Part shown: one piece after another, positions 1 to 64,000 of the stretch
Numbering within the stretch: the first letter of the stretch is position 1
Layout of the letters: each line of letters begins with the position of its first letter
Assembly: GCA_026129465.1 (NCBI GenBank)
Contig: JAHCIA010000001.1
Location: 1,435,964-1,499,963 of the forward strand
Direction: 5' to 3'
Source of the DNA: Flavobacteriales bacterium
Lineage (GTDB): Bacteria; Bacteroidota; Bacteroidia; Flavobacteriales_F; PHOS-HE28
DNA length: 64,000 bases
Notes under the pieces: model-generated
Databases searched by the model: none
What the model saw: the letters and a program-made list of their open reading frames with translations, nothing else
Told to the model about the DNA's origin: nothing
Position numbers and translations under genes: made by a program

Positions 1-1653
1 TCCCCGCAACCGGGCAGCGCTTTCGCCTCGGCATTGGCCACCGCCGGTGACGTGAACGGTGATGGCTTCTCCGATGTGATCGTGGGCGCGCCGAACTTCA
101 CCAACGGGCAGCCCAATGAAGGTGCGGCATTCATCTATCTGGGCAGCGACCTCGGGCTGAACCCCGCTCCCGCGTCGCAACTTGAAAGGGACCAGGCCGA
201 TGCGCGATTCGGCGTGAGCGTGGTGGGTGCCGGTGATGTGAATGGCGACGGCTTCTTCGATGTGGCCGTGGGCGCGGATGGTTGGCTGAGCAACATCGGC
301 CGGGTATTCGTCTGGCATGGCTCTCCCGGGGGCATCGGTGGCAACCCCAGCACCACCATCACCTCTCCGGGAGCGGTGGCCAACGCACGTTTCGGGCTCA
401 CCCTCGCCGAAGGGGGTGATGTCGACGGCAATGGCTATGCTGACCTCCTCGTGGGTGCCCCTTTCCTGGCCAATGGCCAGGCCAATGAGGGCCGGATCTA
501 CACCTTCGGGGGCAGCCCTGCAGGACTGGTGCAATCCTCCTTCACATTCCACGAATCGAACGTTGCGAACCGGCGTTTGGGTCTGGCCATTGCCGGTGGT
601 GGTGACTTCAACGGGGATGGCTTCTCTGACCTGATCGCCGGGGCGCCCTTTGCCACCAACACGCTCGCGGAACAGGGCGCCGTGTATTTCTACCCTGGCA
701 ATGCTTACAAAGGCATGGCCCGGCCCACGAAGCAATACCTCGCCGACCTGGTGAACCCACTTTCCACCAACAGTCAGGATTTCCTCACCCAGGATTTCTT
801 CGGTCTTGGCCACTTGGCCAAAAGCCACATGCAGCGCAAACCCGGCCGATTGATCTGGGAGGTGGTGCGTGAAGGTCAACCCTTCTCCGGCCCCAACATC
901 ACCAACAGCGTCGCATTCACGGGACAGCATCCGGCCTTCACGGACCTGGGCCTCAATGGGGTGGAGTTGCAGACCTTGATCTACAAGACCCCGGGGTGGC
1001 AGCGCTACCGTTGGCGGGTGCGAGTGGAATACGCGCTCCATCGGACGGGTATTGACGGGCAACGATTCTCCAAATGGTTCTACGGATACGCGGCGAGCCA
1101 TGGCGACATCGGCATCCTGCCGGTCGAGTTGGTCGATCTGGCCGGTGAGGCCCTGCCCGAAGGCAACTTGATCTCGTGGACGACCGCTTCGGAGCTCAAC
1201 AGCGACAAGTTCGTGGTGGAACGCGCACGTGACATGGCGCACTTCGAGACAGTGGGCGAAATGTCCGCCGCCGGCTACAGCCAGGGTCCGATCGACTACG
1301 CCCTGTTGGACCACCAGGCACCCGATGGCATCAGCTACTACCGGCTCCATATGATCGATGTGGATGGCAGCGGTCGGTATTCGCAGGTGGTCGCCGTCAA
1401 GCGGGGCCAGGGACCACAGGTGATCGTCTACCCCAACCCGGTGGATGATGTGCTGGCCTGGACCACGGGCGGGATGACGGCCGAACGTGCGCGTATCTAT
1501 GATCAATTGGGCCGATTGCTGATCGATGCCCCGGCGGTGTCCGGGATGATCACCGGTGCGCGGCTTACCGCGTTGCCCACTGGGACCTACACCCTGGTGC
1601 TGTCGGGCGGTCAGGATGAACCCCTGGCGCGTTCACGCTTCCTAAAGCGTTGA
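1..1653 (+). CDS. FG-GAP repeat surface protein with T9SS type A sorting domain (5' truncated)
   Basis: The frame is open from base 1, so the true N-terminus and signal peptide lie outside the window; 550 codons are visible. Four FG-GAP (integrin-alpha-type) repeats follow each other about 60 residues apart, with Ca-loop cores GDVNGDGFSDVIVGAP (near residue 16), GDVNGDGFFDVAVGAD, GDVDGNGYADLLVGAP and GDFNGDGFSDLIAGAP. A beta-rich linker follows. The last 75 residues carry VYPNPVDDVL and LPTGTYTLVL, the usual pattern of a T9SS type A C-terminal sorting domain. Inference: an exported, cell-surface or released beta-propeller protein, perhaps an adhesin. Ligand unknown. It converges on the phosphohexomutase with 32 bases between stops. 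Confidence 0.85.
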   Translation, partial: SPQPGSAFASALATAGDVNGDGFSDVIVGAPNFTNGQPNEGAAFIYLGSDLGLNPAPASQLERDQADARFGVSVVGAGDVNGDGFFDVAVGADGWLSNIGRVFVWHGSPGGIGGNPSTTITSPGAVANARFGLTLAEGGDVDGNGYADLLVGAPFLANGQANEGRIYTFGGSPAGLVQSSFTFHESNVANRRLGLAIAGGGDFNGDGFSDLIAGAPFATNTLAEQGAVYFYPGNAYKGMARPTKQYLADLVNPLSTNSQDFLTQDFFGLGHLAKSHMQRKPGRLIWEVVREGQPFSGPNITNSVAFTGQHPAFTDLGLNGVELQTLIYKTPGWQRYRWRVRVEYALHRTGIDGQRFSKWFYGYAASHGDIGILPVELVDLAGEALPEGNLISWTTASELNSDKFVVERARDMAHFETVGEMSAAGYSQGPIDYALLDHQAPDGISYYRLHMIDVDGSGRYSQVVAVKRGQGPQVIVYPNPVDDVLAWTTGGMTAERARIYDQLGRLLIDAPAVSGMITGARLTALPTGTYTLVLSGGQDEPLARSRFLKR

Positions 1654-1685
1654 CCCCGCACCGCGACCCGTAACGGGAACCCCGG

Positions 1686-3092
1686 TCAAGCACCGATCAC
1701 GGCTCGGCATGCATCCAGCAATGCTCGCGCCCGCTCCGGCGTGCTGGAACCCGCATAGCAGCGCAACACCGGCTCCGTGCCGCTGGCCCGTATCATGAGC
1801 CACTGCTCATCATCGAAAAGGAACTTGTATCCGTCAAGGTCCTCCAGGGTGCGCACCTCGAGTCCACCGAAGCGCTTGTATCGCCCTTCCGCACAGGCCT
1901 TGAGAACCTCCTGCTTGAGACTTTCCGAGATATGCAGATCGGCGCGCTCATAGGCGAAGGCACCCACGATGTCGTAGATCTCCTGGATGAGACCATCAAG
2001 GGTCTTGCCGCTCTTGGCCATGAACTCCCAAATGGTGAGGCCCATCCAGATCCCGTCACGTTCCGGGATATGCCCCTTGATGGCGATGCCACCGCTCTCC
2101 TCACCACCCAGCAGCACATCCTCCTCGATCATGATGCCGGCGATGTGTTTGAAACCGATCTTGGTGATCTGGTATTCGAGGCCGTAGTGCTCGCACATCC
2201 GACGCACCTTGGGCGTGGTGCTGAAAGCCACCACCACCTTCCCTTTCATGCCTTTGTACTTGCAGAGGTAGTGGATGAGCAGCAGGATGATATGGTGCGA
2301 GTCTATGAACTCGCCGCGTGCGTTGTAAAGGCCGATACGATCCGCATCGCCATCGATGGCCAGACCGGAATCGATGTCCCCGGTGCGGCATAGGTCCGAG
2401 AATTCCCGCAGGTTCTTGTGGATCGGCTCAGGCGCCTGGCCATGGAAAGAGGGGTTGTGCTCGCAATGGAGGAGCGCGGCACCCGGTAACACACGCGGTA
2501 TCACGTTCTGACCCGAGCCGTACATGGCATCAAAGGCGAGTTTCATGCCCGAATTCCTGATGGCGGCCAGATCGAACCCGCGCTCCACCTCCTTCACATA
2601 CATGTCCTCGAGGTCCACGGTCTCCAGCAGGCCCTCCAGTTCGGATTTCTTCAGGTCCACGGCTGAGAGGTCCATGCCGTGCGCCTGGGGGATGAGGTCC
2701 TCCACCTGGGCCACCTCATCGGGTACCAACGGTCCACCGTGCCGGCCCTTGAGCTTGTATCCGTTGTAGCTGGGCGGGTTGTGGCTGGCGGTGATGATCA
2801 CCCCCATGCCCGCCTGAAGCCGCGCGGCTCCCAGCGACACCATGGGCGTGCTGACGAAGCCGCGCGCCAGATGCACTTTGAGACCATGGGCAATGAACAC
2901 CTTGGCGCAGGTCTCCGCGAAGAGTTCGCCGGCGAAACGGCAATCGTGTCCCAGCACGATGCTCCTGTGGTCCGGTTGGTACTTCTTCACCCATTCCGCA
3001 ACGGCCACGCTCACGCGTGCCACATTGTCCACGGTGAATTCCTGCGCGATGATGGCGCGCCAGCCGTCGGTACCGAACTTGATCGGGGTCAT
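1686..3092 (-). CDS. Phosphoglucomutase/phosphomannomutase family protein
   Basis: A 468-residue alpha-D-phosphohexomutase that interconverts hexose 1- and 6-phosphates for sugar-nucleotide supply; cytoplasmic. All four family signatures are visible: the phosphoserine loop TASHNP (Ser103), the Mg loop DGDADR (Asp247, 249, 251), the sugar-specificity loop GGEESGG and the phosphate-binding RASGTEP near the C-terminus. The frame extends upstream to 3170, but the family N-terminus (MTPIKFGTDGWR) begins at the ATG at 3092. A -7-like TATTTTCG lies 19 bases before it. It is 55 bases downstream of mltG on the same strand. Substrate preference (glucose, mannose or glucosamine) cannot be decided from sequence alone. 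Confidence 0.92.
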   Translation of the reverse strand: MTPIKFGTDGWRAIIAQEFTVDNVARVSVAVAEWVKKYQPDHRSIVLGHDCRFAGELFAETCAKVFIAHGLKVHLARGFVSTPMVSLGAARLQAGMGVIITASHNPPSYNGYKLKGRHGGPLVPDEVAQVEDLIPQAHGMDLSAVDLKKSELEGLLETVDLEDMYVKEVERGFDLAAIRNSGMKLAFDAMYGSGQNVIPRVLPGAALLHCEHNPSFHGQAPEPIHKNLREFSDLCRTGDIDSGLAIDGDADRIGLYNARGEFIDSHHIILLLIHYLCKYKGMKGKVVVAFSTTPKVRRMCEHYGLEYQITKIGFKHIAGIMIEEDVLLGGEESGGIAIKGHIPERDGIWMGLTIWEFMAKSGKTLDGLIQEIYDIVGAFAYERADLHISESLKQEVLKACAEGRYKRFGGLEVRTLEDLDGYKFLFDDEQWLMIRASGTEPVLRCYAGSSTPERARALLDACRAVIGA

Positions 3093-3111
3093 GTCGCTGT
3101 GTTCAAGGCCG

Positions 3112-3119
3112 CGAAAATA
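3112..3119 (-). promoter_or_regulatory. Possible -7 element upstream of the phosphohexomutase
   Basis: Minus strand reads TATTTTCG, one mismatch from the Bacteroidota -7 consensus TAnnTTTG, 19 bases before the ATG at 3092. It lies just before the 3' end of mltG. No clear -33 element was recognised. Confidence 0.35.
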
Positions 3120-3147
3120 GACCCTGTGCCTGAAGTCGGACGCTCGG

Positions 3148-4179
3148 TCAGCGGCGGATGCCCCGTGCATCGAGGGCCCGCTGGTACTTGCGCGCGTTCA
3201 CCAGGTGCTGGTCATAGGTGCGTGCGAATTCACTCCACCCGCTCAGGTCGGCGCGTGCGCAGAAGTAGAGGTAGTCGTGCTTCTCGGCGCTGAGCACCGC
3301 GTCGATGAATCGGCGTTCCGGCATGTTGATGGGACCCGGTGGCAGACCCGTGTAACGGTAAGTGTTGTAGGGCGAATCCACCTCCTTGTCGCGGGCGAGG
3401 ATGCGCTGAACGGTGTCGAGCCCCAAGGCGAACTTCAGGGTGGGGTCGGCCTGGAGCGGCATGCCGATGCGCAAACGGTTCAGGTACACCCCGGCGATGC
3501 GCGGCGCATCGTCCATGCGCGTGGTCTCGGCCTGTACGATGGAAGCCAATGTGGTGACCCGCATGGGATCAAGGCCCAGGTTCTTCGCCTGTGCGCGTCG
3601 CTCATCGTGCCAGAAATTCCGGTGCTCGCGCGCCATGCGGGCGATGAAACCCTCCGGCGAGGTGTTCCACCAGAACTCGTAGGTGTCCGGTATGAACAGG
3701 CCGATCATCGTGCGTGCGTCCAAGCCCAGTTCCGCCTGTACCGTGGGATCCTCGAACGCACGGCGGAACGACGCCGCATCGGGCTCCAACTTCTCCGCCA
3801 ATCGCTCGGCCAACTCCGGCAGGCGTGAGATGTTGTTGAAAGTTACCCGCACGGGTTCCTGTTCGCCGGAACGCAGCATGTCCACCATGGCATTCATGCC
3901 CATGCCACGCCGGATGCGGTAGCGGCCCGGGTGGATGCGCTGCCCAAAGCGCTTCCTTTCACAGAGCCAGCGAAAGGCCCGCTCATGGCGCAGCGCGCCG
4001 AGGGACAACAGGCTGTCGACCACTTCCTCGAAACCAGCGCCTGTGGGCACCAGCAGGATGCGGCTCTCCTCCTTGAACACGGTGGCCGGGCCGACGAGGT
4101 AACGCCAGGCATACCGCGCCGCGAAGGCTCCGACGACCAGCACCCCCAGCACGGTCATGAACAGGATCCAGCGGCGCAT
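3148..4179 (-). CDS. mltG: Endolytic murein transglycosylase MltG (YceG-like)
   Basis: A 343-residue inner-membrane protein expected to cleave nascent glycan strands and so set peptidoglycan strand length. Residues 5-25 form a single N-terminal membrane segment. The YceG domain fills the rest. ASIVQAETTR puts the catalytic Glu at residue 218, and the conserved GVYLNRL and LQADPT follow. The longer frame (to 4365) lies antisense-like inside dapF and is discarded; the ATG at 4179 gives the expected N-terminus. It starts 5 bases after the dapF stop, so the two wall genes are probably cotranscribed. Confidence 0.93.
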   Translation of the reverse strand: MRRWILFMTVLGVLVVGAFAARYAWRYLVGPATVFKEESRILLVPTGAGFEEVVDSLLSLGALRHERAFRWLCERKRFGQRIHPGRYRIRRGMGMNAMVDMLRSGEQEPVRVTFNNISRLPELAERLAEKLEPDAASFRRAFEDPTVQAELGLDARTMIGLFIPDTYEFWWNTSPEGFIARMAREHRNFWHDERRAQAKNLGLDPMRVTTLASIVQAETTRMDDAPRIAGVYLNRLRIGMPLQADPTLKFALGLDTVQRILARDKEVDSPYNTYRYTGLPPGPINMPERRFIDAVLSAEKHDYLYFCARADLSGWSEFARTYDQHLVNARKYQRALDARGIRR

Positions 4180-4184
4180 GGACT

Positions 4185-4985
4185 TCAAATGAAGATGTTT
4201 CCCGTGTAGACCTCTCGGACCGGACCAGCCAATTCCACTCCGTCGCCCATCTCGGGCACCTCCACCCACAGATCGCCGCCGCGCGTGCCCACCGGCACAC
4301 GACCCGGTGGTACCAACCCACGCGCCACGGCGCCAACGGCCGCTGCGGTGACCCCGGTGCCACAACTCAGCGTTTCATCTTCCACGCCACGCTCGTAGGT
4401 GCGCATGCGTACCTGGCCGTCCATGATGGCCACCGCGTTGACATTCACGCCCGACCTGGCGAATCGGGGGCCATAGCGATGGCCTCGCGCCAAGGACAAG
4501 AGGTCCACCTGCTCGGGGTCCTCTACCCAGACCAAGAGATGTGGCGACCCCGTGTCCAGCAGGTCCAGGTCCTCCGCAAGGTGCTCGATGGCGGGTGACA
4601 CCCGCATATCGATCGCCACCACGCCGAAGTCGGCCATGCGCGCATGATGCCGCCCATCGATGGCCATGAATGCCGCTTCAACATGCACGCCGTTCATCGA
4701 CATGGGATCCTCCCCCATCAACTTGCGCCAGAACGCGAACCCGCAGCGACTGCCATTGCCGCAGAAGCTGCGGCTTCCATCGGGATTGAGGAAATCGAGC
4801 TGGTAGGCCTCATCGCCGGACCGCGGTGTCTGGATGAGGAGAATACCATCCGAGCCGATGCCTAAATGACGGTGGCAAAGTCGCTGGATGAGTTCCCTGT
4901 CCTCGGTGGGGAATCTTCCAGCACGATCATCGAGCACGATGAAGTCGTTGCCAGTGCCTTCCCATTTCGCGAACGTCATCTCCAT
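4185..4985 (-). CDS. dapF: Diaminopimelate epimerase DapF
   Basis: A 266-residue cytoplasmic enzyme converting LL- to meso-diaminopimelate for lysine and peptidoglycan synthesis. The two half-domains each carry the catalytic Cys: FCGNGSRC (Cys75) and SCGTG (Cys208). The N-terminal KWEGTGNDF motif is intact. Two in-frame ATGs are possible, 4985 and 4979; the second matches the shorter N-terminus common in the family. It is the first gene of a dapF - mltG pair and is divergent from the HtrA gene across about 150 bases. No obvious -7 element was seen for it. Confidence 0.95.
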   Translation of the reverse strand: MEMTFAKWEGTGNDFIVLDDRAGRFPTEDRELIQRLCHRHLGIGSDGILLIQTPRSGDEAYQLDFLNPDGSRSFCGNGSRCGFAFWRKLMGEDPMSMNGVHVEAAFMAIDGRHHARMADFGVVAIDMRVSPAIEHLAEDLDLLDTGSPHLLVWVEDPEQVDLLSLARGHRYGPRFARSGVNVNAVAIMDGQVRMRTYERGVEDETLSCGTGVTAAAVGAVARGLVPPGRVPVGTRGGDLWVEVPEMGDGVELAGPVREVYTGNIFI

Positions 4986-5131
4986 GGCCGGTGCGAAGAT
5001 CGGCCAACGTTGCGCTTCGGCCGATCAACATCTTTTAACGGCCGACGCTGTTGCGAAAGGCCTGACAGATCGTTCCACTCCGTGCGGCAGGCACAGGGTT
5101 TGATCGCTTGTCGCCTGAAAACTGGACGACC

Positions 5132-6589
5132 ATGAAACGCATCCTCGGATATGTTGCCATGGCCTTGGCGGGCGGTCTGCTGGCGCTGGGCTTTCAAGAG
5201 CTGATCAACACGCGACACACGGCCTCTGGCCCTGGGATCCCTGATACGGTGATGGCGCCGACCCACCGGGTGGGCCATGTCCCGGGAACCATCACCACGG
5301 TCACCATGCCCGATCTGGTGGACGCCGCCGAGCGTACTGTGAACGCGGTGGTACACGTGACCACGGAGACCATGGTGAACGTACGCGACCCCTTCGCGGA
5401 TTTCTTCTGGGGTTATCGCCCCCCCACCCAGCAGCCGCGCCAGGGGGCCGGCTCCGGCGTTATCATCACTGACGATGGCTATATCGTGACCAACAACCAC
5501 GTGGTGGATGGCGCGGACCGCATACGGGTGCACTTGAACGACCGCCGTGGCTATGACGCCACGGTCATCGGGCGCGACCCCAGCACGGACATCGCCTTGC
5601 TGAAGGTCGACGCCACGGGGCTGGACGCCATCTCTTTCGGCAACTCCGACGAGGTGCGCGTGGGCCAATGGGTACTGGCCGTTGGCAATCCCATGAACCT
5701 GACCAGCACCGTCACCGCCGGCATCGTCAGCGCCAAGGCACGGAACATCAATCTGCTGCAATACGACCCCAACAAGGACATCTTCCCCATCGAATCCTTC
5801 ATCCAGACCGATGCGGCCGTGAACCCTGGCAACAGTGGGGGCGCACTGGTGAACGCCGCCGGTGAACTCGTTGGCATCAACACGGCCATCGCCAGCACCA
5901 CCGGCGCCTATGCGGGTTACTCCTTCGCGGTTCCAGTGAACATCGTGAGCAAGGTGACCGGCGACCTTCTGGAGTTCGGCACTGTGCAGCGGGCCTACAT
6001 CGGTGTCAGCATCCGCGACATGGACCAGAAACTCGCTTCGGAGGCCGGTCTGGATCGCCCGCGCGGGGTGTACATCAATGGCATCACCGAGGGCGGCGCC
6101 GCCCAGGCTGCCGGGATGAAGGCGGGGGACATCATCGTGAAGGTGGGCAATATCGACGTGAACAACGTGCCCCAACTCCAGGAACAGGTGGGTCGGTTCC
6201 GTCCCGGCGACCGGGTGCCCGTGACCGTGCTGCGCAGCGGCAGGGAGAACGTGATGGACCTGACCCTTCGGGGCCGGGAAGGCGGTACTGCCGTGGCGGC
6301 CAACCGCAGGAGCGAGACCCTCAGCACCTTGGGGGCGGAACTCGCCGTGGCATCACCCGAGGACCTCAAGGCCCTGAATCTCGAGCACGGGGTGAAGGTG
6401 GTGGCCGTCAACAGCGGGAAGTTCCGCACCAGTGGCATCCGGGAAGGCTTCATCATCACCCGCATCGACCAGGACCGCATCCGCAAGCCCGAGGACGTTC
6501 AACGCGTGCTCAATGGCCGCAAAGGCGGTGTGCTGGTGGAGGGTGTGTACCCCAATGGCGTGCGGGCCTACTATGGACTGGGGCTGTAA
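5132..6589 (+). CDS. htrA: HtrA/DegP-type (Do family) periplasmic serine protease
   Basis: A 485-residue trypsin-like protease/chaperone that degrades or refolds damaged envelope proteins. An N-terminal hydrophobic segment (residues 4-20) acts as signal or anchor. The catalytic triad is His123 (TNNHVVDG), Asp153 (RDPSTDIALL) and Ser235 (NPGNSGGAL). Two PDZ regions follow, the first near residues 270-370 and a second, more divergent one at the end (about 395-485). The frame could begin at a TTG at 5108, but the ATG at 5132 places the signal segment at the N-terminus. It is a single gene, divergent from dapF and followed by rpoD. Confidence 0.93.
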   Translation: MKRILGYVAMALAGGLLALGFQELINTRHTASGPGIPDTVMAPTHRVGHVPGTITTVTMPDLVDAAERTVNAVVHVTTETMVNVRDPFADFFWGYRPPTQQPRQGAGSGVIITDDGYIVTNNHVVDGADRIRVHLNDRRGYDATVIGRDPSTDIALLKVDATGLDAISFGNSDEVRVGQWVLAVGNPMNLTSTVTAGIVSAKARNINLLQYDPNKDIFPIESFIQTDAAVNPGNSGGALVNAAGELVGINTAIASTTGAYAGYSFAVPVNIVSKVTGDLLEFGTVQRAYIGVSIRDMDQKLASEAGLDRPRGVYINGITEGGAAQAAGMKAGDIIVKVGNIDVNNVPQLQEQVGRFRPGDRVPVTVLRSGRENVMDLTLRGREGGTAVAANRRSETLSTLGAELAVASPEDLKALNLEHGVKVVAVNSGKFRTSGIREGFIITRIDQDRIRKPEDVQRVLNGRKGGVLVEGVYPNGVRAYYGLGL

Positions 6590-6655
6590 GCCACAACTGG
6601 CGGGCTTTCCCCCAGGAACGACGGCTTGCCCTTGTCCCGTAGCGCATCGTGACCG

Positions 6656-6663
6656 TACCTTCG
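6656..6663 (+). promoter_or_regulatory. Possible rpoD promoter -7 element
   Basis: TACCTTCG, one mismatch from TAnnTTTG, with a TTG 21 bases upstream (6632-6634) at about the right spacing for a Bacteroidota -33 element. It would give a leader of roughly 80 bases before the ATG at 6749. Pattern match only. Confidence 0.35.
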
Positions 6664-6748
6664 CAGCCCGGTCCAGCCCCTTTTCCTGAGGGGACCCGAA
6701 ACCTCCCGATCATCCACCCTTAACACCTGTTCCACCGTGGCTTCAAGG

Positions 6749-7612
6749 ATGCGTCAGCTCAAGATCACGAAGTCGATCACCAATCGTGAAAGCCAGTCGC
6801 TGGACAAATACCTCCAGGAGATCGGCAAGGAAGGCCTGATCACCGCGGACCAGGAGGTGGAACTCGCGCGGCGCATCAAGGAGGGGGACGGCACCGCTTT
6901 GGAGAAGCTGGTGAAGGCCAACCTGCGCTTCGTGGTTTCGGTGGCCAAGCAATACCAGAACCAGGGCCTGAGCCTGCCCGACCTGATCAACGAGGGCAAT
7001 TTGGGCCTGATCAAAGCGGCACAGCGCTTCGACGAGACGCGCGGCTTCAAGTTCATCAGCTACGCGGTATGGTGGATCCGCCAGAGCATTCTGCAGGCCC
7101 TGGCCGAGCAGAGCCGCATCGTGCGCCTGCCACTCAACCAGGTGGGCTCCCTGAACAAGATCAACAAGGCCTTCGCCAAACTGGAGCAGGAATTCGAGCG
7201 CCCGCCCAGCGCGGAGGAACTCGCCGCCAGCCTGGACCTGCCCGCCGAGAAGGTGGCGGACACCATGAAGGTGAGCGGCCGACACATCAGCATGGACGCC
7301 CCTTTCGTGGAAGGCGAGAGCAACAGCCTGCTGGATGTGCTGCCCAACAACGACAGCGCCCCGGCGGACCGCCTGCTGCTGAACGAATCCCTGGCCAAGG
7401 AGATCGACCGGGCCCTGAGCACCCTCACCGAGCGCGAACGCGATGTGGTGAAGCTCTTCTTCGGTATCGGTATCAACCACGGCCTCACCCTGGAGGAGAT
7501 CGGGGCCAAGTTCGACCTGACCCGCGAACGTGTGCGCCAGATCAAGGAAAAGGCCATACGCCGATTGCGGCATACCAGTCGCAGCAAGCTGCTGAAGGCC
7601 TACCTCGGATAA
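6749..7612 (+). CDS. rpoD: Primary sigma factor RpoD/SigA (Bacteroidota short form)
   Basis: A 287-residue group 1 sigma factor. It begins directly with [15 protein letters not shown] and region 1.2, with no region 1.1, as is typical of Bacteroidota housekeeping sigma. Region 2 is shown by [14 protein letters not shown] and [15 protein letters not shown], with AVWWIRQSI in 2.4. Regions 3 and 4 follow, with a helix-turn-helix at [20 protein letters not shown]. The frame can be read from a GTG at 6737, but the ATG at 6749 matches the family start. This protein should recognise the TAnnTTTG -7 elements listed elsewhere in the window. Confidence 0.96.
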
Positions 7613-7621
7613 TGTGACCCA

Positions 7622-7647
7622 CGCGCCCCGCCACCGAGCGGGGCGCG
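7622..7647 (+). terminator. GC-rich hairpin after rpoD
   Basis: A perfect 10-bp stem (CGCGCCCCGC / GCGGGGCGCG) with a 6-base loop begins 10 bases after the rpoD stop. There is no T-run, so it could be an attenuated terminator or an mRNA-stabilising hairpin in the rpoD-GAPDH gap. Confidence 0.4.
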
Positions 7648-7697
7648 CGGCTTCACACCCTTACCCCGCGAACACAACAACCCCCATTTTTCCATCC

Positions 7698-9158
7698 ATG
7701 GAGACCCTCGAAGCGAAGACCGGATACGAGGCCGGCCTGAAGGATTATGTGGACCGCGAACGCGCGGCCGTTGACCTGACCAATTCCGTTGGCCAACTGA
7801 TGTACGGCAAGGGCGTGGAACTGGTCTTTTTCCGCAACCACCTCACCGATGTGGGCATCTCGGAAGTGCTCAACCTGTTCGACTACGCGGAACTGGTGGT
7901 GAAGAAGCCCATCGACATCTACACCAGCGCCGAACTGGCCCGTACCCTGCTGGAGCTGGACCTGGCGCCCTCCAAGCTCGATATCGGCCGCCTCACGCAC
8001 GAGTACCTCACCGCCACCCCAAAACCCTCCTCCGCCAAGGACTTCCTGAGCACGACCCTTGCGGGCTTCATCGGGGAGGACAAGCACAACTTCGTACCCC
8101 GCGATGTGGTGCTTTATGGCTTTGGACGTATCGGGCGCATCGCCGCACGTGAACTGGTGAAGGCGGCCGGCAAAGGCCAACAACTCCGTCTGCGCGCCAT
8201 CGTCACCCGCACGGTCACCGACGAGGAGATCGTCAAGCGCGCCGCCCTGCTCCGCAACGACAGTGTGCATGGCGCTTTCAAAGGGTCCGTCAAGGAGGAT
8301 CTGGAAAAAAAGGCGCTCTGGATCAATGGCCAAATGGTGCGGTTGATCGCCGCCTCCAACCCGGAGGACATCGATTACACGGCCTACGGCATCCAGGATG
8401 CCCTGATCATCGACAATACGGGCGCCTTCACCAAGCGCGCCGACCTGGAGCGCCACTTGAAAGCCAAGGGGGTGCACAAGGTGATCCTGACCGCCCCCGG
8501 CAAGGAGATGCCCAACATCGTGTACGGCATCAACCAGCACGACGTGGATCTGGAGAACGACCGCCTGGTAAGCGCGGCCAGCTGCACCACCAACGCCATC
8601 TGCCCTCCGCTGAAGGTGATGGAGGACAAGGTGGGCATTGTGAAGGGTCACATCGAAACGGTGCACGCCTACACCAACGACCAGAACCTGCTGGACAACT
8701 ACCACAAGAAGCCCCGACGGGGCCGGAGCGCCGCCATCAACATGGTGATCACCAGCACCGGTGCCGGCAGCGCGGTCACCAAGGCCATCCCCAGCCTGAA
8801 GGACAAACTCACCGCCAACGCCGTGCGGGTGCCCACGCCCAATGGCTCACTGGCCATCATGAGTCTGAGTTTGTCCCGACCGGTGACCAGGGATGAAGTG
8901 AATGACCTGATGCGTGACGCGGCCCTGAACGGCGACCTGGTGAACCAGTTGCACTACCAGATCGATCCTGAGCTGGTGAGCAGCGACATCATCGGCGACA
9001 CCTGCTGCAGCGTATTCGACAGCAACGCCACCATTGTGGGCCCCGATGGAAGGAACGTGGTGCTCTATGCCTGGTACGACAACGAATTCGGCTACACCAA
9101 GCAGGTGATGCGGCTGGCCAAATATGTGGCCAAGGTGCGCCGCCTGATCTATTATTGA
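7698..9158 (+). CDS. gap: Glyceraldehyde-3-phosphate dehydrogenase, long Bacteroidota type
   Basis: A 486-residue enzyme of glycolysis/gluconeogenesis that oxidises glyceraldehyde 3-phosphate with NAD(P). It has an N-terminal extension of about 135 residues before the Rossmann motif GFGRIGR (141-147). This long form is usual in Flavobacteria-related genomes. The catalytic Cys is residue 296 in ASCTTNA, and the C-terminal WYDNEFGYTKQV is present. The frame runs from 7614, but METLEAKTG at 7698 is the natural start; the region before it is the intergenic hairpin. The function of the extension is not evident from sequence. Confidence 0.93.
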   Translation: METLEAKTGYEAGLKDYVDRERAAVDLTNSVGQLMYGKGVELVFFRNHLTDVGISEVLNLFDYAELVVKKPIDIYTSAELARTLLELDLAPSKLDIGRLTHEYLTATPKPSSAKDFLSTTLAGFIGEDKHNFVPRDVVLYGFGRIGRIAARELVKAAGKGQQLRLRAIVTRTVTDEEIVKRAALLRNDSVHGAFKGSVKEDLEKKALWINGQMVRLIAASNPEDIDYTAYGIQDALIIDNTGAFTKRADLERHLKAKGVHKVILTAPGKEMPNIVYGINQHDVDLENDRLVSAASCTTNAICPPLKVMEDKVGIVKGHIETVHAYTNDQNLLDNYHKKPRRGRSAAINMVITSTGAGSAVTKAIPSLKDKLTANAVRVPTPNGSLAIMSLSLSRPVTRDEVNDLMRDAALNGDLVNQLHYQIDPELVSSDIIGDTCCSVFDSNATIVGPDGRNVVLYAWYDNEFGYTKQVMRLAKYVAKVRRLIYY

Positions 9159-9210
9159 TCCGACACGCAGGGCCGGGCATGTGCTCCATGCCTGCCTGCG
9201 GTTCCATGTG

Positions 9211-9239
9211 GCGAAGCCCGGGATCTTCCCGGGCTTCGC
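9211..9239. terminator. Strong hairpin after GAPDH
   Basis: A perfect 13-bp stem (GCGAAGCCCGGGA / TCCCGGGCTTCGC) with a 3-base loop lies 52 bases after the GAPDH stop. It lacks a U-tract on either strand but lies between converging transcripts (GAPDH and the small minus-strand frame), so it may serve both directions. Confidence 0.6.
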
Positions 9240-9289
9240 GCTTCAGGGGGGCGCGTATCTCTCCAGTACGGACCACCCGATAGGGGCCT

Positions 9290-9421
9290 TCAGCCTACGA
9301 AGAGGGAGATGATCAGTAGGATCGGCGGGACGACCGCGAAGTAGAAGGCCACTTGGCGAATGCGTTCCGTGCGAGGTGAGGGCTTCAACTCCCACTTGAT
9401 GGCTTGGACGATCATATTCAT
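9290..9421 (-). CDS. Possible small single-pass membrane protein (43 aa)
   Basis: A 43-codon frame: a basic N-terminal half (KWELKPSPRTERIRQ) followed by a hydrophobic segment (residues 24-42) ending in FVG at the C-terminus. A charged N-terminus plus a tail membrane helix is typical of real small membrane proteins. CACTTTTG, one mismatch from the -7 consensus, lies 4 bases before the ATG, the same layout as several larger genes here. The longer frame to 9583 runs through two hairpins and is unlikely. I recognise no family. It stands alone in a 443-base gap that contains no other gene. Confidence 0.45.
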   Translation of the reverse strand: MNMIVQAIKWELKPSPRTERIRQVAFYFAVVPPILLIISLFVG

Positions 9422-9425
9422 GGAC

Positions 9426-9433
9426 CAAAAGTG
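9426..9433 (-). promoter_or_regulatory. Possible -7 element of the 43-aa frame, inside a small hairpin
   Basis: Minus strand CACTTTTG, 4 bases before the ATG at 9421. It is embedded in a perfect 6-bp inverted repeat (9422-9437, GGACCA / TGGTCC, loop AAAG). One mismatch to TAnnTTTG, and no -33 seen. Confidence 0.25.
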
Positions 9434-9454
9434 GTCCTGTGCTGAAGCGCCCAC

Positions 9455-9478
9455 AATACCCTGGGTAGGGTATTTTTT
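9455..9478 (+). terminator. Terminator-like hairpin with T-run
   Basis: A perfect 8-bp inverted repeat AATACCCT / AGGGTATT with loop GGGT is followed directly by T's (9473-9478), a textbook intrinsic-terminator shape on the plus strand. It is almost 300 bases after GAPDH and lies 33 bases before the minus-strand small frame, so an operator-like role for that frame is the alternative. Confidence 0.45.
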
Positions 9479-9550
9479 GGGGTGGTGACTCCACTTGGGG
9501 GTGCTTCGGATGCTCTGGGAGCCACCAATTGCGGCTAGGTACCCATAAAC

Positions 9551-9580
9551 AAGCGGGGCCGCCCCAAGGCGGCCCCGCTT
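9551..9580 (-). terminator. Hairpin downstream of the 2274-aa repeat protein
   Basis: A perfect 13-bp stem AAGCGGGGCCGCC / GGCGGCCCCGCTT with a 4-base loop, 21 bases beyond the stop codon at 9602 of the giant minus-strand gene. U-tract weak (GTTT). Position and strength fit transcription termination. Confidence 0.6.
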
Positions 9581-9601
9581 CAATGATCATTCTTCTGATG
9601 G

Positions 9602-12600
9602 TCAGGGCTGTACGACCATCCGCTCCACATGCTGGAAGTCACCTGCGGAGATGCTCACCATGTATAGACCGGCCGCCAGATGGCCAGCCAGGTCCAACGT
9701 GGCCAGGAAGCGTCCACCTTGGGTGGGCAGACTGCGGGCCACCACGCGCTGGCCGGTGAGCTCGAAGATGTCCACCGTCACCGCCGCCACATCCTCCGCC
9801 ACATGATCGATGGCGAACTGGACCTGATCGCCACGGTTCGGGTTGGGCCATAGGGTCACCTGCGGATGTGCAAGTTCCATCAAGGCGTTCTCTCCACCCG
9901 GGGCGGCGTTGTTCGAGATGGTCACATCGCAGACCCAACCCCATGCGCACCAAGTGGAGCCCTTCCGCGCACGCACACGTACCTGGTAAGTGGCACCATC
10001 CTCCATCACAGGTTCGGTCACCCAATTCAGGTGGCGCTGCACGGTAGTGGTCTGACGGTACACCAAGTACTCCTCCTGGTCATTGCGGAACTCCCACTCG
10101 TAGAGGTTCGCACCCGCGACCGGGATGGCCGTGAGGCGGTTGCTGGCGCTGTTTGGCCCACCGAAGGTCCTGGTCACCCCACAACTGTAGTTCGCGTTGC
10201 CGGGAATGTTGTTCAGGCCGGTGGGCGGGCAGGCGGCCAAGGCGGCATCCAGCACCACACGGCAGGCAGGACCGTACTCTTCCAAGGCCTGTCCATTCAC
10301 CACACCGCGGACACGCACGTTGTACAGCACACCGTCCAACAGGTGGCTCGCCGCCGCCCAGTTGTTCAACTTGATGTGGCAGGCCCTGGTGGCGCCCACG
10401 TTGCCGAAACCATCACCGGTGGCATGGTTGCGGAGTTTGCGGAAGCTGAGCGAACCGTTCGGGTCGAAGAACCAGAACTCGTAGCCATCATCGGTCTGAT
10501 CGCCAACCTGCCACTGTGCGCTCACGAGCAGGTTCTCGGTGGCCACCAAGTAGTTGCCCGGCAACCACCAGTAGCGGTCACAGCTGGTGTGGATGGGGCG
10601 GTCCGTGCCGAGTGGCAGGCAGAAGCCCTCACCCGGTGCCAGCGCGCTCTCCCCGCCGAAGTCACCATTGCCACGGTTATCGATGATGCGGTCACCACCC
10701 AGGGTGCGCAGCACGTAGCCGCCCCCTGCGATGCCGTCTCCGCCGGAATCGGTGACCACCAGCCGGTAGCAGCCATCCGGCAGGCAGCAATTCTCCAAGG
10801 CGCTCTGCTGATCGTCCGGCAGACCACTGCCACTGCAAACCGGCGCACCACCGCCCAAGGGCAGGATCTCCCAGGAGATCTGATCGCCATTGCCGTCGGT
10901 CTCGAAGTCGAGCACCAACTGATGCACGCATTCGGCCGGGACGCCCACGCACTCGCAGTTGGCGTTCCATGCATCACCGATGGTGTTCTCTTCGCCATCG
11001 TCGCAGGGCTGGCCAGGCAAGTCATTGCCATTCACCACGCCCAGGCAATCGGTGCAGGTGCTGTTCCAAGCGGGGTTCTGTTCACCATCCGGGTAGCACA
11101 CGCCGCACTCGTCCAATTCGGCATTGCCATTGGGCACACCGGCGCAATCGCTGCAGGTGCTGTTCCAAGCTGGGTTCTGTTCACCATCCGCGTAGCATAC
11201 GCCGCAGTCGTCCTCTTCGCTCGTCCCATTGGGCACACCAGCGCAATCCGCGCAGGTGGTGTTCCACAATGGGTTCGACGCACCACCGAGGTAGCAGATA
11301 CCACAATCGTCAACACTCGAGGAGAGCGTGGTTCCACGCACCACGATGTCGTCGATGCGATTGGTGCCTGCCGCGGCCGTGGTCTCCTTCGAGGTGAAGC
11401 GCACCCACACGTTCGAAAGGTTGTTGGCTCCCGCAGGCAAGGACACCGCAGCGAATACGGATGCTGGATTGGGCACCGTGGTGCTCCAGGTCACTTGCGC
11501 CACCGTGTAGTCGGTCAGTGCCGAGAAGTTGGTTCCATCGGCACTCCACTCCAGTTTGAAGTCCGCCGGACCCGTGCCTGAGCGCGTTTGTGCCCAACCC
11601 ACTGTGATGGCCTCATAGCCTGTGGTGGGGAAACGTACCTGATAATAGTCACCTATCGCCCAGTTGTTCGCACTGAAGGATTCCACAGAACCATTGCCCG
11701 CTGGATTGGTATAGGCCACGGACGCTGATGCGTGCGATGCGGATGCCTGTGAAGTGGCACCGCTGAAGAGGCCACCCTCCGCATTGTGCGGTCCGGCCGT
11801 GGTGGGCACACTTGCTTCGAAGGTCCAATTGGCCAGCACGGCCTCTTGAGCGATGTTGCCGTTGCAATCCGCACAAGCATTGGGTTCGATCCCCGTGTCT
11901 CCGCCGCTGCATACGTCGCAATCATCGATGCTCGCCGTGCCGTTCACCACACCATTGCAGTCCGTGCAGGTGCTGTTCCACAGCGGGTTGCTGGCACCGC
12001 CTGCATAGCACACGCCGCACTCGTCCTCTTCGGCATCACCACCCGGCACACCGGCGCAATCATTCGCGCAAGGTTCCTCATTGGTGGTGCCGCCCACGCA
12101 GTTCTCACAGTTGTCGATGTAGGCTTCTCCGAAAGGCACACCGGCGCAATCCACGCAGGCGTTCCAAGCCGGGTTGGAGGCTCCACCTTCGAGGCATACC
12201 CCGCAGGCGTCCAACTCCGAGTTCCCGTTGGGCACACCCGCACAATCGGCACAGGTGGTGTTCCACAGCGGGTTGCTGGCGCCGCCCTCATAGCACACAC
12301 CGCAAGCGTCCTCTTCGGCATCACCACCCGGAACACCCGCACAATCGTTGTCGCAAGGCTCCTCACCCGTGGTACCTCCCACGCAGTTCTCGCAGTTGTC
12401 GACATAGGCATTACCGTTGGGCACCCCTGCACAGTCGGCGCACGTGGTGTTCCAAGCCGGGTTCTGGTCGCCACCCGCGTAGCAAACGCCGCATTCGTCC
12501 TCTTCGCTATCCCCATTGGGCACACCAGCGCAATCCGCGCACGTGGTGTTCCACAGTGGGTTGGCTTCACCACCGAGGTAGCAGATGCCGCAATCGTCCA

Positions 12601-15600
12601 CACTCGAGGAGAGGCTGGTACCGCTGGCCACGATGTTGTCCACCCGGTTCGCACCAGCCGCTGCCGTGGTCACTGTGGATGTGAAGCGCACCCAAACATT
12701 GGGCAGGTTGTTCGCCCCGGCAGGCAGCGGATAGGAGAAGCTGCTGCCAGTGGCTGGTGTGGTACTGCTCCAGGTAACCGCATCCACGGTGTAGGATGCG
12801 ATGGTGCTGAAACTCGTTCCGTTGGTGCTCCACTGGAGTTCGAAGCTGCCTGGACCAGTGGCGCTGCGCGTCTGGTCCCAAGCGATGTTGACGGTCTCAT
12901 GCCCCGTGGTGGGGAAGCGCACCTGGTAGTAGTCCCCAACAGCCCAGTTGTTGGAGCTGAAAGACTCCAAGGAACCATTTCCAACAGGATTGGAATAGGC
13001 CGTGGCTCCAGAGGCATGCAAGCCAAGCGCTTGTGAGGAGCCCGAAAAGATGCCACCCTCAGCGGCGTGCGGGCCGGCCGTGGTGGGCACACTCACCTCG
13101 AAGGTCCAGATGGCCAGGTTGGCGTTCGTGGGAATGTTGCCGTTGCAGTCCTCGCAATCATTCGGCTCCACACCCGTATCGCCTCCGCTGCACACGCCGC
13201 AGTCATCGATACTGGCCGTGCCGTTCACGTCGCCGTTGCAATCCAGGCAGGTGGTGTTCCACAAGGGGTTGGTGGCGCCGCCTTCATAGCAGACACCGCA
13301 GGCATCCACTTCAGCATCGCCACCCGGCACACCGGCACAATCGTTGGCACAAGGCTCTTCACCAGTGGTGCCACCCACGCAGTTGCCGCAATTGTCGAAT
13401 ACCGCCGATCCATTGGGCACCCCGGCGCAGTCTTCGCAGGTGGTGTTCCAATCCGGGTTGGCAGGGCCATTCGCGTAACATACTCCGCAAGCGTCCACCT
13501 CGGCGTTGCCGTTGGGCACATTCAGGCAGTCCGCGCAGGTGGTGTTCCACAGTGGGTTGGCAGGGCCGTTCGCGTAGCACACCCCGCAGGCGTCCACTTG
13601 CGCATTGCCACCGGGCACACCCAGGCAGTCGATCAGCTGGCCCACGCAGGTGCAGTCACCCTGCCAGGTGTCGTTGCCCGTGTTCGGGTTACCGTCATTG
13701 CAAGCCGTGCCGGGCAATGCACTGCCATTGGGCACACCCAAGCAATCCGCGCAGGTGGTGTTCCAAAGCGGGTTGGCCGGGCCGTTCGCGTAGCACACGC
13801 CGCAGGCGTCCACTTCGGCATTGCCGCCCGGTACGCCAGCGCAGTCATTGGCGCAAGGCTCTTCACCTGTATTGCCGCCAACGCAATTCCCGCAGTTGTC
13901 GATCACTGCTGTGCCGTTCACATCACCATTACAGTCAGTACAGGTGGTGTTCCATGCAGGGTTCTGGTCGCCATCAGCATAGCACTCCCCGCACAGGTCG
14001 ATATCGGCGTTGCCATTGGGCACGCCTAAGCAGTCTGCGCAGGTGGTGTTCCACAACGGGTTGGCAGGGCCGTTCGCGTAGCACACCCCGCAAGCGTCAA
14101 TTTGAGCGCTGCCACCAGGCACGCCCAAGCAGTCGATCAACTGGCCCACGCAGGTACAGTCGCCCTGCCAGGTGTCGTTGCCCGTGTTCGGGTTGCCGTC
14201 ATTGCAAGCCGTGCCGGGCAAGGCGCTGCCACCGGGCACACCCAGGCAGTCGATCAGCTGGCCCACGCAGGTGCAGTCACCCTGCCAGGTGTCGTTGCCC
14301 GTGTTCGGGTTACCGTCATTGCAAGCCGTGCCGGGCAATGCACTGCCATTGGGCACACCCAAGCAATCCGCGCAGGTGGTGTTCCAAAGCGGGTTGGCCG
14401 GGCCGTTCGCGTAGCACACGCCGCAGGCGTCCACTTCGGCATTGCCGCCCGGTACGCCAGCGCAGTCATTGGCGCAAGGCTCTTCACCTGTATTGCCGCC
14501 AACGCAATTCCCGCAGTTGTCGATCACTGCTGTGCCGTTCACATCACCATTACAGTCAGTACAGGTGGTGTTCCATGCAGGGTTCTGGTCGCCATCAGCA
14601 TAGCACTCCCCGCACAGGTCGATATCGGCGTTGCCATTGGGCACGCCTAAGCAGTCTGCGCAGGTGGTGTTCCACAACGGGTTGGCAGGGCCGTTCGCGT
14701 AGCACACCCCGCAAGCGTCAATTTGAGCGCTGCCACCAGGCACGCCCAAGCAGTCGATCAACTGGCCCACGCAGGTACAGTCGCCCTGCCAGGTGTCGTT
14801 GCCCGTGTTCGGGTTGCCGTCATTGCAAGCCGTGCCGGGCAAGGCGCTGCCACCGGGCACACCCAGGCAGTCGATCAGCTGGCCCACGCAGGTGCAGTCA
14901 CCCTGCCAGGTGTCGTTGCCCGTGTTCGGGTTACCGTCATTGCAAGCCGTGCCGGGCAATGCACTGCCATTGGGCACACCCAAGCAATCCGCGCAGGTGG
15001 TGTTCCAAAGCGGGTTGGCCGGGCCGTTCGCGTAGCACACGCCGCAGGCGTCCACTTCGGCATTGCCGCCCGGTACGCCAGCGCAGTCATTGGCGCAAGG
15101 CTCTTCACCTGTATTGCCGCCAACGCAATTCCCGCAGTTGTCGATCACTGCTGTGCCGTTCACATCACCATTACAGTCAGTACAGGTGGTGTTCCATGCA
15201 GGGTTCTGGTCGCCATCAGCATAGCACTCCCCGCACAGGTCGATATCGGCGTTGCCATTGGGCACGCCTAAGCAGTCTGCGCAGGTGGTGTTCCACAACG
15301 GGTTGGCAGGGCCGTTCGCGTAGCACACCCCGCAAGCGTCAATTTGAGCGCTGCCACCAGGCACGCCCAAGCAGTCGATCAACTGGCCCACGCAGGTACA
15401 GTCGCCCTGCCAGGTGTCGTTGCCCGTGTTCGGGTTGCCGTCATTGCAAGCCGTGCCGGGCAAGGCGCTGCCACCGGGCACGCCCAGGCAGTCGATCAAC
15501 TGGCCCACGCAGGTGCAGTCACCCTGCCAGATGTCGTTGCCCGTGTCCGGGTTACCGTCATTGCAAGCCGTGCCGGGCAAGGCGCTGCCACCGGGCACGC

Positions 15601-16426
15601 CCAGGCAGTCGATCAACTGGCCCACGCAGGTGCAGTCACCCTGCCAGGTGTCGTTGCCCGTGTTCGGGTTGCCATCGTTGCAAGCCGTGCCAGGCAAGGC
15701 GCTGCCATTGGGCACGCCCAGGCAGTCCGCGCAGGTGGTGTTCCACAGGGGGTTCGCAGGGCCATTGGCGTAGCACACCCCGCAGGCGTCCACCTGGGCA
15801 TTGCCACCGGGGTTCCCGAGGCAATCCGCACTGCAGGTACCACCCGCTTGGACCGGCGTTGGTTCGATGATCCCCGTGTATGGCTGGCCCTGACCGTTGT
15901 TCGCGTTGCCATTGAGGGAGACGAAGTAGTTGCGGTTGTTGGCCGCTGTAAAGGCATCGTTGACGATCTGGAATTCCGTGCAGAGCGCCGCATTGCTGCC
16001 CGGGTTGATGGTCAGCACCGTGACCCATTCGTTCGCGGGGAACACGAAGCCGCAACCACCATCCTCATCGGGATCCCACTGCAATTGGGCGGTCGCGACC
16101 GAGTTCCATGTACGATACTTGAACCCACCATCGATCACAGTGGCGGAGGGGCCGATCGGGAAGGCCGCACCGGTGCAAAATGCCGTACCTACCGGCAATG
16201 TTGCGGCATTGTTGGGCCAGCGAATGGTGAACTGCAAGTTGCTAAGCACCTCACCGAAGGACCCTCCATTGTAGCGCAAACGCACCAGCAACTGGTTGCC
16301 TCCGGTACCTTCCACGAGGTCAATGTCGACCGTGGAGGGCTGGGCCATGACTCCACCCATGAACGTCAGGGGCAGCGAGGCGATCAGAAGCAGACGTTTC
16401 AATGCGGGAGGAAAAAAGCTTGACAT
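9602..16426 (-). CDS. Giant Cys-rich repeat protein with T9SS type A sorting domain (2274 aa)
   Basis: Residues 1-28 are a signal peptide ending ...GVMAQ. Residues ~30-195 are a beta-rich domain resembling the neighbouring 266-aa protein (23735-24535). Next come well over a thousand residues of Cys-rich units of two kinds: about 31-residue units (DACGVCYANGPANPLWNTTC plus DCLGVPNG) and about 39-residue units (GSALPGTACNDGNPNTGND plus DCTCVG). Two related beta-sandwich modules of about 180 residues interrupt them (DNA 12600-13137 and 11310-11862). Near the end is a module with CCLPDGCYRLVVTDSGGDG. The final 80 residues are a T9SS type A domain (LWPNPN, LAAGLYMVSI). Probably a long, disulfide-rich, Ca-binding-like surface stalk or adhesin; function not established. 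DNA repeats inside it are annotated separately. Confidence 0.9.
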   Translation of the reverse strand: MSSFFPPALKRLLLIASLPLTFMGGVMAQPSTVDIDLVEGTGGNQLLVRLRYNGGSFGEVLSNLQFTIRWPNNAATLPVGTAFCTGAAFPIGPSATVIDGGFKYRTWNSVATAQLQWDPDEDGGCGFVFPANEWVTVLTINPGSNAALCTEFQIVNDAFTAANNRNYFVSLNGNANNGQGQPYTGIIEPTPVQAGGTCSADCLGNPGGNAQVDACGVCYANGPANPLWNTTCADCLGVPNGSALPGTACNDGNPNTGNDTWQGDCTCVGQLIDCLGVPGGSALPGTACNDGNPDTGNDIWQGDCTCVGQLIDCLGVPGGSALPGTACNDGNPNTGNDTWQGDCTCVGQLIDCLGVPGGSAQIDACGVCYANGPANPLWNTTCADCLGVPNGNADIDLCGECYADGDQNPAWNTTCTDCNGDVNGTAVIDNCGNCVGGNTGEEPCANDCAGVPGGNAEVDACGVCYANGPANPLWNTTCADCLGVPNGSALPGTACNDGNPNTGNDTWQGDCTCVGQLIDCLGVPGGSALPGTACNDGNPNTGNDTWQGDCTCVGQLIDCLGVPGGSAQIDACGVCYANGPANPLWNTTCADCLGVPNGNADIDLCGECYADGDQNPAWNTTCTDCNGDVNGTAVIDNCGNCVGGNTGEEPCANDCAGVPGGNAEVDACGVCYANGPANPLWNTTCADCLGVPNGSALPGTACNDGNPNTGNDTWQGDCTCVGQLIDCLGVPGGSALPGTACNDGNPNTGNDTWQGDCTCVGQLIDCLGVPGGSAQIDACGVCYANGPANPLWNTTCADCLGVPNGNADIDLCGECYADGDQNPAWNTTCTDCNGDVNGTAVIDNCGNCVGGNTGEEPCANDCAGVPGGNAEVDACGVCYANGPANPLWNTTCADCLGVPNGSALPGTACNDGNPNTGNDTWQGDCTCVGQLIDCLGVPGGNAQVDACGVCYANGPANPLWNTTCADCLNVPNGNAEVDACGVCYANGPANPDWNTTCEDCAGVPNGSAVFDNCGNCVGGTTGEEPCANDCAGVPGGDAEVDACGVCYEGGATNPLWNTTCLDCNGDVNGTASIDDCGVCSGGDTGVEPNDCEDCNGNIPTNANLAIWTFEVSVPTTAGPHAAEGGIFSGSSQALGLHASGATAYSNPVGNGSLESFSSNNWAVGDYYQVRFPTTGHETVNIAWDQTRSATGPGSFELQWSTNGTSFSTIASYTVDAVTWSSTTPATGSSFSYPLPAGANNLPNVWVRFTSTVTTAAAGANRVDNIVASGTSLSSSVDDCGICYLGGEANPLWNTTCADCAGVPNGDSEEDECGVCYAGGDQNPAWNTTCADCAGVPNGNAYVDNCENCVGGTTGEEPCDNDCAGVPGGDAEEDACGVCYEGGASNPLWNTTCADCAGVPNGNSELDACGVCLEGGASNPAWNACVDCAGVPFGEAYIDNCENCVGGTTNEEPCANDCAGVPGGDAEEDECGVCYAGGASNPLWNSTCTDCNGVVNGTASIDDCDVCSGGDTGIEPNACADCNGNIAQEAVLANWTFEASVPTTAGPHNAEGGLFSGATSQASASHASASVAYTNPAGNGSVESFSANNWAIGDYYQVRFPTTGYEAITVGWAQTRSGTGPADFKLEWSADGTNFSALTDYTVAQVTWSTTVPNPASVFAAVSLPAGANNLSNVWVRFTSKETTAAAGTNRIDDIVVRGTTLSSSVDDCGICYLGGASNPLWNTTCADCAGVPNGTSEEDDCGVCYADGEQNPAWNSTCSDCAGVPNGNAELDECGVCYPDGEQNPAWNSTCTDCLGVVNGNDLPGQPCDDGEENTIGDAWNANCECVGVPAECVHQLVLDFETDGNGDQISWEILPLGGGAPVCSGSGLPDDQQSALENCCLPDGCYRLVVTDSGGDGIAGGGYVLRTLGGDRIIDNRGNGDFGGESALAPGEGFCLPLGTDRPIHTSCDRYWWLPGNYLVATENLLVSAQWQVGDQTDDGYEFWFFDPNGSLSFRKLRNHATGDGFGNVGATRACHIKLNNWAAASHLLDGVLYNVRVRGVVNGQALEEYGPACRVVLDAALAACPPTGLNNIPGNANYSCGVTRTFGGPNSASNRLTAIPVAGANLYEWEFRNDQEEYLVYRQTTTVQRHLNWVTEPVMEDGATYQVRVRARKGSTWCAWGWVCDVTISNNAAPGGENALMELAHPQVTLWPNPNRGDQVQFAIDHVAEDVAAVTVDIFELTGQRVVARSLPTQGGRFLATLDLAGHLAAGLYMVSISAGDFQHVERMVVQP
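11310..11862 (-). repeat. Beta-sandwich module copy B in the giant protein
   Basis: Encodes about 180 residues from NIAQEAVLANWTFEASVP to RGTTLSSS. Copy A at 12600-13137 is clearly homologous (shared GPHxAEGGxFSG, GDYYQVRFPTTG, LPAGANNL and NVWVRFTS) but has many substitutions, so this is an old internal duplication, unlike the 621-bp repeat. Boundaries approximate. Confidence 0.8.
12600..13137 (-). repeat. Beta-sandwich module copy A in the giant protein
   Basis: Partner of 11310-11862. Encodes NIPTNANLAIWTFEVSVP to SGTSLSSS. Both copies are followed by the same DDCGICYLGG Cys-rich unit. Boundaries approximate. Confidence 0.8.
13606..15481 (-). repeat. 621-bp in-frame tandem repeat, three identical-looking copies
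   Basis: Sequence from 13606 recurs with a period of exactly 621 bases (207 codons): 13621, 14242 and 14863 begin the same text, and spot checks across the unit (start, middle, end) show no differences until 15482, where single-base mismatches begin. Total about 3.02 copies. Each unit encodes two Cys-rich ACNDGNPNTGND blocks plus the DACGVCY, DLCGECY and DNCGNCVGG units. Flanking units are similar but diverged. Identity this high implies very recent duplication, conversion or an assembly effect. Confidence 0.92.
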
Positions 16427-16483
16427 GGTCGAGGGGTTGGGGTGAATGCCAGGGTTCGAAAAAAGGGCGCTGGGCCTGGAGTG

Positions 16484-17206
16484 TCAGGGAAGTTGTTCAA
16501 GGCGGATGTTGGTGGGTACCACGCCACCAATGTTGCTCAAGATGGGGTCACGATCGTTGCCCTGGCCCGTGTACTTCACGGTGCCATCAAGGGTGACATC
16601 GGTGGCAAGGTAGCCTTGGATCGTATTCGTGGGCACCACCCCACCGACCGTGGCCAGGATGGGGTCACGGTCGTTCTCCATGCCGGTGTACTTCAGTTGG
16701 TCGTCCAGCAGCACGTTGCCACTCCAGAGGGTCATGCGTGCGCCATTCGCCTTGCGCGCCTCCTGGCCCCAGGTGATGGTCGCCGAGGAACCCAGATCGA
16801 TCAGCACAGGCGTGGCGGCCAATGATACGGGAACGGTTGTCATGCAACCGAGGTGGTTGCGGTGGCGAACGGCCACATGGTAGCTGCCTGAAGGTGCTGG
16901 TATCCGCAAGGTGCTGCCTTCCGGCGATACCACTCTTCCATCGCGCAGCAACAGACCGCTGCGCGTGGCGACGATCGTGGCCGGCGTTCCGGCATCGCGC
17001 AATTCCACCAATACCCAATCCACAACGGCGCCATCACCCACCACTTGCAGGAGGGCGGGAGTCAGCGTCTCTCCTCCTCCACCCACCTGTGTGAAACCCA
17101 AGGCGGAATACGGTTCCGCCACTGGCACCAGACCATTGGTCCGCAGGTCATCGCGCATCAGACCGGAGCCCGTATCGTAGGGACCATCCAGCCACATGCG
17201 CAGGTC
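16484..17206 (-). other. Shared 240-aa C-terminal module, copy in the lysyl oxidase
   Basis: Encodes residues 612-851. Landmarks shared with 20388-21107 are LDGPY/LEGPY, GGGGET.TPA, VVDWV.(V/L)ELR.AG, (H/Q)HRNHLGCMT, KYTG..NDRDPIL, GG(V/S)VPTN and the ending Q(L/I)P. Two dockerin-like loops of the type DVxxDGxxKYTGxxNDRD are present; the first is degenerate here. Confidence 0.85.
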
Positions 17207-19039
17207 CAGGGCCACGCCGTTGGTGACGGTGGCCGTTACCTCCGTGCGGGGGCTTTCCACCACTACGTCCGGGGTGCGAACTTCCCAATCATAGAGGTAG
17301 TAGTAGAAGCCAGCGCCCGCCGTGCTGCCGGTGATGGAACCCATAGTGCCAATGGCGTAAGGGTAGCTCACCCCTTCATTGTCGCGATGCAATTGACGGA
17401 TGATCTCCGTATTGTCATCGAAGGCGGTGATGCGGTGGTCGGTACCTGCCGGCACATGGAAATTGAGGTCCACCCGCTGGGTACCGGAGGGCAGATACAC
17501 ATAGCGCTCATCGATAAGGTTGCCCACATTGTCCACCAGCACGAAATGGCGGGTGCCATTCCCCGTGGCGTACACCTTGACGGAGACGATCTCAAAGGGC
17601 TGGTAGGCATCGAAGATCAGGGCCTGCTTGGCGGTGGCGCTGTTTTGTGGCCCACTCAGATTCGTCTTGGCGGCCATGTCGGAAAGACCTGAGTGAACCG
17701 TACGCGTGGAAGCATAATAGGAAGTGGTCTCCTCCAGCACGGGCGTATTGAAGACCCCACCCGTGGCCAGTGCCGATCCTCCAGATGGGGTGGCATACCA
17801 CACGATCTCAGCGCCTTGCCCCGAGGCTGAAAGCTGTGCCGATGCCGGTCCCACCACCTCGGCCCCTTGTCCGATCGGTGCGGCAAGGGCGGGCAGCGCG
17901 GTGACATTGACCAAGCCCGAGATCAACTGACCGCAGGGGCCTGTGACCGTTACGCTGTAATTGCCGGGTTGCGTGACGTTGATCGTGCGCGTGGTGGCCC
18001 CGTTGCTCCACTGGTAGGAGTGACCTGCGGTGGCCACCAAGGGGATGCTGCCACCGGGTGCGATGCGCAGCCCTTCAGGCGCCTGAATGCTGGCCGAACC
18101 ACCGCTGCCCGCAGGGCGCTGCTGGGTGAGCGTGTAGGGGATCGCCGTCCAGTTGTTCTCGTCATTCTCCTCCACGAACACATCGTTGGGGTCCACCTCG
18201 GCCACGATCCAATAGTTCCCGTTGCAGAGGCCGTCCATCATGTTGATCCACATCATGTCCAGGCTCTTGCTGTACACATCGGTACGGCCCACAGAGATCC
18301 CCTGGACATTCGTCTGGCACTGATAATTGCCATACATCCCGATGTTGGGGAAATTGGAATCGCTGTTCAGCGCCGTACCACCTTGATACTCCTGACTGGT
18401 ACGACAATGTCCGTGATAGTTGGAAGTGCTGCACTTGCCGAAATCCATCAGACAGAAACCCACCTTGGCGCCAGTGGCTACAACAGGCCATTGCCGGGGG
18501 TCGGCCACACCGGGCTGTTGGAGCCGCAGCGTCATGGTCGTCCAATCATCCACATGGTAATGGCTGTGCGCCGAGTGGTAGGTCATGCTGCCGCTCATCC
18601 GCTCGTTCTTCAGCATCTGGTTGCCGTTCTTGCGGTAGACCTGCTGAAAGATGATCTGCTTGGGCTCCTGGCCATTGGGACAGTTGAAATTGGTCTGTCC
18701 ACCAGACACTGTAAATGTGTCAGTGCCACATACGAAGTGACGCAGGCCACTTTGGCTCACGGTACGCACCTCAAGTGGTCCATAGCCGATATTCGGCGTC
18801 GATCCTGTCACGCGCAAGCGGCCCGCATTGGATCCATCCCCTTGCGGATACTCGCTTGGTCCATTGGAATAACTCTCCAAACCCACCCAGGAGATGGTGA
18901 GATCGGGCAACAGGTCACAAACCGTCTGGCCGGGGGTGCGGCAAACACAGGAATTGGCCTGGGTCGTGGAGCATTGCCCCCAAGCTTGGCTGAGGGACAG
19001 CACGACGAAAGCCACGAGCAGGGGGTAGCGTGGCATCAT
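16484..19039 (-). CDS. Secreted lysyl oxidase homologue with dockerin-like C-terminal module
   Basis: 851 residues with a signal peptide (1-21, ...AWGQ). Residues ~45-300 match the lysyl oxidase family, copper amine oxidases that deaminate protein lysines. The Cu motif YHSAHSHYH has His155, 158, 160 and 162 in the same spacing as the animal WHSCHQHYH. Lys192 (GAKVGFCLMD) and Tyr256 (TDVYSKSLD) align with the lysine and tyrosine that form the quinone cofactor. QGIS and the late ENDENNW are also conserved. Ig-like and beta-sandwich regions follow, then a 240-residue C-terminal module (612-851) shared with the metalloprotease at 20388-23702. The start at 19039 was chosen for the signal peptide; the longer frame to 19279 overlaps the next gene. 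Confidence 0.85.
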   Translation of the reverse strand: MMPRYPLLVAFVVLSLSQAWGQCSTTQANSCVCRTPGQTVCDLLPDLTISWVGLESYSNGPSEYPQGDGSNAGRLRVTGSTPNIGYGPLEVRTVSQSGLRHFVCGTDTFTVSGGQTNFNCPNGQEPKQIIFQQVYRKNGNQMLKNERMSGSMTYHSAHSHYHVDDWTTMTLRLQQPGVADPRQWPVVATGAKVGFCLMDFGKCSTSNYHGHCRTSQEYQGGTALNSDSNFPNIGMYGNYQCQTNVQGISVGRTDVYSKSLDMMWINMMDGLCNGNYWIVAEVDPNDVFVEENDENNWTAIPYTLTQQRPAGSGGSASIQAPEGLRIAPGGSIPLVATAGHSYQWSNGATTRTINVTQPGNYSVTVTGPCGQLISGLVNVTALPALAAPIGQGAEVVGPASAQLSASGQGAEIVWYATPSGGSALATGGVFNTPVLEETTSYYASTRTVHSGLSDMAAKTNLSGPQNSATAKQALIFDAYQPFEIVSVKVYATGNGTRHFVLVDNVGNLIDERYVYLPSGTQRVDLNFHVPAGTDHRITAFDDNTEIIRQLHRDNEGVSYPYAIGTMGSITGSTAGAGFYYYLYDWEVRTPDVVVESPRTEVTATVTNGVALDLRMWLDGPYDTGSGLMRDDLRTNGLVPVAEPYSALGFTQVGGGGETLTPALLQVVGDGAVVDWVLVELRDAGTPATIVATRSGLLLRDGRVVSPEGSTLRIPAPSGSYHVAVRHRNHLGCMTTVPVSLAATPVLIDLGSSATITWGQEARKANGARMTLWSGNVLLDDQLKYTGMENDRDPILATVGGVVPTNTIQGYLATDVTLDGTVKYTGQGNDRDPILSNIGGVVPTNIRLEQLP

Positions 19040-19075
19040 GGGACGAGGGGTGTTCTGTACCGGAGTTAACGCCGG

Positions 19076-19107
19076 GCAAGATAACCGAGCGTCAGGCACA
19101 CGGTCAA
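19076..19107 (-). promoter_or_regulatory. Possible promoter of the lysyl oxidase gene
   Basis: Minus strand: TTG (19107-19105), 21 bases, then TATCTTGC (19083-19076), a partial match to the -33/-7 layout. It lies in the 80-base gap before the start at 19039. Confidence 0.3.
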
Positions 19108-19119
19108 TGGCATGAAAGT

Positions 19120-20391
19120 TCAATCGCGCACCAGCCGTACATGCCACCGATCCGTGTTGGACCGCACCCGAAGCACGAAGATCCCTGACGACATGCCGGG
19201 TGCCACCACTTGCTGGACGCGGCCCGGCGCGAAACGGCCGTTCAGGACCACCCGACCACTGGCGTCCATGAGATCCCAAGCGAGCGCATCAACTGAGGAG
19301 GGCAGGACCACGGTGAAATGGTCCTGAAAGGGGACCGGGAAGACCTCGACCCCCTGTTCGGGGACCTCCATTTCACCGCCCACGGAGGTGTAATTCCGCC
19401 AACGGGCCAAGCCGCCGGTCCAGGTACCGGCCCAGAGACCGCCACCGCTGTCGATCATCAGGCAGCGCACGCTCGGGTCGGGAAGCCCCGTGGAGGTGCC
19501 AAGCAGGTCCCAATCCACCGCAGACGTGAAACGAAGGATGCCGGCGGTCTCGGTGCCGGCGAGCTTCCGTCCCTGTGGATCGATCACCAAACAGAGGAGC
19601 GTGTTGTCCGGGAAACCCGCGGAGGCGGCGTTGTACTGGAGCCAAGGTCCCCCGATGTGCGGCCCGGCATGGCGGATCAAGCCACCGGCCGGACAGGCGA
19701 TCCAGCGGTCTCCGGCCTCATCGAAGACGATGGCGTTGGCCGAATTGTCCGGAAAATTGTGCTCGAAGGAGGTGTAGTAGAAGAAGTCGGTCTCGCTGAT
19801 GTAGGTGAGGCCCCCGTTCATTGTGGCCACGGCCACCAGTCCATCGGCGCGTACGGCGGTATTGCGCACATGCGGCCCCCAGAATTGGTAGCCCAGATGG
19901 CTCTCAGGGGTATCGTTGTACAGGTACCACTCCTCTCCGGTGGAGCATTGCAGGCCGATCTGCGTGGCGATCCAGGCCCAGCCACGGTGGTCAATGGTGA
20001 TGCCATTGATGTCGTCGATCACCAAAGGGCTGTTCTCTGTGGTCAGATAGGTCCAGTCCTCTCCGTCCAAAATGGCGATGCCTGCGCTGGTGGTACCGAT
20101 CCAAAGACGCCCATCACCATCCACAGCCAGGCAATTCAGGGAGTTGTCCGGCAGGCCGGAACCACCCTGCTGAAGAACCGTCCATTGGTCACCGTCATAG
20201 CGGCACAGCCCCCAATCGGTGGCGGCCCAGATCACGCCGTCATGGTCTTCCACCACCGCCTTCACCGTGTTGCTGGGGAAACCCGCGGTCGCCATATCGA
20301 AAACATCCCATTGCTGCGCTGTGGCCGGCAGGAAGGGAAGCAGCCAAGCCAGCAGCCAATAGGAAGCGCTTGGTCGGCAGGGACCGGTCAT
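19120..20391 (-). CDS. Secreted two-component-regulator-propeller-type protein with T9SS type A domain
   Basis: 423 residues with a signal peptide (~1-26, ...LPATAQ). The body repeats the propeller blade pattern DxxGxxWxGTxxGG(I/L), for example DHDGVIWAATDWGLCRYDG, DGRLWIGTTSAGI and GGGLWAGTWTGGLARW, separated by GLPDNSLNCL-like strands. This is the beta-propeller of hybrid two-component sensors, here without kinase or membrane segment. The C-terminal 75 residues carry VFPVPFQDHF and MSSGIFVLRV, a T9SS type A domain. The ATG overlaps the TGA of the upstream metalloprotease (ATGA at 20388-20391), so the two are probably translationally coupled. Confidence 0.88.
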   Translation of the reverse strand: MTGPCRPSASYWLLAWLLPFLPATAQQWDVFDMATAGFPSNTVKAVVEDHDGVIWAATDWGLCRYDGDQWTVLQQGGSGLPDNSLNCLAVDGDGRLWIGTTSAGIAILDGEDWTYLTTENSPLVIDDINGITIDHRGWAWIATQIGLQCSTGEEWYLYNDTPESHLGYQFWGPHVRNTAVRADGLVAVATMNGGLTYISETDFFYYTSFEHNFPDNSANAIVFDEAGDRWIACPAGGLIRHAGPHIGGPWLQYNAASAGFPDNTLLCLVIDPQGRKLAGTETAGILRFTSAVDWDLLGTSTGLPDPSVRCLMIDSGGGLWAGTWTGGLARWRNYTSVGGEMEVPEQGVEVFPVPFQDHFTVVLPSSVDALAWDLMDASGRVVLNGRFAPGRVQQVVAPGMSSGIFVLRVRSNTDRWHVRLVRD

Positions 20392-21107
20392 GGGATCTGT
20401 TGGAAGCGCTGGTTGGTGGGCACGCTGCCGCCGATGTTCACCAGCATGGGATCGCGGTCGTTGCCCTGACCGGTGTATTTGATGATCCCGTCCATGTTCA
20501 CATCGCTTACCGAATACCCCGCTACGGTGGTGGTGGGCACGGTGCCGCCGATGGCCTGCAGGATCAGGTCGCGGTCGTTGCCCTGACCGGTGTAGCGTAT
20601 CGCACCGTCGCCGTTGACATCGCCCGCCCAAAGGGCACGCGCGCTTCCAATGATCTTGCGCGCATCAGTACCCCAGGTGTTGGTGCCTGCGAGGGTCAGA
20701 TCGATGGAATTGGCGGTGCTGCTGAAGGCGAGCGCCGTGGCCGTCATGCAACCCAGGTGGTTGCGGTGCTGTGCCACCAGATGGTAGTTGCCGGGTGGCA
20801 CCACGAACCCCACGGCCGATGTGCCATCCGCTGCGGAGACCACGTCGCCATCGCGCTGCAACAAGGCTTGGCGCGTGGCCACCAAGGTACCGGGCGATCC
20901 GGCCTGGCGCAACTCCAACCGCACCCAGTCCACTACGGCATTGGCACCGGTAACGGCCAGGATGGCAGGGGTGGTGGTCTCTCCCCCGCCGCCGAGTTGC
21001 GGCCAACCCAGGCCGGAGTATGGCTCCTGCAAGGGGATCAAGCCACCGGCGCGGAGCGCATCGGACATCCAGGGTCCCACATAGGGTCCTTCGAGGAAGA
21101 GCTTCAC
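20388..21107 (-). other. Shared 240-aa C-terminal module, copy in the metalloprotease
   Basis: Encodes residues 866-1104, homologous over its whole length to 16484-17206. Here both dockerin-like loops keep the DxNxDG acidic pattern (DVNGDG and DVNMDG), each followed by YTGQGNDRD. Confidence 0.85.
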
Positions 21108-23702
21108 GTTGGACTTCACCTCAGTGCTCACACAGAAGTTGATCACCTGCTGCGACCAGTTGCCGCTGGGCGTGATGCCGAGCGATTGCCCGCCCGGACC
21201 CATGACCTGCATGAAACCGTTGCCATAGGCGCAGCACAAGCCATCGCCCCAGCTGTCATTGATCGTCAATACATAGCAGCCGTCCGGCAGGCAAAGATCC
21301 ACGGAAGGTTGCGGATAGGTGCCATTGCTCGCCTGGTCCTGGTAGGGTCCGCCCGTGGCGTAGGTGGTGCTTCCCCCAGTGAGCGCCCAGGTGATGTCCG
21401 CGCCATAGCGATCCATTACGATGACGATGGTGACCGGCGTGCAGCAACTGGAATGGAGCCAGTTCACCGAATTGGTGTAGGCGCTGCTGGAGCCGCCGCA
21501 ATCACGACGCACTTGGAATTCGTATTGGGTGCAGGCCGCCAGACCGCTCACCGCCTGGCTGGTGCCGGTGATCCCGCTGATGTTCGTCCAGTTGGGCGCG
21601 CCCACAGGCCTGTAGCGCAGAGTGAAGCTGTCTCCCCCACCCGCGGACCAGCTGGCCAGCACGGAAGTGGTGCTCGTCCCGGTGATCGTCAGGTCCCACG
21701 GCGTAGGACAGGTGGAACCTGAAATGATGTTGAAGTTGACGTTCGAGATGTCGTAGAACACGTTGCCATTGCCTCGCACCATGATGCGCGCGGTGCTGGT
21801 GGCCGGGACCACCGGTATCGTCACCGCCTGGGTACCATCATTCGGCGTGGATGTGAGCAGTGTGTAGGGATATGTGAGGCCCCCGTCCACCGACAAAAGG
21901 ATGTCCACATTGGCGCAACTGACGGGCGAGGCGGTGGTGTTGGCCACGTTCCAGGTGACCGTTTGCGTGGAGCCGGCCTGCCAACTCACGTTCGTGTTGG
22001 GCTGCGTCACCACGAAGGGCCCGGCACCGGCGGCCACGGTGATGTTGCGGTTGCTTTCCGCGGTGCAGCCGGCGCCCGGCCGGTTGTCGCGCACGGTGGC
22101 CCTGAAGTTGAAGGTGCGGCCCACACTTGAGAGCACCTCCCAAGTGGGGTTCTGGTTGGCCACCACGGCGCCCAGGTTGGGGAACCAGCGCGAGGAGCTC
22201 TCCACCGGCAACAACGCGCGAAAATTGGGGCCATTGGTATTGGTGGGCTGAGGAGGCTGCGTGGAGACCTGGTTGTTCATCTGCTCCCAGGTGAAGGAGA
22301 GCACATCGGCCGGGTTGGGGTCGCTGGAAGTGGCGGTGAGCACGAAGGGCGTGGAATGCGGTATGGTGCGGTTGGGCCCGGCGCTGATGGTGGGCGGCTG
22401 GTTGTTGGAGGAGGTCACCTGCGGACACTGGCCCGCGTTGCCACTGGCCAACCGGCTGGCGATCTCCGCCAGACTGTGCGCGTGGAACAAGGCATCGCTG
22501 TTGTTCTGCACATTGGGGGCGCAGATGCCCGCGTAACCCATGATGGTGCTGGCGCTGCCCGGTTCGAACGCGGCAGGACCATGGCGGTTGCAACTGTTGT
22601 TCTGCGTGTGGTTGGCACCGTACTGGTGGCCCATTTCGTGCGCCACATAGTCGATGTCGAAGGGGTCGCCCACGGGCTGCGACAGACCCGTGACACCACC
22701 GGCCTTGTAGCTGCTGCAAGGTGCGTCCAGATAGGCCACGCCGCCACCGCCCGTGCTGAACACATGGCCGATGTCGTAATTGTTGAAGCCGATGATGTTG
22801 TCGCAGGTGGTCTGGTTCTGGCCCAGCATGGTACCGCCGTTGTTGTTGGAGTACGGATCGGTACTGGGGTTGAGGAATACGATCAGATGGTTGTTGGCCA
22901 CCATCTGCATGGTGAGGGTGGCATCACGCTCGTAGATGCCGTTCACCCGGTTCATGGTGGTGGCCATGGCTTCCAGTGCAGGGCCCTTGTTGTTGTTCTG
23001 TGTGTTGCTGCCGTGGTAGTTCGCATACTCGCCTGTGCATGCCAGGGCCAGGCGATAGGTGCGCTTCTGGCAATCGCCCGCGCGGGGCGCCCCTTCAGCG
23101 AGCACGTTGTCCATGGTCCATTGCGCCGCGTTCTCCATGTCGTTCACCAGATCGTAGTCGCAAGCCATGGCGGCGGGCATGCTCTTCACGAAGTCGCGCT
23201 TGCGGTACACGATGCACGCCTCCGCGACACCGAAGGCATAAGGGTCGATGAACCAATCGCCACGAATGGGGTCCAGCACGAAGGCGTGGAAGCCATGTGT
23301 CGTCAGGTCGAACTGGATCAGGGTGCCGGGCCGGTCGATGCTTTCACCGCTGCATGTGGTGATGCTGGGGAACAACGCAGCGAGCTCCGGATGCAGCAAG
23401 GTGTTCCGTACGAAACGGAAACGCTCGGTACCATCCCGGTCCGGCGAAGGCAGTTCGATCACCGCCGGCGAGGAACGCACATCACCGAAAGGCGCCTGGA
23501 GCAGCATGGCCCGGATCGCGCCGGTGTCCACAGCCAGTGTCCGGTAATGGTTCGGGATGATGCGCCGCTCCCCACGCCCGGCGAGCAGGGCTTCCTGCAT
23601 GGGAACCCATGCGCCCGGCGCCTGCGCCAAAAGGGTGGTGGTGAGAAGGAGGAGGAGCGGTGTGGTGGTCTTACGGAGCGAGCTGGTCGTTTTTCTTTCC
23701 AT
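20388..23702 (-). CDS. Secreted reprolysin-like zinc metalloprotease with dockerin-like C-terminal module
   Basis: 1104 residues with a signal peptide (1-26). A propeptide-like region precedes a metzincin catalytic domain (~210-470) with the zinc motif HEMGHQYGANH (His355, Glu356, His359, His365) and a likely Met-turn at STIMGYAG. Beta-sandwich domains follow, including one fibronectin-like (~720-800) and a module with LCLPDGCYVLTINDSWGDG, also present in the giant repeat protein. The last 239 residues (866-1104) match the C-terminus of the lysyl oxidase and contain two dockerin-like loops (DVNGDGAIRYTG and DVNMDGIIKYTG), not a standard T9SS domain. Start 23702 is chosen for the signal peptide. 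It starts 32 bases after the 266-aa gene and overlaps the propeller gene. Confidence 0.9.
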   Translation of the reverse strand: MERKTTSSLRKTTTPLLLLLTTTLLAQAPGAWVPMQEALLAGRGERRIIPNHYRTLAVDTGAIRAMLLQAPFGDVRSSPAVIELPSPDRDGTERFRFVRNTLLHPELAALFPSITTCSGESIDRPGTLIQFDLTTHGFHAFVLDPIRGDWFIDPYAFGVAEACIVYRKRDFVKSMPAAMACDYDLVNDMENAAQWTMDNVLAEGAPRAGDCQKRTYRLALACTGEYANYHGSNTQNNNKGPALEAMATTMNRVNGIYERDATLTMQMVANNHLIVFLNPSTDPYSNNNGGTMLGQNQTTCDNIIGFNNYDIGHVFSTGGGGVAYLDAPCSSYKAGGVTGLSQPVGDPFDIDYVAHEMGHQYGANHTQNNSCNRHGPAAFEPGSASTIMGYAGICAPNVQNNSDALFHAHSLAEIASRLASGNAGQCPQVTSSNNQPPTISAGPNRTIPHSTPFVLTATSSDPNPADVLSFTWEQMNNQVSTQPPQPTNTNGPNFRALLPVESSSRWFPNLGAVVANQNPTWEVLSSVGRTFNFRATVRDNRPGAGCTAESNRNITVAAGAGPFVVTQPNTNVSWQAGSTQTVTWNVANTTASPVSCANVDILLSVDGGLTYPYTLLTSTPNDGTQAVTIPVVPATSTARIMVRGNGNVFYDISNVNFNIISGSTCPTPWDLTITGTSTTSVLASWSAGGGDSFTLRYRPVGAPNWTNISGITGTSQAVSGLAACTQYEFQVRRDCGGSSSAYTNSVNWLHSSCCTPVTIVIVMDRYGADITWALTGGSTTYATGGPYQDQASNGTYPQPSVDLCLPDGCYVLTINDSWGDGLCCAYGNGFMQVMGPGGQSLGITPSGNWSQQVINFCVSTEVKSNVKLFLEGPYVGPWMSDALRAGGLIPLQEPYSGLGWPQLGGGGETTTPAILAVTGANAVVDWVRLELRQAGSPGTLVATRQALLQRDGDVVSAADGTSAVGFVVPPGNYHLVAQHRNHLGCMTATALAFSSTANSIDLTLAGTNTWGTDARKIIGSARALWAGDVNGDGAIRYTGQGNDRDLILQAIGGTVPTTTVAGYSVSDVNMDGIIKYTGQGNDRDPMLVNIGGSVPTNQRFQQIP

Positions 23703-23734
23703 GGTCCCTGGTTCATGCACTTGCGGGCCCGGGC

Positions 23735-24535
23735 TCAATCCCGGGTGAGTACGATGCGATGTGAGCTCAAACGGGTCGCACCCCGCACAGTGAGCAGATA
23801 GGTGCCTGCGGTATGGCCCGCGAGATCCACCACGGTGCGGTGGGTCCCCTGCCCTGCTGCCTCGCTCCACAGCCGCACCACACGCCCAAGGCCGTCGGTC
23901 AATTCGAATTCCAGCGTTCCAGCATCCGCCATATCGGTAAGCACCTGGAAAGGTCCGGTGCCGGGATTGGGCATGATGCGCACACCACCCGTACCCATGC
24001 CCTCGATACCCTCCTCCACCGTGGTGAAGGTGTAGATCTGCCCAGTCCGGTCCACGCCGTTCAGGGAGACGTAGAAGTTGCCGTTGTTCGTCTGCGTCCA
24101 GGCATCATTCACCAGCTCGAAGGTGCTCATGCCGTTGATCACGTTCACCCGGCACAACAGGATCTCCTCGAAGGGTCCCCAGGAGGTTTCAAGATCGAAA
24201 AGCGCCATGAGTCCGAAACCGGTGAAGATCTGATATCGGTAGGGACCCGATACCTGCTCGGCTCCTGATTTGGCCACGGTCTGATATTGGAGCGTGGGCA
24301 CGACCTGCTGTATGCCCCCCAGATTGGCCCCATCGGCATCCAGCCAGCGAAGGGTGAACACCGAGGAGGAGAACACCTCATCGAAAGCACCGTCAGGCCG
24401 GACATAGATCTCCACCTGATCGCTGGCGTTCATATGATGGGTGATATCCACTACAGGCAACTGGGCCTGAGCTGTCGCGGCGGGCAGCAACACGATGGAC
24501 AAAAAATGACCGGCAGGACGGAAGATCATGGTCAA
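23735..24535 (-). CDS. Small secreted protein with T9SS type A domain, paralogous to the N-terminus of the giant repeat protein
   Basis: 266 residues (or 264 from the second ATG at 24529) with a signal peptide ending ...TAQAQ. Residues ~25-190 resemble residues 30-195 of the 2274-aa protein: both have a V(D/E)-rich strand, a (S/F)xFT(L/I)RW strand, a VNDA(W/F)T segment and N(G/R)N(F/Y)(Y/F)VSLNG. The fold may be cohesin-like, but that is a guess. The C-terminus has IMPNPGTGPFQV and HTAGTYLLTV, a T9SS type A domain. It is first in the minus-strand run leading into the metalloprotease and propeller genes and has a good -7 element upstream. Confidence 0.85.
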   Translation of the reverse strand: MTMIFRPAGHFLSIVLLPAATAQAQLPVVDITHHMNASDQVEIYVRPDGAFDEVFSSSVFTLRWLDADGANLGGIQQVVPTLQYQTVAKSGAEQVSGPYRYQIFTGFGLMALFDLETSWGPFEEILLCRVNVINGMSTFELVNDAWTQTNNGNFYVSLNGVDRTGQIYTFTTVEEGIEGMGTGGVRIMPNPGTGPFQVLTDMADAGTLEFELTDGLGRVVRLWSEAAGQGTHRTVVDLAGHTAGTYLLTVRGATRLSSHRIVLTRD

Positions 24536-24563
24536 AGTCCCGGGAAAGGTCTCCGGAACAGCC

Positions 24564-24571
24564 CAAAACTA
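24564..24571 (-). promoter_or_regulatory. -7 element upstream of the 24535-19120 operon
   Basis: Minus strand TAGTTTTG matches TAnnTTTG exactly, 28 bases before the ATG at 24535. A TTTG on the same strand at 24602-24599 is 27 bases further up, rather far for a -33 element. Confidence 0.5.
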
Positions 24572-24638
24572 GGGCAAGCTCACGCCCCGGTCCATGACCA
24601 AAGGCATCATCTTCTCCACGATCGCCAGAAATTGGCCT

Positions 24639-25604
<966 letters not shown>

Positions 25605-25639
25605 GTCCTTCTCGTTGTTCGCGTTGGTGGTTCCGTTCT

Positions 25640-27031
25640 CTATTCACTGGCCACGCCTTTGGACCAGGCATGCAGGAATTCGCAATTGGCGTAGTCCGGG
25701 GCAAGACGCACGTAGGTGGCCTCCAGGCGGTCCTTCACCCACTCGTCCACGGCCTTCGCGCGCATCTTCCCCTCGGCCGCCTGCTTGATCAACTGGTAGT
25801 CGTCCTTGAGATTGGCCGCGTGGGGTTCGGTGCGTAAGAGGAGCTTCACCAGCCTGTAGGCCTTGGTGCCATTGGGCATCACCATCAACTGCGGCTCGCT
25901 CACTTCGCCGGGTTTGAGCTTGTCCAGGACGAAGAAGGTCTGCTGGTCCAGCGAACTCATGTCCCAGCGCGTGGAGTTGCTCATCTGGTCGATCATGATG
26001 CCGTTGCTGGCCTTGCTCTCCTCGTCATCGCTCCATTCGGCGGCGAGGTCGCCGAGTTCGGCATCACCGGCACGCACCATGCGCAGGAGGCTGTCCAGCA
26101 GGTCGCGTTCGCGCTGCAGGTCGGCATTGGTCACCTGGGGCCGGATCAACACGTGGCGCGCGTTGTACTGTTCGCCACGCCGATCGATGAGTTCCATGAA
26201 GTGGTATCCGTATTCCGTACGGAACACCTGCGAGATCTCGCCGGTCTTCAGACTGAGGGCCACGGCATCGAACTCGGGCACCATCATGCCGGTGGGCACC
26301 ATGCCCAACTCGCCACACTCCTTGGCCGACCCCGGATCCTCCGAATAGAGGATGGCCACGGTGCAGAAATCGCGCTCCCCATTGCTGATGGAGTTGCGGT
26401 ACTCCTCGGCCTTGCGCCGTACGCGCCGCTCCTCCTCGTCACTGGCCTTGGGGATGCGCAGCAATTGCGCCCACTCCACCTCGGCGTTGATGAAAGGGAT
26501 GCTGTCCTTGGGGATGCCGTTGAAGAATTTCTGCACGTCCCGAGGGGTGATGCGGATGTCCGTGGTGAGGCGTTGCTGCATGGTCTGCACCAGCAGCTGG
26601 TCGTGCACCTGGTCGCGGAATTCGCTGCGGATCTCGGCTACGGACTTGCCATAGAACTCTTCAAGCTTCTTTTCCCCGCCCAACTGCGAGGCGAAGTAGC
26701 GGATGCGCCGGTCCAGCTCGGCGTTCACCTGGGCCTCGTCGATCGCGACGCTGTCGATCTTGCCTTGCTCCACCAGGAGTTTCTCATAGAGCAGGTCCTC
26801 CAACTCACCGCATTCCAAGGCGCGCTTGTCCGTGGTGCCGCCCTGCTGGCGTGCCTGCTCCACCCGGGCCAGCAGGTCGCTTTGCAGGATCGCTTCCCGG
26901 CCCACCACTGCCACGATGCGGTCTATGAGCAGACCCTTGGGCTGCGCCAAAGCCGGACCCGGCAGCAGCCACGCCAGCAGTATCGCCGCTTCAGCGATAC
27001 GTCTCAATGTCCTTGCGTTCGACCGCTTCAT
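25640..27031 (-). CDS. SurA-like periplasmic peptidyl-prolyl isomerase
   Basis: 463 residues with a signal peptide (~1-29, ...GPALAQ). The order is N-terminal SurA chaperone helices (IDRIVAVVGREAILQSDL onward), then two parvulin-type domains: the first around NAEVEWAQLLRIPKASDEE...GELGMVPTGMMVPEF, the second around YNARHVLIRPQV. The layout is that of SurA, the periplasmic chaperone for outer-membrane proteins. The start at 27031 overlaps the previous gene by 41 bases. Length and domain order fit the family; the gene symbol is not assigned because two further relatives lie upstream. Confidence 0.88.
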   Translation of the reverse strand: MKRSNARTLRRIAEAAILLAWLLPGPALAQPKGLLIDRIVAVVGREAILQSDLLARVEQARQQGGTTDKRALECGELEDLLYEKLLVEQGKIDSVAIDEAQVNAELDRRIRYFASQLGGEKKLEEFYGKSVAEIRSEFRDQVHDQLLVQTMQQRLTTDIRITPRDVQKFFNGIPKDSIPFINAEVEWAQLLRIPKASDEEERRVRRKAEEYRNSISNGERDFCTVAILYSEDPGSAKECGELGMVPTGMMVPEFDAVALSLKTGEISQVFRTEYGYHFMELIDRRGEQYNARHVLIRPQVTNADLQRERDLLDSLLRMVRAGDAELGDLAAEWSDDEESKASNGIMIDQMSNSTRWDMSSLDQQTFFVLDKLKPGEVSEPQLMVMPNGTKAYRLVKLLLRTEPHAANLKDDYQLIKQAAEGKMRAKAVDEWVKDRLEATYVRLAPDYANCEFLHAWSKGVASE

Positions 27032-27854
27032 GGTAGATGTCCTCGCGCATGGCCTCGATGAGCCGGAGCTTGCGTTGGTTGAGCAGAATGGACCGGATGT
27101 CCATGCGCGCACGCTCCAAGGGTTCGGTGCTTCCGCGGGGGCGAAGTTCCAACACATCGATGAACCAGGTGTTCCCTTCCCGCTTGATGACCCTGCGCCC
27201 CGGCTTGTCCATTTCGGGCAGGGCCACGCTGCTTTCGGCCTCAAAACCGGCCCGTGTGCTCCAGGTGTCGCTGCGGTCCACGATGGGGATGCCGCGCTGG
27301 GCCAGCCAGATCTCCAGCTCCTGCATGCGCTCTGGGCTGCCGCTGAGGAAGTGGTCCTCCAGGCGTTTCATGGTGCGTTTGTCGTCGTCGCGCACCTTGG
27401 CCCAGCGCACGCGCATGATGTCGTCCTGGAGCTCGAAGGCCGCGAGGTTCTCCTCGTAGTAACGCTCGATCTCGGCCATCGGTACCAAGGTATCGAGCTT
27501 CTGTTCCACCAGGGCCTTCTCGTAGGCGTAGATCACCAGCGAGTTGCGGTAGTCGCGCAGCAGGGCCTCATGATCCGTGCCCTGACCGGCCAGGTTGGTC
27601 TCGGCCTGGTGCAGCAGCACACGTTGCCGCAGCCAGTCGTTGATGTAGCGCTGGGCCAGGGCCGCGCTGTCTTCCGGGGCCAGGTCCACGGGCACCACCG
27701 TGCGCAGTTCGCTCCAACGCAGCACCTCGTTGTAGGCACGCGCCACGGGTGCGTCGGTCTCCTCCGCCGGGCCGCAGGACTGGAACAAGCCGAGCGCCAC
27801 GCAGGCCAAAATGGGCCATGCCGTCAGAGGAACCGGCTTGCGCGATGCGGTCAC
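26991..27854 (-). CDS. Lipoprotein with SurA-N-like region, companion of the PPIases
   Basis: 287 residues with a lipobox at LFQSC, lipidated Cys27 expected. The rest is mostly helical and charged, with an arrangement like the SurA N-terminal chaperone domain (YNEVLRWSELR, YINDWLRQRVLLHQAE) but no parvulin domain recognised. It is likely an anchored chaperone subunit rather than an isomerase. Its ATG overlaps the stop of the 718-aa PPIase (27851-27854), and its 3' end overlaps the start of the next PPIase by 41 bases, so the three are almost certainly made together. Confidence 0.75.
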   Translation of the reverse strand: MTASRKPVPLTAWPILACVALGLFQSCGPAEETDAPVARAYNEVLRWSELRTVVPVDLAPEDSAALAQRYINDWLRQRVLLHQAETNLAGQGTDHEALLRDYRNSLVIYAYEKALVEQKLDTLVPMAEIERYYEENLAAFELQDDIMRVRWAKVRDDDKRTMKRLEDHFLSGSPERMQELEIWLAQRGIPIVDRSDTWSTRAGFEAESSVALPEMDKPGRRVIKREGNTWFIDVLELRPRGSTEPLERARMDIRSILLNQRKLRLIEAMREDIYHEAVERKDIETYR

Positions 27855-30007
27855 TGGATGGAATAGAGCACGTCGCGCCGCACCTCCACGCGGTACTTGC
27901 CGCGCAACTCCTCTATCCAGGCACGCTCCAAGTTGTCCTGGTATGCGGCGGTGATGGCGCCACGGGCCTCATCCAGTTCCTTGGGCGTGGGCGGGATGGT
28001 GCGCTTCAGGTCCACGATCACCACCCGGCCCTCGTGTGGGATGTCAGCGCTCAGTCCCGGGGACTTCACCTGCCTGAGAACGGGCCGCTGTTCGGCGGTG
28101 AAGGTGCCGGGGTCGATGTCCAACGCCAGCGCGCTGCTCTTGTTCACCGCTTTCATGAGGTCGGCGCCACGGGTGCCCTTGCGCAACAGGCTGCGCACCT
28201 GTTTGGCCACGGCGGCGTCTGCGCAGGTGTAGATGTCCGCCTCGTAGCGCGTGTCCCACATGAACCGGTCGCGGTTGGCGGCATGGAAGGCTTCCAGGCC
28301 GGAGGTGTCGCGCACGGCACGTCCCCATACTTTCTGGTCGGTGAGTTCGAAGAGCAGGATGCCGTCGCGGTACTCCTTCATCAACAGGCGGAAGTCCATG
28401 TACTTCTCCTCGAGGTGGTCGTCCTCGTAGGCGAGCAGCTGCTCGTCCACGTACTCCCGGAAACGTGCGTCCACGTGCTCCTGCGCCCTGGTCACACGCT
28501 CGCGGCGCTGCTTGGCTTCCAGGTGGTCCAGCAGATCGCGCTGGGTGTAGGTGCGGTCCTTGATCACCAGCACGGGCTTGGTGAGCTTCTCGGCCTTTCG
28601 CCGATCGTAGCGCCATCCCTGCGCCACGTCACGCACCACCAGGGTGTCGGTCATCGTGTGCGTGAGTTCCTCGTACTGCTTGGATCGCACGCTGACCATC
28701 TTGCCTTCGTGCATCATGCCCACCAGCTCGCGGCTGTACCGCATGGGTCCCTTGGACCACTCGCCCTCCTTCAGGTCCCGGCGTGCGATGGTGTCGTGCT
28801 TGGTGGTGCCTTTCTTGAAGATGGTGCTGTCCACCAGCGCATACAACGGCCTCAGGTTCTCCCGGCGTTCGACCACCTTGTAGTCGGCGCGCAGTTTCTC
28901 CAGGAAGGCCTTGCGGGTGATCTCGGCGCGGCTGTCGCGGGCGATCTTCGACTTCAGTTCGCCTTTGGCCGCCTCGAAGCCGGGCGTGGGCGTGTACTCG
29001 AGGCGCTTGATGATGTGCCAGCCGAAGCGTGAGAGCACCGGTTCCGAGATGTCGCCATCGGCCTTCAGTGCGAAGGCGGCGTCCTCGAACTCGTCGATCA
29101 TCTTGCCGGTGCCGAACTCGGGCAGTTCGCCGCCGCGCGTGCTGGAACTCTCGTCCTCGCTGTGGCGCAAGGCCGCATCGGCGAAGGTGATGGCGCCGCT
29201 CCCGAGTTGCTGGTGGATCTCGCGGATGCGGTTCTCAGCGTCGGCCCGGCGTTCCTCGGGGTCGGTGGGCACACTGCGCAGCATGATGTGCGCCACCTTG
29301 ATGCGGCCACGGGCCGGCCGGCGGCCGTCCACGCGGATGATGTGGTAGCCGAAGCGCGTGCGCACCGCCTGACTGAGGCCGCCCACGGGCGTGTTGTAGG
29401 CGGCGCTCTCGAAGGGATAGACCATCTGCAGGCCGCTGAACCAGCCCAGGTCGCCGCCGTTGTTGGCCGCGCTGGGGTCATCGCTGCCACCCGGTCCCTT
29501 GGCCACCGTGGCGAAGTCCTCGCCCTTGGCCACGCGGTCGCGCAGCGCGTTGATGCGCTTCCAGGCCGCCAGGGTGTCCTCCGGCGTGGCGTCCTGCCCC
29601 ACCTGCACCAGGATGTGGCTGGCACGCACCTCCTCGCGCATCCTGTCGTAGGCCTCGCGCATCAGCACATCGTTCAGTTCGCGGTCGATCAGGTAGGGAC
29701 GCGCCAGTTGCTTGCGGTAGCCGTCCAGTTCGTTGCGGAAGCGCGAAACGGTGTCCATGCCGAGCATCTCGGCCTCGCGCACCTTCAATTTGTAGTTGAT
29801 GAACAACTCGAGGTACTCGTCCAGGGCCTCACGCGAAACGTTCGCCTCCTTGTTGTTCTTCTTGTAGATCGCTTCGAACTCGGCACGTGTCACCGGCTCG
29901 CCGTCCACGGTCATCAACACCGGATCGGCTTGTGCGGAAAGCGACAGGAAGGCGAGGGAGCAAACGGCGGTACCAAGGATCTTACGGATGCGCATGGGGG
30001 TTCGCAT
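27851..30007 (-). CDS. Large SurA/PpiD-like peptidyl-prolyl isomerase with two parvulin domains
   Basis: 718 residues; alternative start at 29995. The signal peptide ends near ...LSLSAQAD. Two PPIC/parvulin domains are clear: one at EVRASHILVQVGQDATPED to RFGYHIIRVDGR, the other at RIKVAHIMLRSVPTD to RFGWHIIKRLE. The C-terminal 350 residues are helical with TYTQRDLLDHLEAK and similar, probably substrate-binding. Periplasmic folding factor for outer-membrane or T9SS cargo is the likely role. First gene of the operon; perfect -7 element TACATTTG at 30064-30057. Confidence 0.9.
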   Translation of the reverse strand: MRTPMRIRKILGTAVCSLAFLSLSAQADPVLMTVDGEPVTRAEFEAIYKKNNKEANVSREALDEYLELFINYKLKVREAEMLGMDTVSRFRNELDGYRKQLARPYLIDRELNDVLMREAYDRMREEVRASHILVQVGQDATPEDTLAAWKRINALRDRVAKGEDFATVAKGPGGSDDPSAANNGGDLGWFSGLQMVYPFESAAYNTPVGGLSQAVRTRFGYHIIRVDGRRPARGRIKVAHIMLRSVPTDPEERRADAENRIREIHQQLGSGAITFADAALRHSEDESSSTRGGELPEFGTGKMIDEFEDAAFALKADGDISEPVLSRFGWHIIKRLEYTPTPGFEAAKGELKSKIARDSRAEITRKAFLEKLRADYKVVERRENLRPLYALVDSTIFKKGTTKHDTIARRDLKEGEWSKGPMRYSRELVGMMHEGKMVSVRSKQYEELTHTMTDTLVVRDVAQGWRYDRRKAEKLTKPVLVIKDRTYTQRDLLDHLEAKQRRERVTRAQEHVDARFREYVDEQLLAYEDDHLEEKYMDFRLLMKEYRDGILLFELTDQKVWGRAVRDTSGLEAFHAANRDRFMWDTRYEADIYTCADAAVAKQVRSLLRKGTRGADLMKAVNKSSALALDIDPGTFTAEQRPVLRQVKSPGLSADIPHEGRVVIVDLKRTIPPTPKELDEARGAITAAYQDNLERAWIEELRGKYRVEVRRDVLYSIQ

Positions 30008-30056
30008 GATGTCTGAATATCATCGCCCGGGGCGTGCCGGGCCGTTGGAAGGGTGG

Positions 30057-30064
30057 CAAATGTA
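30057..30064 (-). promoter_or_regulatory. -7 element of the PPIase-MoxR operon
   Basis: Minus strand TACATTTG, an exact TAnnTTTG match 49 bases before the ATG at 30007. The -33 was not identified. Confidence 0.5.
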
Positions 30065-30148
30065 ACCGATCGGGGGTGGGGCGATCGGGGTGGCGCGCCG
30101 TTAAAAAGATCCAAGCCGGGCGCGCCCTTCGCGCCGATCCATACGGGG

Positions 30149-30156
30149 TATTTTTC
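30149..30156 (+). promoter_or_regulatory. Possible -7 element of the GT14 gene
   Basis: TATTTTTC, one mismatch from TAnnTTTG, 11 bases before the ATG at 30168. Divergent from the PPIase promoter in a 160-base gap. Confidence 0.3.
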
Positions 30157-30167
30157 GCCCTTCCCGC

Positions 30168-31052
30168 ATGGAGCACGCGATCCTGATCACCGCCTACAAG
30201 GACCTGCCCGGCCTCACCCGCCGGGTGCGCTGCCTGGGGCCCCGGGCCAGGGTCTTCATCCATCTCGACCGGAGAAGCAGGGTGAGGGCCGAGGACCTCG
30301 AAGCCCTCAGCGCCCTGCCCCAAGTGCGGCTCGTCTCGCGGCGCTACCGGGTGCATTGGGGAAGCCTGGCGCACCTGAAGGCGATCCTCCATCTGGCCGA
30401 AACGGCCTTGAAGGACCCCGATACCAGCTACGTGCACGCCATCAGTGGCAGCGACCATCCGCTGCTGCCTTGGGAACGGTTCGCATCATTCTTCAAGGAA
30501 CGCGATGTCGCCGGCTATCTGGAACACTTCCCGCTTCCCACGCCATACTGGCGCAACGGCGGCCTGGACCGGATCGGATACTGGCATCCGCTGGATCTGC
30601 TGGACATCCGCAAACCCGGGCGCCAGGCTTGGGTCGATCGCTTCCTGCGGCTACAGCGCGCCTTCGGCATTGAACGATCATGGAAGGGTCTGCCCCCGCT
30701 CCACGGTGGTTCCACCTGGTGGAGCCTGGGTCGTGCCTGCATGGCGCATGTACTGGATCGCCTGGCACGCGAACCCCATTTGCTGCGACGCTTCCGCCAC
30801 ACGCGCTGCGCGGAGGAGATCCTGGTGCAGACACTGGTGATGGATTCGCCTTTCGCCGCACAGGTGGTCAACGACAACCTGCGCTATGTGGACTGGCATG
30901 CCCGCAACGGCGGCAATCCGGCGGTTTTGGATCTGAGCGACCTGCCGAAGCTCGAAACCTCGGGCAAACTGTTCGCACGCAAGGTGGAAGCACCCGTTTC
31001 CAATACGCTGATCAGCGCGTTGGAGGCGCGTGTGCGCGGCGAACGGACCTAG
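30168..31052 (+). CDS. GT14-type (core-2/I-branching enzyme-like) N-acetylglucosaminyltransferase
   Basis: 294 residues. The family pattern is visible: [11 protein letters not shown] at the N-terminus, [23 protein letters not shown], then [27 protein letters not shown] and a late [14 protein letters not shown]. These are the landmarks of bacterial GT14/branch proteins. It has no signal peptide and is probably cytoplasmic, adding sugar to a glycan; the acceptor is unknown. It is isolated from the main glycan locus, converges on guaB, and the two stop codons share the palindrome CTAG (31049-31052). Confidence 0.85.
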
Positions 31053-32578
31053 TGATGACTGTAATTCGGGGCCTCCCGCGTGATGTACACGTCGTGCGGA
31101 TGGCTCTCCTTCACCCCGGCGACGGTGATCCGGATGAATTTCGCCTTGGCCAGATCGGCCATGGTGGCAGCACCGCAATAGCCCATGCCCGCCCGCAGGC
31201 CGCCTTCCAATTGGTGGACCACCTCGGCCAGCTTGCCCTTGTACGGCACACGCCCGCTGATGCCTTCGGGCACCAGCTTCTTGATGTCGTCCTCCATGTC
31301 CTGGAAGTAGCGGTCCTTGCTGCCCTGTTGCATGGCCTCGATGGAACCCATGCCCCGATAGGCCTTGAATCGGCGACCCTCATAGATGATGGTCTCACCG
31401 GGGCTTTCCTCCACACCGGCGAACATGCTGCCGATCATCACGGTACCCGCACCGGCGGCCAGTGCCTTCACTACATCACCGGTATACCGGATGCCCCCAT
31501 CGGCGATCACGGGCACACCGCTGCCGGCGATGGCGGCGGCACATTCGAGCACGGCGGTCAACTGGGGGACACCCACGCCGGCGATCACACGCGTGGTGCA
31601 GATGCTGCCGGGACCGATGCCCACCTTCACGCCATCGGCGCCGGCCTCCACCAGCGCTCTGGCGGCCTCGGCCGTGGCGATGTTGCCGGCCACCACATCC
31701 ACGCCAGGAAAGGTCTCCTTCACCCGCTGGAGCATGGTGATGACGCCCTTGGTGTGGCCATGCGCCGTGTCGATCACCAGGGCGTCCACGCCAGCCTCCA
31801 CCAATGCCTTCGCACGGTCCATGCTGTCGGCGGCGATGCCGATGGCCGCGGCCACGCGCAGGCGGCCCAGCCGGTCCTTGCAGGCGTTGGGCCGCTGCTT
31901 CAGCTTGATGATGTCCTTGTAGGTGATGAGGCCCACCAGGCGGCCTTCGTCATTCACCACGGGCAGCTTCTCGATCTTGTGCTCCTGCAGAATGTCCTCG
32001 GCCTGGGCCATGGTGGTGTCCGGCTGGGCGGTGATGATGCGCGCACTGGTCATCACCTCGGTCACCGGGCGGCTGAAGCGTTTTTCGAAACGCAGATCTC
32101 GGTTGGTGATGATACCCACGAGCTTCTCGTCCTGGTCCACCACCGGGATGCCGCCGATGCGATGCTCGGCCATGAGCTTCAGCGCGTCGCCCACCACGGC
32201 GTTGCGGTCCAGCTTCACCGGGTCGAGGATCATGCCGCTTTCCGACCGCTTCACGCGGCGCACTTCCATGGCCTGCTCGGCGATCGACCGGTTCTTGTGG
32301 ATCACGCCGATGCCGCCGCATTGCGCTATGGCGATGGCCAGGTCCGCACCGGTGACGGTGTCCATGGCGGCGGACACGATCGGCAGGTTGATCTCGATGT
32401 TGCGGGAGAATCGTGAGCGGACGTCCACCTCACGGGGCAGTACCTCGCTGTAGGCGGGTACCAGCAGCACATCGTCGTAAGTGAGTCCCTCGCCGGTGAA
32501 CTTGTCCGTGGGAAGGGTGCCGTTCGCAGTGGCCGGCGCGTTGGCCTGGCGGGTCTTGGCGGTGGCGGGTCGATCCAT
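31049..32578 (-). CDS. guaB: IMP dehydrogenase GuaB
   Basis: 509 residues; NAD-dependent oxidation of IMP to XMP, the committed step of GMP synthesis. TIM-barrel halves flank a CBS-domain pair (~105-225; [14 protein letters not shown] and [12 protein letters not shown]). The catalytic Cys lies in [10 protein letters not shown], the flap contains [10 protein letters not shown], and a late AGMGYCGAA is present. The frame can be extended to a TTG at 32584, but ATG 32578 is the first good start. A TACTTTTG -7 element sits only 3 bases before it, suggesting a leaderless mRNA. The N-terminus is about 20 residues longer than usual. Confidence 0.96.
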
Positions 32579-32581
32579 GCA

Positions 32582-32589
32582 CAAAAGTA
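32582..32589 (-). promoter_or_regulatory. -7 element abutting guaB start
   Basis: Minus strand TACTTTTG, exact consensus match, 3 bases before the ATG at 32578. A start so close to -7 predicts transcription beginning at or within the start codon. Confidence 0.45.
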
Positions 32590-32610
32590 GTCATCGGCCC
32601 GATCGCCGGA

Positions 32611-34656
32611 TCATTCCAGCGCAGTGAGAAGGGTCACCGTGCCGCGCTTCTCGAAACGGCGTCCGGCACCGTTGCGGAAGGCGCAGAAGTATCCGTACAC
32701 GCCCAGCGGCGCCTGACGTCCGCCCACTTCCCCATCCCAGCCCTCCTGTGGATCATTGGTGGTCCACACCACCTGCCCCCAGCGGTTGATGATGTTGAGC
32801 GTGTACTCGCTGACGTCCACGAAGCCGAGCACGGGTTGGAAGATGTTGTTGATGCCGCCGATGATGAAGGCGTTGGGGATCCACACGAGGTCCTCCTGCA
32901 CCGCGCAGGCCACATTGCTCAGCGACACGGCGTTGATGCCCGAAGGATTGCCCGCCTCCACGGCCTCCACGAAGTAGCAGGCGCGCCCGTCGCCGTCGAT
33001 CAGGCCGGCCACATTGTCCTTCCAGTTCCAGGGATCCGGCGGAAGCGCGGCGACCACCGCGAACGGTCCATCCTCGATGCTCCGGTGGATGCGGTAGGCG
33101 GCGGGGAAGCCGGCCCATTCGGCATATCCGTTCCAGTCCAGCGCGTTCTCGGCGGTGAGCAGGGCCTCGGTGCGCAGCACGATGCTTCCGCCGATGTTGC
33201 TCGTGAGCACGGCATGGCCGCAACTGTCCAGCACGGTCATGCGGTAGCGATAGCCGTTCCTGGAGGGCTCCACGTCCTCATCCACATAATTGATCACGGC
33301 ATCGCTCACCACGGGAAAGAACACGATCTCCTCGAAGGGTGCTCCGTTGCGCGACCGCTCCAGGCTGTATCCGCCCACCGAGGCGCTCTGGTCCAGGCTG
33401 TCCACCACCAGGATCCGTTCTTCATCGAGCACGGTGACGGTGCGTATGTAGTTGAAGGCAGGCAGGCCTGGATAGATGGTGCTCCGGCAGGTCTTGTTGC
33501 TCATGGAGAAGGTGCCGCCCGGGGTGCGTTCGGCGCGTATCGCATAGCAATAGTCCCGGTCGGGATCCACCGTGTGCGTGTAGTTGAGGTCGTCGCCATC
33601 GAGGTTGGCGAGCAGGGACCACAGCCCACCATCCACCTGATAGAAGACCTGTTGCGCCTCCGGTGTCCAACCGCCATAGGGTGTCCACGCGATCTTGACC
33701 AGACCTGCGCATTGGTCGTATTGCGTGGTGGCGTGCATGGTGGTGTGCGGCGGCCCGGTGGCACTGGTGTTGGGGCTGGGCGGCACGCCCACGTTGCAGG
33801 TGTCGAACGCGGCGATGGTGAAGGATTCCGGAGCCAGCCAGGCCTGGCTGAGCAGCCATGTGTAGCTGCTGGTGGGCTGTCCGTACACGGTGTCGATGAT
33901 GATGCCGCCGCCGGGTGTGGAGAGCACGATGATGTAGCCGTCAGTGTCCGGTTGTGGACTGGGCGTCCAATGGATGGTGGCCAGCCCCGACAGGGTGTCC
34001 ACCGTGACCGACTGTATCTGCGGGGTGGTGGGCGGGGTCACGTCCTCGAAGAAGTCGCCCTGGCGATTGCTGAAGGAAACGCAGCCCAACTGGTCGGCGA
34101 GCCCCACGCGGAAGGTGAGGGAATCGGCGCAGATGTCGATCACGTGCTGGTAGGCGTAGACCGAGGTGTCCACCGTGGCGAGCAGGTTCCAATTGCCCAC
34201 GGGATATTCCATCCACACGGTATACCAGGCGGTGGCGGTGGCGGCCTTTTCCGGCGCGGTCCAGGCCAGGTTGGCGCTCCCTGGCGGCGTGCTTTGGAAC
34301 ACCTGCAGAAAAAGCGTGGAAACCGTGTCGCTGTGCTGCGAAACAGCGGGTGTGGTGGACACCGTGGTGACGAAGTAGAAGCGCGCGCCCGATCCCGCAC
34401 CGGAGGCGGCATGCAGAAAATTGGTCTGGCCCAGCACGGGCACGCTGCCCGCCACGGCATAGGGTCCATTGGCATCGGCCGCCACATGGATGTCGTACCG
34501 CATGAAGATGCCGTCCGGGTCCGTCGTGGGGCTCCAGGTAACGATCACATCGCCAGCGGCGTTCACCGAGGCGCAGCGCAGCACGGGGGGGTCGAGCACC
34601 TGTGCGGACGCGACCAGGGGGGCGGCCAGCAGAACCGATGCATGCAGGATCCTCAT
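32611..34656 (-). CDS. Fibronectin-like secreted protein with T9SS type B (gliding-motility) C-terminal domain
   Basis: 681 residues with signal peptide RILHASVLLAAPLVASAQ. Several fibronectin type III-like repeats are suggested by recurring W(T/S)P...DGYIIVLS, IAWTPYGGW and LERSRNGAPF strands. The last 90 residues have PNAFIIGGIN, FQPVLGFVDV, YTLNIINRWGQVVW and GWDGEVGG, the type B sorting signature found in gliding-motility-associated proteins. Exported by T9SS and probably surface-bound. The start is moved from 34725 to 34656, where the signal peptide begins. Its stop is 26 bases before the guaB -7 region. Confidence 0.88.
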   Translation of the reverse strand: MRILHASVLLAAPLVASAQVLDPPVLRCASVNAAGDVIVTWSPTTDPDGIFMRYDIHVAADANGPYAVAGSVPVLGQTNFLHAASGAGSGARFYFVTTVSTTPAVSQHSDTVSTLFLQVFQSTPPGSANLAWTAPEKAATATAWYTVWMEYPVGNWNLLATVDTSVYAYQHVIDICADSLTFRVGLADQLGCVSFSNRQGDFFEDVTPPTTPQIQSVTVDTLSGLATIHWTPSPQPDTDGYIIVLSTPGGGIIIDTVYGQPTSSYTWLLSQAWLAPESFTIAAFDTCNVGVPPSPNTSATGPPHTTMHATTQYDQCAGLVKIAWTPYGGWTPEAQQVFYQVDGGLWSLLANLDGDDLNYTHTVDPDRDYCYAIRAERTPGGTFSMSNKTCRSTIYPGLPAFNYIRTVTVLDEERILVVDSLDQSASVGGYSLERSRNGAPFEEIVFFPVVSDAVINYVDEDVEPSRNGYRYRMTVLDSCGHAVLTSNIGGSIVLRTEALLTAENALDWNGYAEWAGFPAAYRIHRSIEDGPFAVVAALPPDPWNWKDNVAGLIDGDGRACYFVEAVEAGNPSGINAVSLSNVACAVQEDLVWIPNAFIIGGINNIFQPVLGFVDVSEYTLNIINRWGQVVWTTNDPQEGWDGEVGGRQAPLGVYGYFCAFRNGAGRRFEKRGTVTLLTALE

Positions 34657-34721
34657 CCGCCGGGTCAGGGATATGACCTGATGACGCAGGTCACGCTCCA
34701 TATGTTGCCGAACGCGAACCC

Positions 34722-35684
34722 TCATCCTGGAAGTGTGGATGATGAACGCATTGCCCGCAGCCCGGCGTGGAAACCGGCCATGATCTCCTCCACGATCGCG
34801 GCCGCTGACTTGATCTCCCGGATCCTGCCACTGACCTGCCCGATCTCAAGCTCACCTTCCTCCAGATCGCCCTCGAACATGCCGCGCTTGGCGCGGCCCC
34901 GCCCGAGCAAATCCTTCAGTCGTGCGGCATCGGCACCCTCCGCGTAGGCGGCCTGCACATCCAGGAAGAACTTGTTCCGCAGGAGGCGTACGGGCGCGAG
35001 TTCCTTCAGGGTAAGCAGCGTCTCGCCCTCCCCCGCCGTGGCCACGCGGTCCTTGAAGGCGCGGTGGGCGGATGATTCCTCACTGCACACGAAACGGCTG
35101 CCCACCTGCACGCCATCCGCCCCCAGCACCATGGCGGCGAGCATGCTGCGGCCATCGGAGATCCCGCCTGCGGCGATCACCGGAATACGCAACGCGTCGC
35201 ACACCATGGGCACCAGCACCAGCGTGGTGGTCTCCTCTCGTCCGTTGTGCCCGCCGGCCTCGAATCCCTCGGCCACCACGGCGTCCACACCGGCGGACTC
35301 GGCCTTCAGGGCGAACTTCACGCTGCTAACCACATGCACCACGGTGATGCCGTGCCGCTTGAGATGCGCGGTCCATTGGGCCGGGTTGCCGGCGGAGGTG
35401 AAGACGATCGGCACGCGTTCCTCCACGATGATGGCCATGTGCTTGTCGATGTCCGGGTAGAGCATCGGCACATTCACGGCGAAGGGTGACCTGGTGGCCG
35501 CCCGGCACTTGCGGATGTGGTCGCGCAGCACATCGGGGTACATGGAGCCCGAGCCGATGATGCCCAATGCGCCGGCATTGCTCACGGCGGAAGCGAGCTC
35601 CCATCCGGAACACCAGATCATCCCGGCCTGTATAAGGGGATGCCGGATGCCGAAGAGTCCAGTGATGCGTTGCGGATCTCCCAT
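34722..35684 (-). CDS. Nitronate monooxygenase / FabK-like FMN-dependent oxidoreductase
   Basis: 320-residue TIM-barrel flavoprotein. HPLIQAGM near the N-terminus, SAGNPAQW, then the FMN/active-site loop AEGFEAGGHNG, PVIAAGGISDGR and ADGVQVGSRF fit the 2-nitropropane dioxygenase family. Members oxidise nitronates or act as enoyl-ACP reductase (FabK); these cannot be told apart here. The start at 35684 is supported by a perfect -7 element 8 bases upstream; the longer frame to 35849 would cross it and run into the divergent gene. Confidence 0.9.
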   Translation of the reverse strand: MGDPQRITGLFGIRHPLIQAGMIWCSGWELASAVSNAGALGIIGSGSMYPDVLRDHIRKCRAATRSPFAVNVPMLYPDIDKHMAIIVEERVPIVFTSAGNPAQWTAHLKRHGITVVHVVSSVKFALKAESAGVDAVVAEGFEAGGHNGREETTTLVLVPMVCDALRIPVIAAGGISDGRSMLAAMVLGADGVQVGSRFVCSEESSAHRAFKDRVATAGEGETLLTLKELAPVRLLRNKFFLDVQAAYAEGADAARLKDLLGRGRAKRGMFEGDLEEGELEIGQVSGRIREIKSAAAIVEEIMAGFHAGLRAMRSSSTLPG

Positions 35685-35692
35685 GCGGGACC

Positions 35693-35700
35693 CAAAAGTA
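35693..35700 (-). promoter_or_regulatory. -7 element of the nitronate monooxygenase-like gene
   Basis: Minus strand TACTTTTG, exact TAnnTTTG match, 8 bases before the ATG at 35684. Predicts a leader of only a few bases. Confidence 0.6.
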
Positions 35701-35789
35701 CCGGGTCGTGGGCGGTGGCCCTTCGATCCGCGCGCAAACCGCTGTCGGCCAAGCCTGTCCACGATTCCATTTCGCCGCTGGATCTTTGC

Positions 35790-35797
35790 TATGTTTG
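35790..35797 (+). promoter_or_regulatory. -7 element of the DUF6089 gene
   Basis: TATGTTTG, exact match to TAnnTTTG, 35 bases before the ATG at 35833. TTTCG at 35770-35774 is a weak -33 candidate. Confidence 0.6.
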
Positions 35798-35832
35798 CCC
35801 ACCGTAGACTCCCCTTCCCCATCGCATCGAAC

Positions 35833-36762
35833 ATGACCCCGCGCATCACCCGACTCGCCCTGGCGGCCGCCGTGCTGCTGTTCGGCCTGGACCGTTCCGA
35901 AGCCCAGTACGCTTGGGATGTGGGTGTGCACCTCGGCGGATCGAACTACCTGGGTGAAATGGGCGGCAAGGAACAGACGCGCCGCGACTTCGTGTGGGAC
36001 ATGAAGCTGAGCCAGACGCGCTGGGCGCTGGGCGGTTTCGCGCGCCGCCGCATCAACCGATTGATCTCGGTGAACACCGGCCTGCTCTACCTGCGCATCC
36101 AAGGCGCGGACGCCCTGAGCACCAACCGGGCGCGCGTGGGCCGCAACCTGAACTTCCGCAACGACATGTTCGAGTGGTACCTGCGGCCGGAGTTCACCAT
36201 CTATCAGGACAACGACCTGGGCGGCCGTGGGCGGTACAAGTCGGACTTCCGCTTGTTCGCATACGCTGGTGCGGCGCTCTTCTACCACAGCCCGAAAGGA
36301 CAGTTGAACCGCGAGGGATCCTTCGTGAACCTGCGCCCACTCACCACGGAACTGGAGGAGTACGGTCAACTGGGTTTCGCCATCCCGGCGGGTATCGGGA
36401 TGCACTTCACGCGCAAGCGCCGTCACCGTTTCGGCTGGGACTTCGGCTGGCGCACCACCTTCACCGACTACCTGGACGACGCCAGCACGGTATACGCCGA
36501 TCCCGCCAAGCTCCCCAGCCAGGAGGCGATCGACATGGCGAACCAATCGTCCTACGCCTACGCGCTGGATCCCACCCTGCCGCGCCTGGAGAACTATGAC
36601 GCAGGCGCCAAGCGCGGCGACCCCACGCACAACGACAGTTACCTGACCATGACCTTCACCTACAGCTATGTGCTGAGAGGGCAGTCCAACTTCTACCGCC
36701 AGCGTTACAACTGGATCCGCGGATCGAAGAAGGTGGGCCGGAAGTCGCGCGCCAAGTTCTGA
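35833..36762 (+). CDS. DUF6089/PorG-like outer-membrane beta-barrel protein
   Basis: 309 residues with a signal peptide (~1-24, ...DRSEAQ). The mature protein begins YAWDVGVHLGGSNYLGEMGGKEQTRRDF, characteristic of the Bacteroidota DUF6089 family, and alternates short strands with aromatic girdle residues (FRLFAYAGAALFYH, RFGWDFGWRTTF) to a C-terminal barrel strand. PorG, a T9SS outer-membrane component, belongs to this broad group, so a T9SS role is plausible but not shown. The basic C-terminal tail (KKVGRKSRAKF) is unusual for a barrel end. Monocistronic, with its own promoter and terminator. Confidence 0.8.
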   Translation: MTPRITRLALAAAVLLFGLDRSEAQYAWDVGVHLGGSNYLGEMGGKEQTRRDFVWDMKLSQTRWALGGFARRRINRLISVNTGLLYLRIQGADALSTNRARVGRNLNFRNDMFEWYLRPEFTIYQDNDLGGRGRYKSDFRLFAYAGAALFYHSPKGQLNREGSFVNLRPLTTELEEYGQLGFAIPAGIGMHFTRKRRHRFGWDFGWRTTFTDYLDDASTVYADPAKLPSQEAIDMANQSSYAYALDPTLPRLENYDAGAKRGDPTHNDSYLTMTFTYSYVLRGQSNFYRQRYNWIRGSKKVGRKSRAKF

Positions 36763-36802
36763 CCCCTGCCTGCGGGATCGTTCCGATCCGCAGAGACCCT
36801 GG

Positions 36803-36830
36803 AAAGGGCCACCGGTACGGTGGCCCTTTT
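36803..36830. terminator. Bidirectional intrinsic terminator
   Basis: A 12-bp stem AAAGGGCCACCG / CGGTGGCCCTTT with a 3-base loop and T's on the plus side (A's on the other) lies between the converging DUF6089 and asnB genes (stops 36762 and 36843). Confidence 0.8.
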
Positions 36831-36842
36831 CGTTTCCCGGAA

Positions 36843-38732
36843 CTACCCGGGATCTTGCATCCCCTGCCGTTCCATCCAGTCGGCCAGGGTCACCAAGGAC
36901 CACAGTCTCGACCAGTTCACGCGCGGGTCCTGCTTCAGGAAGGCGCGCCACAAGCCGTCCACCGCACCCGGACGGAGGAGCCCGCCGGAAGAAAGACGAT
37001 GCAACCGCTGCGCGCAGAAGGACCGCAACTCACCGCGCATCCAAAGTTCCCAGGGCATCGTGAAGCCCATCTTGGGCCGCTGGGTCACCTCATCCGGCAA
37101 AAGATCCCCCAAGGCATCAGTGAGCAGCTTTTTGGGCGTGTGCGGGTATTTGTGCACGTCGTCCACGCCCAGCACGAAGGCCACGAGATGGTGGTCCAAA
37201 AATGGAACCCGCACCTCCAGCGCATGGGCCATGCTCATCTGGTCGGTGTCGCGCAATAGCACATGTTGCAGATAGGTGGACAACTCACCGAGCGACACCT
37301 GCGAGAGCATCGGCAATGCGTGGCCGCCGTCCTCCCGGATGATGCCGTGCATGATGCGCTGGACACGGTCCGCCGGAAGCGTATCGCGGGCAAGCAGCGA
37401 GACCAGCTCACGGTCGCTGAAGGTGCGCCGGGAGATCGGATAGGTATCGTCCACAGAAAAGGTGGGCAGCAACAGGGCATCGGCCATTTTGGTTCCCGCG
37501 ATACCAGGCCGCAGGCTGCGCACGGCCGCACCTGCGACACCACGCCAGGCGGAAGGGAATTGTGTGACCCATCGCCGCCGCCACAGATCGAGTGTGCGAC
37601 GGAATACCGGATACCCGGCGAAGACCTCATCGCCGCCCAGCCCGCTGAGCGCCATCTTGATGCCCGCTTCCCGGGTCACTTTGGAGACCACCCAGGTGTT
37701 GGGGCCGTCAGCGCTGGGGTGGTCCATGGCGGCGAGGGCGTCGGGCAGCATCCGCAGCATGTCATCCGGCTTGAGGCGGATGGGGGTGTGCTCCGTGCGG
37801 AAGCGCTTCGCCACCATGCGGGCATAGCGCTCCTCGCTGAATTCCTCCTCGTCGAACACCACCGAGAAGGTGTGCACCGGCGAGGAACTCGCCTGCGCCA
37901 TGAGGCCCACCACCGCGCTGGAATCGATCCCACCGGAGAGGAAGGCGCCGAAGGGCACATCGGCCACGAGACGCTTCTCCACGGCCCGGGCAAGACGATC
38001 GCGCACCTCGCGCAGCACCCTTTCACGCGGCATGTTCTTCGCCGCCATCTCGGCGGCCGCCACAGGATCGTACCAGCGCCGGATGCTCAATTCGGTGTCC
38101 GAAACCAGCATGGCATGCCCGGCCTGGAGCAGATGCACGCCGCGCACCAAGGTGTCCGGGGCATGCACGGTCTGGTAGCGCAGGTGGTCCACGAATGCTT
38201 CGCGGTCGATCCGCCGGGGCACCAACCCTGATGCGAGCAGCGCGCGCACTTCAGAAGCGAAAAGCAGGTGCCGGTCATCGCGGTACCAGTAGAGCGGTTT
38301 GATGCCCATGCGGTCACGCGCGAGGACCAACTCGTCGGTGGCGCTGTCGAGTACGGCGAAGGCGAACATGCCCTCGAGTTCATCCAGGCAAGCATGGCCC
38401 CATTGCCGGTAGGCCGCCAGCAGCACCTCGGTGTCCGACGAGGTGCGGAAGCCGTGGCCCAGCCCGGTCAATCGCTCACGCAGTGCGCGGTAGTTGTAGA
38501 TCTCGCCATTGAACACGATGGCCAGGCCGCCATCCGTCGCATGGAAAGGCTGGTCGGAATCGTGCGAGAGGTCGATGATGCTCAGGCGCCGGTGACCCAG
38601 TGCACAGTTCGCGGCGACATGCATGCCGGCCGCATCGGGACCGCGATGTGCCAGGGCATCGGTCATGCGGGCCAGCACGGCCTGCGGGTCGGGCAGGGTT
38701 TCCAGCCCATATATGCCCGCTATTCCGCACAT
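36843..38732 (-). CDS. asnB: Asparagine synthase (glutamine-hydrolysing), AsnB type
   Basis: 629 residues. Cys2 is the N-terminal amidotransferase nucleophile (MCGIAGIYG). The glutaminase domain spans ~1-195; the ATP-pyrophosphatase synthetase domain has the PP-loop FLSGGIDSSA and the later LSGLGGDEVFAGYP. This is AsnB by sequence, but as the first clear member of the glycan locus it may instead amidate a sugar carboxylate, as exopolysaccharide-linked AsnB paralogues are thought to do. It overlaps the upstream epimerase by 13 bases. Confidence 0.93.
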   Translation of the reverse strand: MCGIAGIYGLETLPDPQAVLARMTDALAHRGPDAAGMHVAANCALGHRRLSIIDLSHDSDQPFHATDGGLAIVFNGEIYNYRALRERLTGLGHGFRTSSDTEVLLAAYRQWGHACLDELEGMFAFAVLDSATDELVLARDRMGIKPLYWYRDDRHLLFASEVRALLASGLVPRRIDREAFVDHLRYQTVHAPDTLVRGVHLLQAGHAMLVSDTELSIRRWYDPVAAAEMAAKNMPRERVLREVRDRLARAVEKRLVADVPFGAFLSGGIDSSAVVGLMAQASSSPVHTFSVVFDEEEFSEERYARMVAKRFRTEHTPIRLKPDDMLRMLPDALAAMDHPSADGPNTWVVSKVTREAGIKMALSGLGGDEVFAGYPVFRRTLDLWRRRWVTQFPSAWRGVAGAAVRSLRPGIAGTKMADALLLPTFSVDDTYPISRRTFSDRELVSLLARDTLPADRVQRIMHGIIREDGGHALPMLSQVSLGELSTYLQHVLLRDTDQMSMAHALEVRVPFLDHHLVAFVLGVDDVHKYPHTPKKLLTDALGDLLPDEVTQRPKMGFTMPWELWMRGELRSFCAQRLHRLSSGGLLRPGAVDGLWRAFLKQDPRVNWSRLWSLVTLADWMERQGMQDPG

Positions 38733-39664
38733 CGATCCACGGCCGTGGTGGCCAGCACGCGCTCCAGGCCCACACGCAAAGGCAACAGGTCCCGTCCGAG
38801 CAATCGCCGCATCAGCGTGATGTCGGGCATGCGCCGCGTCATGTCACCCTCCTCCAGGGGAGGCAGATATACGATGCGCGAGGTACTGCCGGTGAGTTCG
38901 ATGATCGTTTCGGCCAGGGCCTTGATGGTGACCTCCTCGTCCGACCCGATGTTCACCACATCATTCGCCACCTCGCCCCGGTGATAGGCGTTGAGGCAGG
39001 CGTCGATGTTGTCGTCGATGTAGCAGAAGGTGCGGGTCTGCAGGCCGTCGCCATAAAGGGTGATGTCCTCGCCACGCAGCGCCGCACGGATGAACTTCGA
39101 CACCACGAAATCGCGGCTCTGCTTGGGGCCGTATGTGTTGAAGAAGCGGAAGATGGTGTAATCCAGCCCGTACTCCTTGCGGTAGGAGCGCAGGAAGGCC
39201 TCGCCCAGGTTCTTCACGATGGCGTAAGGCAGCTTCGAGTTCAGGGGCGTGGTGCGCTCGTTCTGCGGGATCTCCACCGGTTCACCATAGACCTCCGAGG
39301 AGGATGAGAAGAGGACGCGCTTCACGCCCGTGTTCTTCGACAGGTCCAGGATGTTGCGAATGCCGTCCACATCGCGCAGCACCATCACCGGATTCTCGAT
39401 GGTGCGCCGCACGCCCACCACCGCGGCATAATGGAACACATGGTCGAACCGGTACGCGTAGAACACGCCACTGATGTCCTCGAAGCGGTTGACGTCGCAC
39501 TTGATGAAGTGCAGGTTGGGCGCGCCGGCAAGCGGAAGTTTGCGCATATCGCCGGTGAGGAGGTTGTCCACCACCACCACCTCGTTGCCGGGGTCTTCGG
39601 CGAGTTTGGCGGCCAGGTCGCTGGCGATGAAGCCGGCGCCGCCGGTGACGAGGATGCGGGCCAT
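38720..39664 (-). CDS. NAD-dependent sugar-nucleotide epimerase/decarboxylase (extended SDR)
   Basis: 314 residues. Rossmann motif GGAGFIASDLA, catalytic SSSSEVYG and YAIVK (YxxxK), RFFNTYGP and the late RTFCYIDD are extended-SDR hallmarks. It resembles UDP-glucuronate decarboxylase and NAD-dependent epimerases; substrate not determined. A uronate-to-pentose step beside an amidotransferase would make sense but is inference. Start 39664 restores MARILVTGG; a TATTTTCG -7-like box lies 31 bases upstream. Confidence 0.87.
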   Translation of the reverse strand: MARILVTGGAGFIASDLAAKLAEDPGNEVVVVDNLLTGDMRKLPLAGAPNLHFIKCDVNRFEDISGVFYAYRFDHVFHYAAVVGVRRTIENPVMVLRDVDGIRNILDLSKNTGVKRVLFSSSSEVYGEPVEIPQNERTTPLNSKLPYAIVKNLGEAFLRSYRKEYGLDYTIFRFFNTYGPKQSRDFVVSKFIRAALRGEDITLYGDGLQTRTFCYIDDNIDACLNAYHRGEVANDVVNIGSDEEVTIKALAETIIELTGSTSRIVYLPPLEEGDMTRRMPDITLMRRLLGRDLLPLRVGLERVLATTAVDRCAE

Positions 39665-39695
39665 GTGCGGGAGGGAACGGGGGGACCGTGGTGGG

Positions 39696-39703
39696 CGAAA
39701 ATA
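39696..39703 (-). promoter_or_regulatory. Possible -7 element of the epimerase-asnB pair
   Basis: Minus strand TATTTTCG, one mismatch from TAnnTTTG, 31 bases before the ATG at 39664, just before the metallophosphoesterase stop at 39711. Confidence 0.35.
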
Positions 39704-39710
39704 GCGAAGC

Positions 39711-40733
39711 TCAAGTGCCCCGCCGCAGCAGCAGCCTGAAGAGGAGCGAGAGGACAAGGGCGGCCGCGGCTCCCCACCAGAAAAAACGATGCGTGACGGC
39801 GTTCTTCACGTGCATCGGCAGCAACCGCCAGCGAAAGGGCTCCGTACGCTTCATGCGTGCACGCCACCAGGCCGCATCGTAGGCTTCCACGGGCATCAGT
39901 TCCACGCCGGTGAGCGACAGACCCTGCCAGTTGATGCCTGCCGGGCCGATGTCCGCCACGAGCACCGCATCACGTGCTTCGTCGCGGATGGCGCTTTGGA
40001 TGAAGATGATATTGTCGGCATGACGCTCGAAGAAGATGCTCGCCGGGGCGAGGCCCGCCATGCTGCCGGAGATCCAGTGGACGGGCACCCTGCGTGCGAT
40101 GCGCTCCAGCAGGGGCGCTACCTCTTTCCGGTAGTTGGTGCGCAGCGTGGAGCGCGTATTGCCTTTGAACAGGTCCGTGTAGCGTGGATCATCCTCCGCC
40201 CAGAGCGGCCGGTGCGCGATGATGAGCAGGGCGGTCATGTCGTCGTCATCGGCCAGGTCGCCGAGCATCCGCATCTGTTCGCCCCGGATATCGCCATTGT
40301 CGCGCTCGGTGTCGAGCAACAGCACAGACGTGGTGCCCAGCCGCAAAAGGCCATAAGTGGGGCCGAATCGCTCCACATAACCGGGCATGCCCTGGTCGTG
40401 GTTGCCGGGCACATTGTACAGGGGCATGGCCAGCTTGCTGAAGAACGCACGCTCGTACCGGGGGATATCGGCCTCGCGGTCCAGGAAGAGATCCCCCGTG
40501 CTGAGCAGGAGGTGCGCACCCGTGGCGTTGATGGCGTCCAGCGAAGCGAGCAAGGTGGCCGCCGGGTAGCCACTGCGGCTGTTGCTCGATCCGTGGAAAT
40601 GTCCGCCGATGACCACCCGCCAATGGCCGGTGCTGTCCGGCCCCAAGGGCTCCAGGCCATTGAATGGCGACACTTGCCCGAGCATGCTGGAGGCGATGAG
40701 CACTGTGCCGATGGACGCCTGGATCCGCTTCAT
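39711..40733 (-). CDS. Membrane-anchored metallophosphoesterase with altered metal motifs
   Basis: 340 residues with an N-terminal signal-like segment and a C-terminal transmembrane helix (WWGAAAALVLSLLFRLLLRR). The calcineurin-like fold is shown by STGDLFLD, VPGNHDQG and IIAHRPLW. The first motif reads GGHFHG instead of the usual DxH, and the last GHxH motif is replaced by SGSMAG. Several metal ligands seem lost or changed, so activity is uncertain. The ATGA overlap with the 834-aa CotH gene (40730-40733) indicates coupled expression. Inference: it may act on phosphate added by CotH or on lipid/glycan phosphates in the periplasm. Confidence 0.8.
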   Translation of the reverse strand: MKRIQASIGTVLIASSMLGQVSPFNGLEPLGPDSTGHWRVVIGGHFHGSSNSRSGYPAATLLASLDAINATGAHLLLSTGDLFLDREADIPRYERAFFSKLAMPLYNVPGNHDQGMPGYVERFGPTYGLLRLGTTSVLLLDTERDNGDIRGEQMRMLGDLADDDDMTALLIIAHRPLWAEDDPRYTDLFKGNTRSTLRTNYRKEVAPLLERIARRVPVHWISGSMAGLAPASIFFERHADNIIFIQSAIRDEARDAVLVADIGPAGINWQGLSLTGVELMPVEAYDAAWWRARMKRTEPFRWRLLPMHVKNAVTHRFFWWGAAAALVLSLLFRLLLRRGT

Positions 40734-43234
40734 TTCCCGGGGCCGGATGACTTGTCCGACGAGCGCTTGATCACCTTGTCGTTGCCACCTTCATCCTCCA
40801 CATCCCCTTCCCCACCGCGCAACCGGGCCTCGCGCAAGGCGATCCGCGAAGCGCCATGGCGCGCCATGGCCTTCTCCAGCAACACTGCAAGCCGCGCCGC
40901 ATCAACGGCCACGGCATCCAGTTCCACTTCGGCACCCCGTGATAGGCGAAGACCATGGCCTTGTGAAACGATGTCGATCGCACGGCCCTTCACGCGGACC
41001 GGACCATCCACTTTGATCGCGTCCCCCCGGGCATCCTTGATCCGCAACCCATCCAACGTGGCCTCCCCTCCGCGCAACACCACAGCATCATCACCTGCCA
41101 TCACGCACTCCAGGTCGCGGAACGTGGTCAACCCATAGGCGGCGGAGACCTGGTCGCGGCCTCCTTCGATCCTGACCTGCTCCAGCGTCAGATCGCACCG
41201 CACGGCCACCAACAGATCGCGTTTGGGTGCACCTTCCAAAAGGCATTCACGCAGGACAAGCTTGGTGGAACCCAGCACCAGGCTCGCATCGCCGCGCTTG
41301 CCCAAGGGCCCAAGATCACGCAGGTGCACATGACGCCAGATACTTTCGGTACGCGCGTCCAGGATGACGATGCCGGCGCCGCTCGCGTCCGATGATCCGA
41401 TGAGCACCGGAACTTCCGGCAGGCCCGTGAGCTCAATGGGCGATGCGCTCAGGATCCGCGCACCCTTGACCAGATCGATCTCCAGCGGTGCTGTGCCGCG
41501 CACCACATATCCCGGTGGTATGACCAGATCGTCCGCCAGTATCCACCGTCCGGGTTTCAACAGCACGGTACTCTCCTTTTCGTCCACCACCACGAACGGA
41601 TGCGACCGCATGTCGGCCGCGCGCTCCATCCGCATGGGCAAGCTCTCGAAGCCATCGAGCCATGACTGCGGGAACACCTCCAATTCCTTGGCGACCGAGG
41701 CACCCAGCACACCATAGCGCACTCGCAACGCGGCATCCAGGGGGACAGCGGCACCAGGCGGAAGCTTGAAACTGAAAGGCATTGGGTCTCCCGGACGACC
41801 CTGTTTGCGGCACGGTACGATGGTGTTGTCCAAAGGCTTGACGATGCTGCCATCCGGCAGCACCAGGCCATGCACCTCCAAGGGAAGCGCCTCCACGGGC
41901 ACGATCATCAATCCCAGTGTATCACCGGCCAAGCCTTGGCGATAGGCATGGAAGCCCTTAGGCACGTCCAGCAGGCGGCGGATGATCCTCTGGTTGTGGC
42001 GCAGGGTGGCGCGATCCAACTCCTTCCAAGGGAACTCCCGGTACACGATGGCCGCAGCGGAATCGAGCGCCGGACCCAGCACCTGGAAGACGCTGTCCAG
42101 ATAAGCGGGGCGCGACACGCGTTCCAGATGCCGCACGTAGGCACGGAACAGTCCCTCATCGTTGAAGTAGGCGTCATGCAGGTCGTGCGAGGTCCGGAAG
42201 CGCCCTTCGTATCGCCCGCTGCCCGCCAGCCTGCGGATCCGCTCGCCCCCGAAGATCTCATAGGCCACCGGTTCCACGCGCTGGGCCACGGGGTCGTAGT
42301 GGAACTTCACGTCGCTCCAATCCATGCTGTGGTGTCCGCCCATCAGATCGATGAGCGCGTGGCGTCGCGCGAGAAGATCCACGTGGAAGACCTCTGAGGC
42401 GGTGTATCGGCCCCGGCGGAAGCCCTCGATCAATGCCGTGGCCGCCTCGAAGCGCGCGCGTGCCGTGGCGTCCTTCGCCAGGTCGGAACTGCCGAAGGCA
42501 TCGATGGCCGCGGCCTGGTAAGCCGCATAGGGCTCGTCGAAGCGCAGCTTGCGCATCTCGTTGAGGCGGTGCTCCCAGAAGAGTGATGGATCGAAACGGA
42601 ACAGGGGCCCCTCCACGCGCCCGTTGTTCTCCAGCAACTCGGGACCGAAGTGTTCCTCATAGGCGTAGATGCCCAGGTCCTCCCCATTGAGAAGGAGCCT
42701 GATGAACCCGTAGCGCAGGGCCACAATGCCTTCACCGGCCATCAAGCGGTGGTGAAGCCATTCCACCAGGTAGTTCCGCGTGCCCGGGTGCTGCAGGGAA
42801 AAACGCTTCATGCCCTGGAAGCCCCCCTCCTTGCGGGAAACCACGCGGAACGACCATTTGCGGCCTTCCACATGGTCGGTCATCTTGCCCTTGATGCGCA
42901 GCTTCACCCTGGACACCACCCCCCCGTGTTCCATCTCGCCATTCACGTAGGGGCGGCCCTCGGGAAGGATCACGCCACGGGCGCGGGCCGCTTCCACCGT
43001 GGTGCGCAGCGTCTCCATCTCATGCTCGCCCAGCTTCAGGGCCAGCACCGGTGGTTCCACTGCGAAACTCGCCGGGTAGTTCCGTGCCACCTGACCCGCG
43101 AATCGCCGGAGTCCCGGATGCCCTTTGCTCTTCAGGAAATGGTCGGCGAACAGCGCACCGCCGATGATCACGACCGTGCAGGCCGCAAGTACCATTGTCC
43201 AGCGCCGCCAGCGCCTCCCACCCCGCTTCATCAT
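40730..43234 (-). CDS. CotH-type kinase domain protein with C-terminal right-handed beta-helix
   Basis: 834 residues. Basic N-terminus, then one membrane segment (13-30). Residues ~60-370 match the CotH family, an atypical secreted kinase fold: VKLRIKGK, KWSFRV, GMKRFSLQHPGTRNY, then FIRLLLNGEDLGIYAYEEHF and LIDLMGGHHSMDWSDVKFHYDP. Where active members have an Asp after the EP strand this protein reads EPVAYE, which could reduce activity. The C-terminal 300 residues contain short repeated strands (VLRECLLEG, LTLEQVRIEGG, ATLDGLRIKDARGDAIKV) of a parallel beta-helix. Start at 43234 or 43231. TACTTTG, a shortened -7, is 8 bases upstream. Confidence 0.8.
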   Translation of the reverse strand: MMKRGGRRWRRWTMVLAACTVVIIGGALFADHFLKSKGHPGLRRFAGQVARNYPASFAVEPPVLALKLGEHEMETLRTTVEAARARGVILPEGRPYVNGEMEHGGVVSRVKLRIKGKMTDHVEGRKWSFRVVSRKEGGFQGMKRFSLQHPGTRNYLVEWLHHRLMAGEGIVALRYGFIRLLLNGEDLGIYAYEEHFGPELLENNGRVEGPLFRFDPSLFWEHRLNEMRKLRFDEPYAAYQAAAIDAFGSSDLAKDATARARFEAATALIEGFRRGRYTASEVFHVDLLARRHALIDLMGGHHSMDWSDVKFHYDPVAQRVEPVAYEIFGGERIRRLAGSGRYEGRFRTSHDLHDAYFNDEGLFRAYVRHLERVSRPAYLDSVFQVLGPALDSAAAIVYREFPWKELDRATLRHNQRIIRRLLDVPKGFHAYRQGLAGDTLGLMIVPVEALPLEVHGLVLPDGSIVKPLDNTIVPCRKQGRPGDPMPFSFKLPPGAAVPLDAALRVRYGVLGASVAKELEVFPQSWLDGFESLPMRMERAADMRSHPFVVVDEKESTVLLKPGRWILADDLVIPPGYVVRGTAPLEIDLVKGARILSASPIELTGLPEVPVLIGSSDASGAGIVILDARTESIWRHVHLRDLGPLGKRGDASLVLGSTKLVLRECLLEGAPKRDLLVAVRCDLTLEQVRIEGGRDQVSAAYGLTTFRDLECVMAGDDAVVLRGGEATLDGLRIKDARGDAIKVDGPVRVKGRAIDIVSQGHGLRLSRGAEVELDAVAVDAARLAVLLEKAMARHGASRIALREARLRGGEGDVEDEGGNDKVIKRSSDKSSGPGK

Positions 43235-43241
43235 GCGGGCG

Positions 43242-43248
43242 CAAAGTA
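43242..43248 (-). promoter_or_regulatory. Shortened -7-like box before the CotH/beta-helix gene
   Basis: Minus strand TACTTTG (TAnTTTG, one base shorter than consensus), 7 bases before the ATG at 43234 and inside the 39-base gap after the polymerase gene. Confidence 0.3.
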
Positions 43249-43273
43249 AACCCGGCCCAGCGGTACCCAGGGA

Positions 43274-44641
43274 TCAAGCTTGTTGGGGCCGCGACCCAAG
43301 TGGCGGAGGTTCCTCCTCGGCGGAGATTTCTTCCACATCGTCCACCAAGGGATCCGCTCCCAACGCGATCTCCTCCTCAGAGATCATCGTCATGATGATG
43401 AGGAGCATGATGGTGTAGGGGTTCAGCGAACCCACGAGCCAGGATTCGTACGTGATGGAGAACAGGGTGGCGAACATCACCGCGATGGCCATGCCCGTGA
43501 GCTTGCTGGCCTTGATGAAGAGCAGGATGAAACTGCGGAAGAAGATGATGATGCCGATGAGGCCCACATTGAACCACATGCTCAAATAGCTGTTGTGCAC
43601 CCCACCCTGGTGGCCCATCTTCTCCAAATAGCTGTATCGGCTGCGCATAACGAATTCATCGTTGGCCCAGCCCCCCCCGAAGAAATAGTAGGGCTGGAGT
43701 TTGCGCCAGGCGAACTCCCAGGCGAAATAGCGGCCACTACCTTCTTCCAAGGTCTGCAGGCGGAAATACTTCTCCAGACCCAGCGAGGTGATGATGGCCC
43801 CGAGATTGGAGGTCACCACCTCCACCACGCCCACTGAGGCGATCAGCACCACAAAACCCAGGAAGGGCGAGTATGCGAAGAAGCGCGATATCACCAGGAA
43901 GATGGCCACCGCCGCCAGCGATGCCCTTGAACCACTCAGGATGAGGCTGTAGATGATCACCCCATAGATGATGATCTTCTCGGTGGTGGAGAACAGGTCC
44001 CGTCGGATGTGCGTGACCGTGGCCATGAGCATGAAGGACAGGAAACAGAAGATGGCCACGCCGTTGGGATTGCCGAACAGCCCATGGAAACGTCCGGCCA
44101 CATAAGCGAGCCTGAAATCCACGTAGCGCAGCAGGATGCCGATCGCGAGCAGCGTCACCGCCAGGAAGACCAGGTTGCGGAAGAAGCTCCAGCCCTGTGA
44201 ACGGAAGTTGTACATCACGTAGTTGGGCACGATCAGGAACATCAGGGCGTAGGAGATGGTCTTCTGCACCGAAGTGATGAGCGTGCTGGAAAAGACCAAA
44301 GGCAGGAAACTGAAAATGAAGAAGGGCAGGAAGATGGGGAACACGCGCGGATGCGGCCTGAAATCCTCACGACGCATCAGGAAGAACGCGAGCAGCAGCA
44401 ACACGCAGACGTTCTTCACGCTCTTGAAGACCAGCATGCCGTGGATATCCTTCCGCATATCCGACAGCACCAGGATCACCAACATGCCCATGAGGAGCTC
44501 GGGCCAGGCCTCGGCGCGGCGGAGCAGAATGAAGGTGAGCGGTATGATCGCAAACGCCAGCGGCCCCAGGAAGATGGAGGAGCCCACCCAGATGGCCGCC
44601 ATTATCAGCAGCTGTCTTTCATCGCGGATGAACTCGAGCAT
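43274..44641 (-). CDS. O-antigen polymerase/ligase-family membrane protein (Wzy/WaaL-like)
   Basis: 455 residues with about 11-12 transmembrane helices and an acidic, Pro-rich cytoplasmic tail (VDDVEEISAEEEPPPLG). The conserved Wzy_C region is visible: GRFHGLFGNPNGVA, then ILSGSRASLAA, and a large periplasmic loop after SGRYFAWEFAW with HNSYLSMWFNVGLIG. It would polymerise or ligate lipid-linked glycan repeats on the periplasmic side. It is tightly packed between two CotH-type genes (3 bases after one, 39 before the other), so the three probably function together. Confidence 0.88.
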   Translation of the reverse strand: MLEFIRDERQLLIMAAIWVGSSIFLGPLAFAIIPLTFILLRRAEAWPELLMGMLVILVLSDMRKDIHGMLVFKSVKNVCVLLLLAFFLMRREDFRPHPRVFPIFLPFFIFSFLPLVFSSTLITSVQKTISYALMFLIVPNYVMYNFRSQGWSFFRNLVFLAVTLLAIGILLRYVDFRLAYVAGRFHGLFGNPNGVAIFCFLSFMLMATVTHIRRDLFSTTEKIIIYGVIIYSLILSGSRASLAAVAIFLVISRFFAYSPFLGFVVLIASVGVVEVVTSNLGAIITSLGLEKYFRLQTLEEGSGRYFAWEFAWRKLQPYYFFGGGWANDEFVMRSRYSYLEKMGHQGGVHNSYLSMWFNVGLIGIIIFFRSFILLFIKASKLTGMAIAVMFATLFSITYESWLVGSLNPYTIMLLIIMTMISEEEIALGADPLVDDVEEISAEEEPPPLGSRPQQA

Positions 44642-44644
44642 CTC

Positions 44645-46303
44645 CTAGCCGTTGGACCCTGCATAGCCGCGCATACCGTCACGCACGGCCCGTTCACGCG
44701 CCTTCACAAAAGTGCGCAGTTCGTCCACATGGGTGTGCCATGTTTCGACGCTGGCGGGCTTGCGCCACCGGGCCGTGTGCCACCGCATCTCAGGGGCCAT
44801 GCGCCCGGCGAAGTGGTCCACCATCGCCAGCATGTTCTCCTTGGACAATGGCCCTTCCAGCAGCCGCTCCACGTGCCATTGGAAGCGCTCCCGTATGAAG
44901 GGATCACGCATCGCGCCGGTCCACAGGGCGGGCAGGGCGAATGCGCGCTGGTCCAATTGATGGAACAGCGGCGCGTTCGCCGGGGCGGTGGCCCCCATGG
45001 ACAGGTCCATGTCGTTCAGGATGAACCGCCAACGACCATCGGCCCTGCCCATTCCTGGCCCGCCGGCATGTCGCCACGCACGCACGTTGCGCAGGGGCCA
45101 ATCGCGCTGGCCGGTGATGATGCAGGCCGCCATGTAGGCCAGGAAGCTCTCCACATCCATCAACTCATTCAGCGCCTTGTACAGCGCTCCGGCGGAACGC
45201 GATGGACCCTTGGCGGTCTCCACCAACGCCTTGAAGCGGGCCACCTCTTCGGGGTCCCCATGGATGACGCCCAATTCCACCTCCACCATGCGCACCTTCT
45301 TCGCCTTCAGCCCGTGGCGGCGCGCGATTTCCTTCTCGTCGACACGTTGGCGGAGGTGGTGGATGCCCCAATAGCAACCGTTGATGTAGAGCACGGCCGT
45401 GCTGGCGCGCGATACCTCGAAGTCCTCCCCGGCACAGAGCTCATTCACCACCGCATCGCGCATCAGGGCCTTGATGCCGTCGTTGCCGCCGGGGCGCAGG
45501 ACAAGTGCCATGGCACCGGCCGGCTCCCCATCGCCGAACAATGGCGCGCGCAAGGGTCCAGCGAACACGAGCCGCAATGCACGCAACGGGAAGCCCCGGG
45601 TCATGTTGCCGTGGATGCGCACCCCCACCGGTCCTTGGTGGATCTCGCCGCCATCCGCACCGATGAACTGGACCAAGGCTCGCCGTTCCCAGGCTTTTCC
45701 GCGCCCTGAATAGTTGCCGGGATACTTCCACCAGCGTCCATCCTCCTTGTAGAGTGCGAGTTGGGGGCGGTGCGGAGCAAGCATGGCATTGCCCGGCACA
45801 TAGATGCCCGTGTCAGGATCGAACAAGGCACCTTCAGGCATCACCAGCGAAACCACAGGCAATACCCCATGATCGGCGAAGACCGTGGTGCGGAGCCTGA
45901 CCGGTCCCCGGCGGCCAAGGTCATCCTCTTCGGCCACGCGCACCACATGGGCCAAGGGCAGGCCGGGCAGTGGCCTGTTCCATTGCACGGCCGTGGGGGT
46001 GGCCAGCATTCGATCGGCGCGGCGGCGGTCGGGGTGTGGCACCAGGGAAAGCCGCGTGGAACGCATGTCGCGCAGTGGCGCATCGGGTCCTTCCGCCAGC
46101 CACAGGGCTCGCCCGCCGGTGCCTTGGATGCGGATGGTATCGCCTTCCTTCAAGTGGGCCGTTGGCGGGGTGATCACAGGCACTGGTCCATCACCGCGTT
46201 CGGTCACCACCCTCTCCGATCGTCCGGCCCAGGCCGCGAGCATACCGCTGGCCAGCACGGCGAGCAGCAGGCCAGCGAGGTCGGCTCGTTGCGGCGAGGA
46301 CAT
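44645..46303 (-). CDS. CotH-type kinase family protein, membrane-anchored
   Basis: 552 residues with an N-terminal membrane segment (~8-26). An initial beta-rich domain (~60-150) is followed by the CotH domain: LPVVSLVMPEGALFDPDTGIYV, KAWERRALVQFI, GPVGVRIHGNMTRGFPLRALRL, LYINGCYWGIHHLRQRVDE, then QRDWPLRNVRAWR and the metal-binding DMDLSMG. These catalytic-type Asp residues look intact, unlike in the 834-aa relative. CotH proteins phosphorylate surface proteins in spores; the role in non-sporulating bacteria is open. The start at 46303 is 2 bases after the upstream small membrane gene. Confidence 0.85.
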   Translation of the reverse strand: MSSPQRADLAGLLLAVLASGMLAAWAGRSERVVTERGDGPVPVITPPTAHLKEGDTIRIQGTGGRALWLAEGPDAPLRDMRSTRLSLVPHPDRRRADRMLATPTAVQWNRPLPGLPLAHVVRVAEEDDLGRRGPVRLRTTVFADHGVLPVVSLVMPEGALFDPDTGIYVPGNAMLAPHRPQLALYKEDGRWWKYPGNYSGRGKAWERRALVQFIGADGGEIHQGPVGVRIHGNMTRGFPLRALRLVFAGPLRAPLFGDGEPAGAMALVLRPGGNDGIKALMRDAVVNELCAGEDFEVSRASTAVLYINGCYWGIHHLRQRVDEKEIARRHGLKAKKVRMVEVELGVIHGDPEEVARFKALVETAKGPSRSAGALYKALNELMDVESFLAYMAACIITGQRDWPLRNVRAWRHAGGPGMGRADGRWRFILNDMDLSMGATAPANAPLFHQLDQRAFALPALWTGAMRDPFIRERFQWHVERLLEGPLSKENMLAMVDHFAGRMAPEMRWHTARWRKPASVETWHTHVDELRTFVKARERAVRDGMRGYAGSNG

Positions 46304-46305
46304 GC

Positions 46306-46701
46306 TCAGTTCGCCGGGCGGGCCCAACGCATCAGCACGATGAACGGGATGCCCAGTGCCATCGCCCCGATGGCCGATCCCGCACCACAAGCGGCACCCA
46401 AGAGCAGGGCACCAAGCAGTGGCAGGCGGTCGATCGTGGTGCGCTGTTCTCCGCGCGCCACCAGCACCACCGCCAGGAAGGCCACGGCCATGGGCAGATT
46501 GGTGCGCACGAACACCACGGCCAGGGCGCCCAAGGCGGCCCACACGGCCAGAACGCGCGATTCCGCCGCCGTGCCACGCGTTCCCGCACGGCCCAGCAGA
46601 TACCCGAGCAATGCGGCCACGAGCAAAGCGAATACGGCGTTGACCAACTGATGGGGCGCGAAGAAGCCCAGATGGTCCATCAACATGCCTTTGATGTTCA
46701 T
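46306..46701 (-). CDS. Small multi-pass membrane protein, possibly DUF4956-related
   Basis: 131 residues with four hydrophobic segments (~14-34, 45-63, 65-79 and 95-122). The FVRTNLPMAVAFLAVVLVARG region recalls the VRFRT..K...AFLF..IA segment of DUF4956 membrane proteins, which are often found next to CotH and VTC-type genes. The match is by eye only. First gene of a run leading into CotH, the polymerase, CotH/beta-helix and the phosphoesterase. A TACATTCG -7-like box is 18 bases upstream. Confidence 0.6.
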   Translation of the reverse strand: MNIKGMLMDHLGFFAPHQLVNAVFALLVAALLGYLLGRAGTRGTAAESRVLAVWAALGALAVVFVRTNLPMAVAFLAVVLVARGEQRTTIDRLPLLGALLLGAACGAGSAIGAMALGIPFIVLMRWARPAN

Positions 46702-46719
46702 GCGTCGATCATATGCCTG

Positions 46720-46727
46720 CGAATGTA
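46720..46727 (-). promoter_or_regulatory. Possible -7 element of the CotH-polymerase operon
   Basis: Minus strand TACATTCG, one mismatch from TAnnTTTG, 18 bases before the ATG at 46701. Divergent from the element at 46754. Confidence 0.35.
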
Positions 46728-46753
46728 GCCCGCCGCCCCACTTCGCTCGCGGG

Positions 46754-46761
46754 TATCTTTC
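46754..46761 (+). promoter_or_regulatory. Possible -7 element of the pyruvyltransferase-like gene
   Basis: TATCTTTC, one mismatch from TAnnTTTG, 7 bases before the ATG at 46769. Confidence 0.4.
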
Positions 46762-46768
46762 CCGCCCC

Positions 46769-47683
46769 ATGAAGCTTGTCTACCACGAGGGCCGCAACTT
46801 CGGCGACGCGCTCAACCCCTTGGTCTTCCGCGCGCTTTTCCCGGATCTCTTCGATGAGGACGAGCGGGTGCTCTTCATCGGGATCGGCTCTGTGATCGGC
46901 CTCAAGCATGGTGGCCCGTCCACGGAGCGGCGCATCTATTTCTCCAGTGGTTTCGCCGCCGGCGATCCACGCACATATGGCACCCTGCCCCGCCTCGGCC
47001 CCCTGGATGATGTGGTCTGCGTACGCGGCCCACTGACCGCGGAGGCACTGGGGCTCCCGCCTGCCAGGGCGATCGCCGACGGCGCGATACTTTACCCCCA
47101 TTTGTTCGCTGTACGGCCCAAGCCACGCCCCGGCACCGTGGCCTATGTGCCGCACGCAGGCAGCTTCGCCTTCTTCCAAGGCTGGCGAGAGCTGCTGGCC
47201 GAGGCGGGGATCGAGCTGATCGATCCGCGAGAGCCGCCACAAGACGTGATCGCACATATCGCCGGAGTGGAACTGCTCATCGCCGAAGCCATGCACGGCG
47301 CCATCCTCGCCGACGCCATCGGCATACCCTGGATCCCCGTGGCCGCCTACGGCACGATCAACGCCTTCAAATGGAGCGACTTCACGGCCTCCATGGGTCT
47401 GACATATGCGCCCGTGCATCTGCCCTCCCTCCACGACCGCGACTTCATCGGGCCGGTGATCAGAGCGCGACTTGGCCGCCTTGGGTTGGCCGCGCTGCAT
47501 GGCCCGGCGACCGATCTGCACGGCTGGCTCATGGGCGCTCCAGCACGTAGACGGTTGCTGCGCGGTTTGATGGCCTTGAAGAAAGATACCGGCCTGCTGA
47601 GCGATCGTGGTCTGTTGGCCCAGCGCGTGGATGCTCTGCTGGAGCGCGCGGAATACGTGCGTCGCACCTACGGTCGCCGGTAG
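46769..47683 (+). CDS. Polysaccharide pyruvyltransferase family protein
   Basis: 304 residues, no signal peptide. N-terminal NFGDALNPLVFRALF, FIGIGSVIG and FSSGFAAGDPRTYG, then VRGPLTAEALGLP, AIADGAILYPHLF and AEAMHGAILADAIGIPWIPV, which are landmarks of the CsaB/PssK-type pyruvyltransferase fold. It would add a pyruvate ketal to a sugar of the surface glycan; some members instead transfer sugars. Start 46769 discards an upstream extension through the divergent promoter region. Its 3' end overlaps the convergent GT4 gene by 16 bases. Confidence 0.82.
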   Translation: MKLVYHEGRNFGDALNPLVFRALFPDLFDEDERVLFIGIGSVIGLKHGGPSTERRIYFSSGFAAGDPRTYGTLPRLGPLDDVVCVRGPLTAEALGLPPARAIADGAILYPHLFAVRPKPRPGTVAYVPHAGSFAFFQGWRELLAEAGIELIDPREPPQDVIAHIAGVELLIAEAMHGAILADAIGIPWIPVAAYGTINAFKWSDFTASMGLTYAPVHLPSLHDRDFIGPVIRARLGRLGLAALHGPATDLHGWLMGAPARRRLLRGLMALKKDTGLLSDRGLLAQRVDALLERAEYVRRTYGRR

Positions 47684-48828
47684 CCCAGCGCTTCGTCATA
47701 CAGCGCTTCCAGCCGCCTGGCGCTTGCCTGCGGATCATGCATGGCGGTGATGCGCGCCAAGGCTCTCGCTGCTTTCGGCGCGATGGAACCCGGTGAAAGG
47801 AGGATGCCACCGATCACTTCCACCAGCGCATCATCCAGGTGCTTGGAGAAGACCTTGCGCGCCTCCACGGTGCGGATCCTGGCGAAGCCCAGGTCATCCT
47901 GTGCCACGGGGATGACCCACCCCTGCGTATCATCATTGATCTCGGGCATGGCGCGTATGTCGGTGGTCACCACCGGGCAACCACAGGCCTGGGCCTCCAG
48001 CACGGCATAGCCATAGGTCTCCGCCCAGGTGGGCAACAGGCCCACATGGGACCGCAGGAAAAGGTCAAGAACACCCTGGTTGGTCAGGCCGCGATGCAAT
48101 GTGACATGGTCCCCCAACCGGCTGATGACCGCCATGGCCTTGTTCCGGTCCTCTTCCGTGGAATGTGTGGCGTGGTCGCCGGTCTCCATGGCCGACACGA
48201 TGTTCAACTTCCAGTCGCGCAGGCCACGCTGGTGCAGCGCTTCAAAGGCCTGCAATATTTCCATGCCGCCCTTGCGGAAGAAATGCGCCCCCACGAAAGT
48301 GAAGACCACACCCTGCCCTATCGGCGGCTTCGCATGGCCCGGTGGCATCACCACCCGCTGGGGCGGATGCATCACCATGATCTTGGGCAACAGCGCATCC
48401 GCAAGATCCGGGACCTTCTCCGTGACATAGGCGCGCTGGATGGCGGCGGTGCGTTCGCTCAGTGCGATGAGCCGCTGGCAGGCCGGCCGCGACATCAGTT
48501 CCATGCCCCGGCGGACCGTGGCATCGGGCACATGGCCCCAGCGTGGCAGCCTGGTCTCGAAGGTGGTGAACCAGGGTTTGCGGCCATACGACAGGGCGTT
48601 GAAGAAATGGTACAGTGCGCAGGATGACAGATCCAGGTCGCGGAAGGAATTCAGATGCCGGTCCGGGATCCGGCCGGTGGCGCGGTGGGCCAACCAGGTG
48701 AAGACCCTGTGGACATCTGTGCGTTTGCGCACCGCGTAGCGTTCCAAGGGCAGACCGGCGAAGTTGCGCACCTCGGGATAGCCCAAGGCATTGGTGCCCA
48801 CAATGATCGGTCCTGTTCTATCCGGCAT
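47668..48828 (-). CDS. GT4-family glycosyltransferase
   Basis: 386 residues, GT-B fold. The C-terminal nucleotide-sugar domain is clear: VFTFVGAHFFRKGGMEIL, LHRGLTNQGVLDLFLRSHVGLLPTWAETYGYAVLEAQACGCPVVTTD, with the EX7E motif at ETYGYAVLE. The start is set at the ATG at 48828 because a perfect -7 element (48838-48845) lies inside the longer frame that begins at 48852. Donor and acceptor unknown. Divergent from the 48880-52092 operon. Confidence 0.88.
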   Translation of the reverse strand: MPDRTGPIIVGTNALGYPEVRNFAGLPLERYAVRKRTDVHRVFTWLAHRATGRIPDRHLNSFRDLDLSSCALYHFFNALSYGRKPWFTTFETRLPRWGHVPDATVRRGMELMSRPACQRLIALSERTAAIQRAYVTEKVPDLADALLPKIMVMHPPQRVVMPPGHAKPPIGQGVVFTFVGAHFFRKGGMEILQAFEALHQRGLRDWKLNIVSAMETGDHATHSTEEDRNKAMAVISRLGDHVTLHRGLTNQGVLDLFLRSHVGLLPTWAETYGYAVLEAQACGCPVVTTDIRAMPEINDDTQGWVIPVAQDDLGFARIRTVEARKVFSKHLDDALVEVIGGILLSPGSIAPKAARALARITAMHDPQASARRLEALYDEALGYRRP

Positions 48829-48837
48829 GCCCGGCGG

Positions 48838-48845
48838 CAAACCTA
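48838..48845 (-). promoter_or_regulatory. -7 element of the GT4 gene at 47668-48828
   Basis: Minus strand TAGGTTTG, exact TAnnTTTG match, 9 bases before the ATG at 48828. It decides the start choice. Confidence 0.6.
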
Positions 48846-48865
48846 ATCCCACAGGTGCGTGTCAC

Positions 48866-48873
48866 TATTTTCG
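48866..48873 (+). promoter_or_regulatory. -7 element of the tandem secreted-protein operon
   Basis: TATTTTCG, one mismatch from TAnnTTTG, 6 bases before the ATG at 48880. Divergent from 48838-48845 with only 20 bases between them. Confidence 0.5.
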
Positions 48874-48879
48874 CACCCC

Positions 48880-49767
48880 ATGTTCCGAGTCGCGCTGCCG
48901 CCGATCCTGGCCCTGCTCTCCATCGGCTTGTCGGCACAACCGATGGGGCTGGCGGGAGGCGCACTGATCGTGGGCGAGGATACGCGCGTCACCTTGGACG
49001 GTCCGATCACCTGGAGCATCGGAACCGGTGCGCAATTGATCAATGACGGACTGATCGACCTGGGTTTGCAGGCCACCTTGGCCGAAGCCGAGGGATCCCC
49101 GATCACAGGGCTTGGAATGGAACGCGCCGAACGGGTGTTCTCCACCCCTTTCCCTTTCACCGATCCCGGTGGCTTGGGCCTGACCATGGCCTGCCTGCAA
49201 GCCGTGGGGCCGCTGGTATTGTACCGTGGCCATCAACCCATCGTGGTGGATGATGAGAATGAGAGCATCGCACGCTGGTACAGCATCGATGCGGCCCCGC
49301 AGACCGGCGCTTTCCTGGATCTCTATCTCAACTACGACCCAAGCGAGTTGAATGGACTCGATCCATCGACCCTGATGTTGCATGGCAGCATCGGCACCGA
49401 TGGGCCATGGAGTCAATTGGGCGGCGGCCCTGTGGCGCAGCCCAACACGGTGGCGGCCTGGTACTACTCCCCTTGGGACATCGTCACCGCTTTCCACTTC
49501 GACCTGGTGACCATCACGCCCGATGGACCGGAACAAGCCGGGCCGCGCATTTGGCCCACGCTCGCGGATGACCATGTGAACGTGGAGTTTTCGGGGGAGG
49601 AGATACGAGGCCTTGATGTTCTCGATGCAGCGGGCCGCATCGTTGCCGATCGGCCGGCCCTGTCGCCGGGCGCCACCCGCATGGTGCTGCCGGTGGCGCA
49701 TTTGACCCCTGGCGCCTACACGCTGCGCATCAACGGACGACACACCGCACGTTTCGTGAAACGATGA
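48880..49767 (+). CDS. Secreted protein with T9SS type A sorting domain, first gene of the tandem-paralogue operon
   Basis: 295 residues with a signal peptide (~1-20, ...IGLSAQ). The N-terminal region reads like an unadorned beta-solenoid or sandwich (GGALIVGEDTRVTLDG, GAQLINDGLIDLG), then a region with DLYLNYDPSELNGLD. The last 70 residues (WPTLADDHVNVEF, LTPGAYTLRINGRHTARFVKR) are a T9SS type A domain. No family is recognised for the body. The TGA overlaps the ATG of the next gene (49764-49767), so it is translationally linked to the three paralogues. The ATG at 48880 is preferred to a GTG at 48859. Confidence 0.82.
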   Translation: MFRVALPPILALLSIGLSAQPMGLAGGALIVGEDTRVTLDGPITWSIGTGAQLINDGLIDLGLQATLAEAEGSPITGLGMERAERVFSTPFPFTDPGGLGLTMACLQAVGPLVLYRGHQPIVVDDENESIARWYSIDAAPQTGAFLDLYLNYDPSELNGLDPSTLMLHGSIGTDGPWSQLGGGPVAQPNTVAAWYYSPWDIVTAFHFDLVTITPDGPEQAGPRIWPTLADDHVNVEFSGEEIRGLDVLDAAGRIVADRPALSPGATRMVLPVAHLTPGAYTLRINGRHTARFVKR

Positions 49768-50552
49768 GCCGCCATTGGACATATCTGGCCCTGATCGCCT
49801 CCATCGCCACACAGGCGCAATGGGATGTACCGGTGCGGTTGGTGCTCGAAGGTCCGGAGGCCGGCGACAGGCAGGTGACCGGCCTGGCGGATCCGCAGCA
49901 GCGCGATGCCGCGGTAAGCCTGGAAGCCGCAAGGGTGAATGTGCTGACCCATGCGTCAGGTACAGGGAGTACCGGGATCACTGCCCAGCTTCCCGTGACG
50001 CCGGATACTTACGTGAACGGCATGGTGATCACCCTTGTGCCGGACACCGCCAACGTCGCGGGTGCCACGCTGGACCTCAATGGTCTTGGTGCCGTTCCCA
50101 TCCTGCGCCGCAACGGCCAGCAAGTGCAGGCCGGTGATCTGTGGGCCGGTGCACCCGTACGGCTCGCATTCAGTGATGGTGCCTTTCGCATCATCTCCGA
50201 TATGCCCACGCCATGCCCGCCAGCCTTTTCCGTGGGTGGAACGCACTACTGCATCGCGGACACCTCCCAAGCCCCGGTCCCCTTTCTGCAGGCCAATCTC
50301 ATTTGCGACCAGCAGGGCGCCCGCCTCTGCACCTTTTGGGAGTGGGTGAACCGTTGTCTGGCCGACCCGCAATTCTTCAACAGCGTGCCTGATTTCGAAT
50401 GGGTGGACCATGCCTCCAACAGTGGTGACCAGGCCAAACGCCTGGGCTATGGCAGCAATGGCGTGAACGCCGATCCCGGGCAGGGCTGCAACTACGGCGG
50501 CACCCAGGTACACACCAACCCCAGCCGATTCCGATGCTGCAAGGACCGCTGA
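49764..50552 (+). CDS. Tandem paralogue A: fibre-like plus Cys-rich FGE/lectin-like secreted protein
   Basis: 262 residues with a signal peptide (~1-18, ...ATQAQ). Residues ~85-145 resemble a small beta domain common in phage tail-fibre proteins: GMVITLVPDTANVAGATLDLNGLGAVPI, then QAGDLWAGAPVRLAFSDGAFRI. Residues ~151-262 form a Cys-rich domain (HYCIADT, ICDQQGARLCTFWEWVNRC, FEWVDH, GCNYGG, RFRCCKDR). The GxRLCxWxE and terminal RCC pattern recall the formylglycine-generating-enzyme/C-type-lectin fold, here too short to be a full enzyme. No T9SS domain, so export beyond the periplasm is unclear. Function unknown. Confidence 0.8.
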   Translation: MSRHWTYLALIASIATQAQWDVPVRLVLEGPEAGDRQVTGLADPQQRDAAVSLEAARVNVLTHASGTGSTGITAQLPVTPDTYVNGMVITLVPDTANVAGATLDLNGLGAVPILRRNGQQVQAGDLWAGAPVRLAFSDGAFRIISDMPTPCPPAFSVGGTHYCIADTSQAPVPFLQANLICDQQGARLCTFWEWVNRCLADPQFFNSVPDFEWVDHASNSGDQAKRLGYGSNGVNADPGQGCNYGGTQVHTNPSRFRCCKDR

Positions 50553-51313
50553 GGCATATCGCGATCTTGCCAGGCCTGTCGTTGGCCTTCGCCCTGCAGG
50601 CGCAGGTGGCCGTGGACGTGCCCCTGCGATTCACAGGGGGTGGATCGGATCGAAGTATCGACACGCTTGCCGCCCCGGTGGGGCAGACCTCCGCGATCAC
50701 CGTGATGCATGCGGCCACCGGTGCCTCGAACTGGGGCACGGCCACGCTGCAAGGGCAGGTCCTGCAACTGACCACAACACCTTCCGGCGGTCCGCTGCGC
50801 GAGGGGCTCCTGCTTCGTTTCCTGGCCCCGGCCAATGCCCATGGCATCCTGTCCATCAACCTCGATGGGGCCGGGGCCATACCCTTGCGCCGGCCCGATG
50901 GGCTGTGGCCCGCGAAAGGCCAGATCGTACAAGGTGCGGTGGTGGAGGTGGTCTATGAGAACGAAGGGTTCGTCCTGCTCGCACCGGTATCGACAGGCTG
51001 CCCGCCAGGCACGGTGCAGGTCACAGGGGGGTTCTGCATCGACACCTCCGATGCACCGGGATTCAATTTCTATACGGCCACCGAATACTGCGCAAGGACC
51101 GGCGGCAGGCTTTGCAAATGGGACGAGTACTATGCCGCTTGCATGATGGTACAGGGGCAGTTGAGCGGGCTGTTCAATGGCTGGGAATGGATCGACGACA
51201 CTTCGGACCACTCCCAGACCGCGGACCAATGCGGCAACAACACCTGCGAAAGCCAGCGCTCGACCGGGCCCATGACCAACTCCCAAGTGCGTTGCTGTTA
51301 CACCCTGCGATGA
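50534..51313 (+). CDS. Tandem paralogue B: fibre-like plus Cys-rich FGE/lectin-like secreted protein
   Basis: 259 residues with a signal peptide (~1-23, ...FALQAQ). Same two-part layout as paralogue A: LLLRFLAPANAHGILSINLDGAGAIPL with YENEGFVLL (~90-150), then FCIDTSDAPGFNFYTATEYCARTGGRLCKWDEYYAAC, WEWIDDTSD, QCGNNTC and RCCYTLR (~155-259). Identity with A and C is low outside the Cys and Trp positions, so the family is old. It overlaps the end of A by 19 bases; its stop overlaps the start of C by 4. Confidence 0.8.
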   Translation: MLQGPLRHIAILPGLSLAFALQAQVAVDVPLRFTGGGSDRSIDTLAAPVGQTSAITVMHAATGASNWGTATLQGQVLQLTTTPSGGPLREGLLLRFLAPANAHGILSINLDGAGAIPLRRPDGLWPAKGQIVQGAVVEVVYENEGFVLLAPVSTGCPPGTVQVTGGFCIDTSDAPGFNFYTATEYCARTGGRLCKWDEYYAACMMVQGQLSGLFNGWEWIDDTSDHSQTADQCGNNTCESQRSTGPMTNSQVRCCYTLR

Positions 51314-52092
51314 GGACGATCGGGCATATCCTGCTTGCGGCCGGGCTGCTCGGATGCGGCACCGCTTGCGCCCAAGTGCGCGTGGACCGTGCCGTCACCC
51401 TGACCGGGACGCTCACTGAAGATCGCCAGGTTCTGGGACTGCCTGCCAGCACCTCACCCTGGCGCGTGTTGAGCGCCGCCACGGAACAGGATGGAACGCA
51501 CCGCTTCGCCGATCCGGTAGCGGGTGCCGTGTGGCAGGCCGAAGTGCCCTCCCTGCCCGAAGGACCTGTGGTGGGCACCCAGCTCATCATCCGGGCACCC
51601 GGGCCATTGAAGACCCAGGTGCAACTGCAGGTGAACGGCCTTGGCCCCTTCCCACTCACGTTGCAGGGTCAGGTTCCCTTCACGGGTGAAGCGCTCAGTG
51701 AAGGCGAACCGCTCTCCCTGGTGTTCGATGGGACCGGATTCCAAGTGCTGAATGGCACCTTACGAACGCTACGAGCTTGCCCGGACGACATGGTGGCGGT
51801 GAACGACGCGTACTGCATCGACCAGGTGCAACATGCGACGGCCTTCTGGTACGATGCGGTGCTCGCCTGCGCCAGCGAAGGCAAGCGTTTGTGCTCCTGG
51901 GGCGAATTCTACGTGGCCTGCACCTATCGCGAAGAGTTGGGCGTGCCCGATCTCTTCGGCGATTCGGAATGGACCAACAACACGGCGAACTTCTCCAATG
52001 TGGTGCGCGTGGTGGGTGCCTTTTGCCAAGGCGCGGGAGCAGCCACCACCACGTCGACACCCCGCGCCTATCACTGCTGTCTCACCCGTTGA
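51310..52092 (+). CDS. Tandem paralogue C: fibre-like plus Cys-rich FGE/lectin-like secreted protein
   Basis: 260 residues. The N-terminus allows two readings: a lipoprotein with LLGC (Cys16) or a secreted protein cut after ACAQ. Next comes the fibre-like beta region (TQLIIRAPGPLKTQVQLQVNGLGPFPL, FDGTGFQVLNG), then the Cys-rich domain (YCIDQVQHATAFWYDAVLACASEGKRLCSWGEFYVAC, DSEWTNNTAN, YHCCLTR). The start at 51310 overlaps the stop of B (ATGA). Last gene of the operon; it converges on a GT4 gene with an 11-base overlap of 3' ends. Confidence 0.8.
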   Translation: MRTIGHILLAAGLLGCGTACAQVRVDRAVTLTGTLTEDRQVLGLPASTSPWRVLSAATEQDGTHRFADPVAGAVWQAEVPSLPEGPVVGTQLIIRAPGPLKTQVQLQVNGLGPFPLTLQGQVPFTGEALSEGEPLSLVFDGTGFQVLNGTLRTLRACPDDMVAVNDAYCIDQVQHATAFWYDAVLACASEGKRLCSWGEFYVACTYREELGVPDLFGDSEWTNNTANFSNVVRVVGAFCQGAGAATTTSTPRAYHCCLTR

Positions 52093-53203
52093 CCGAGGAC
52101 ATCCGCTCGAACAGGCGGATGAACTCTCCGGTGACACGCGGCCAGGTGAATCGCTCATCCACCCGCCGGCGCGACGCAAGGCCCATCGCCGTGATCGCTT
52201 GTGGAGGCAGCGCGATCAACTCCACCACGGCGGTGTATAGCGCCTCCGCATCGCCTGGCGGCAGCAGCCTTCCGTTCGCGGCGTCGACCAGTTCCGCGGT
52301 GGCGCCCACATCGCTCACCAGCACCGGCTTGCCACGCGCCATGGCTTCCAGCACCACGGTGGGCATCCCCTCGAAACGCGTGGGCAGCACGAGGATATCG
52401 CTGGAGCGATAGAGCATGTCGAGCGCATCATCGTCCACACGCCCAAGCAAACGCACGTTGGCCGGTGGGCTTGAGCGCCTGTAATGCTCCAGCAGGGGGC
52501 CGTCGCCACAGAGTGAGAAATGCACACGGCCGGACTGCGCACCCGCATCAAGCCTGCGCGCCACCTCCATCAATACGTCAATGCCCTTGTTGAAGGCGAA
52601 GCGGCCCACGAAGAGCAGTTCCAACGGTCGGTTCCCATCCCATGTGGGAACGGGCGCGTCGGTCGGCATTTCCACCGCGTTGGGCAGCACGTGCACCACG
52701 CATCCGGAGCCGATGACCTGCTTCTCCAAGATGCGGGTGAGTCCACCCCCGAGCGAGACGCAACCGCGCGCATGGCGCAGGATGTGACGCAGCACCAGGC
52801 GGAAAGGAAGTCCCATGGCCCGCTCCCGGAAGGTGATCCCCTGGAACATCTCCAATCCATGTGGATGCACCAGGAGCTTTGATGAGAAGCGGCCGATGTC
52901 CTTCCACACGCAGAAGCCCTGGGACAGGATCACATCGGGTGCGATGCCATCCAGGGCTTCCGCCACCCTGCCGCTGTATCGCCAGAGTTCACGCAGATAG
53001 AGCCGGTCGGTGCGGATGGGGCCGATGCGCACCTCCTGGATGCCGAGGGCCTCGTCGAACACCCGCAAGGCATGCGGATGCAGCACGGTGAGCCGCACCT
53101 TGCCCGAAAGGGCGAGATGCTCGGCCAGCAGGCGCGAATGGCGTTGCATGCCACCCATCGCATGGGGAAAGACACCGTCCGTGCATAGCGCCACATGGAT
53201 CAT
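52082..53203 (-). CDS. GT4-family glycosyltransferase
   Basis: 373 residues, GT-B fold. N-terminal GGMQRHSRLLAEHLA (acceptor side), then LELLFVGRFAFNKGIDVLMEVARR, VRLLGRVDDDALDMLYRSSDILVLPTRFEGMPTVVLEAMARGKPVLVSD with EX7E at EGMPTVVLE. Cytoplasmic sugar transfer in surface-glycan assembly is expected. No -7 element was recognised at its start; the 57-base gap to the upstream epimerase stop allows cotranscription with it. Confidence 0.92.
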   Translation of the reverse strand: MIHVALCTDGVFPHAMGGMQRHSRLLAEHLALSGKVRLTVLHPHALRVFDEALGIQEVRIGPIRTDRLYLRELWRYSGRVAEALDGIAPDVILSQGFCVWKDIGRFSSKLLVHPHGLEMFQGITFRERAMGLPFRLVLRHILRHARGCVSLGGGLTRILEKQVIGSGCVVHVLPNAVEMPTDAPVPTWDGNRPLELLFVGRFAFNKGIDVLMEVARRLDAGAQSGRVHFSLCGDGPLLEHYRRSSPPANVRLLGRVDDDALDMLYRSSDILVLPTRFEGMPTVVLEAMARGKPVLVSDVGATAELVDAANGRLLPPGDAEALYTAVVELIALPPQAITAMGLASRRRVDERFTWPRVTGEFIRLFERMSSVNG

Positions 53204-53260
53204 CGTCGCACCGCGTGTGTCATTCGCCCATCGGGGCCTGTGCCCATCCGGGCCGGTCGT

Positions 53261-54193
53261 TCAGTGTAATTCGATCTCCTCGCGGAGCAAGGTGGCCACG
53301 CCTTCGTCAATGCCCCACTGCGGCTCCCAACCGGTCGCGCTCTTCAGCTTGGTCACATCGGCCAGCAAATGCATGCGTTCCACCTTCCGCACCCGCGCGG
53401 GGTCCACCTCGATGGTCAGGGCCTCTCCCAGTTGACGTTCGAAGGCGGCCACGATCTCTCGCACACTGTACTCGATACCCCGACCGATGTTGAATACTTC
53501 ACAGCCCTTGATGCCGGCCGCCAGCAGGGCGGTCATCGCGCGCGCCATGTCGCCGGTATGGATGAAATCGCGCTTGGGGTCGAGGTTGCCCAGGCGCAGG
53601 GTACGCGATCCGGAAAGCACCTGCCGCTGGATCTCCGGGATCAGGTGAGGATTGGTCTCGTTGGGTCCGAAGGCATTGAAGAAGCGGCCGATGACCACCG
53701 GTGTGCCCGTACGCAGGTGGAACTCACTGGCGATCTTCTCGGTGGCGAGCTTGGTGGTGCCGTAGATGTCCAGTGGTCCCGTGGGATGATGCTCCGAGAT
53801 GGGTCCGTCCACGATCGGATAGACCGCCGCCGTGCTGGCCACGAAGACCTGCCGCACCCCGGGAATGTCAGCGCAGGCACCGAGGACATTGATGGTACCA
53901 TTGATGTTGATGTCGGCGGCTTCCACAGGATGCGTGTTGCACCACGGAATGAAGTGGACCGCCGCCAGGTGGAGCACCACTTCGGGCCGCTCGCGGCGAA
54001 AGACCTCAAGAAGAGCCGCGCGATCACGGATGTCCACCTGGTGGAAACGTTCATCGGGCACCGGGGCCAGATGCCTGCGGCCGAAGGATAGGTCGTCTAC
54101 CACGGACACGTCGTGGCCGTCCTCCAACATTTTCTTCGCCAAGGCCGAACCGATGAATCCCGCGCCACCGGTGATGAGCACCCTTGCAGACAT
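53261..54193 (-). CDS. NAD-dependent epimerase/dehydratase (GalE-like extended SDR)
   Basis: 310 residues. Rossmann motif ITGGAGFIGSAL, HLAAVHFIPWCNTHP, catalytic STAAVYP and YGTTK (YxxxK), GRFFNAFGPNETNPHLIPEI and KRDFIHTGDMA. Acts on a nucleotide sugar for the glycan locus; whether UDP-Glc/GlcNAc 4-epimerase or a dehydratase is undecided. The start at 54193 gives MSARVLITGG; TACTTTCG lies 4 bases upstream. It is divergent from the GT gene at 54260 across 66 bases. Confidence 0.88.
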   Translation of the reverse strand: MSARVLITGGAGFIGSALAKKMLEDGHDVSVVDDLSFGRRHLAPVPDERFHQVDIRDRAALLEVFRRERPEVVLHLAAVHFIPWCNTHPVEAADININGTINVLGACADIPGVRQVFVASTAAVYPIVDGPISEHHPTGPLDIYGTTKLATEKIASEFHLRTGTPVVIGRFFNAFGPNETNPHLIPEIQRQVLSGSRTLRLGNLDPKRDFIHTGDMARAMTALLAAGIKGCEVFNIGRGIEYSVREIVAAFERQLGEALTIEVDPARVRKVERMHLLADVTKLKSATGWEPQWGIDEGVATLLREEIELH

Positions 54194-54197
54194 GGCG

Positions 54198-54205
54198 CGA
54201 AAGTA
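54198..54205 (-). promoter_or_regulatory. -7 element of the epimerase gene
   Basis: Minus strand TACTTTCG, one mismatch from TAnnTTTG, 4 bases before the ATG at 54193. Confidence 0.45.
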
Positions 54206-54245
54206 GGCCATGCCCACAGAGCGAACGGACGCTTTGTGCCCCGGA

Positions 54246-54253
54246 TACCTTTG
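54246..54253 (+). promoter_or_regulatory. -7 element of the glycosyltransferase at 54260
   Basis: TACCTTTG, exact TAnnTTTG match, 6 bases before the ATG at 54260. Back-to-back with 54198-54205, so the two upstream regions must overlap. Confidence 0.6.
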
Positions 54254-54259
54254 CGCGCC

Positions 54260-55549
54260 ATGCCGGGGGAACACCTGCTGATCATCTGCCACACTTTTCC
54301 GCCGTTGCCGGGCATCGGTGGCAGGCGCTGGGCCAAGTTCGCCAAGGCCCTCGCGCAACGTGGCCACACGGTGCATGTGGTGCACGCCGAAGCGCTCGCG
54401 GGGCAGGCCGGATCACCATGGACAGCTGATGTCCGCCATCCCGCGATCCACACCTATGCCCTGCCCCGCCGATATCCCGCAGTGGTGCATCGCTGGCCCA
54501 TGCGCGGCCTGGCGGACAAGATCGCCTACCGCATCTGGATGCGGCTGCTTCCGCTGGTGACGAAGGGCAATGCGTTGGACGCGACCGTCTTCTGGCGGGA
54601 CCAGGTCCTTCGCACCGCAGGGCGCATCATCCGCGCACATGGCATCCGGCATGTGATCGTCAGCGGTGCACCGTTCCGTCTTCTGCACCATGGGCTGGCC
54701 TTGAAAGCAGCGCATCCCGGCGTGGTGCTCACCTCCGACCTGCGCGATCCCTGGACCTGGTGGGACAACTACGGGCATGCCCACCTTCCGCCGCGCCGCT
54801 TCGCCCAGGAGCAGGCCATGGAGAAGGCCGTGATGCTCGGCAGCGACCACATCACCAGTCCGCACCTGCCCGTGCTGGAGCACATCCGTGCGCACTATCC
54901 CGCGGCCGCCCACAAATGCATGCACGTGCCGCACGCCATCGACCCGGACGACCTGCAGGCCCCGCCCCTGCCCCGCGAGCCGGGCAGCTACCGGCTGGTG
55001 TACGCGGGCACCATGTATGGCGCGCAGGAGGCCGGGGACTACTTCAGGGCCTTGATCGAGGCTTTCCAACGGTTGGAGGCCCTTGCCCCGCAGCAGGCGG
55101 AGCGCACCTCCTTCCATCTGCACATCAGCGCCAACGACGCCACCGGGCCCATGCGCATGGTGCGCGAAGCCGGACTGGAGCGCCGCATCGTGTTCGAGCC
55201 GCCGTGCGCGCCGCAGGAGGTCTTCCGCAGGATCGCGTCGGCGGACGCGGCATTGGTCTTCATTCCATCGAAGAACAAGGACCTCATCGGCACCAAGTTC
55301 CAGGAGTACTTCCATATGCGCGTGCCTGTGATCCATGTGGGGGAACCCGGTGCGGTCTCCCGCATGATCGAAGAGAACCGGCTGGGACGATCCATGCGCG
55401 TGCGAGAACTTCCCGCGGAACTGCCCCTGATCGTGACCGGCGCGCGACCGCTGGAGATCGATCGCGGCTACGACACCTCCCACTTCCTGCTGCCCCAGGT
55501 GACGGCCCGTTTCGCGGACGCCATCGGGCTTGGGAAGGATGCTCTGTAG
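54260..55549 (+). CDS. Glycosyltransferase, GT-B/GT4-like
   Basis: 429 residues. N-terminal LLIICHTFPPLPGIGGRRWAKFAKALAQRGHTVHVV, then LTSDLRDPWTWWDNYG, a motif frequent in Bacteroidota GT4-like enzymes, and a C-terminal donor domain with YRLVYAGTMYG, IVFEPPCAPQEVFRRIASADAALVFIPSKNKDLIGTKFQEYFHMRVPVIHVGEPGA. The typical EX7E is replaced by a KFQEY segment. The start at 54260 removes an N-terminal extension antisense to the epimerase and is backed by the -7 element. Confidence 0.85.
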   Translation: MPGEHLLIICHTFPPLPGIGGRRWAKFAKALAQRGHTVHVVHAEALAGQAGSPWTADVRHPAIHTYALPRRYPAVVHRWPMRGLADKIAYRIWMRLLPLVTKGNALDATVFWRDQVLRTAGRIIRAHGIRHVIVSGAPFRLLHHGLALKAAHPGVVLTSDLRDPWTWWDNYGHAHLPPRRFAQEQAMEKAVMLGSDHITSPHLPVLEHIRAHYPAAAHKCMHVPHAIDPDDLQAPPLPREPGSYRLVYAGTMYGAQEAGDYFRALIEAFQRLEALAPQQAERTSFHLHISANDATGPMRMVREAGLERRIVFEPPCAPQEVFRRIASADAALVFIPSKNKDLIGTKFQEYFHMRVPVIHVGEPGAVSRMIEENRLGRSMRVRELPAELPLIVTGARPLEIDRGYDTSHFLLPQVTARFADAIGLGKDAL

Positions 55550-55573
55550 CGCAGCGCCCGGCCGGAGTTCCGG

Positions 55574-57706
55574 TCAGGCCGTGAGCAGCCGCGATACCGC
55601 CCAATTGACGCCGGGCACGCGGAACGGCAGCGAATTGTACCACCGGGTGAAGCGGAAGAGCCATCGCTTGAAGGGCCCGATGTCCGAGGCGTCCGAACCG
55701 AGGAGCACCGCGCCCAGCTCGTCCACCGTGGCCTCGTCGATGCGCCCCATTTTGGCGTTGAGCAGGATCTGCAGGTAGGTGCGGTGCAGGATGCCCAGAA
55801 GCAATCCGCCCATGCCACGCTGCTGGGCGGCGGCCAGGAACTTGTTGCGATAGAGCACCGCCGATTCACTGAAACGGCGAAGCAACGGATAGGGATCGAT
55901 CACCTTGCGCTCCTCGGCGATGCGGTAGTGGCAGTCCGGCTCGCCGGGGAAAAGGCGGTAGCGCACATCTTTCTGCAGCAGGGTGCGCGTGTGGAGTTCC
56001 ACGTCCTGGTGGCGAGAGAAGGCCACGTCGAACCCACCGATCCGCCGCAGGAAGTCGCGGTCCCAGATGGGCTGCATGGTCTGCCAGGGCAGCTTGTGCC
56101 GGAAAAAGTCGGCGAGGGGTTCGGAGGAATCAGGCACCCAGCGCTGGCCATGGTCGCCGGGTTTCTCATGGAAGACCTCCATGGTGAACACGGCCAGATC
56201 GAGGCCACTGCCGTTCATCACGGCCAGGCGGCGTGCCACACAATCGGGAGCCAGCAGATCGTCGGCGTCCAGGAAGATCACATAGCGGCCCCGCGCCGAT
56301 CCGATGCCCAGGTTCCGGCACACATTGGCGCCGCTGTTGTGCTCCAGCACTTGCACGCGCACGCGTGGATCGCCCTGCGCGGCATCGGCGATCACCTCCG
56401 GGCTGCCATCGGTGGAAGCGTCATCGATCACGAGCAGTTCCCAACGCGGATCGGTCTGGGCCAGCACGGAAGCGACCATGGCGCCGATGTAGGTGCGCTT
56501 GTTGAAGCTGGGCACGATGATCGACACCAGCAGGACGTCCGCCCCGTCACCCGAGACCCATTCGGACTGACCGGGGAGCAGGTGATGCATGATGGTGCGG
56601 TAGGAGGCCTTGTGCGCCTGCTTGGTGAACCGCTCGCGCGCCACCGTGCGCATGCGCACCCGCATCGCCTCATCGGGCTTGTCGACCCGCAGGGCCTCAT
56701 CCCTGCGCAACACCTGGCCCAGGTCCTCCTTCTCCACCAGCTTCGTGAGGTCGCCGACCTCCTCGGAAATAAGCACCGGCAGCCCGGCACTGAGATACTC
56801 CGCGAACTTGGTGGGTGAGGCCACCCGGTTGGTGACGCAGGGGTCGCGCAGCAGCAATCCCAGGTCGCATTCGAGCAGCGCGGCGCGGACCTGTTGATGT
56901 TCCAGCCACATCCGCGCCACCTGACCGGGGTGCCGCTGGCGCAGGTCGGCGATGCAGGGATGGTCCTCGCTGAGAAAGAGCATCCGTCGGTCCGGAGCAC
57001 CGGCGAGCCAGGGTTCCACCGTATCGCGCAGCAACTCAAGGGACTGCCAGCCCACCACGGTGCCGGAATAGACGAGGACGGTATCCCCCTGGCCCCACCC
57101 GCAAGTGCCGCGGATGTGCGCCTCGCTCATTCGATCATCCGGTTCGAGCGAGCGGCTGAGGGTGCAGGGGATCACCAGGTGCCGGTAGCCCTTGTAGCCG
57201 AAGCGGTCATGCCAGTGGTCCACCAGTGCATGGCTCACGGCCAGCCGCACATCGGCCTGGTGCAGCACCTCCCCTTCCAGGGCGGCGCATTCGGCGATGA
57301 GACGGTCGTCGTCCACCACACGGAACTCCTCCCACTCGGCACCATAGGCGGCGCGCGCGTCGAAGCAGACCTTGCGCACCAGTTCGCGGTCCCGGGCGTG
57401 CAAGGCGAGTGCGGTGGCGAAGATGCCGCGGCAGATGACCCCGGAGGGACGCATCAGCAGACAGACCAGAAGCACCCAGTAACGGTTGATCCGCCAGTTG
57501 CGCGCGCGCGGCACCATGGGCAGCACCACCGCGCCTGGCGCATGCGCACGAATGGACCGGAATGAACGCGAATAGCCGCGCATGGACACCAGCGCCACCA
57601 GCCGGACGCGCTCATCGGAGAGCGTGTTCAGGTGCGACACCACATCGGTCACCTGGCTCCAGTAGACCCCGGAAGGCTGGTCGTTGTATGTGAGGTAGAG
57701 GATCAC
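55574..57706 (-). CDS. Two-domain glycosyltransferase: GT-B (GT4-like) fused to GT2
   Basis: 710 residues starting with a GTG at 57706. Residues ~1-380: GT-B type, beginning ILYLTYNDQPSGVYWSQVTDVV, with DTVLVYSGTVVGWQSLELL and VASPTKFAEYLSAGLPVLISE. Residues ~390-710: GT2 type, with VSIIVPSFNKRTYIG, VIDDASTDGS, GRYVIFLDADD and a late FSRHQDVELHTR. A single polypeptide could add two sugars in turn. The GTG overlaps the TGA of the 2-epimerase gene (GTGA, 57703-57706), which argues strongly for this start; the frame above it is antisense-like text inside that gene. Confidence 0.88.
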   Translation of the reverse strand: MILYLTYNDQPSGVYWSQVTDVVSHLNTLSDERVRLVALVSMRGYSRSFRSIRAHAPGAVVLPMVPRARNWRINRYWVLLVCLLMRPSGVICRGIFATALALHARDRELVRKVCFDARAAYGAEWEEFRVVDDDRLIAECAALEGEVLHQADVRLAVSHALVDHWHDRFGYKGYRHLVIPCTLSRSLEPDDRMSEAHIRGTCGWGQGDTVLVYSGTVVGWQSLELLRDTVEPWLAGAPDRRMLFLSEDHPCIADLRQRHPGQVARMWLEHQQVRAALLECDLGLLLRDPCVTNRVASPTKFAEYLSAGLPVLISEEVGDLTKLVEKEDLGQVLRRDEALRVDKPDEAMRVRMRTVARERFTKQAHKASYRTIMHHLLPGQSEWVSGDGADVLLVSIIVPSFNKRTYIGAMVASVLAQTDPRWELLVIDDASTDGSPEVIADAAQGDPRVRVQVLEHNSGANVCRNLGIGSARGRYVIFLDADDLLAPDCVARRLAVMNGSGLDLAVFTMEVFHEKPGDHGQRWVPDSSEPLADFFRHKLPWQTMQPIWDRDFLRRIGGFDVAFSRHQDVELHTRTLLQKDVRYRLFPGEPDCHYRIAEERKVIDPYPLLRRFSESAVLYRNKFLAAAQQRGMGGLLLGILHRTYLQILLNAKMGRIDEATVDELGAVLLGSDASDIGPFKRWLFRFTRWYNSLPFRVPGVNWAVSRLLTA

Positions 57707-58791
57707 AGCGCACGCACGATGGCATCCAGGGCCCGCTCCGTGGCGGCACCATCCCAGAGATCGGGGATGCGGCCTTGCTTGTAGCTGCCACCGGCGATGC
57801 GATCCAGCGCATCGGAGACCGCCAGGGGGTCGAAGGTCATCAACTCGTTCGTCCCTTCGGTCACTGTGACAGGCCGCTCGGTGCTGGGCCGCAAGGTGAG
57901 ACAAGGGATGCCCCGGAATGTGGTCTCCTCCTGGATGCCGCCGCTGTCGGTGATCACCACGGTGCTGGCGGACACCAGTTTCTGGAAGGCGAAATAGGCC
58001 AGCGGCTCGCACAAGGCCACACCCTGGATGGCCCGCAGGGCGGTCATCAGCCCGGCCTCCTCCAGGTTGCGCGTGGTGCGCGGATGCACCGGGAAGACCA
58101 CCGGCATGCGGCGCGCCACCACGGCGATCAGTTCCAGCAGGTCCTTCAGGCGCGCTGGATCGTCCACCGTGGCCGGCCGGTGCATGGTCATGAGCGCATG
58201 GCCGCCGGCCAGACCCATCTCCCGCAGGATGGGGTCGGCCTGGATCCGGCCCTCGAAGGCCACCAGGGTGTCGATCATGGTGTTGCCCACGTGGTGGATG
58301 GTGGCCGGATCGGCACCTTCACGCAGCAGGTTGTCCCGCCCGCTGGGCTCGGTCACCAGAAAGACCTGCGTGATCCGGTCGGTGAGGATGCGGTTCACTT
58401 CCTCGGGCATCCCCATGTCGCCGCTGCGCAACCCGCTTTCCAGGTGCACCAGCGGCAGTCCCATCTTGTTGGCCGTGAGCGCGGCGGCGAAGGTGCTGTT
58501 CACATCGCCCACCACCACCACGGCGTCAGGTGCGATATCGCGCGCCACGGGTTCCAGCGCGAGCATGATGCGGGCCATGGTGGCCGTGGGCGATCCCGGC
58601 GGCACCCCCAGGGCATGGTCCGGCCGCATGCCGAACTGCTCGAAGAACACCGTGCTCATGCGGTCGTCCGCATGCTGGCCGGTATGCACCAGCACGATCT
58701 CCACATCGCCACGTGTGGCGGCCACCTGCTTGAAGCGGGTGACCTTCATGAAGTTGGGACGGGTGCCCACCACCACCAGCAAGCGCTTCAT
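57703..58791 (-). CDS. wecB: UDP-N-acetylglucosamine 2-epimerase (non-hydrolysing), WecB
   Basis: 362 residues. GTRPNFMKVT at the N-terminus, VHTGQHADDRMS, VVVVGDVNSTFAAALTANKMGLPLVHLESGLRSGD, MPEEVNRILTDRI, and a C-terminal SGGIQEETTFRGIPCLTLRPSTERPVT. It makes UDP-ManNAc for cell-surface glycans. Both neighbours overlap it: its ATG lies in the stop of the acyltransferase (58788-58791) and its stop in the GTG of the fused transferase. Confidence 0.95.
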   Translation of the reverse strand: MKRLLVVVGTRPNFMKVTRFKQVAATRGDVEIVLVHTGQHADDRMSTVFFEQFGMRPDHALGVPPGSPTATMARIMLALEPVARDIAPDAVVVVGDVNSTFAAALTANKMGLPLVHLESGLRSGDMGMPEEVNRILTDRITQVFLVTEPSGRDNLLREGADPATIHHVGNTMIDTLVAFEGRIQADPILREMGLAGGHALMTMHRPATVDDPARLKDLLELIAVVARRMPVVFPVHPRTTRNLEEAGLMTALRAIQGVALCEPLAYFAFQKLVSASTVVITDSGGIQEETTFRGIPCLTLRPSTERPVTVTEGTNELMTFDPLAVSDALDRIAGGSYKQGRIPDLWDGAATERALDAIVRAL

Positions 58792-59378
58792 GCCGGCTTC
58801 CAGGTTCGGGTGGAGATGATGAACTCGGTGCTCGGCGTATCGCTCACCTTGCGGGCGGGCATCCCGGCGATGGTCATCCGGCCCTCAGGGAATGATCGGT
58901 TCACCACGGCGTTGGCGCCGATCACCAGGTCGTCTCCCAGCTCGATGCCTCCGAAGATGCGCGCGCCGGCGGCGATGTACACGTTGTCGCCGATGACAGG
59001 GACCAGGTCGGGTGGCGGACCGGGCTTGCCGCCGATGGTGACGTTCACATTCAGGCGGCAGTTCTTGCCCACGCGCACCCGCTCATGCACGATGATGGCA
59101 CCGCGATGCGAAATGGAGAGACCCGGCCCGAAGACATTCAAGGGGATCTCGAAACAGCACACGACGCTTTGCCGGTGCAGGCGCCACGACCAGTACTTCC
59201 AAAGGAACCACCCCAGCGGACCACGGTGCCGCCCCACATTGTACCAGTACTCCGTGCGGCGGTAGATGCGCTGGAACTTCCACACCTCGTCGTATGGATG
59301 CGGCCGCTTCCGATCGCGCCGCAGGTTGATGCGGTCGGCCTCCAGGTAGGCGGTCAGGTCGGCTTTGGAGCGTATCAT
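58788..59378 (-). CDS. Serine-acetyltransferase-like hexapeptide acyltransferase
   Basis: 196 residues. The C-terminal left-handed beta-helix of hexapeptide repeats is visible (LSISHRGAIIVHERVRVGKNCRLNVNVTIGG, VIGDNVYIAAGARIFGGIELGDDLVIGANAVV) after a helical N-terminus with EADRINLRRDRKRP. It resembles the CysE/sugar O-acetyltransferase group. Beside wecB and an MBOAT pair it more likely acetylates a sugar than serine. The start at 59378 is supported by the family N-terminus; a shortened TACTTTG box lies at 59411-59417. Confidence 0.85.
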   Translation of the reverse strand: MIRSKADLTAYLEADRINLRRDRKRPHPYDEVWKFQRIYRRTEYWYNVGRHRGPLGWFLWKYWSWRLHRQSVVCCFEIPLNVFGPGLSISHRGAIIVHERVRVGKNCRLNVNVTIGGKPGPPPDLVPVIGDNVYIAAGARIFGGIELGDDLVIGANAVVNRSFPEGRMTIAGMPARKVSDTPSTEFIISTRTWKPA

Positions 59379-59410
59379 GGCGAAGCGTGCAGGGGCCGCA
59401 GGACGGCGCG

Positions 59411-59417
59411 CAAAGTA
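59411..59417 (-). promoter_or_regulatory. Shortened -7-like box before the acyltransferase-wecB operon
   Basis: Minus strand TACTTTG (TAnTTTG), 32 bases before the ATG at 59378. Its layout is like the box at 43242-43248. Confidence 0.25.
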
Positions 59418-59439
59418 CGGCCGCCAGTGCGATCCAAGG

Positions 59440-60384
59440 TCACCGGGCAGCGCCGCGTGGCAGCAGCCCCAAGGCCTCCAGGCTGTCCAGGAGCACAGGT
59501 ACATAGCGCTCCACCCCGGCCTGGTTCAAATGGTTGTGGTCGTAGAAGTGGTGCATGTCATGCAGGTCATGGCCGGTGGCGAAGTCCAGGAAAAGCGGTC
59601 CCTCCGGTCCTCTCCATTCGTCCATCAGTTCCAGGAAACGCGCGTGGGCCAGGTGATCGCCCTGGTGTGGCATGGGGTGGCAGGCGAGCACGAGGGGAAT
59701 GCTCCGGTCGCGGCACAGGTTGATGATGCCCTTCAAGGCCCGCACTTGCTGGGGGTCGGGTTCGAAGGTGCCGGGGTTGATGTACTGGATGGGAGCAGGT
59801 ACCGAATCCGTGCGGCGCGAGAAGCCCGCCCCGATGTAGTCGTCGTCCAGATAGGTCGGCGGATCGTTCCGCGTGAGCCAGCGCAGCGCGAGCATGTTGA
59901 TGGCGCGGGGATCGCGCAGTGAAAGCGCCTGTCGGAAGGCCACGGCATCGCTGGCCACGTTGCGGGTCAGGTCCGTCACGCCCTCCACGCCATCGTTGCG
60001 CATCGGTGTCTCGAACACGTCCAGGATCAGCAGCCCGGTGTTCTCCGCGTTGAGGTAGGCACGGATGATGTCGATGCTGTTGCTTGGCGCCTGTGCGCTG
60101 GTGCCCAGGTTGAACATGCGCGAACCGCGCGCGGCGAACAGCGCCGGATCGTAGCCCCGGTAGGCGTGGGAAGAGCCCACCACCACCACATCCCAGCGCT
60201 GCGCCGGATCGAACTCCTGGAACTTGCGCCAGGTGGCCCCGCCTTTCCACGGCAGCGTCTCGCTCACGTGGTGCACCAGGGGAACATCGCCACGCCGCAC
60301 CTTCACCAGCAGGGTGAAGACCGCCAGGTACAGCACGGTGAAGGTGCCCAGCAGCAGAACGGCGTTGATGATCAGGCGACGCAT
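59440..60384 (-). CDS. SGNH-like (DHHW/AlgX-type) partner of the MBOAT acyltransferase
   Basis: 314 residues with an N-terminal membrane anchor (~5-27). VVVGSSHAYRGYDP supplies a GxSH-like nucleophile block (Ser near residue 72), RMFNLGTSAQAPSN an oxyanion block, and YDHNHLNQAGVERY a C-terminal D-x-x-H block. This is the layout of membrane-anchored SGNH acetyltransferases that work with MBOAT proteins. It starts 3 bases after the MBOAT stop. Inferred role: accept the acyl group outside and pass it to the polysaccharide. Confidence 0.75.
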   Translation of the reverse strand: MRRLIINAVLLLGTFTVLYLAVFTLLVKVRRGDVPLVHHVSETLPWKGGATWRKFQEFDPAQRWDVVVVGSSHAYRGYDPALFAARGSRMFNLGTSAQAPSNSIDIIRAYLNAENTGLLILDVFETPMRNDGVEGVTDLTRNVASDAVAFRQALSLRDPRAINMLALRWLTRNDPPTYLDDDYIGAGFSRRTDSVPAPIQYINPGTFEPDPQQVRALKGIINLCRDRSIPLVLACHPMPHQGDHLAHARFLELMDEWRGPEGPLFLDFATGHDLHDMHHFYDHNHLNQAGVERYVPVLLDSLEALGLLPRGAAR

Positions 60385-60387
60385 GCT

Positions 60388-61833
60388 TCAGAATTGGAAA
60401 TACATGAAGGCCACCTCACCGTAGTTGCCGAAGAGCACCAGGAGCACGAGCAATGTGGCGTGGAAGAGCAGGTCCATCGCCTTGGAGAGCGGGCGCGTGC
60501 CGTGCACCAATTCCTCGATGCGGTGATCGAACAGGAGCAGGCCGAATCCGAGCACGAGGGTGACCGCGAGGATGCCCGGCTTGAAGGCCGTGAAGAGCGA
60601 GGCGGTATCCAGCGGGCCATGGGCGAAGGTGGACACGCGCTCCACGATGGTGATGGTGTCGCCGATGTCCTCCGCGCGGAAGAAGAACCAGGAGAAGGTC
60701 ACCAGCCCGAAGGTGGCGGCCACGCGCAGCGCGTGATGGAAGCGTGGCAGGTGCGTCAGACCGCTCACCGCGTTGAACCGCACCCAGAAGGGCCTGGAGT
60801 GGATCGCCGCCACGAGGTAGACGCCGTGCAGCACGCCGAAGAGCACGTAGGTCCAGCCCGCGCCATGCCACAGGCCGCTGATGAAGAAGACCACCAGCAG
60901 GTTGAAGTACCAGCGGCCGGCGGTGACGCGGTTGCCGCCCAGAGGGATGTAGACATAATCACGGAACCAGGCGTTGAGGCTGATGTGCCAGCGCGTCCAG
61001 AACTCGGCGATGGAGGCTGACAGGTAGGGCGTGCGGAAGTTCCGCATGAGCCGGATGCCCAGCACGCGCGCCGCGCCGATGGCGATATCGCTGTAGCCGC
61101 TGAAGTCGCAATACGCCTGCACACCGAAAAGGACCCCGCCCAGCACAAGCGTGGTCCAGTCCATCTCCCCCGGCTGTGCGTAGATGTGGTCCACCACCAG
61201 CGACACGCGATCGGCCACCACCACCTTCTTCACGAATCCCCAGAGCATGAGCTTCAGGCCGCTGGTGACCAGCGTTGGATCGAGACCGATGCGCTTGAGG
61301 AATTGCGGCAGCAGGTTGGGCGCACGCTCGATGGGGCCGGCCACCAACTGCGGGAAGAAGGTGACGAAGAGCGCGAAGCGGCCCAGATGGCGCGTGGGTT
61401 CCATGTGGCCGCGGTACACGTCGATCGTGTAGCTCATGGTCTGGAAGGTGTAGAAGCTGATGCCCATGGGCAGCACCATGTCCAGATCGGCCACGGGCCA
61501 ATCCATGCCGCCCCAGGCCGCCAGCGCGCGCAGGTTGCCGTTGATGAAATCGAAATACTTGAAGGTGCCCAGCAGCCCCAGGTTCACCGCGATGGAGAGC
61601 CAGAGCCAGTGGCGCCTGCCCTTGGGGTCCCGCGCTTTGGCGATGCCACGCGCGGCGGTGAAGTCCACCAGCGTGGACACGAGCAGCAGTACGGCATACT
61701 CCACCCGCCAGGCCATGTAGAAGCCGTAGCTGGCGAGCAGCAACAGCAGCCAGCGCCAGCGGTGGGGCAGCAGGAAGTAGGCCGCCGCCACCAGCGGGAA
61801 GAAGACCGCGAACTCGAAGGAGTTGAAGAGCAT
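60388..61833 (-). CDS. MBOAT-family O-acyltransferase (AlgI/DltB-like)
   Basis: 481 residues, about 11 transmembrane helices. Family landmarks: FNSFEFAVFFPLV, GISFYTFQTMSYTIDVYRG, FFPQLVAGPIER, AYCDFSGYSDIAIG, EFWTRWHISLNAWFRDYVYIPLGGNR, and the catalytic-type His323 in SGLWHGAGW. It moves an acyl group across the membrane for O-acylation of a surface polymer. It forms a pair with the SGNH-like gene just downstream. It starts 51 bases after the stop of the GT4 gene at 61885. Confidence 0.94.
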   Translation of the reverse strand: MLFNSFEFAVFFPLVAAAYFLLPHRWRWLLLLLASYGFYMAWRVEYAVLLLVSTLVDFTAARGIAKARDPKGRRHWLWLSIAVNLGLLGTFKYFDFINGNLRALAAWGGMDWPVADLDMVLPMGISFYTFQTMSYTIDVYRGHMEPTRHLGRFALFVTFFPQLVAGPIERAPNLLPQFLKRIGLDPTLVTSGLKLMLWGFVKKVVVADRVSLVVDHIYAQPGEMDWTTLVLGGVLFGVQAYCDFSGYSDIAIGAARVLGIRLMRNFRTPYLSASIAEFWTRWHISLNAWFRDYVYIPLGGNRVTAGRWYFNLLVVFFISGLWHGAGWTYVLFGVLHGVYLVAAIHSRPFWVRFNAVSGLTHLPRFHHALRVAATFGLVTFSWFFFRAEDIGDTITIVERVSTFAHGPLDTASLFTAFKPGILAVTLVLGFGLLLFDHRIEELVHGTRPLSKAMDLLFHATLLVLLVLFGNYGEVAFMYFQF

Positions 61834-61884
61834 GGCGGCGGGAAGGGCGACCCAAAGAAAGCGGACCGCGCGGCTGCGTTGCGA

Positions 61885-63075
61885 CTAAGGCAGCATCTCC
61901 GCGAGGTGGCGGAAGTTGCGGCGCGCATCGAAATGCGCCTCCCAATGGGCGCGCACACCATGGCGTCGTCGCGTATCACACCACGCGGCCGGTGCATCGG
62001 AATCCAACAGGGCCGCCAACGCTTCCGCGCCGATCGAGGCGGGCAGCAGCAGACCGGCCTCGGGACGCAGCACCTCGCTGACACCGCCCACAGCGTTGGC
62101 CCAGATCGGTATGCCGAAGCTGGAAGCCTCCATCAGGGCCAGCGGCACGCCCTCGTGTCCACTCAAATGAAGCAGCAGGTCCACGGGATGGGTCATGTAC
62201 CACGCGATCAAGGAGGCTTGGTCCACATCACCCTTCAGGTCCACATTGATGTTCGGCGGCAGTTCGCGCACCAGGGCGTCCAGTTCCGCGCGGTCCGGGC
62301 CATCGCCGAAATGTGTCCAACGCACGTGCCGCTTCACCTGCTGCAACGCCTGCGCGATCAAGGTGATCCTTTTCGGTTTCCGCAGGTAGGCGCAACTGGC
62401 GATCCGCAACACTGCATCAGGCTCCCATGGCGCAAGGCCATGGTCCGTGGTGCCCAGATGCGTGGCCACCACCTTACCCGCCTGGGCGGGCCATTGCTCA
62501 CGCAGGTAGCGCGCACCATGCTCGGAGATGCAGCACACCCGGTCCACGGCTTCCATCTGCATGGCCCGATAGGGCATCACGCCATCGGGTCTTCGCTCCA
62601 CATAGAGGTCCGAACCATGGGCCAGGGAGGCGAAACGGATGCGCGGGTCGCGCCGCTTCAGCAGAGCCAACACATTCGTCCAGTCCTCCATCCAGGCGGT
62701 GAGCAACGCGACACGCGAGGGGTCGTAACGCGGCATCAGGTCGCGCCGCAGGACATCCGCCTTCCACAACAACTGGCGCGCATGGCTCAAACGTTCCGCG
62801 AAAGCGCTCGATCCGCCATGTGCGGAAACGGTCCGGAACACTTCACCGGCACGCATCACCATGGCGCGCGCACCGATGGTGGAATGTTCATGATCGCGGT
62901 CCCATGGCCTGAGCAAATCCACACCCTCGGGGAGCGATGCCCCTCCCGCACCCCGGAACATCGGCACCACCACCACCTTGCTGAACACCTCGGCCCAGAC
63001 CGGCATGGCGTGGTCCAGGAAGGTCTCGCCCGGGCCTTCGGGATACTTGCGCGTGAACAGCCAGAGCTCCCTCAT
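61885..63075 (-). CDS. GT4-family glycosyltransferase
   Basis: 396 residues, GT-B fold. N-terminal LWLFTRKYPEGPGETFLDHAMPVWAEVFSKVVVVP, then RFASLAHGSDLY, RVCCISEHGARYL and LRIASCAYLRKPKRITLIAQAL, and VDLLLHLSGHEGVPLALMEASSFGIPIWAN with EX7E at EGVPLALME. This pattern is common in capsule and exopolysaccharide loci. Its ATG overlaps the stop of the GT2 gene (63072-63075). Confidence 0.9.
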   Translation of the reverse strand: MRELWLFTRKYPEGPGETFLDHAMPVWAEVFSKVVVVPMFRGAGGASLPEGVDLLRPWDRDHEHSTIGARAMVMRAGEVFRTVSAHGGSSAFAERLSHARQLLWKADVLRRDLMPRYDPSRVALLTAWMEDWTNVLALLKRRDPRIRFASLAHGSDLYVERRPDGVMPYRAMQMEAVDRVCCISEHGARYLREQWPAQAGKVVATHLGTTDHGLAPWEPDAVLRIASCAYLRKPKRITLIAQALQQVKRHVRWTHFGDGPDRAELDALVRELPPNINVDLKGDVDQASLIAWYMTHPVDLLLHLSGHEGVPLALMEASSFGIPIWANAVGGVSEVLRPEAGLLLPASIGAEALAALLDSDAPAAWCDTRRRHGVRAHWEAHFDARRNFRHLAEMLP

Positions 63076-64000
63076 GCCTTGCCCGGTTTCATGCGCCGCA
63101 TGTAGTGGCGCAGGAGAAAATAGAGCCGTGCCGCATCAAGCCGGCCACCTGCACTTCTCCACGCGCGCCAGGCCTGGGATCCGTGCGGCACGAGCAGGTG
63201 GAAGAGTTCGTCCCACGCGCGATCCACCCGTTGATGCATGGCGTCATCATCGGTCCACCCTGCCCGGGTGTTCCACATCACCAACCGATCCAACCACACG
63301 CGCAGGCGGCCGAGGCGTTCCGCATCGACCCGCTCAGGGACCACTTTCATCGCCATGGCGTGCAGGTCCACGTCGTCATCCGACAATGCTGGATGGCCCA
63401 GGATGCCGAACACATCACGGATCAGGAAGCGCAGATCGGCGGCCTTGTCGCGACCGTAGGAAACGCCTTGCGGGCCGTGGCGGTAGAGCACCAACGGTTC
63501 CGCCAGATTGGCCAGGCGCGTGTGCCGGGCGATGCGCGCCTGCAACATCCAGTCCTCGCCGTAGCGCGGCCAGTCATCGCCGAAGCGCAGACCATGATCG
63601 CGCAGCACCCGTGTGCGATAGGCGCTCACCGTTTGGAACACCGCCACACCGAAAAGCAATTGGGCGCGCAGGCCGGCATCTTCGGCCACCCGCCGTTTCT
63701 CGCCGGTGCTGCCGCCCATCATGCGCACCGCGCCGCCCAGCAGGCCCACCTCGGGATGTGCGTCCAGGTAAGCGACCTGTTTCGCGAAGCGCCCAGGCAG
63801 TTGCACATCGTCGGCGTCCACGCGCAGGATGTATTCCCCTTTCGCGTCATCCATGGCCACAGCGGCGGCATGGGCGGGTCCGCGATTCACCGGCGAGGCG
63901 ATGATCCGAAGTCTTGCATCCTGCAGACCGCGCAGGATCTCCAAACTGCCGTCCGTACTGCCGTCGTCCACGGCGATGACCTCAAAGCCGGCCATATCCT
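63072..64000 (-). CDS. GT2-family glycosyltransferase (5' truncated by window end)
   Basis: About 309 codons are visible and the frame stays open past 64000, so the N-terminal VSVVIP-type strand is missing. FEVIAVDDGSTDGSLEIL, GEYILRVDADD (DxD metal/nucleotide site), GLLGGAVRMMGG and RYGEDWMLQARIA place it in GT2 (GT-A fold). Last visible gene of the glycan locus; the cluster clearly continues beyond the window. Confidence 0.9.
   Translation of the reverse strand, partial: DMAGFEVIAVDDGSTDGSLEILRGLQDARLRIIASPVNRGPAHAAAVAMDDAKGEYILRVDADDVQLPGRFAKQVAYLDAHPEVGLLGGAVRMMGGSTGEKRRVAEDAGLRAQLLFGVAVFQTVSAYRTRVLRDHGLRFGDDWPRYGEDWMLQARIARHTRLANLAEPLVLYRHGPQGVSYGRDKAADLRFLIRDVFGILGHPALSDDDVDLHAMAMKVVPERVDAERLGRLRVWLDRLVMWNTRAGWTDDDAMHQRVDRAWDELFHLLVPHGSQAWRAWRSAGGRLDAARLYFLLRHYMRRMKPGKA

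Follow-up and report, generated by a model that had tools for sequence, protein, structure and literature searches.

Three paralogues predicted to be secreted, chains A, B, and C, encoded behind a partner gene, g1, in the window (the whole 64,000-nucleotide stretch of Flavobacteriales DNA analyzed), likely form one short 1:1:1 heterotrimeric surface fiber bearing three different predicted C-type-lectin heads; we put the probability of this reading at roughly 0.55. The heterotrimer is favored because the genes occur in 1:1:1 content and fixed order, their frames overlap, the triplet appears to have been duplicated as a unit, and relatives of its domains have been solved as trimers. The first-pass annotation had described an overlapping four-gene operon with three tandem secreted paralogues, a description that is confirmed (Table 1); its reading of them as surface recognition or attachment proteins carried by a T9SS partner in a glycan locus is partly supported.

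Table 1. Operon and neighboring features, in window coordinates.
Feature	Position	Strand	Description
Four-gene operon	48880..52092	+	g1, then chains A, B, C; reading frames overlap
g1	48880..49767	+	N-terminal beta-rich region restricted to this operon; C-terminal T9SS sorting domain, residues ~220-295
Chain A	49764..50552	+	262 aa; signal peptide; fiber-like domain (RQVTGLADP...DAA, LNGLGA); C-type-lectin-like head by homology to B
Chain B	50534..51313	+	259 aa; signal peptide; fiber-like domain, residues ~46-150; C-type-lectin-like head, ~154-259
Chain C	51310..52092	+	260 aa; signal peptide; fiber-like domain (VNGLGP); C-type-lectin-like head by homology to B
CotH kinase-family protein	44645..46372	-	Start uncertain; divergent from operon, largely co-inherited with it
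O-antigen ligase/polymerase (Wzy_C)	43274..44641	-	Member of flanking polysaccharide locus; relatives in 21/34 loci
Small membrane-like protein (by eye)	46306..46770	-	Without Pfam match; relatives in 24/34 loci

The head, about 105 residues long, finds its top match by both sequence and fold in the tip of the adhesin Bd2740 (PDB 8oks), followed by Lcl and C-type lectins. Structure prediction and a fold search run on B (AlphaFold single-chain model) give its C-terminal domain a C-type lectin-like fold, which the heads of A and C are predicted to share. The phage-fiber-like domain proposed for the paralogues is substantiated by a match of the fiber part to the tail fiber gp47 of Pseudomonas phage Pa193 (PDB 9b45) over a short stretch, profile positions 46-145 (E 2.4e-9). 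Relatives of the fiber domain and of the head have both been solved as trimers. The head had been labeled "FGE/C-type-lectin-like" from sequence; the lectin half of that label stands, given the predicted fold of B and the Bd2740 and Lcl matches, and the FGE half falls away, since no FGE-sulfatase domain is among the Pfam matches listed for the four operon proteins at E up to 10, nor, with E up to 0.001, among those for the 29 A2 members. That a ~105-residue head with these best matches is a degenerate formylglycine-generating-type enzyme is very improbable.

Homologues of ABC, fragments included, occur in 31 of the 45 genomes of the genus. The window's own genome carries only the three copies seen here, and the 31 positive genomes hold three (17 genomes), six (9), five (3), four (1), or two (1). 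Their 47 array pieces comprise 33 complete A-B-C triplets, 12 contig-cut but compatible pieces (ten flagged as cut, two, G001a and G391a, judged so from coordinates), and 2 exceptions; thus 33 of 35 uncut arrays contain exactly one A, one B, and one C in constant order, and the possibility that homologues never stand in tandem is disposed of. The sole split-triplet locus (L042, in G029), with A-C and B-C about 10 kb apart, may reflect rearrangement or assembly error. A protein tree of 78 of the 82 sequences (four fragments were dropped, and three hits from outside the genus left out) resolves into three clades (26, 25, and 27 rows), all supported by a bootstrap of 100, that agree with triplet position when contig-cut arrays are allowed for. 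Class profiles sorted eight loci from genomes outside profile building without conflict. Three database searches yielded 107 homologues (the 27 B chains among them count the window's own P0005), and the profiles assigned every one to a class with a margin of 60 bits or more. Judged by their sequences, A, B, and C are three fixed chain classes.

In four genomes with two triplets each (G034, G017, G012, and G001), first and second triplets cluster apart inside every class, which argues that the triplet was duplicated there as a unit. These regularities bear on the main alternative, in which each chain forms a homotrimeric adhesin with a ligand of its own and the three, co-expressed, are retained together for complementary functions. 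The described relatives that combine this head fold with a trimer of their own, Bd2740 and Lcl, are homotrimers, and class-specific residues could mirror different ligands; independent adhesins, however, would be expected to be gained, lost, and reordered singly, yet all but two uncut arrays are uniform and whole triplets have been duplicated, and we consider separate homotrimers rather unlikely. A swap test over six two-triplet genomes (64 pairings) ranked the observed pairing first only for A-C, second for A-B, and fourth for B-C, with better-scoring pairings exchanging G213, or G213 and G418. The trees of A, B, and C run parallel (Mantel r 0.77-0.79), as would be expected of any linked genes.

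One head position is nearly class-diagnostic. At the site of B residue 231, genus sequences (truncated ones and the near-copy G417 dropped) have Lys in 39/39 A chains and Arg in 38/38 C chains, and the 36 B chains have Asp (15), Asn (12), Val (7), Thr (1), or Leu (1). The database set, which may overlap the genus set, gives Lys in 48/48 A, Arg in 31/32 C (P0111 has Gln), and Asp (19), Asn (4), or Val (4) in 27 B. The window's own A, B, and C carry Lys, Asp, and Arg, respectively; of two heads read from outside the genus, one has Lys and the other His.

The heads are conserved and under purifying selection, not diversified. Among four close species (G008, G033, G025, and G026), head dN is 0.03-0.15 versus dS of 0.15-1.63, and fiber dN, at 0.11-0.36, exceeds that of the head in 17 of 18 comparisons. 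A search for the reverse transcriptase family RVT_1 (PF00078) gave no match in the window's own genome and was positive in 3 of 14 control genomes. Both results run counter to the first-pass hint of diversified ligand binding, for which hypervariable positions between strains and a reverse transcriptase had been the proposed signs. A diversified array in the style of Mtd of Bordetella phage, which is DGR-diversified, or of other DGR variable proteins is already largely refuted.

The partner gene suggests a possible route of export. A C-terminal T9SS sorting domain is matched in g1, with the CTD fold also predicted in an AlphaFold single-chain model; none is among the Pfam and NCBIfam matches listed for A, B, and C at E up to 10, and the lectin head is the end of each chain. 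A T9SS is expected throughout the genus since SprA_N is found in 45/45 genomes. In accord with the T9SS-type partner proposed earlier, 29 of 31 ABC-positive but 1 of 14 ABC-negative genomes carry a homologue of g1 (best match E < 1e-30), the 15 genomes without one showing sorting-domain matches alone (1e-9 to 1e-13), and a neighborhood survey found gene order with g1 largely kept across the genus. The g1 profile gives at least 51-55 matches in each of the 45 genomes, and the listed non-g1 ones cover mainly the sorting domain. In G022 and G027, g1 lies in pieces at contig ends. Two ABC-positive genomes are g1-negative: in G024 the contig carrying ABC breaks off within B, and in G019 ABC is present with no g1. 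Conversely, G030 has g1 with a GT2-like glycosyltransferase gene at the expected ABC place (L108). The second triplet of G418, ~14 kb past the first, has no g1 of its own, and an A-B piece in G011 (L052) has none upstream though its contig continues. With G019, G030, and the second triplets of G418 and G011 as exceptions, the link between g1 and ABC is not absolute.

Because the sorting-domain match is confined to g1 and A, B, and C end in lectin heads, g1 is likely their carrier or surface anchor. We posit that signal peptides would take the three chains into the periplasm and that overlapping frames would have them synthesized jointly; that the fiber domains would trimerize like phage and MAT fibers, with A, B, and C in non-equivalent positions; and that g1 would either ferry the trimer over the outer membrane or anchor it there. 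A larger mixed assembly of A, B, C, and g1, such as a polymer or ring, would be consistent with four genes in a single overlapping operon, with the largely shared inheritance of g1 and ABC, and with a g1 N-terminal region that has no assigned fold; the solved trimers among fiber-domain and head relatives argue against it, and we hold it to be quite improbable.

For the proposed heterotrimeric fiber, the flanking genes suggest a ligand. Of 34 loci, 24 have the small membrane-like protein in their flanks, 23 have CotH, and 21 a Wzy_C-like gene, with glycosyltransferases and epimerases around them, and the glycan-locus setting recognized at first reading is confirmed. The interval from the small membrane-like gene to g1 (window 46685-48852) holds a pyruvyl transferase and a glycosyltransferase gene, and the same pair precedes g1 at L108 of G030, where the flanks are similar to those of the window; the distance from the small gene to g1 has a median ~2 kb shorter than the window's over the 24 loci with that gene. 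The heads would bind a lineage-constant glycan, most plausibly the polysaccharide of the surrounding locus, in cell or matrix attachment, rather than a prey or host target that changes quickly; the conserved heads and the locus both agree with an unvarying ligand, for example polysaccharide of the cell itself. The flanking CotH, Wzy_C, and small membrane-like genes span window 43274-46770, and the location of a CotH kinase in a polysaccharide locus gives a lead on its phosphorylation target.

The CotH-family protein (E < 1e-60) is present in 29/31 ABC-positive and 0/14 ABC-negative genomes; in the positive genomes G024 and G009 it was not found anywhere in the genome, and the ABC contig stops before the CotH place. 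G420 has a partial CotH match at a contig end, and the start of L108 resembles, by eye, the N-terminal part of CotH. Fisher's p, which ignores kinship, is ~2e-8 for g1 with ABC, and equal for CotH if G420 is counted as present. On a marker tree of the single gene SprA_N (44/45 genomes), five changes are required to account for the absence of ABC: one covers a clade of 10 genomes, and the other four are single absences, of which G003, G030, and G420 are incomplete genomes and G016 is a complete one. About two firm losses therefore underlie the co-occurrence.

A class-wide sample of 395 genomes, with up to six candidates scored in each, gave matches in at least 36, of which 11 belong to the genus. 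Each of the remaining 25 has at least one or two matches to the head or fiber part, in ORFs that are 214 to 2603 residues long; in G332 the match spans both parts. Outside the genus, L054 is a 748-residue ORF joining NVGIGT-type fiber repeats to the same head, L055 (G057, ~2-949) combines collagen-like GPTGAQGIQGIT repeats with the same head in an Lcl-like layout, and L056 has the fiber part alone. In light of these ORFs, one-gene fibers elsewhere and a three-class split in this genus would be the simplest history, with a direction that we infer from the sampled genera.

Tip and shaft are of known kinds. The main text on the MATs of Bdellovibrio describes single-gene chains, typically of ~1,000 residues, and in Bd2740 a homotrimer with a C-type-lectin-fold tip (PMC10769870); the word "heterotrimer" is absent from that main text. 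A, B, and C share the fiber-like shaft, through the short gp47 match, and a homologous C-terminal tip, but are 259-262-residue chains of fixed class from three genes, accompanied by a T9SS-tagged partner and lacking a long shaft. Legionella Lcl (PDB 8q4e), in the passages of PMC11162425 that describe it, is a single protein forming a homotrimer on a collagen-like stalk and is referred to as a T2SS substrate, whereas here there are three chains. Pa193 gp47 is homologous to the fiber part but is a viral one-gene fiber of 962 residues, and the lectin head lies outside the match. In C1q and other A/B/C heterotrimers, three paralogous chains make a single trimer with three different heads. The likeness to C1q is one of analogy: the proposed fiber shares the three-chain plan, whereas C1q heads and stalk differ. 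On that analogy, an obligate A:B:C lectin fiber built from phage-fiber parts and exported through the T9SS by g1, the sole bearer of a sorting tag, is a tentative proposal to which we give slightly less than even odds. The first-pass remark that no described system has this composition holds, within the open-licence PMC literature searched, for the three-class make-up with a T9SS partner, of which no account was found there, and fails for tip and shaft; what is new is the three-class, probably heterotrimeric make-up with that partner.

A system of three fixed classes would reveal how a homotrimeric fiber turns asymmetric, with B231 (Lys in A, Asp, Asn, or Val in B, Arg in C) as the first site to consider, and it would also pose the problem of how untagged chains exit alongside one that bears a T9SS sorting tag. 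Because genomes of one genus naturally carry, lack, or double the whole triplet, the questions of asymmetry and of export are both testable.
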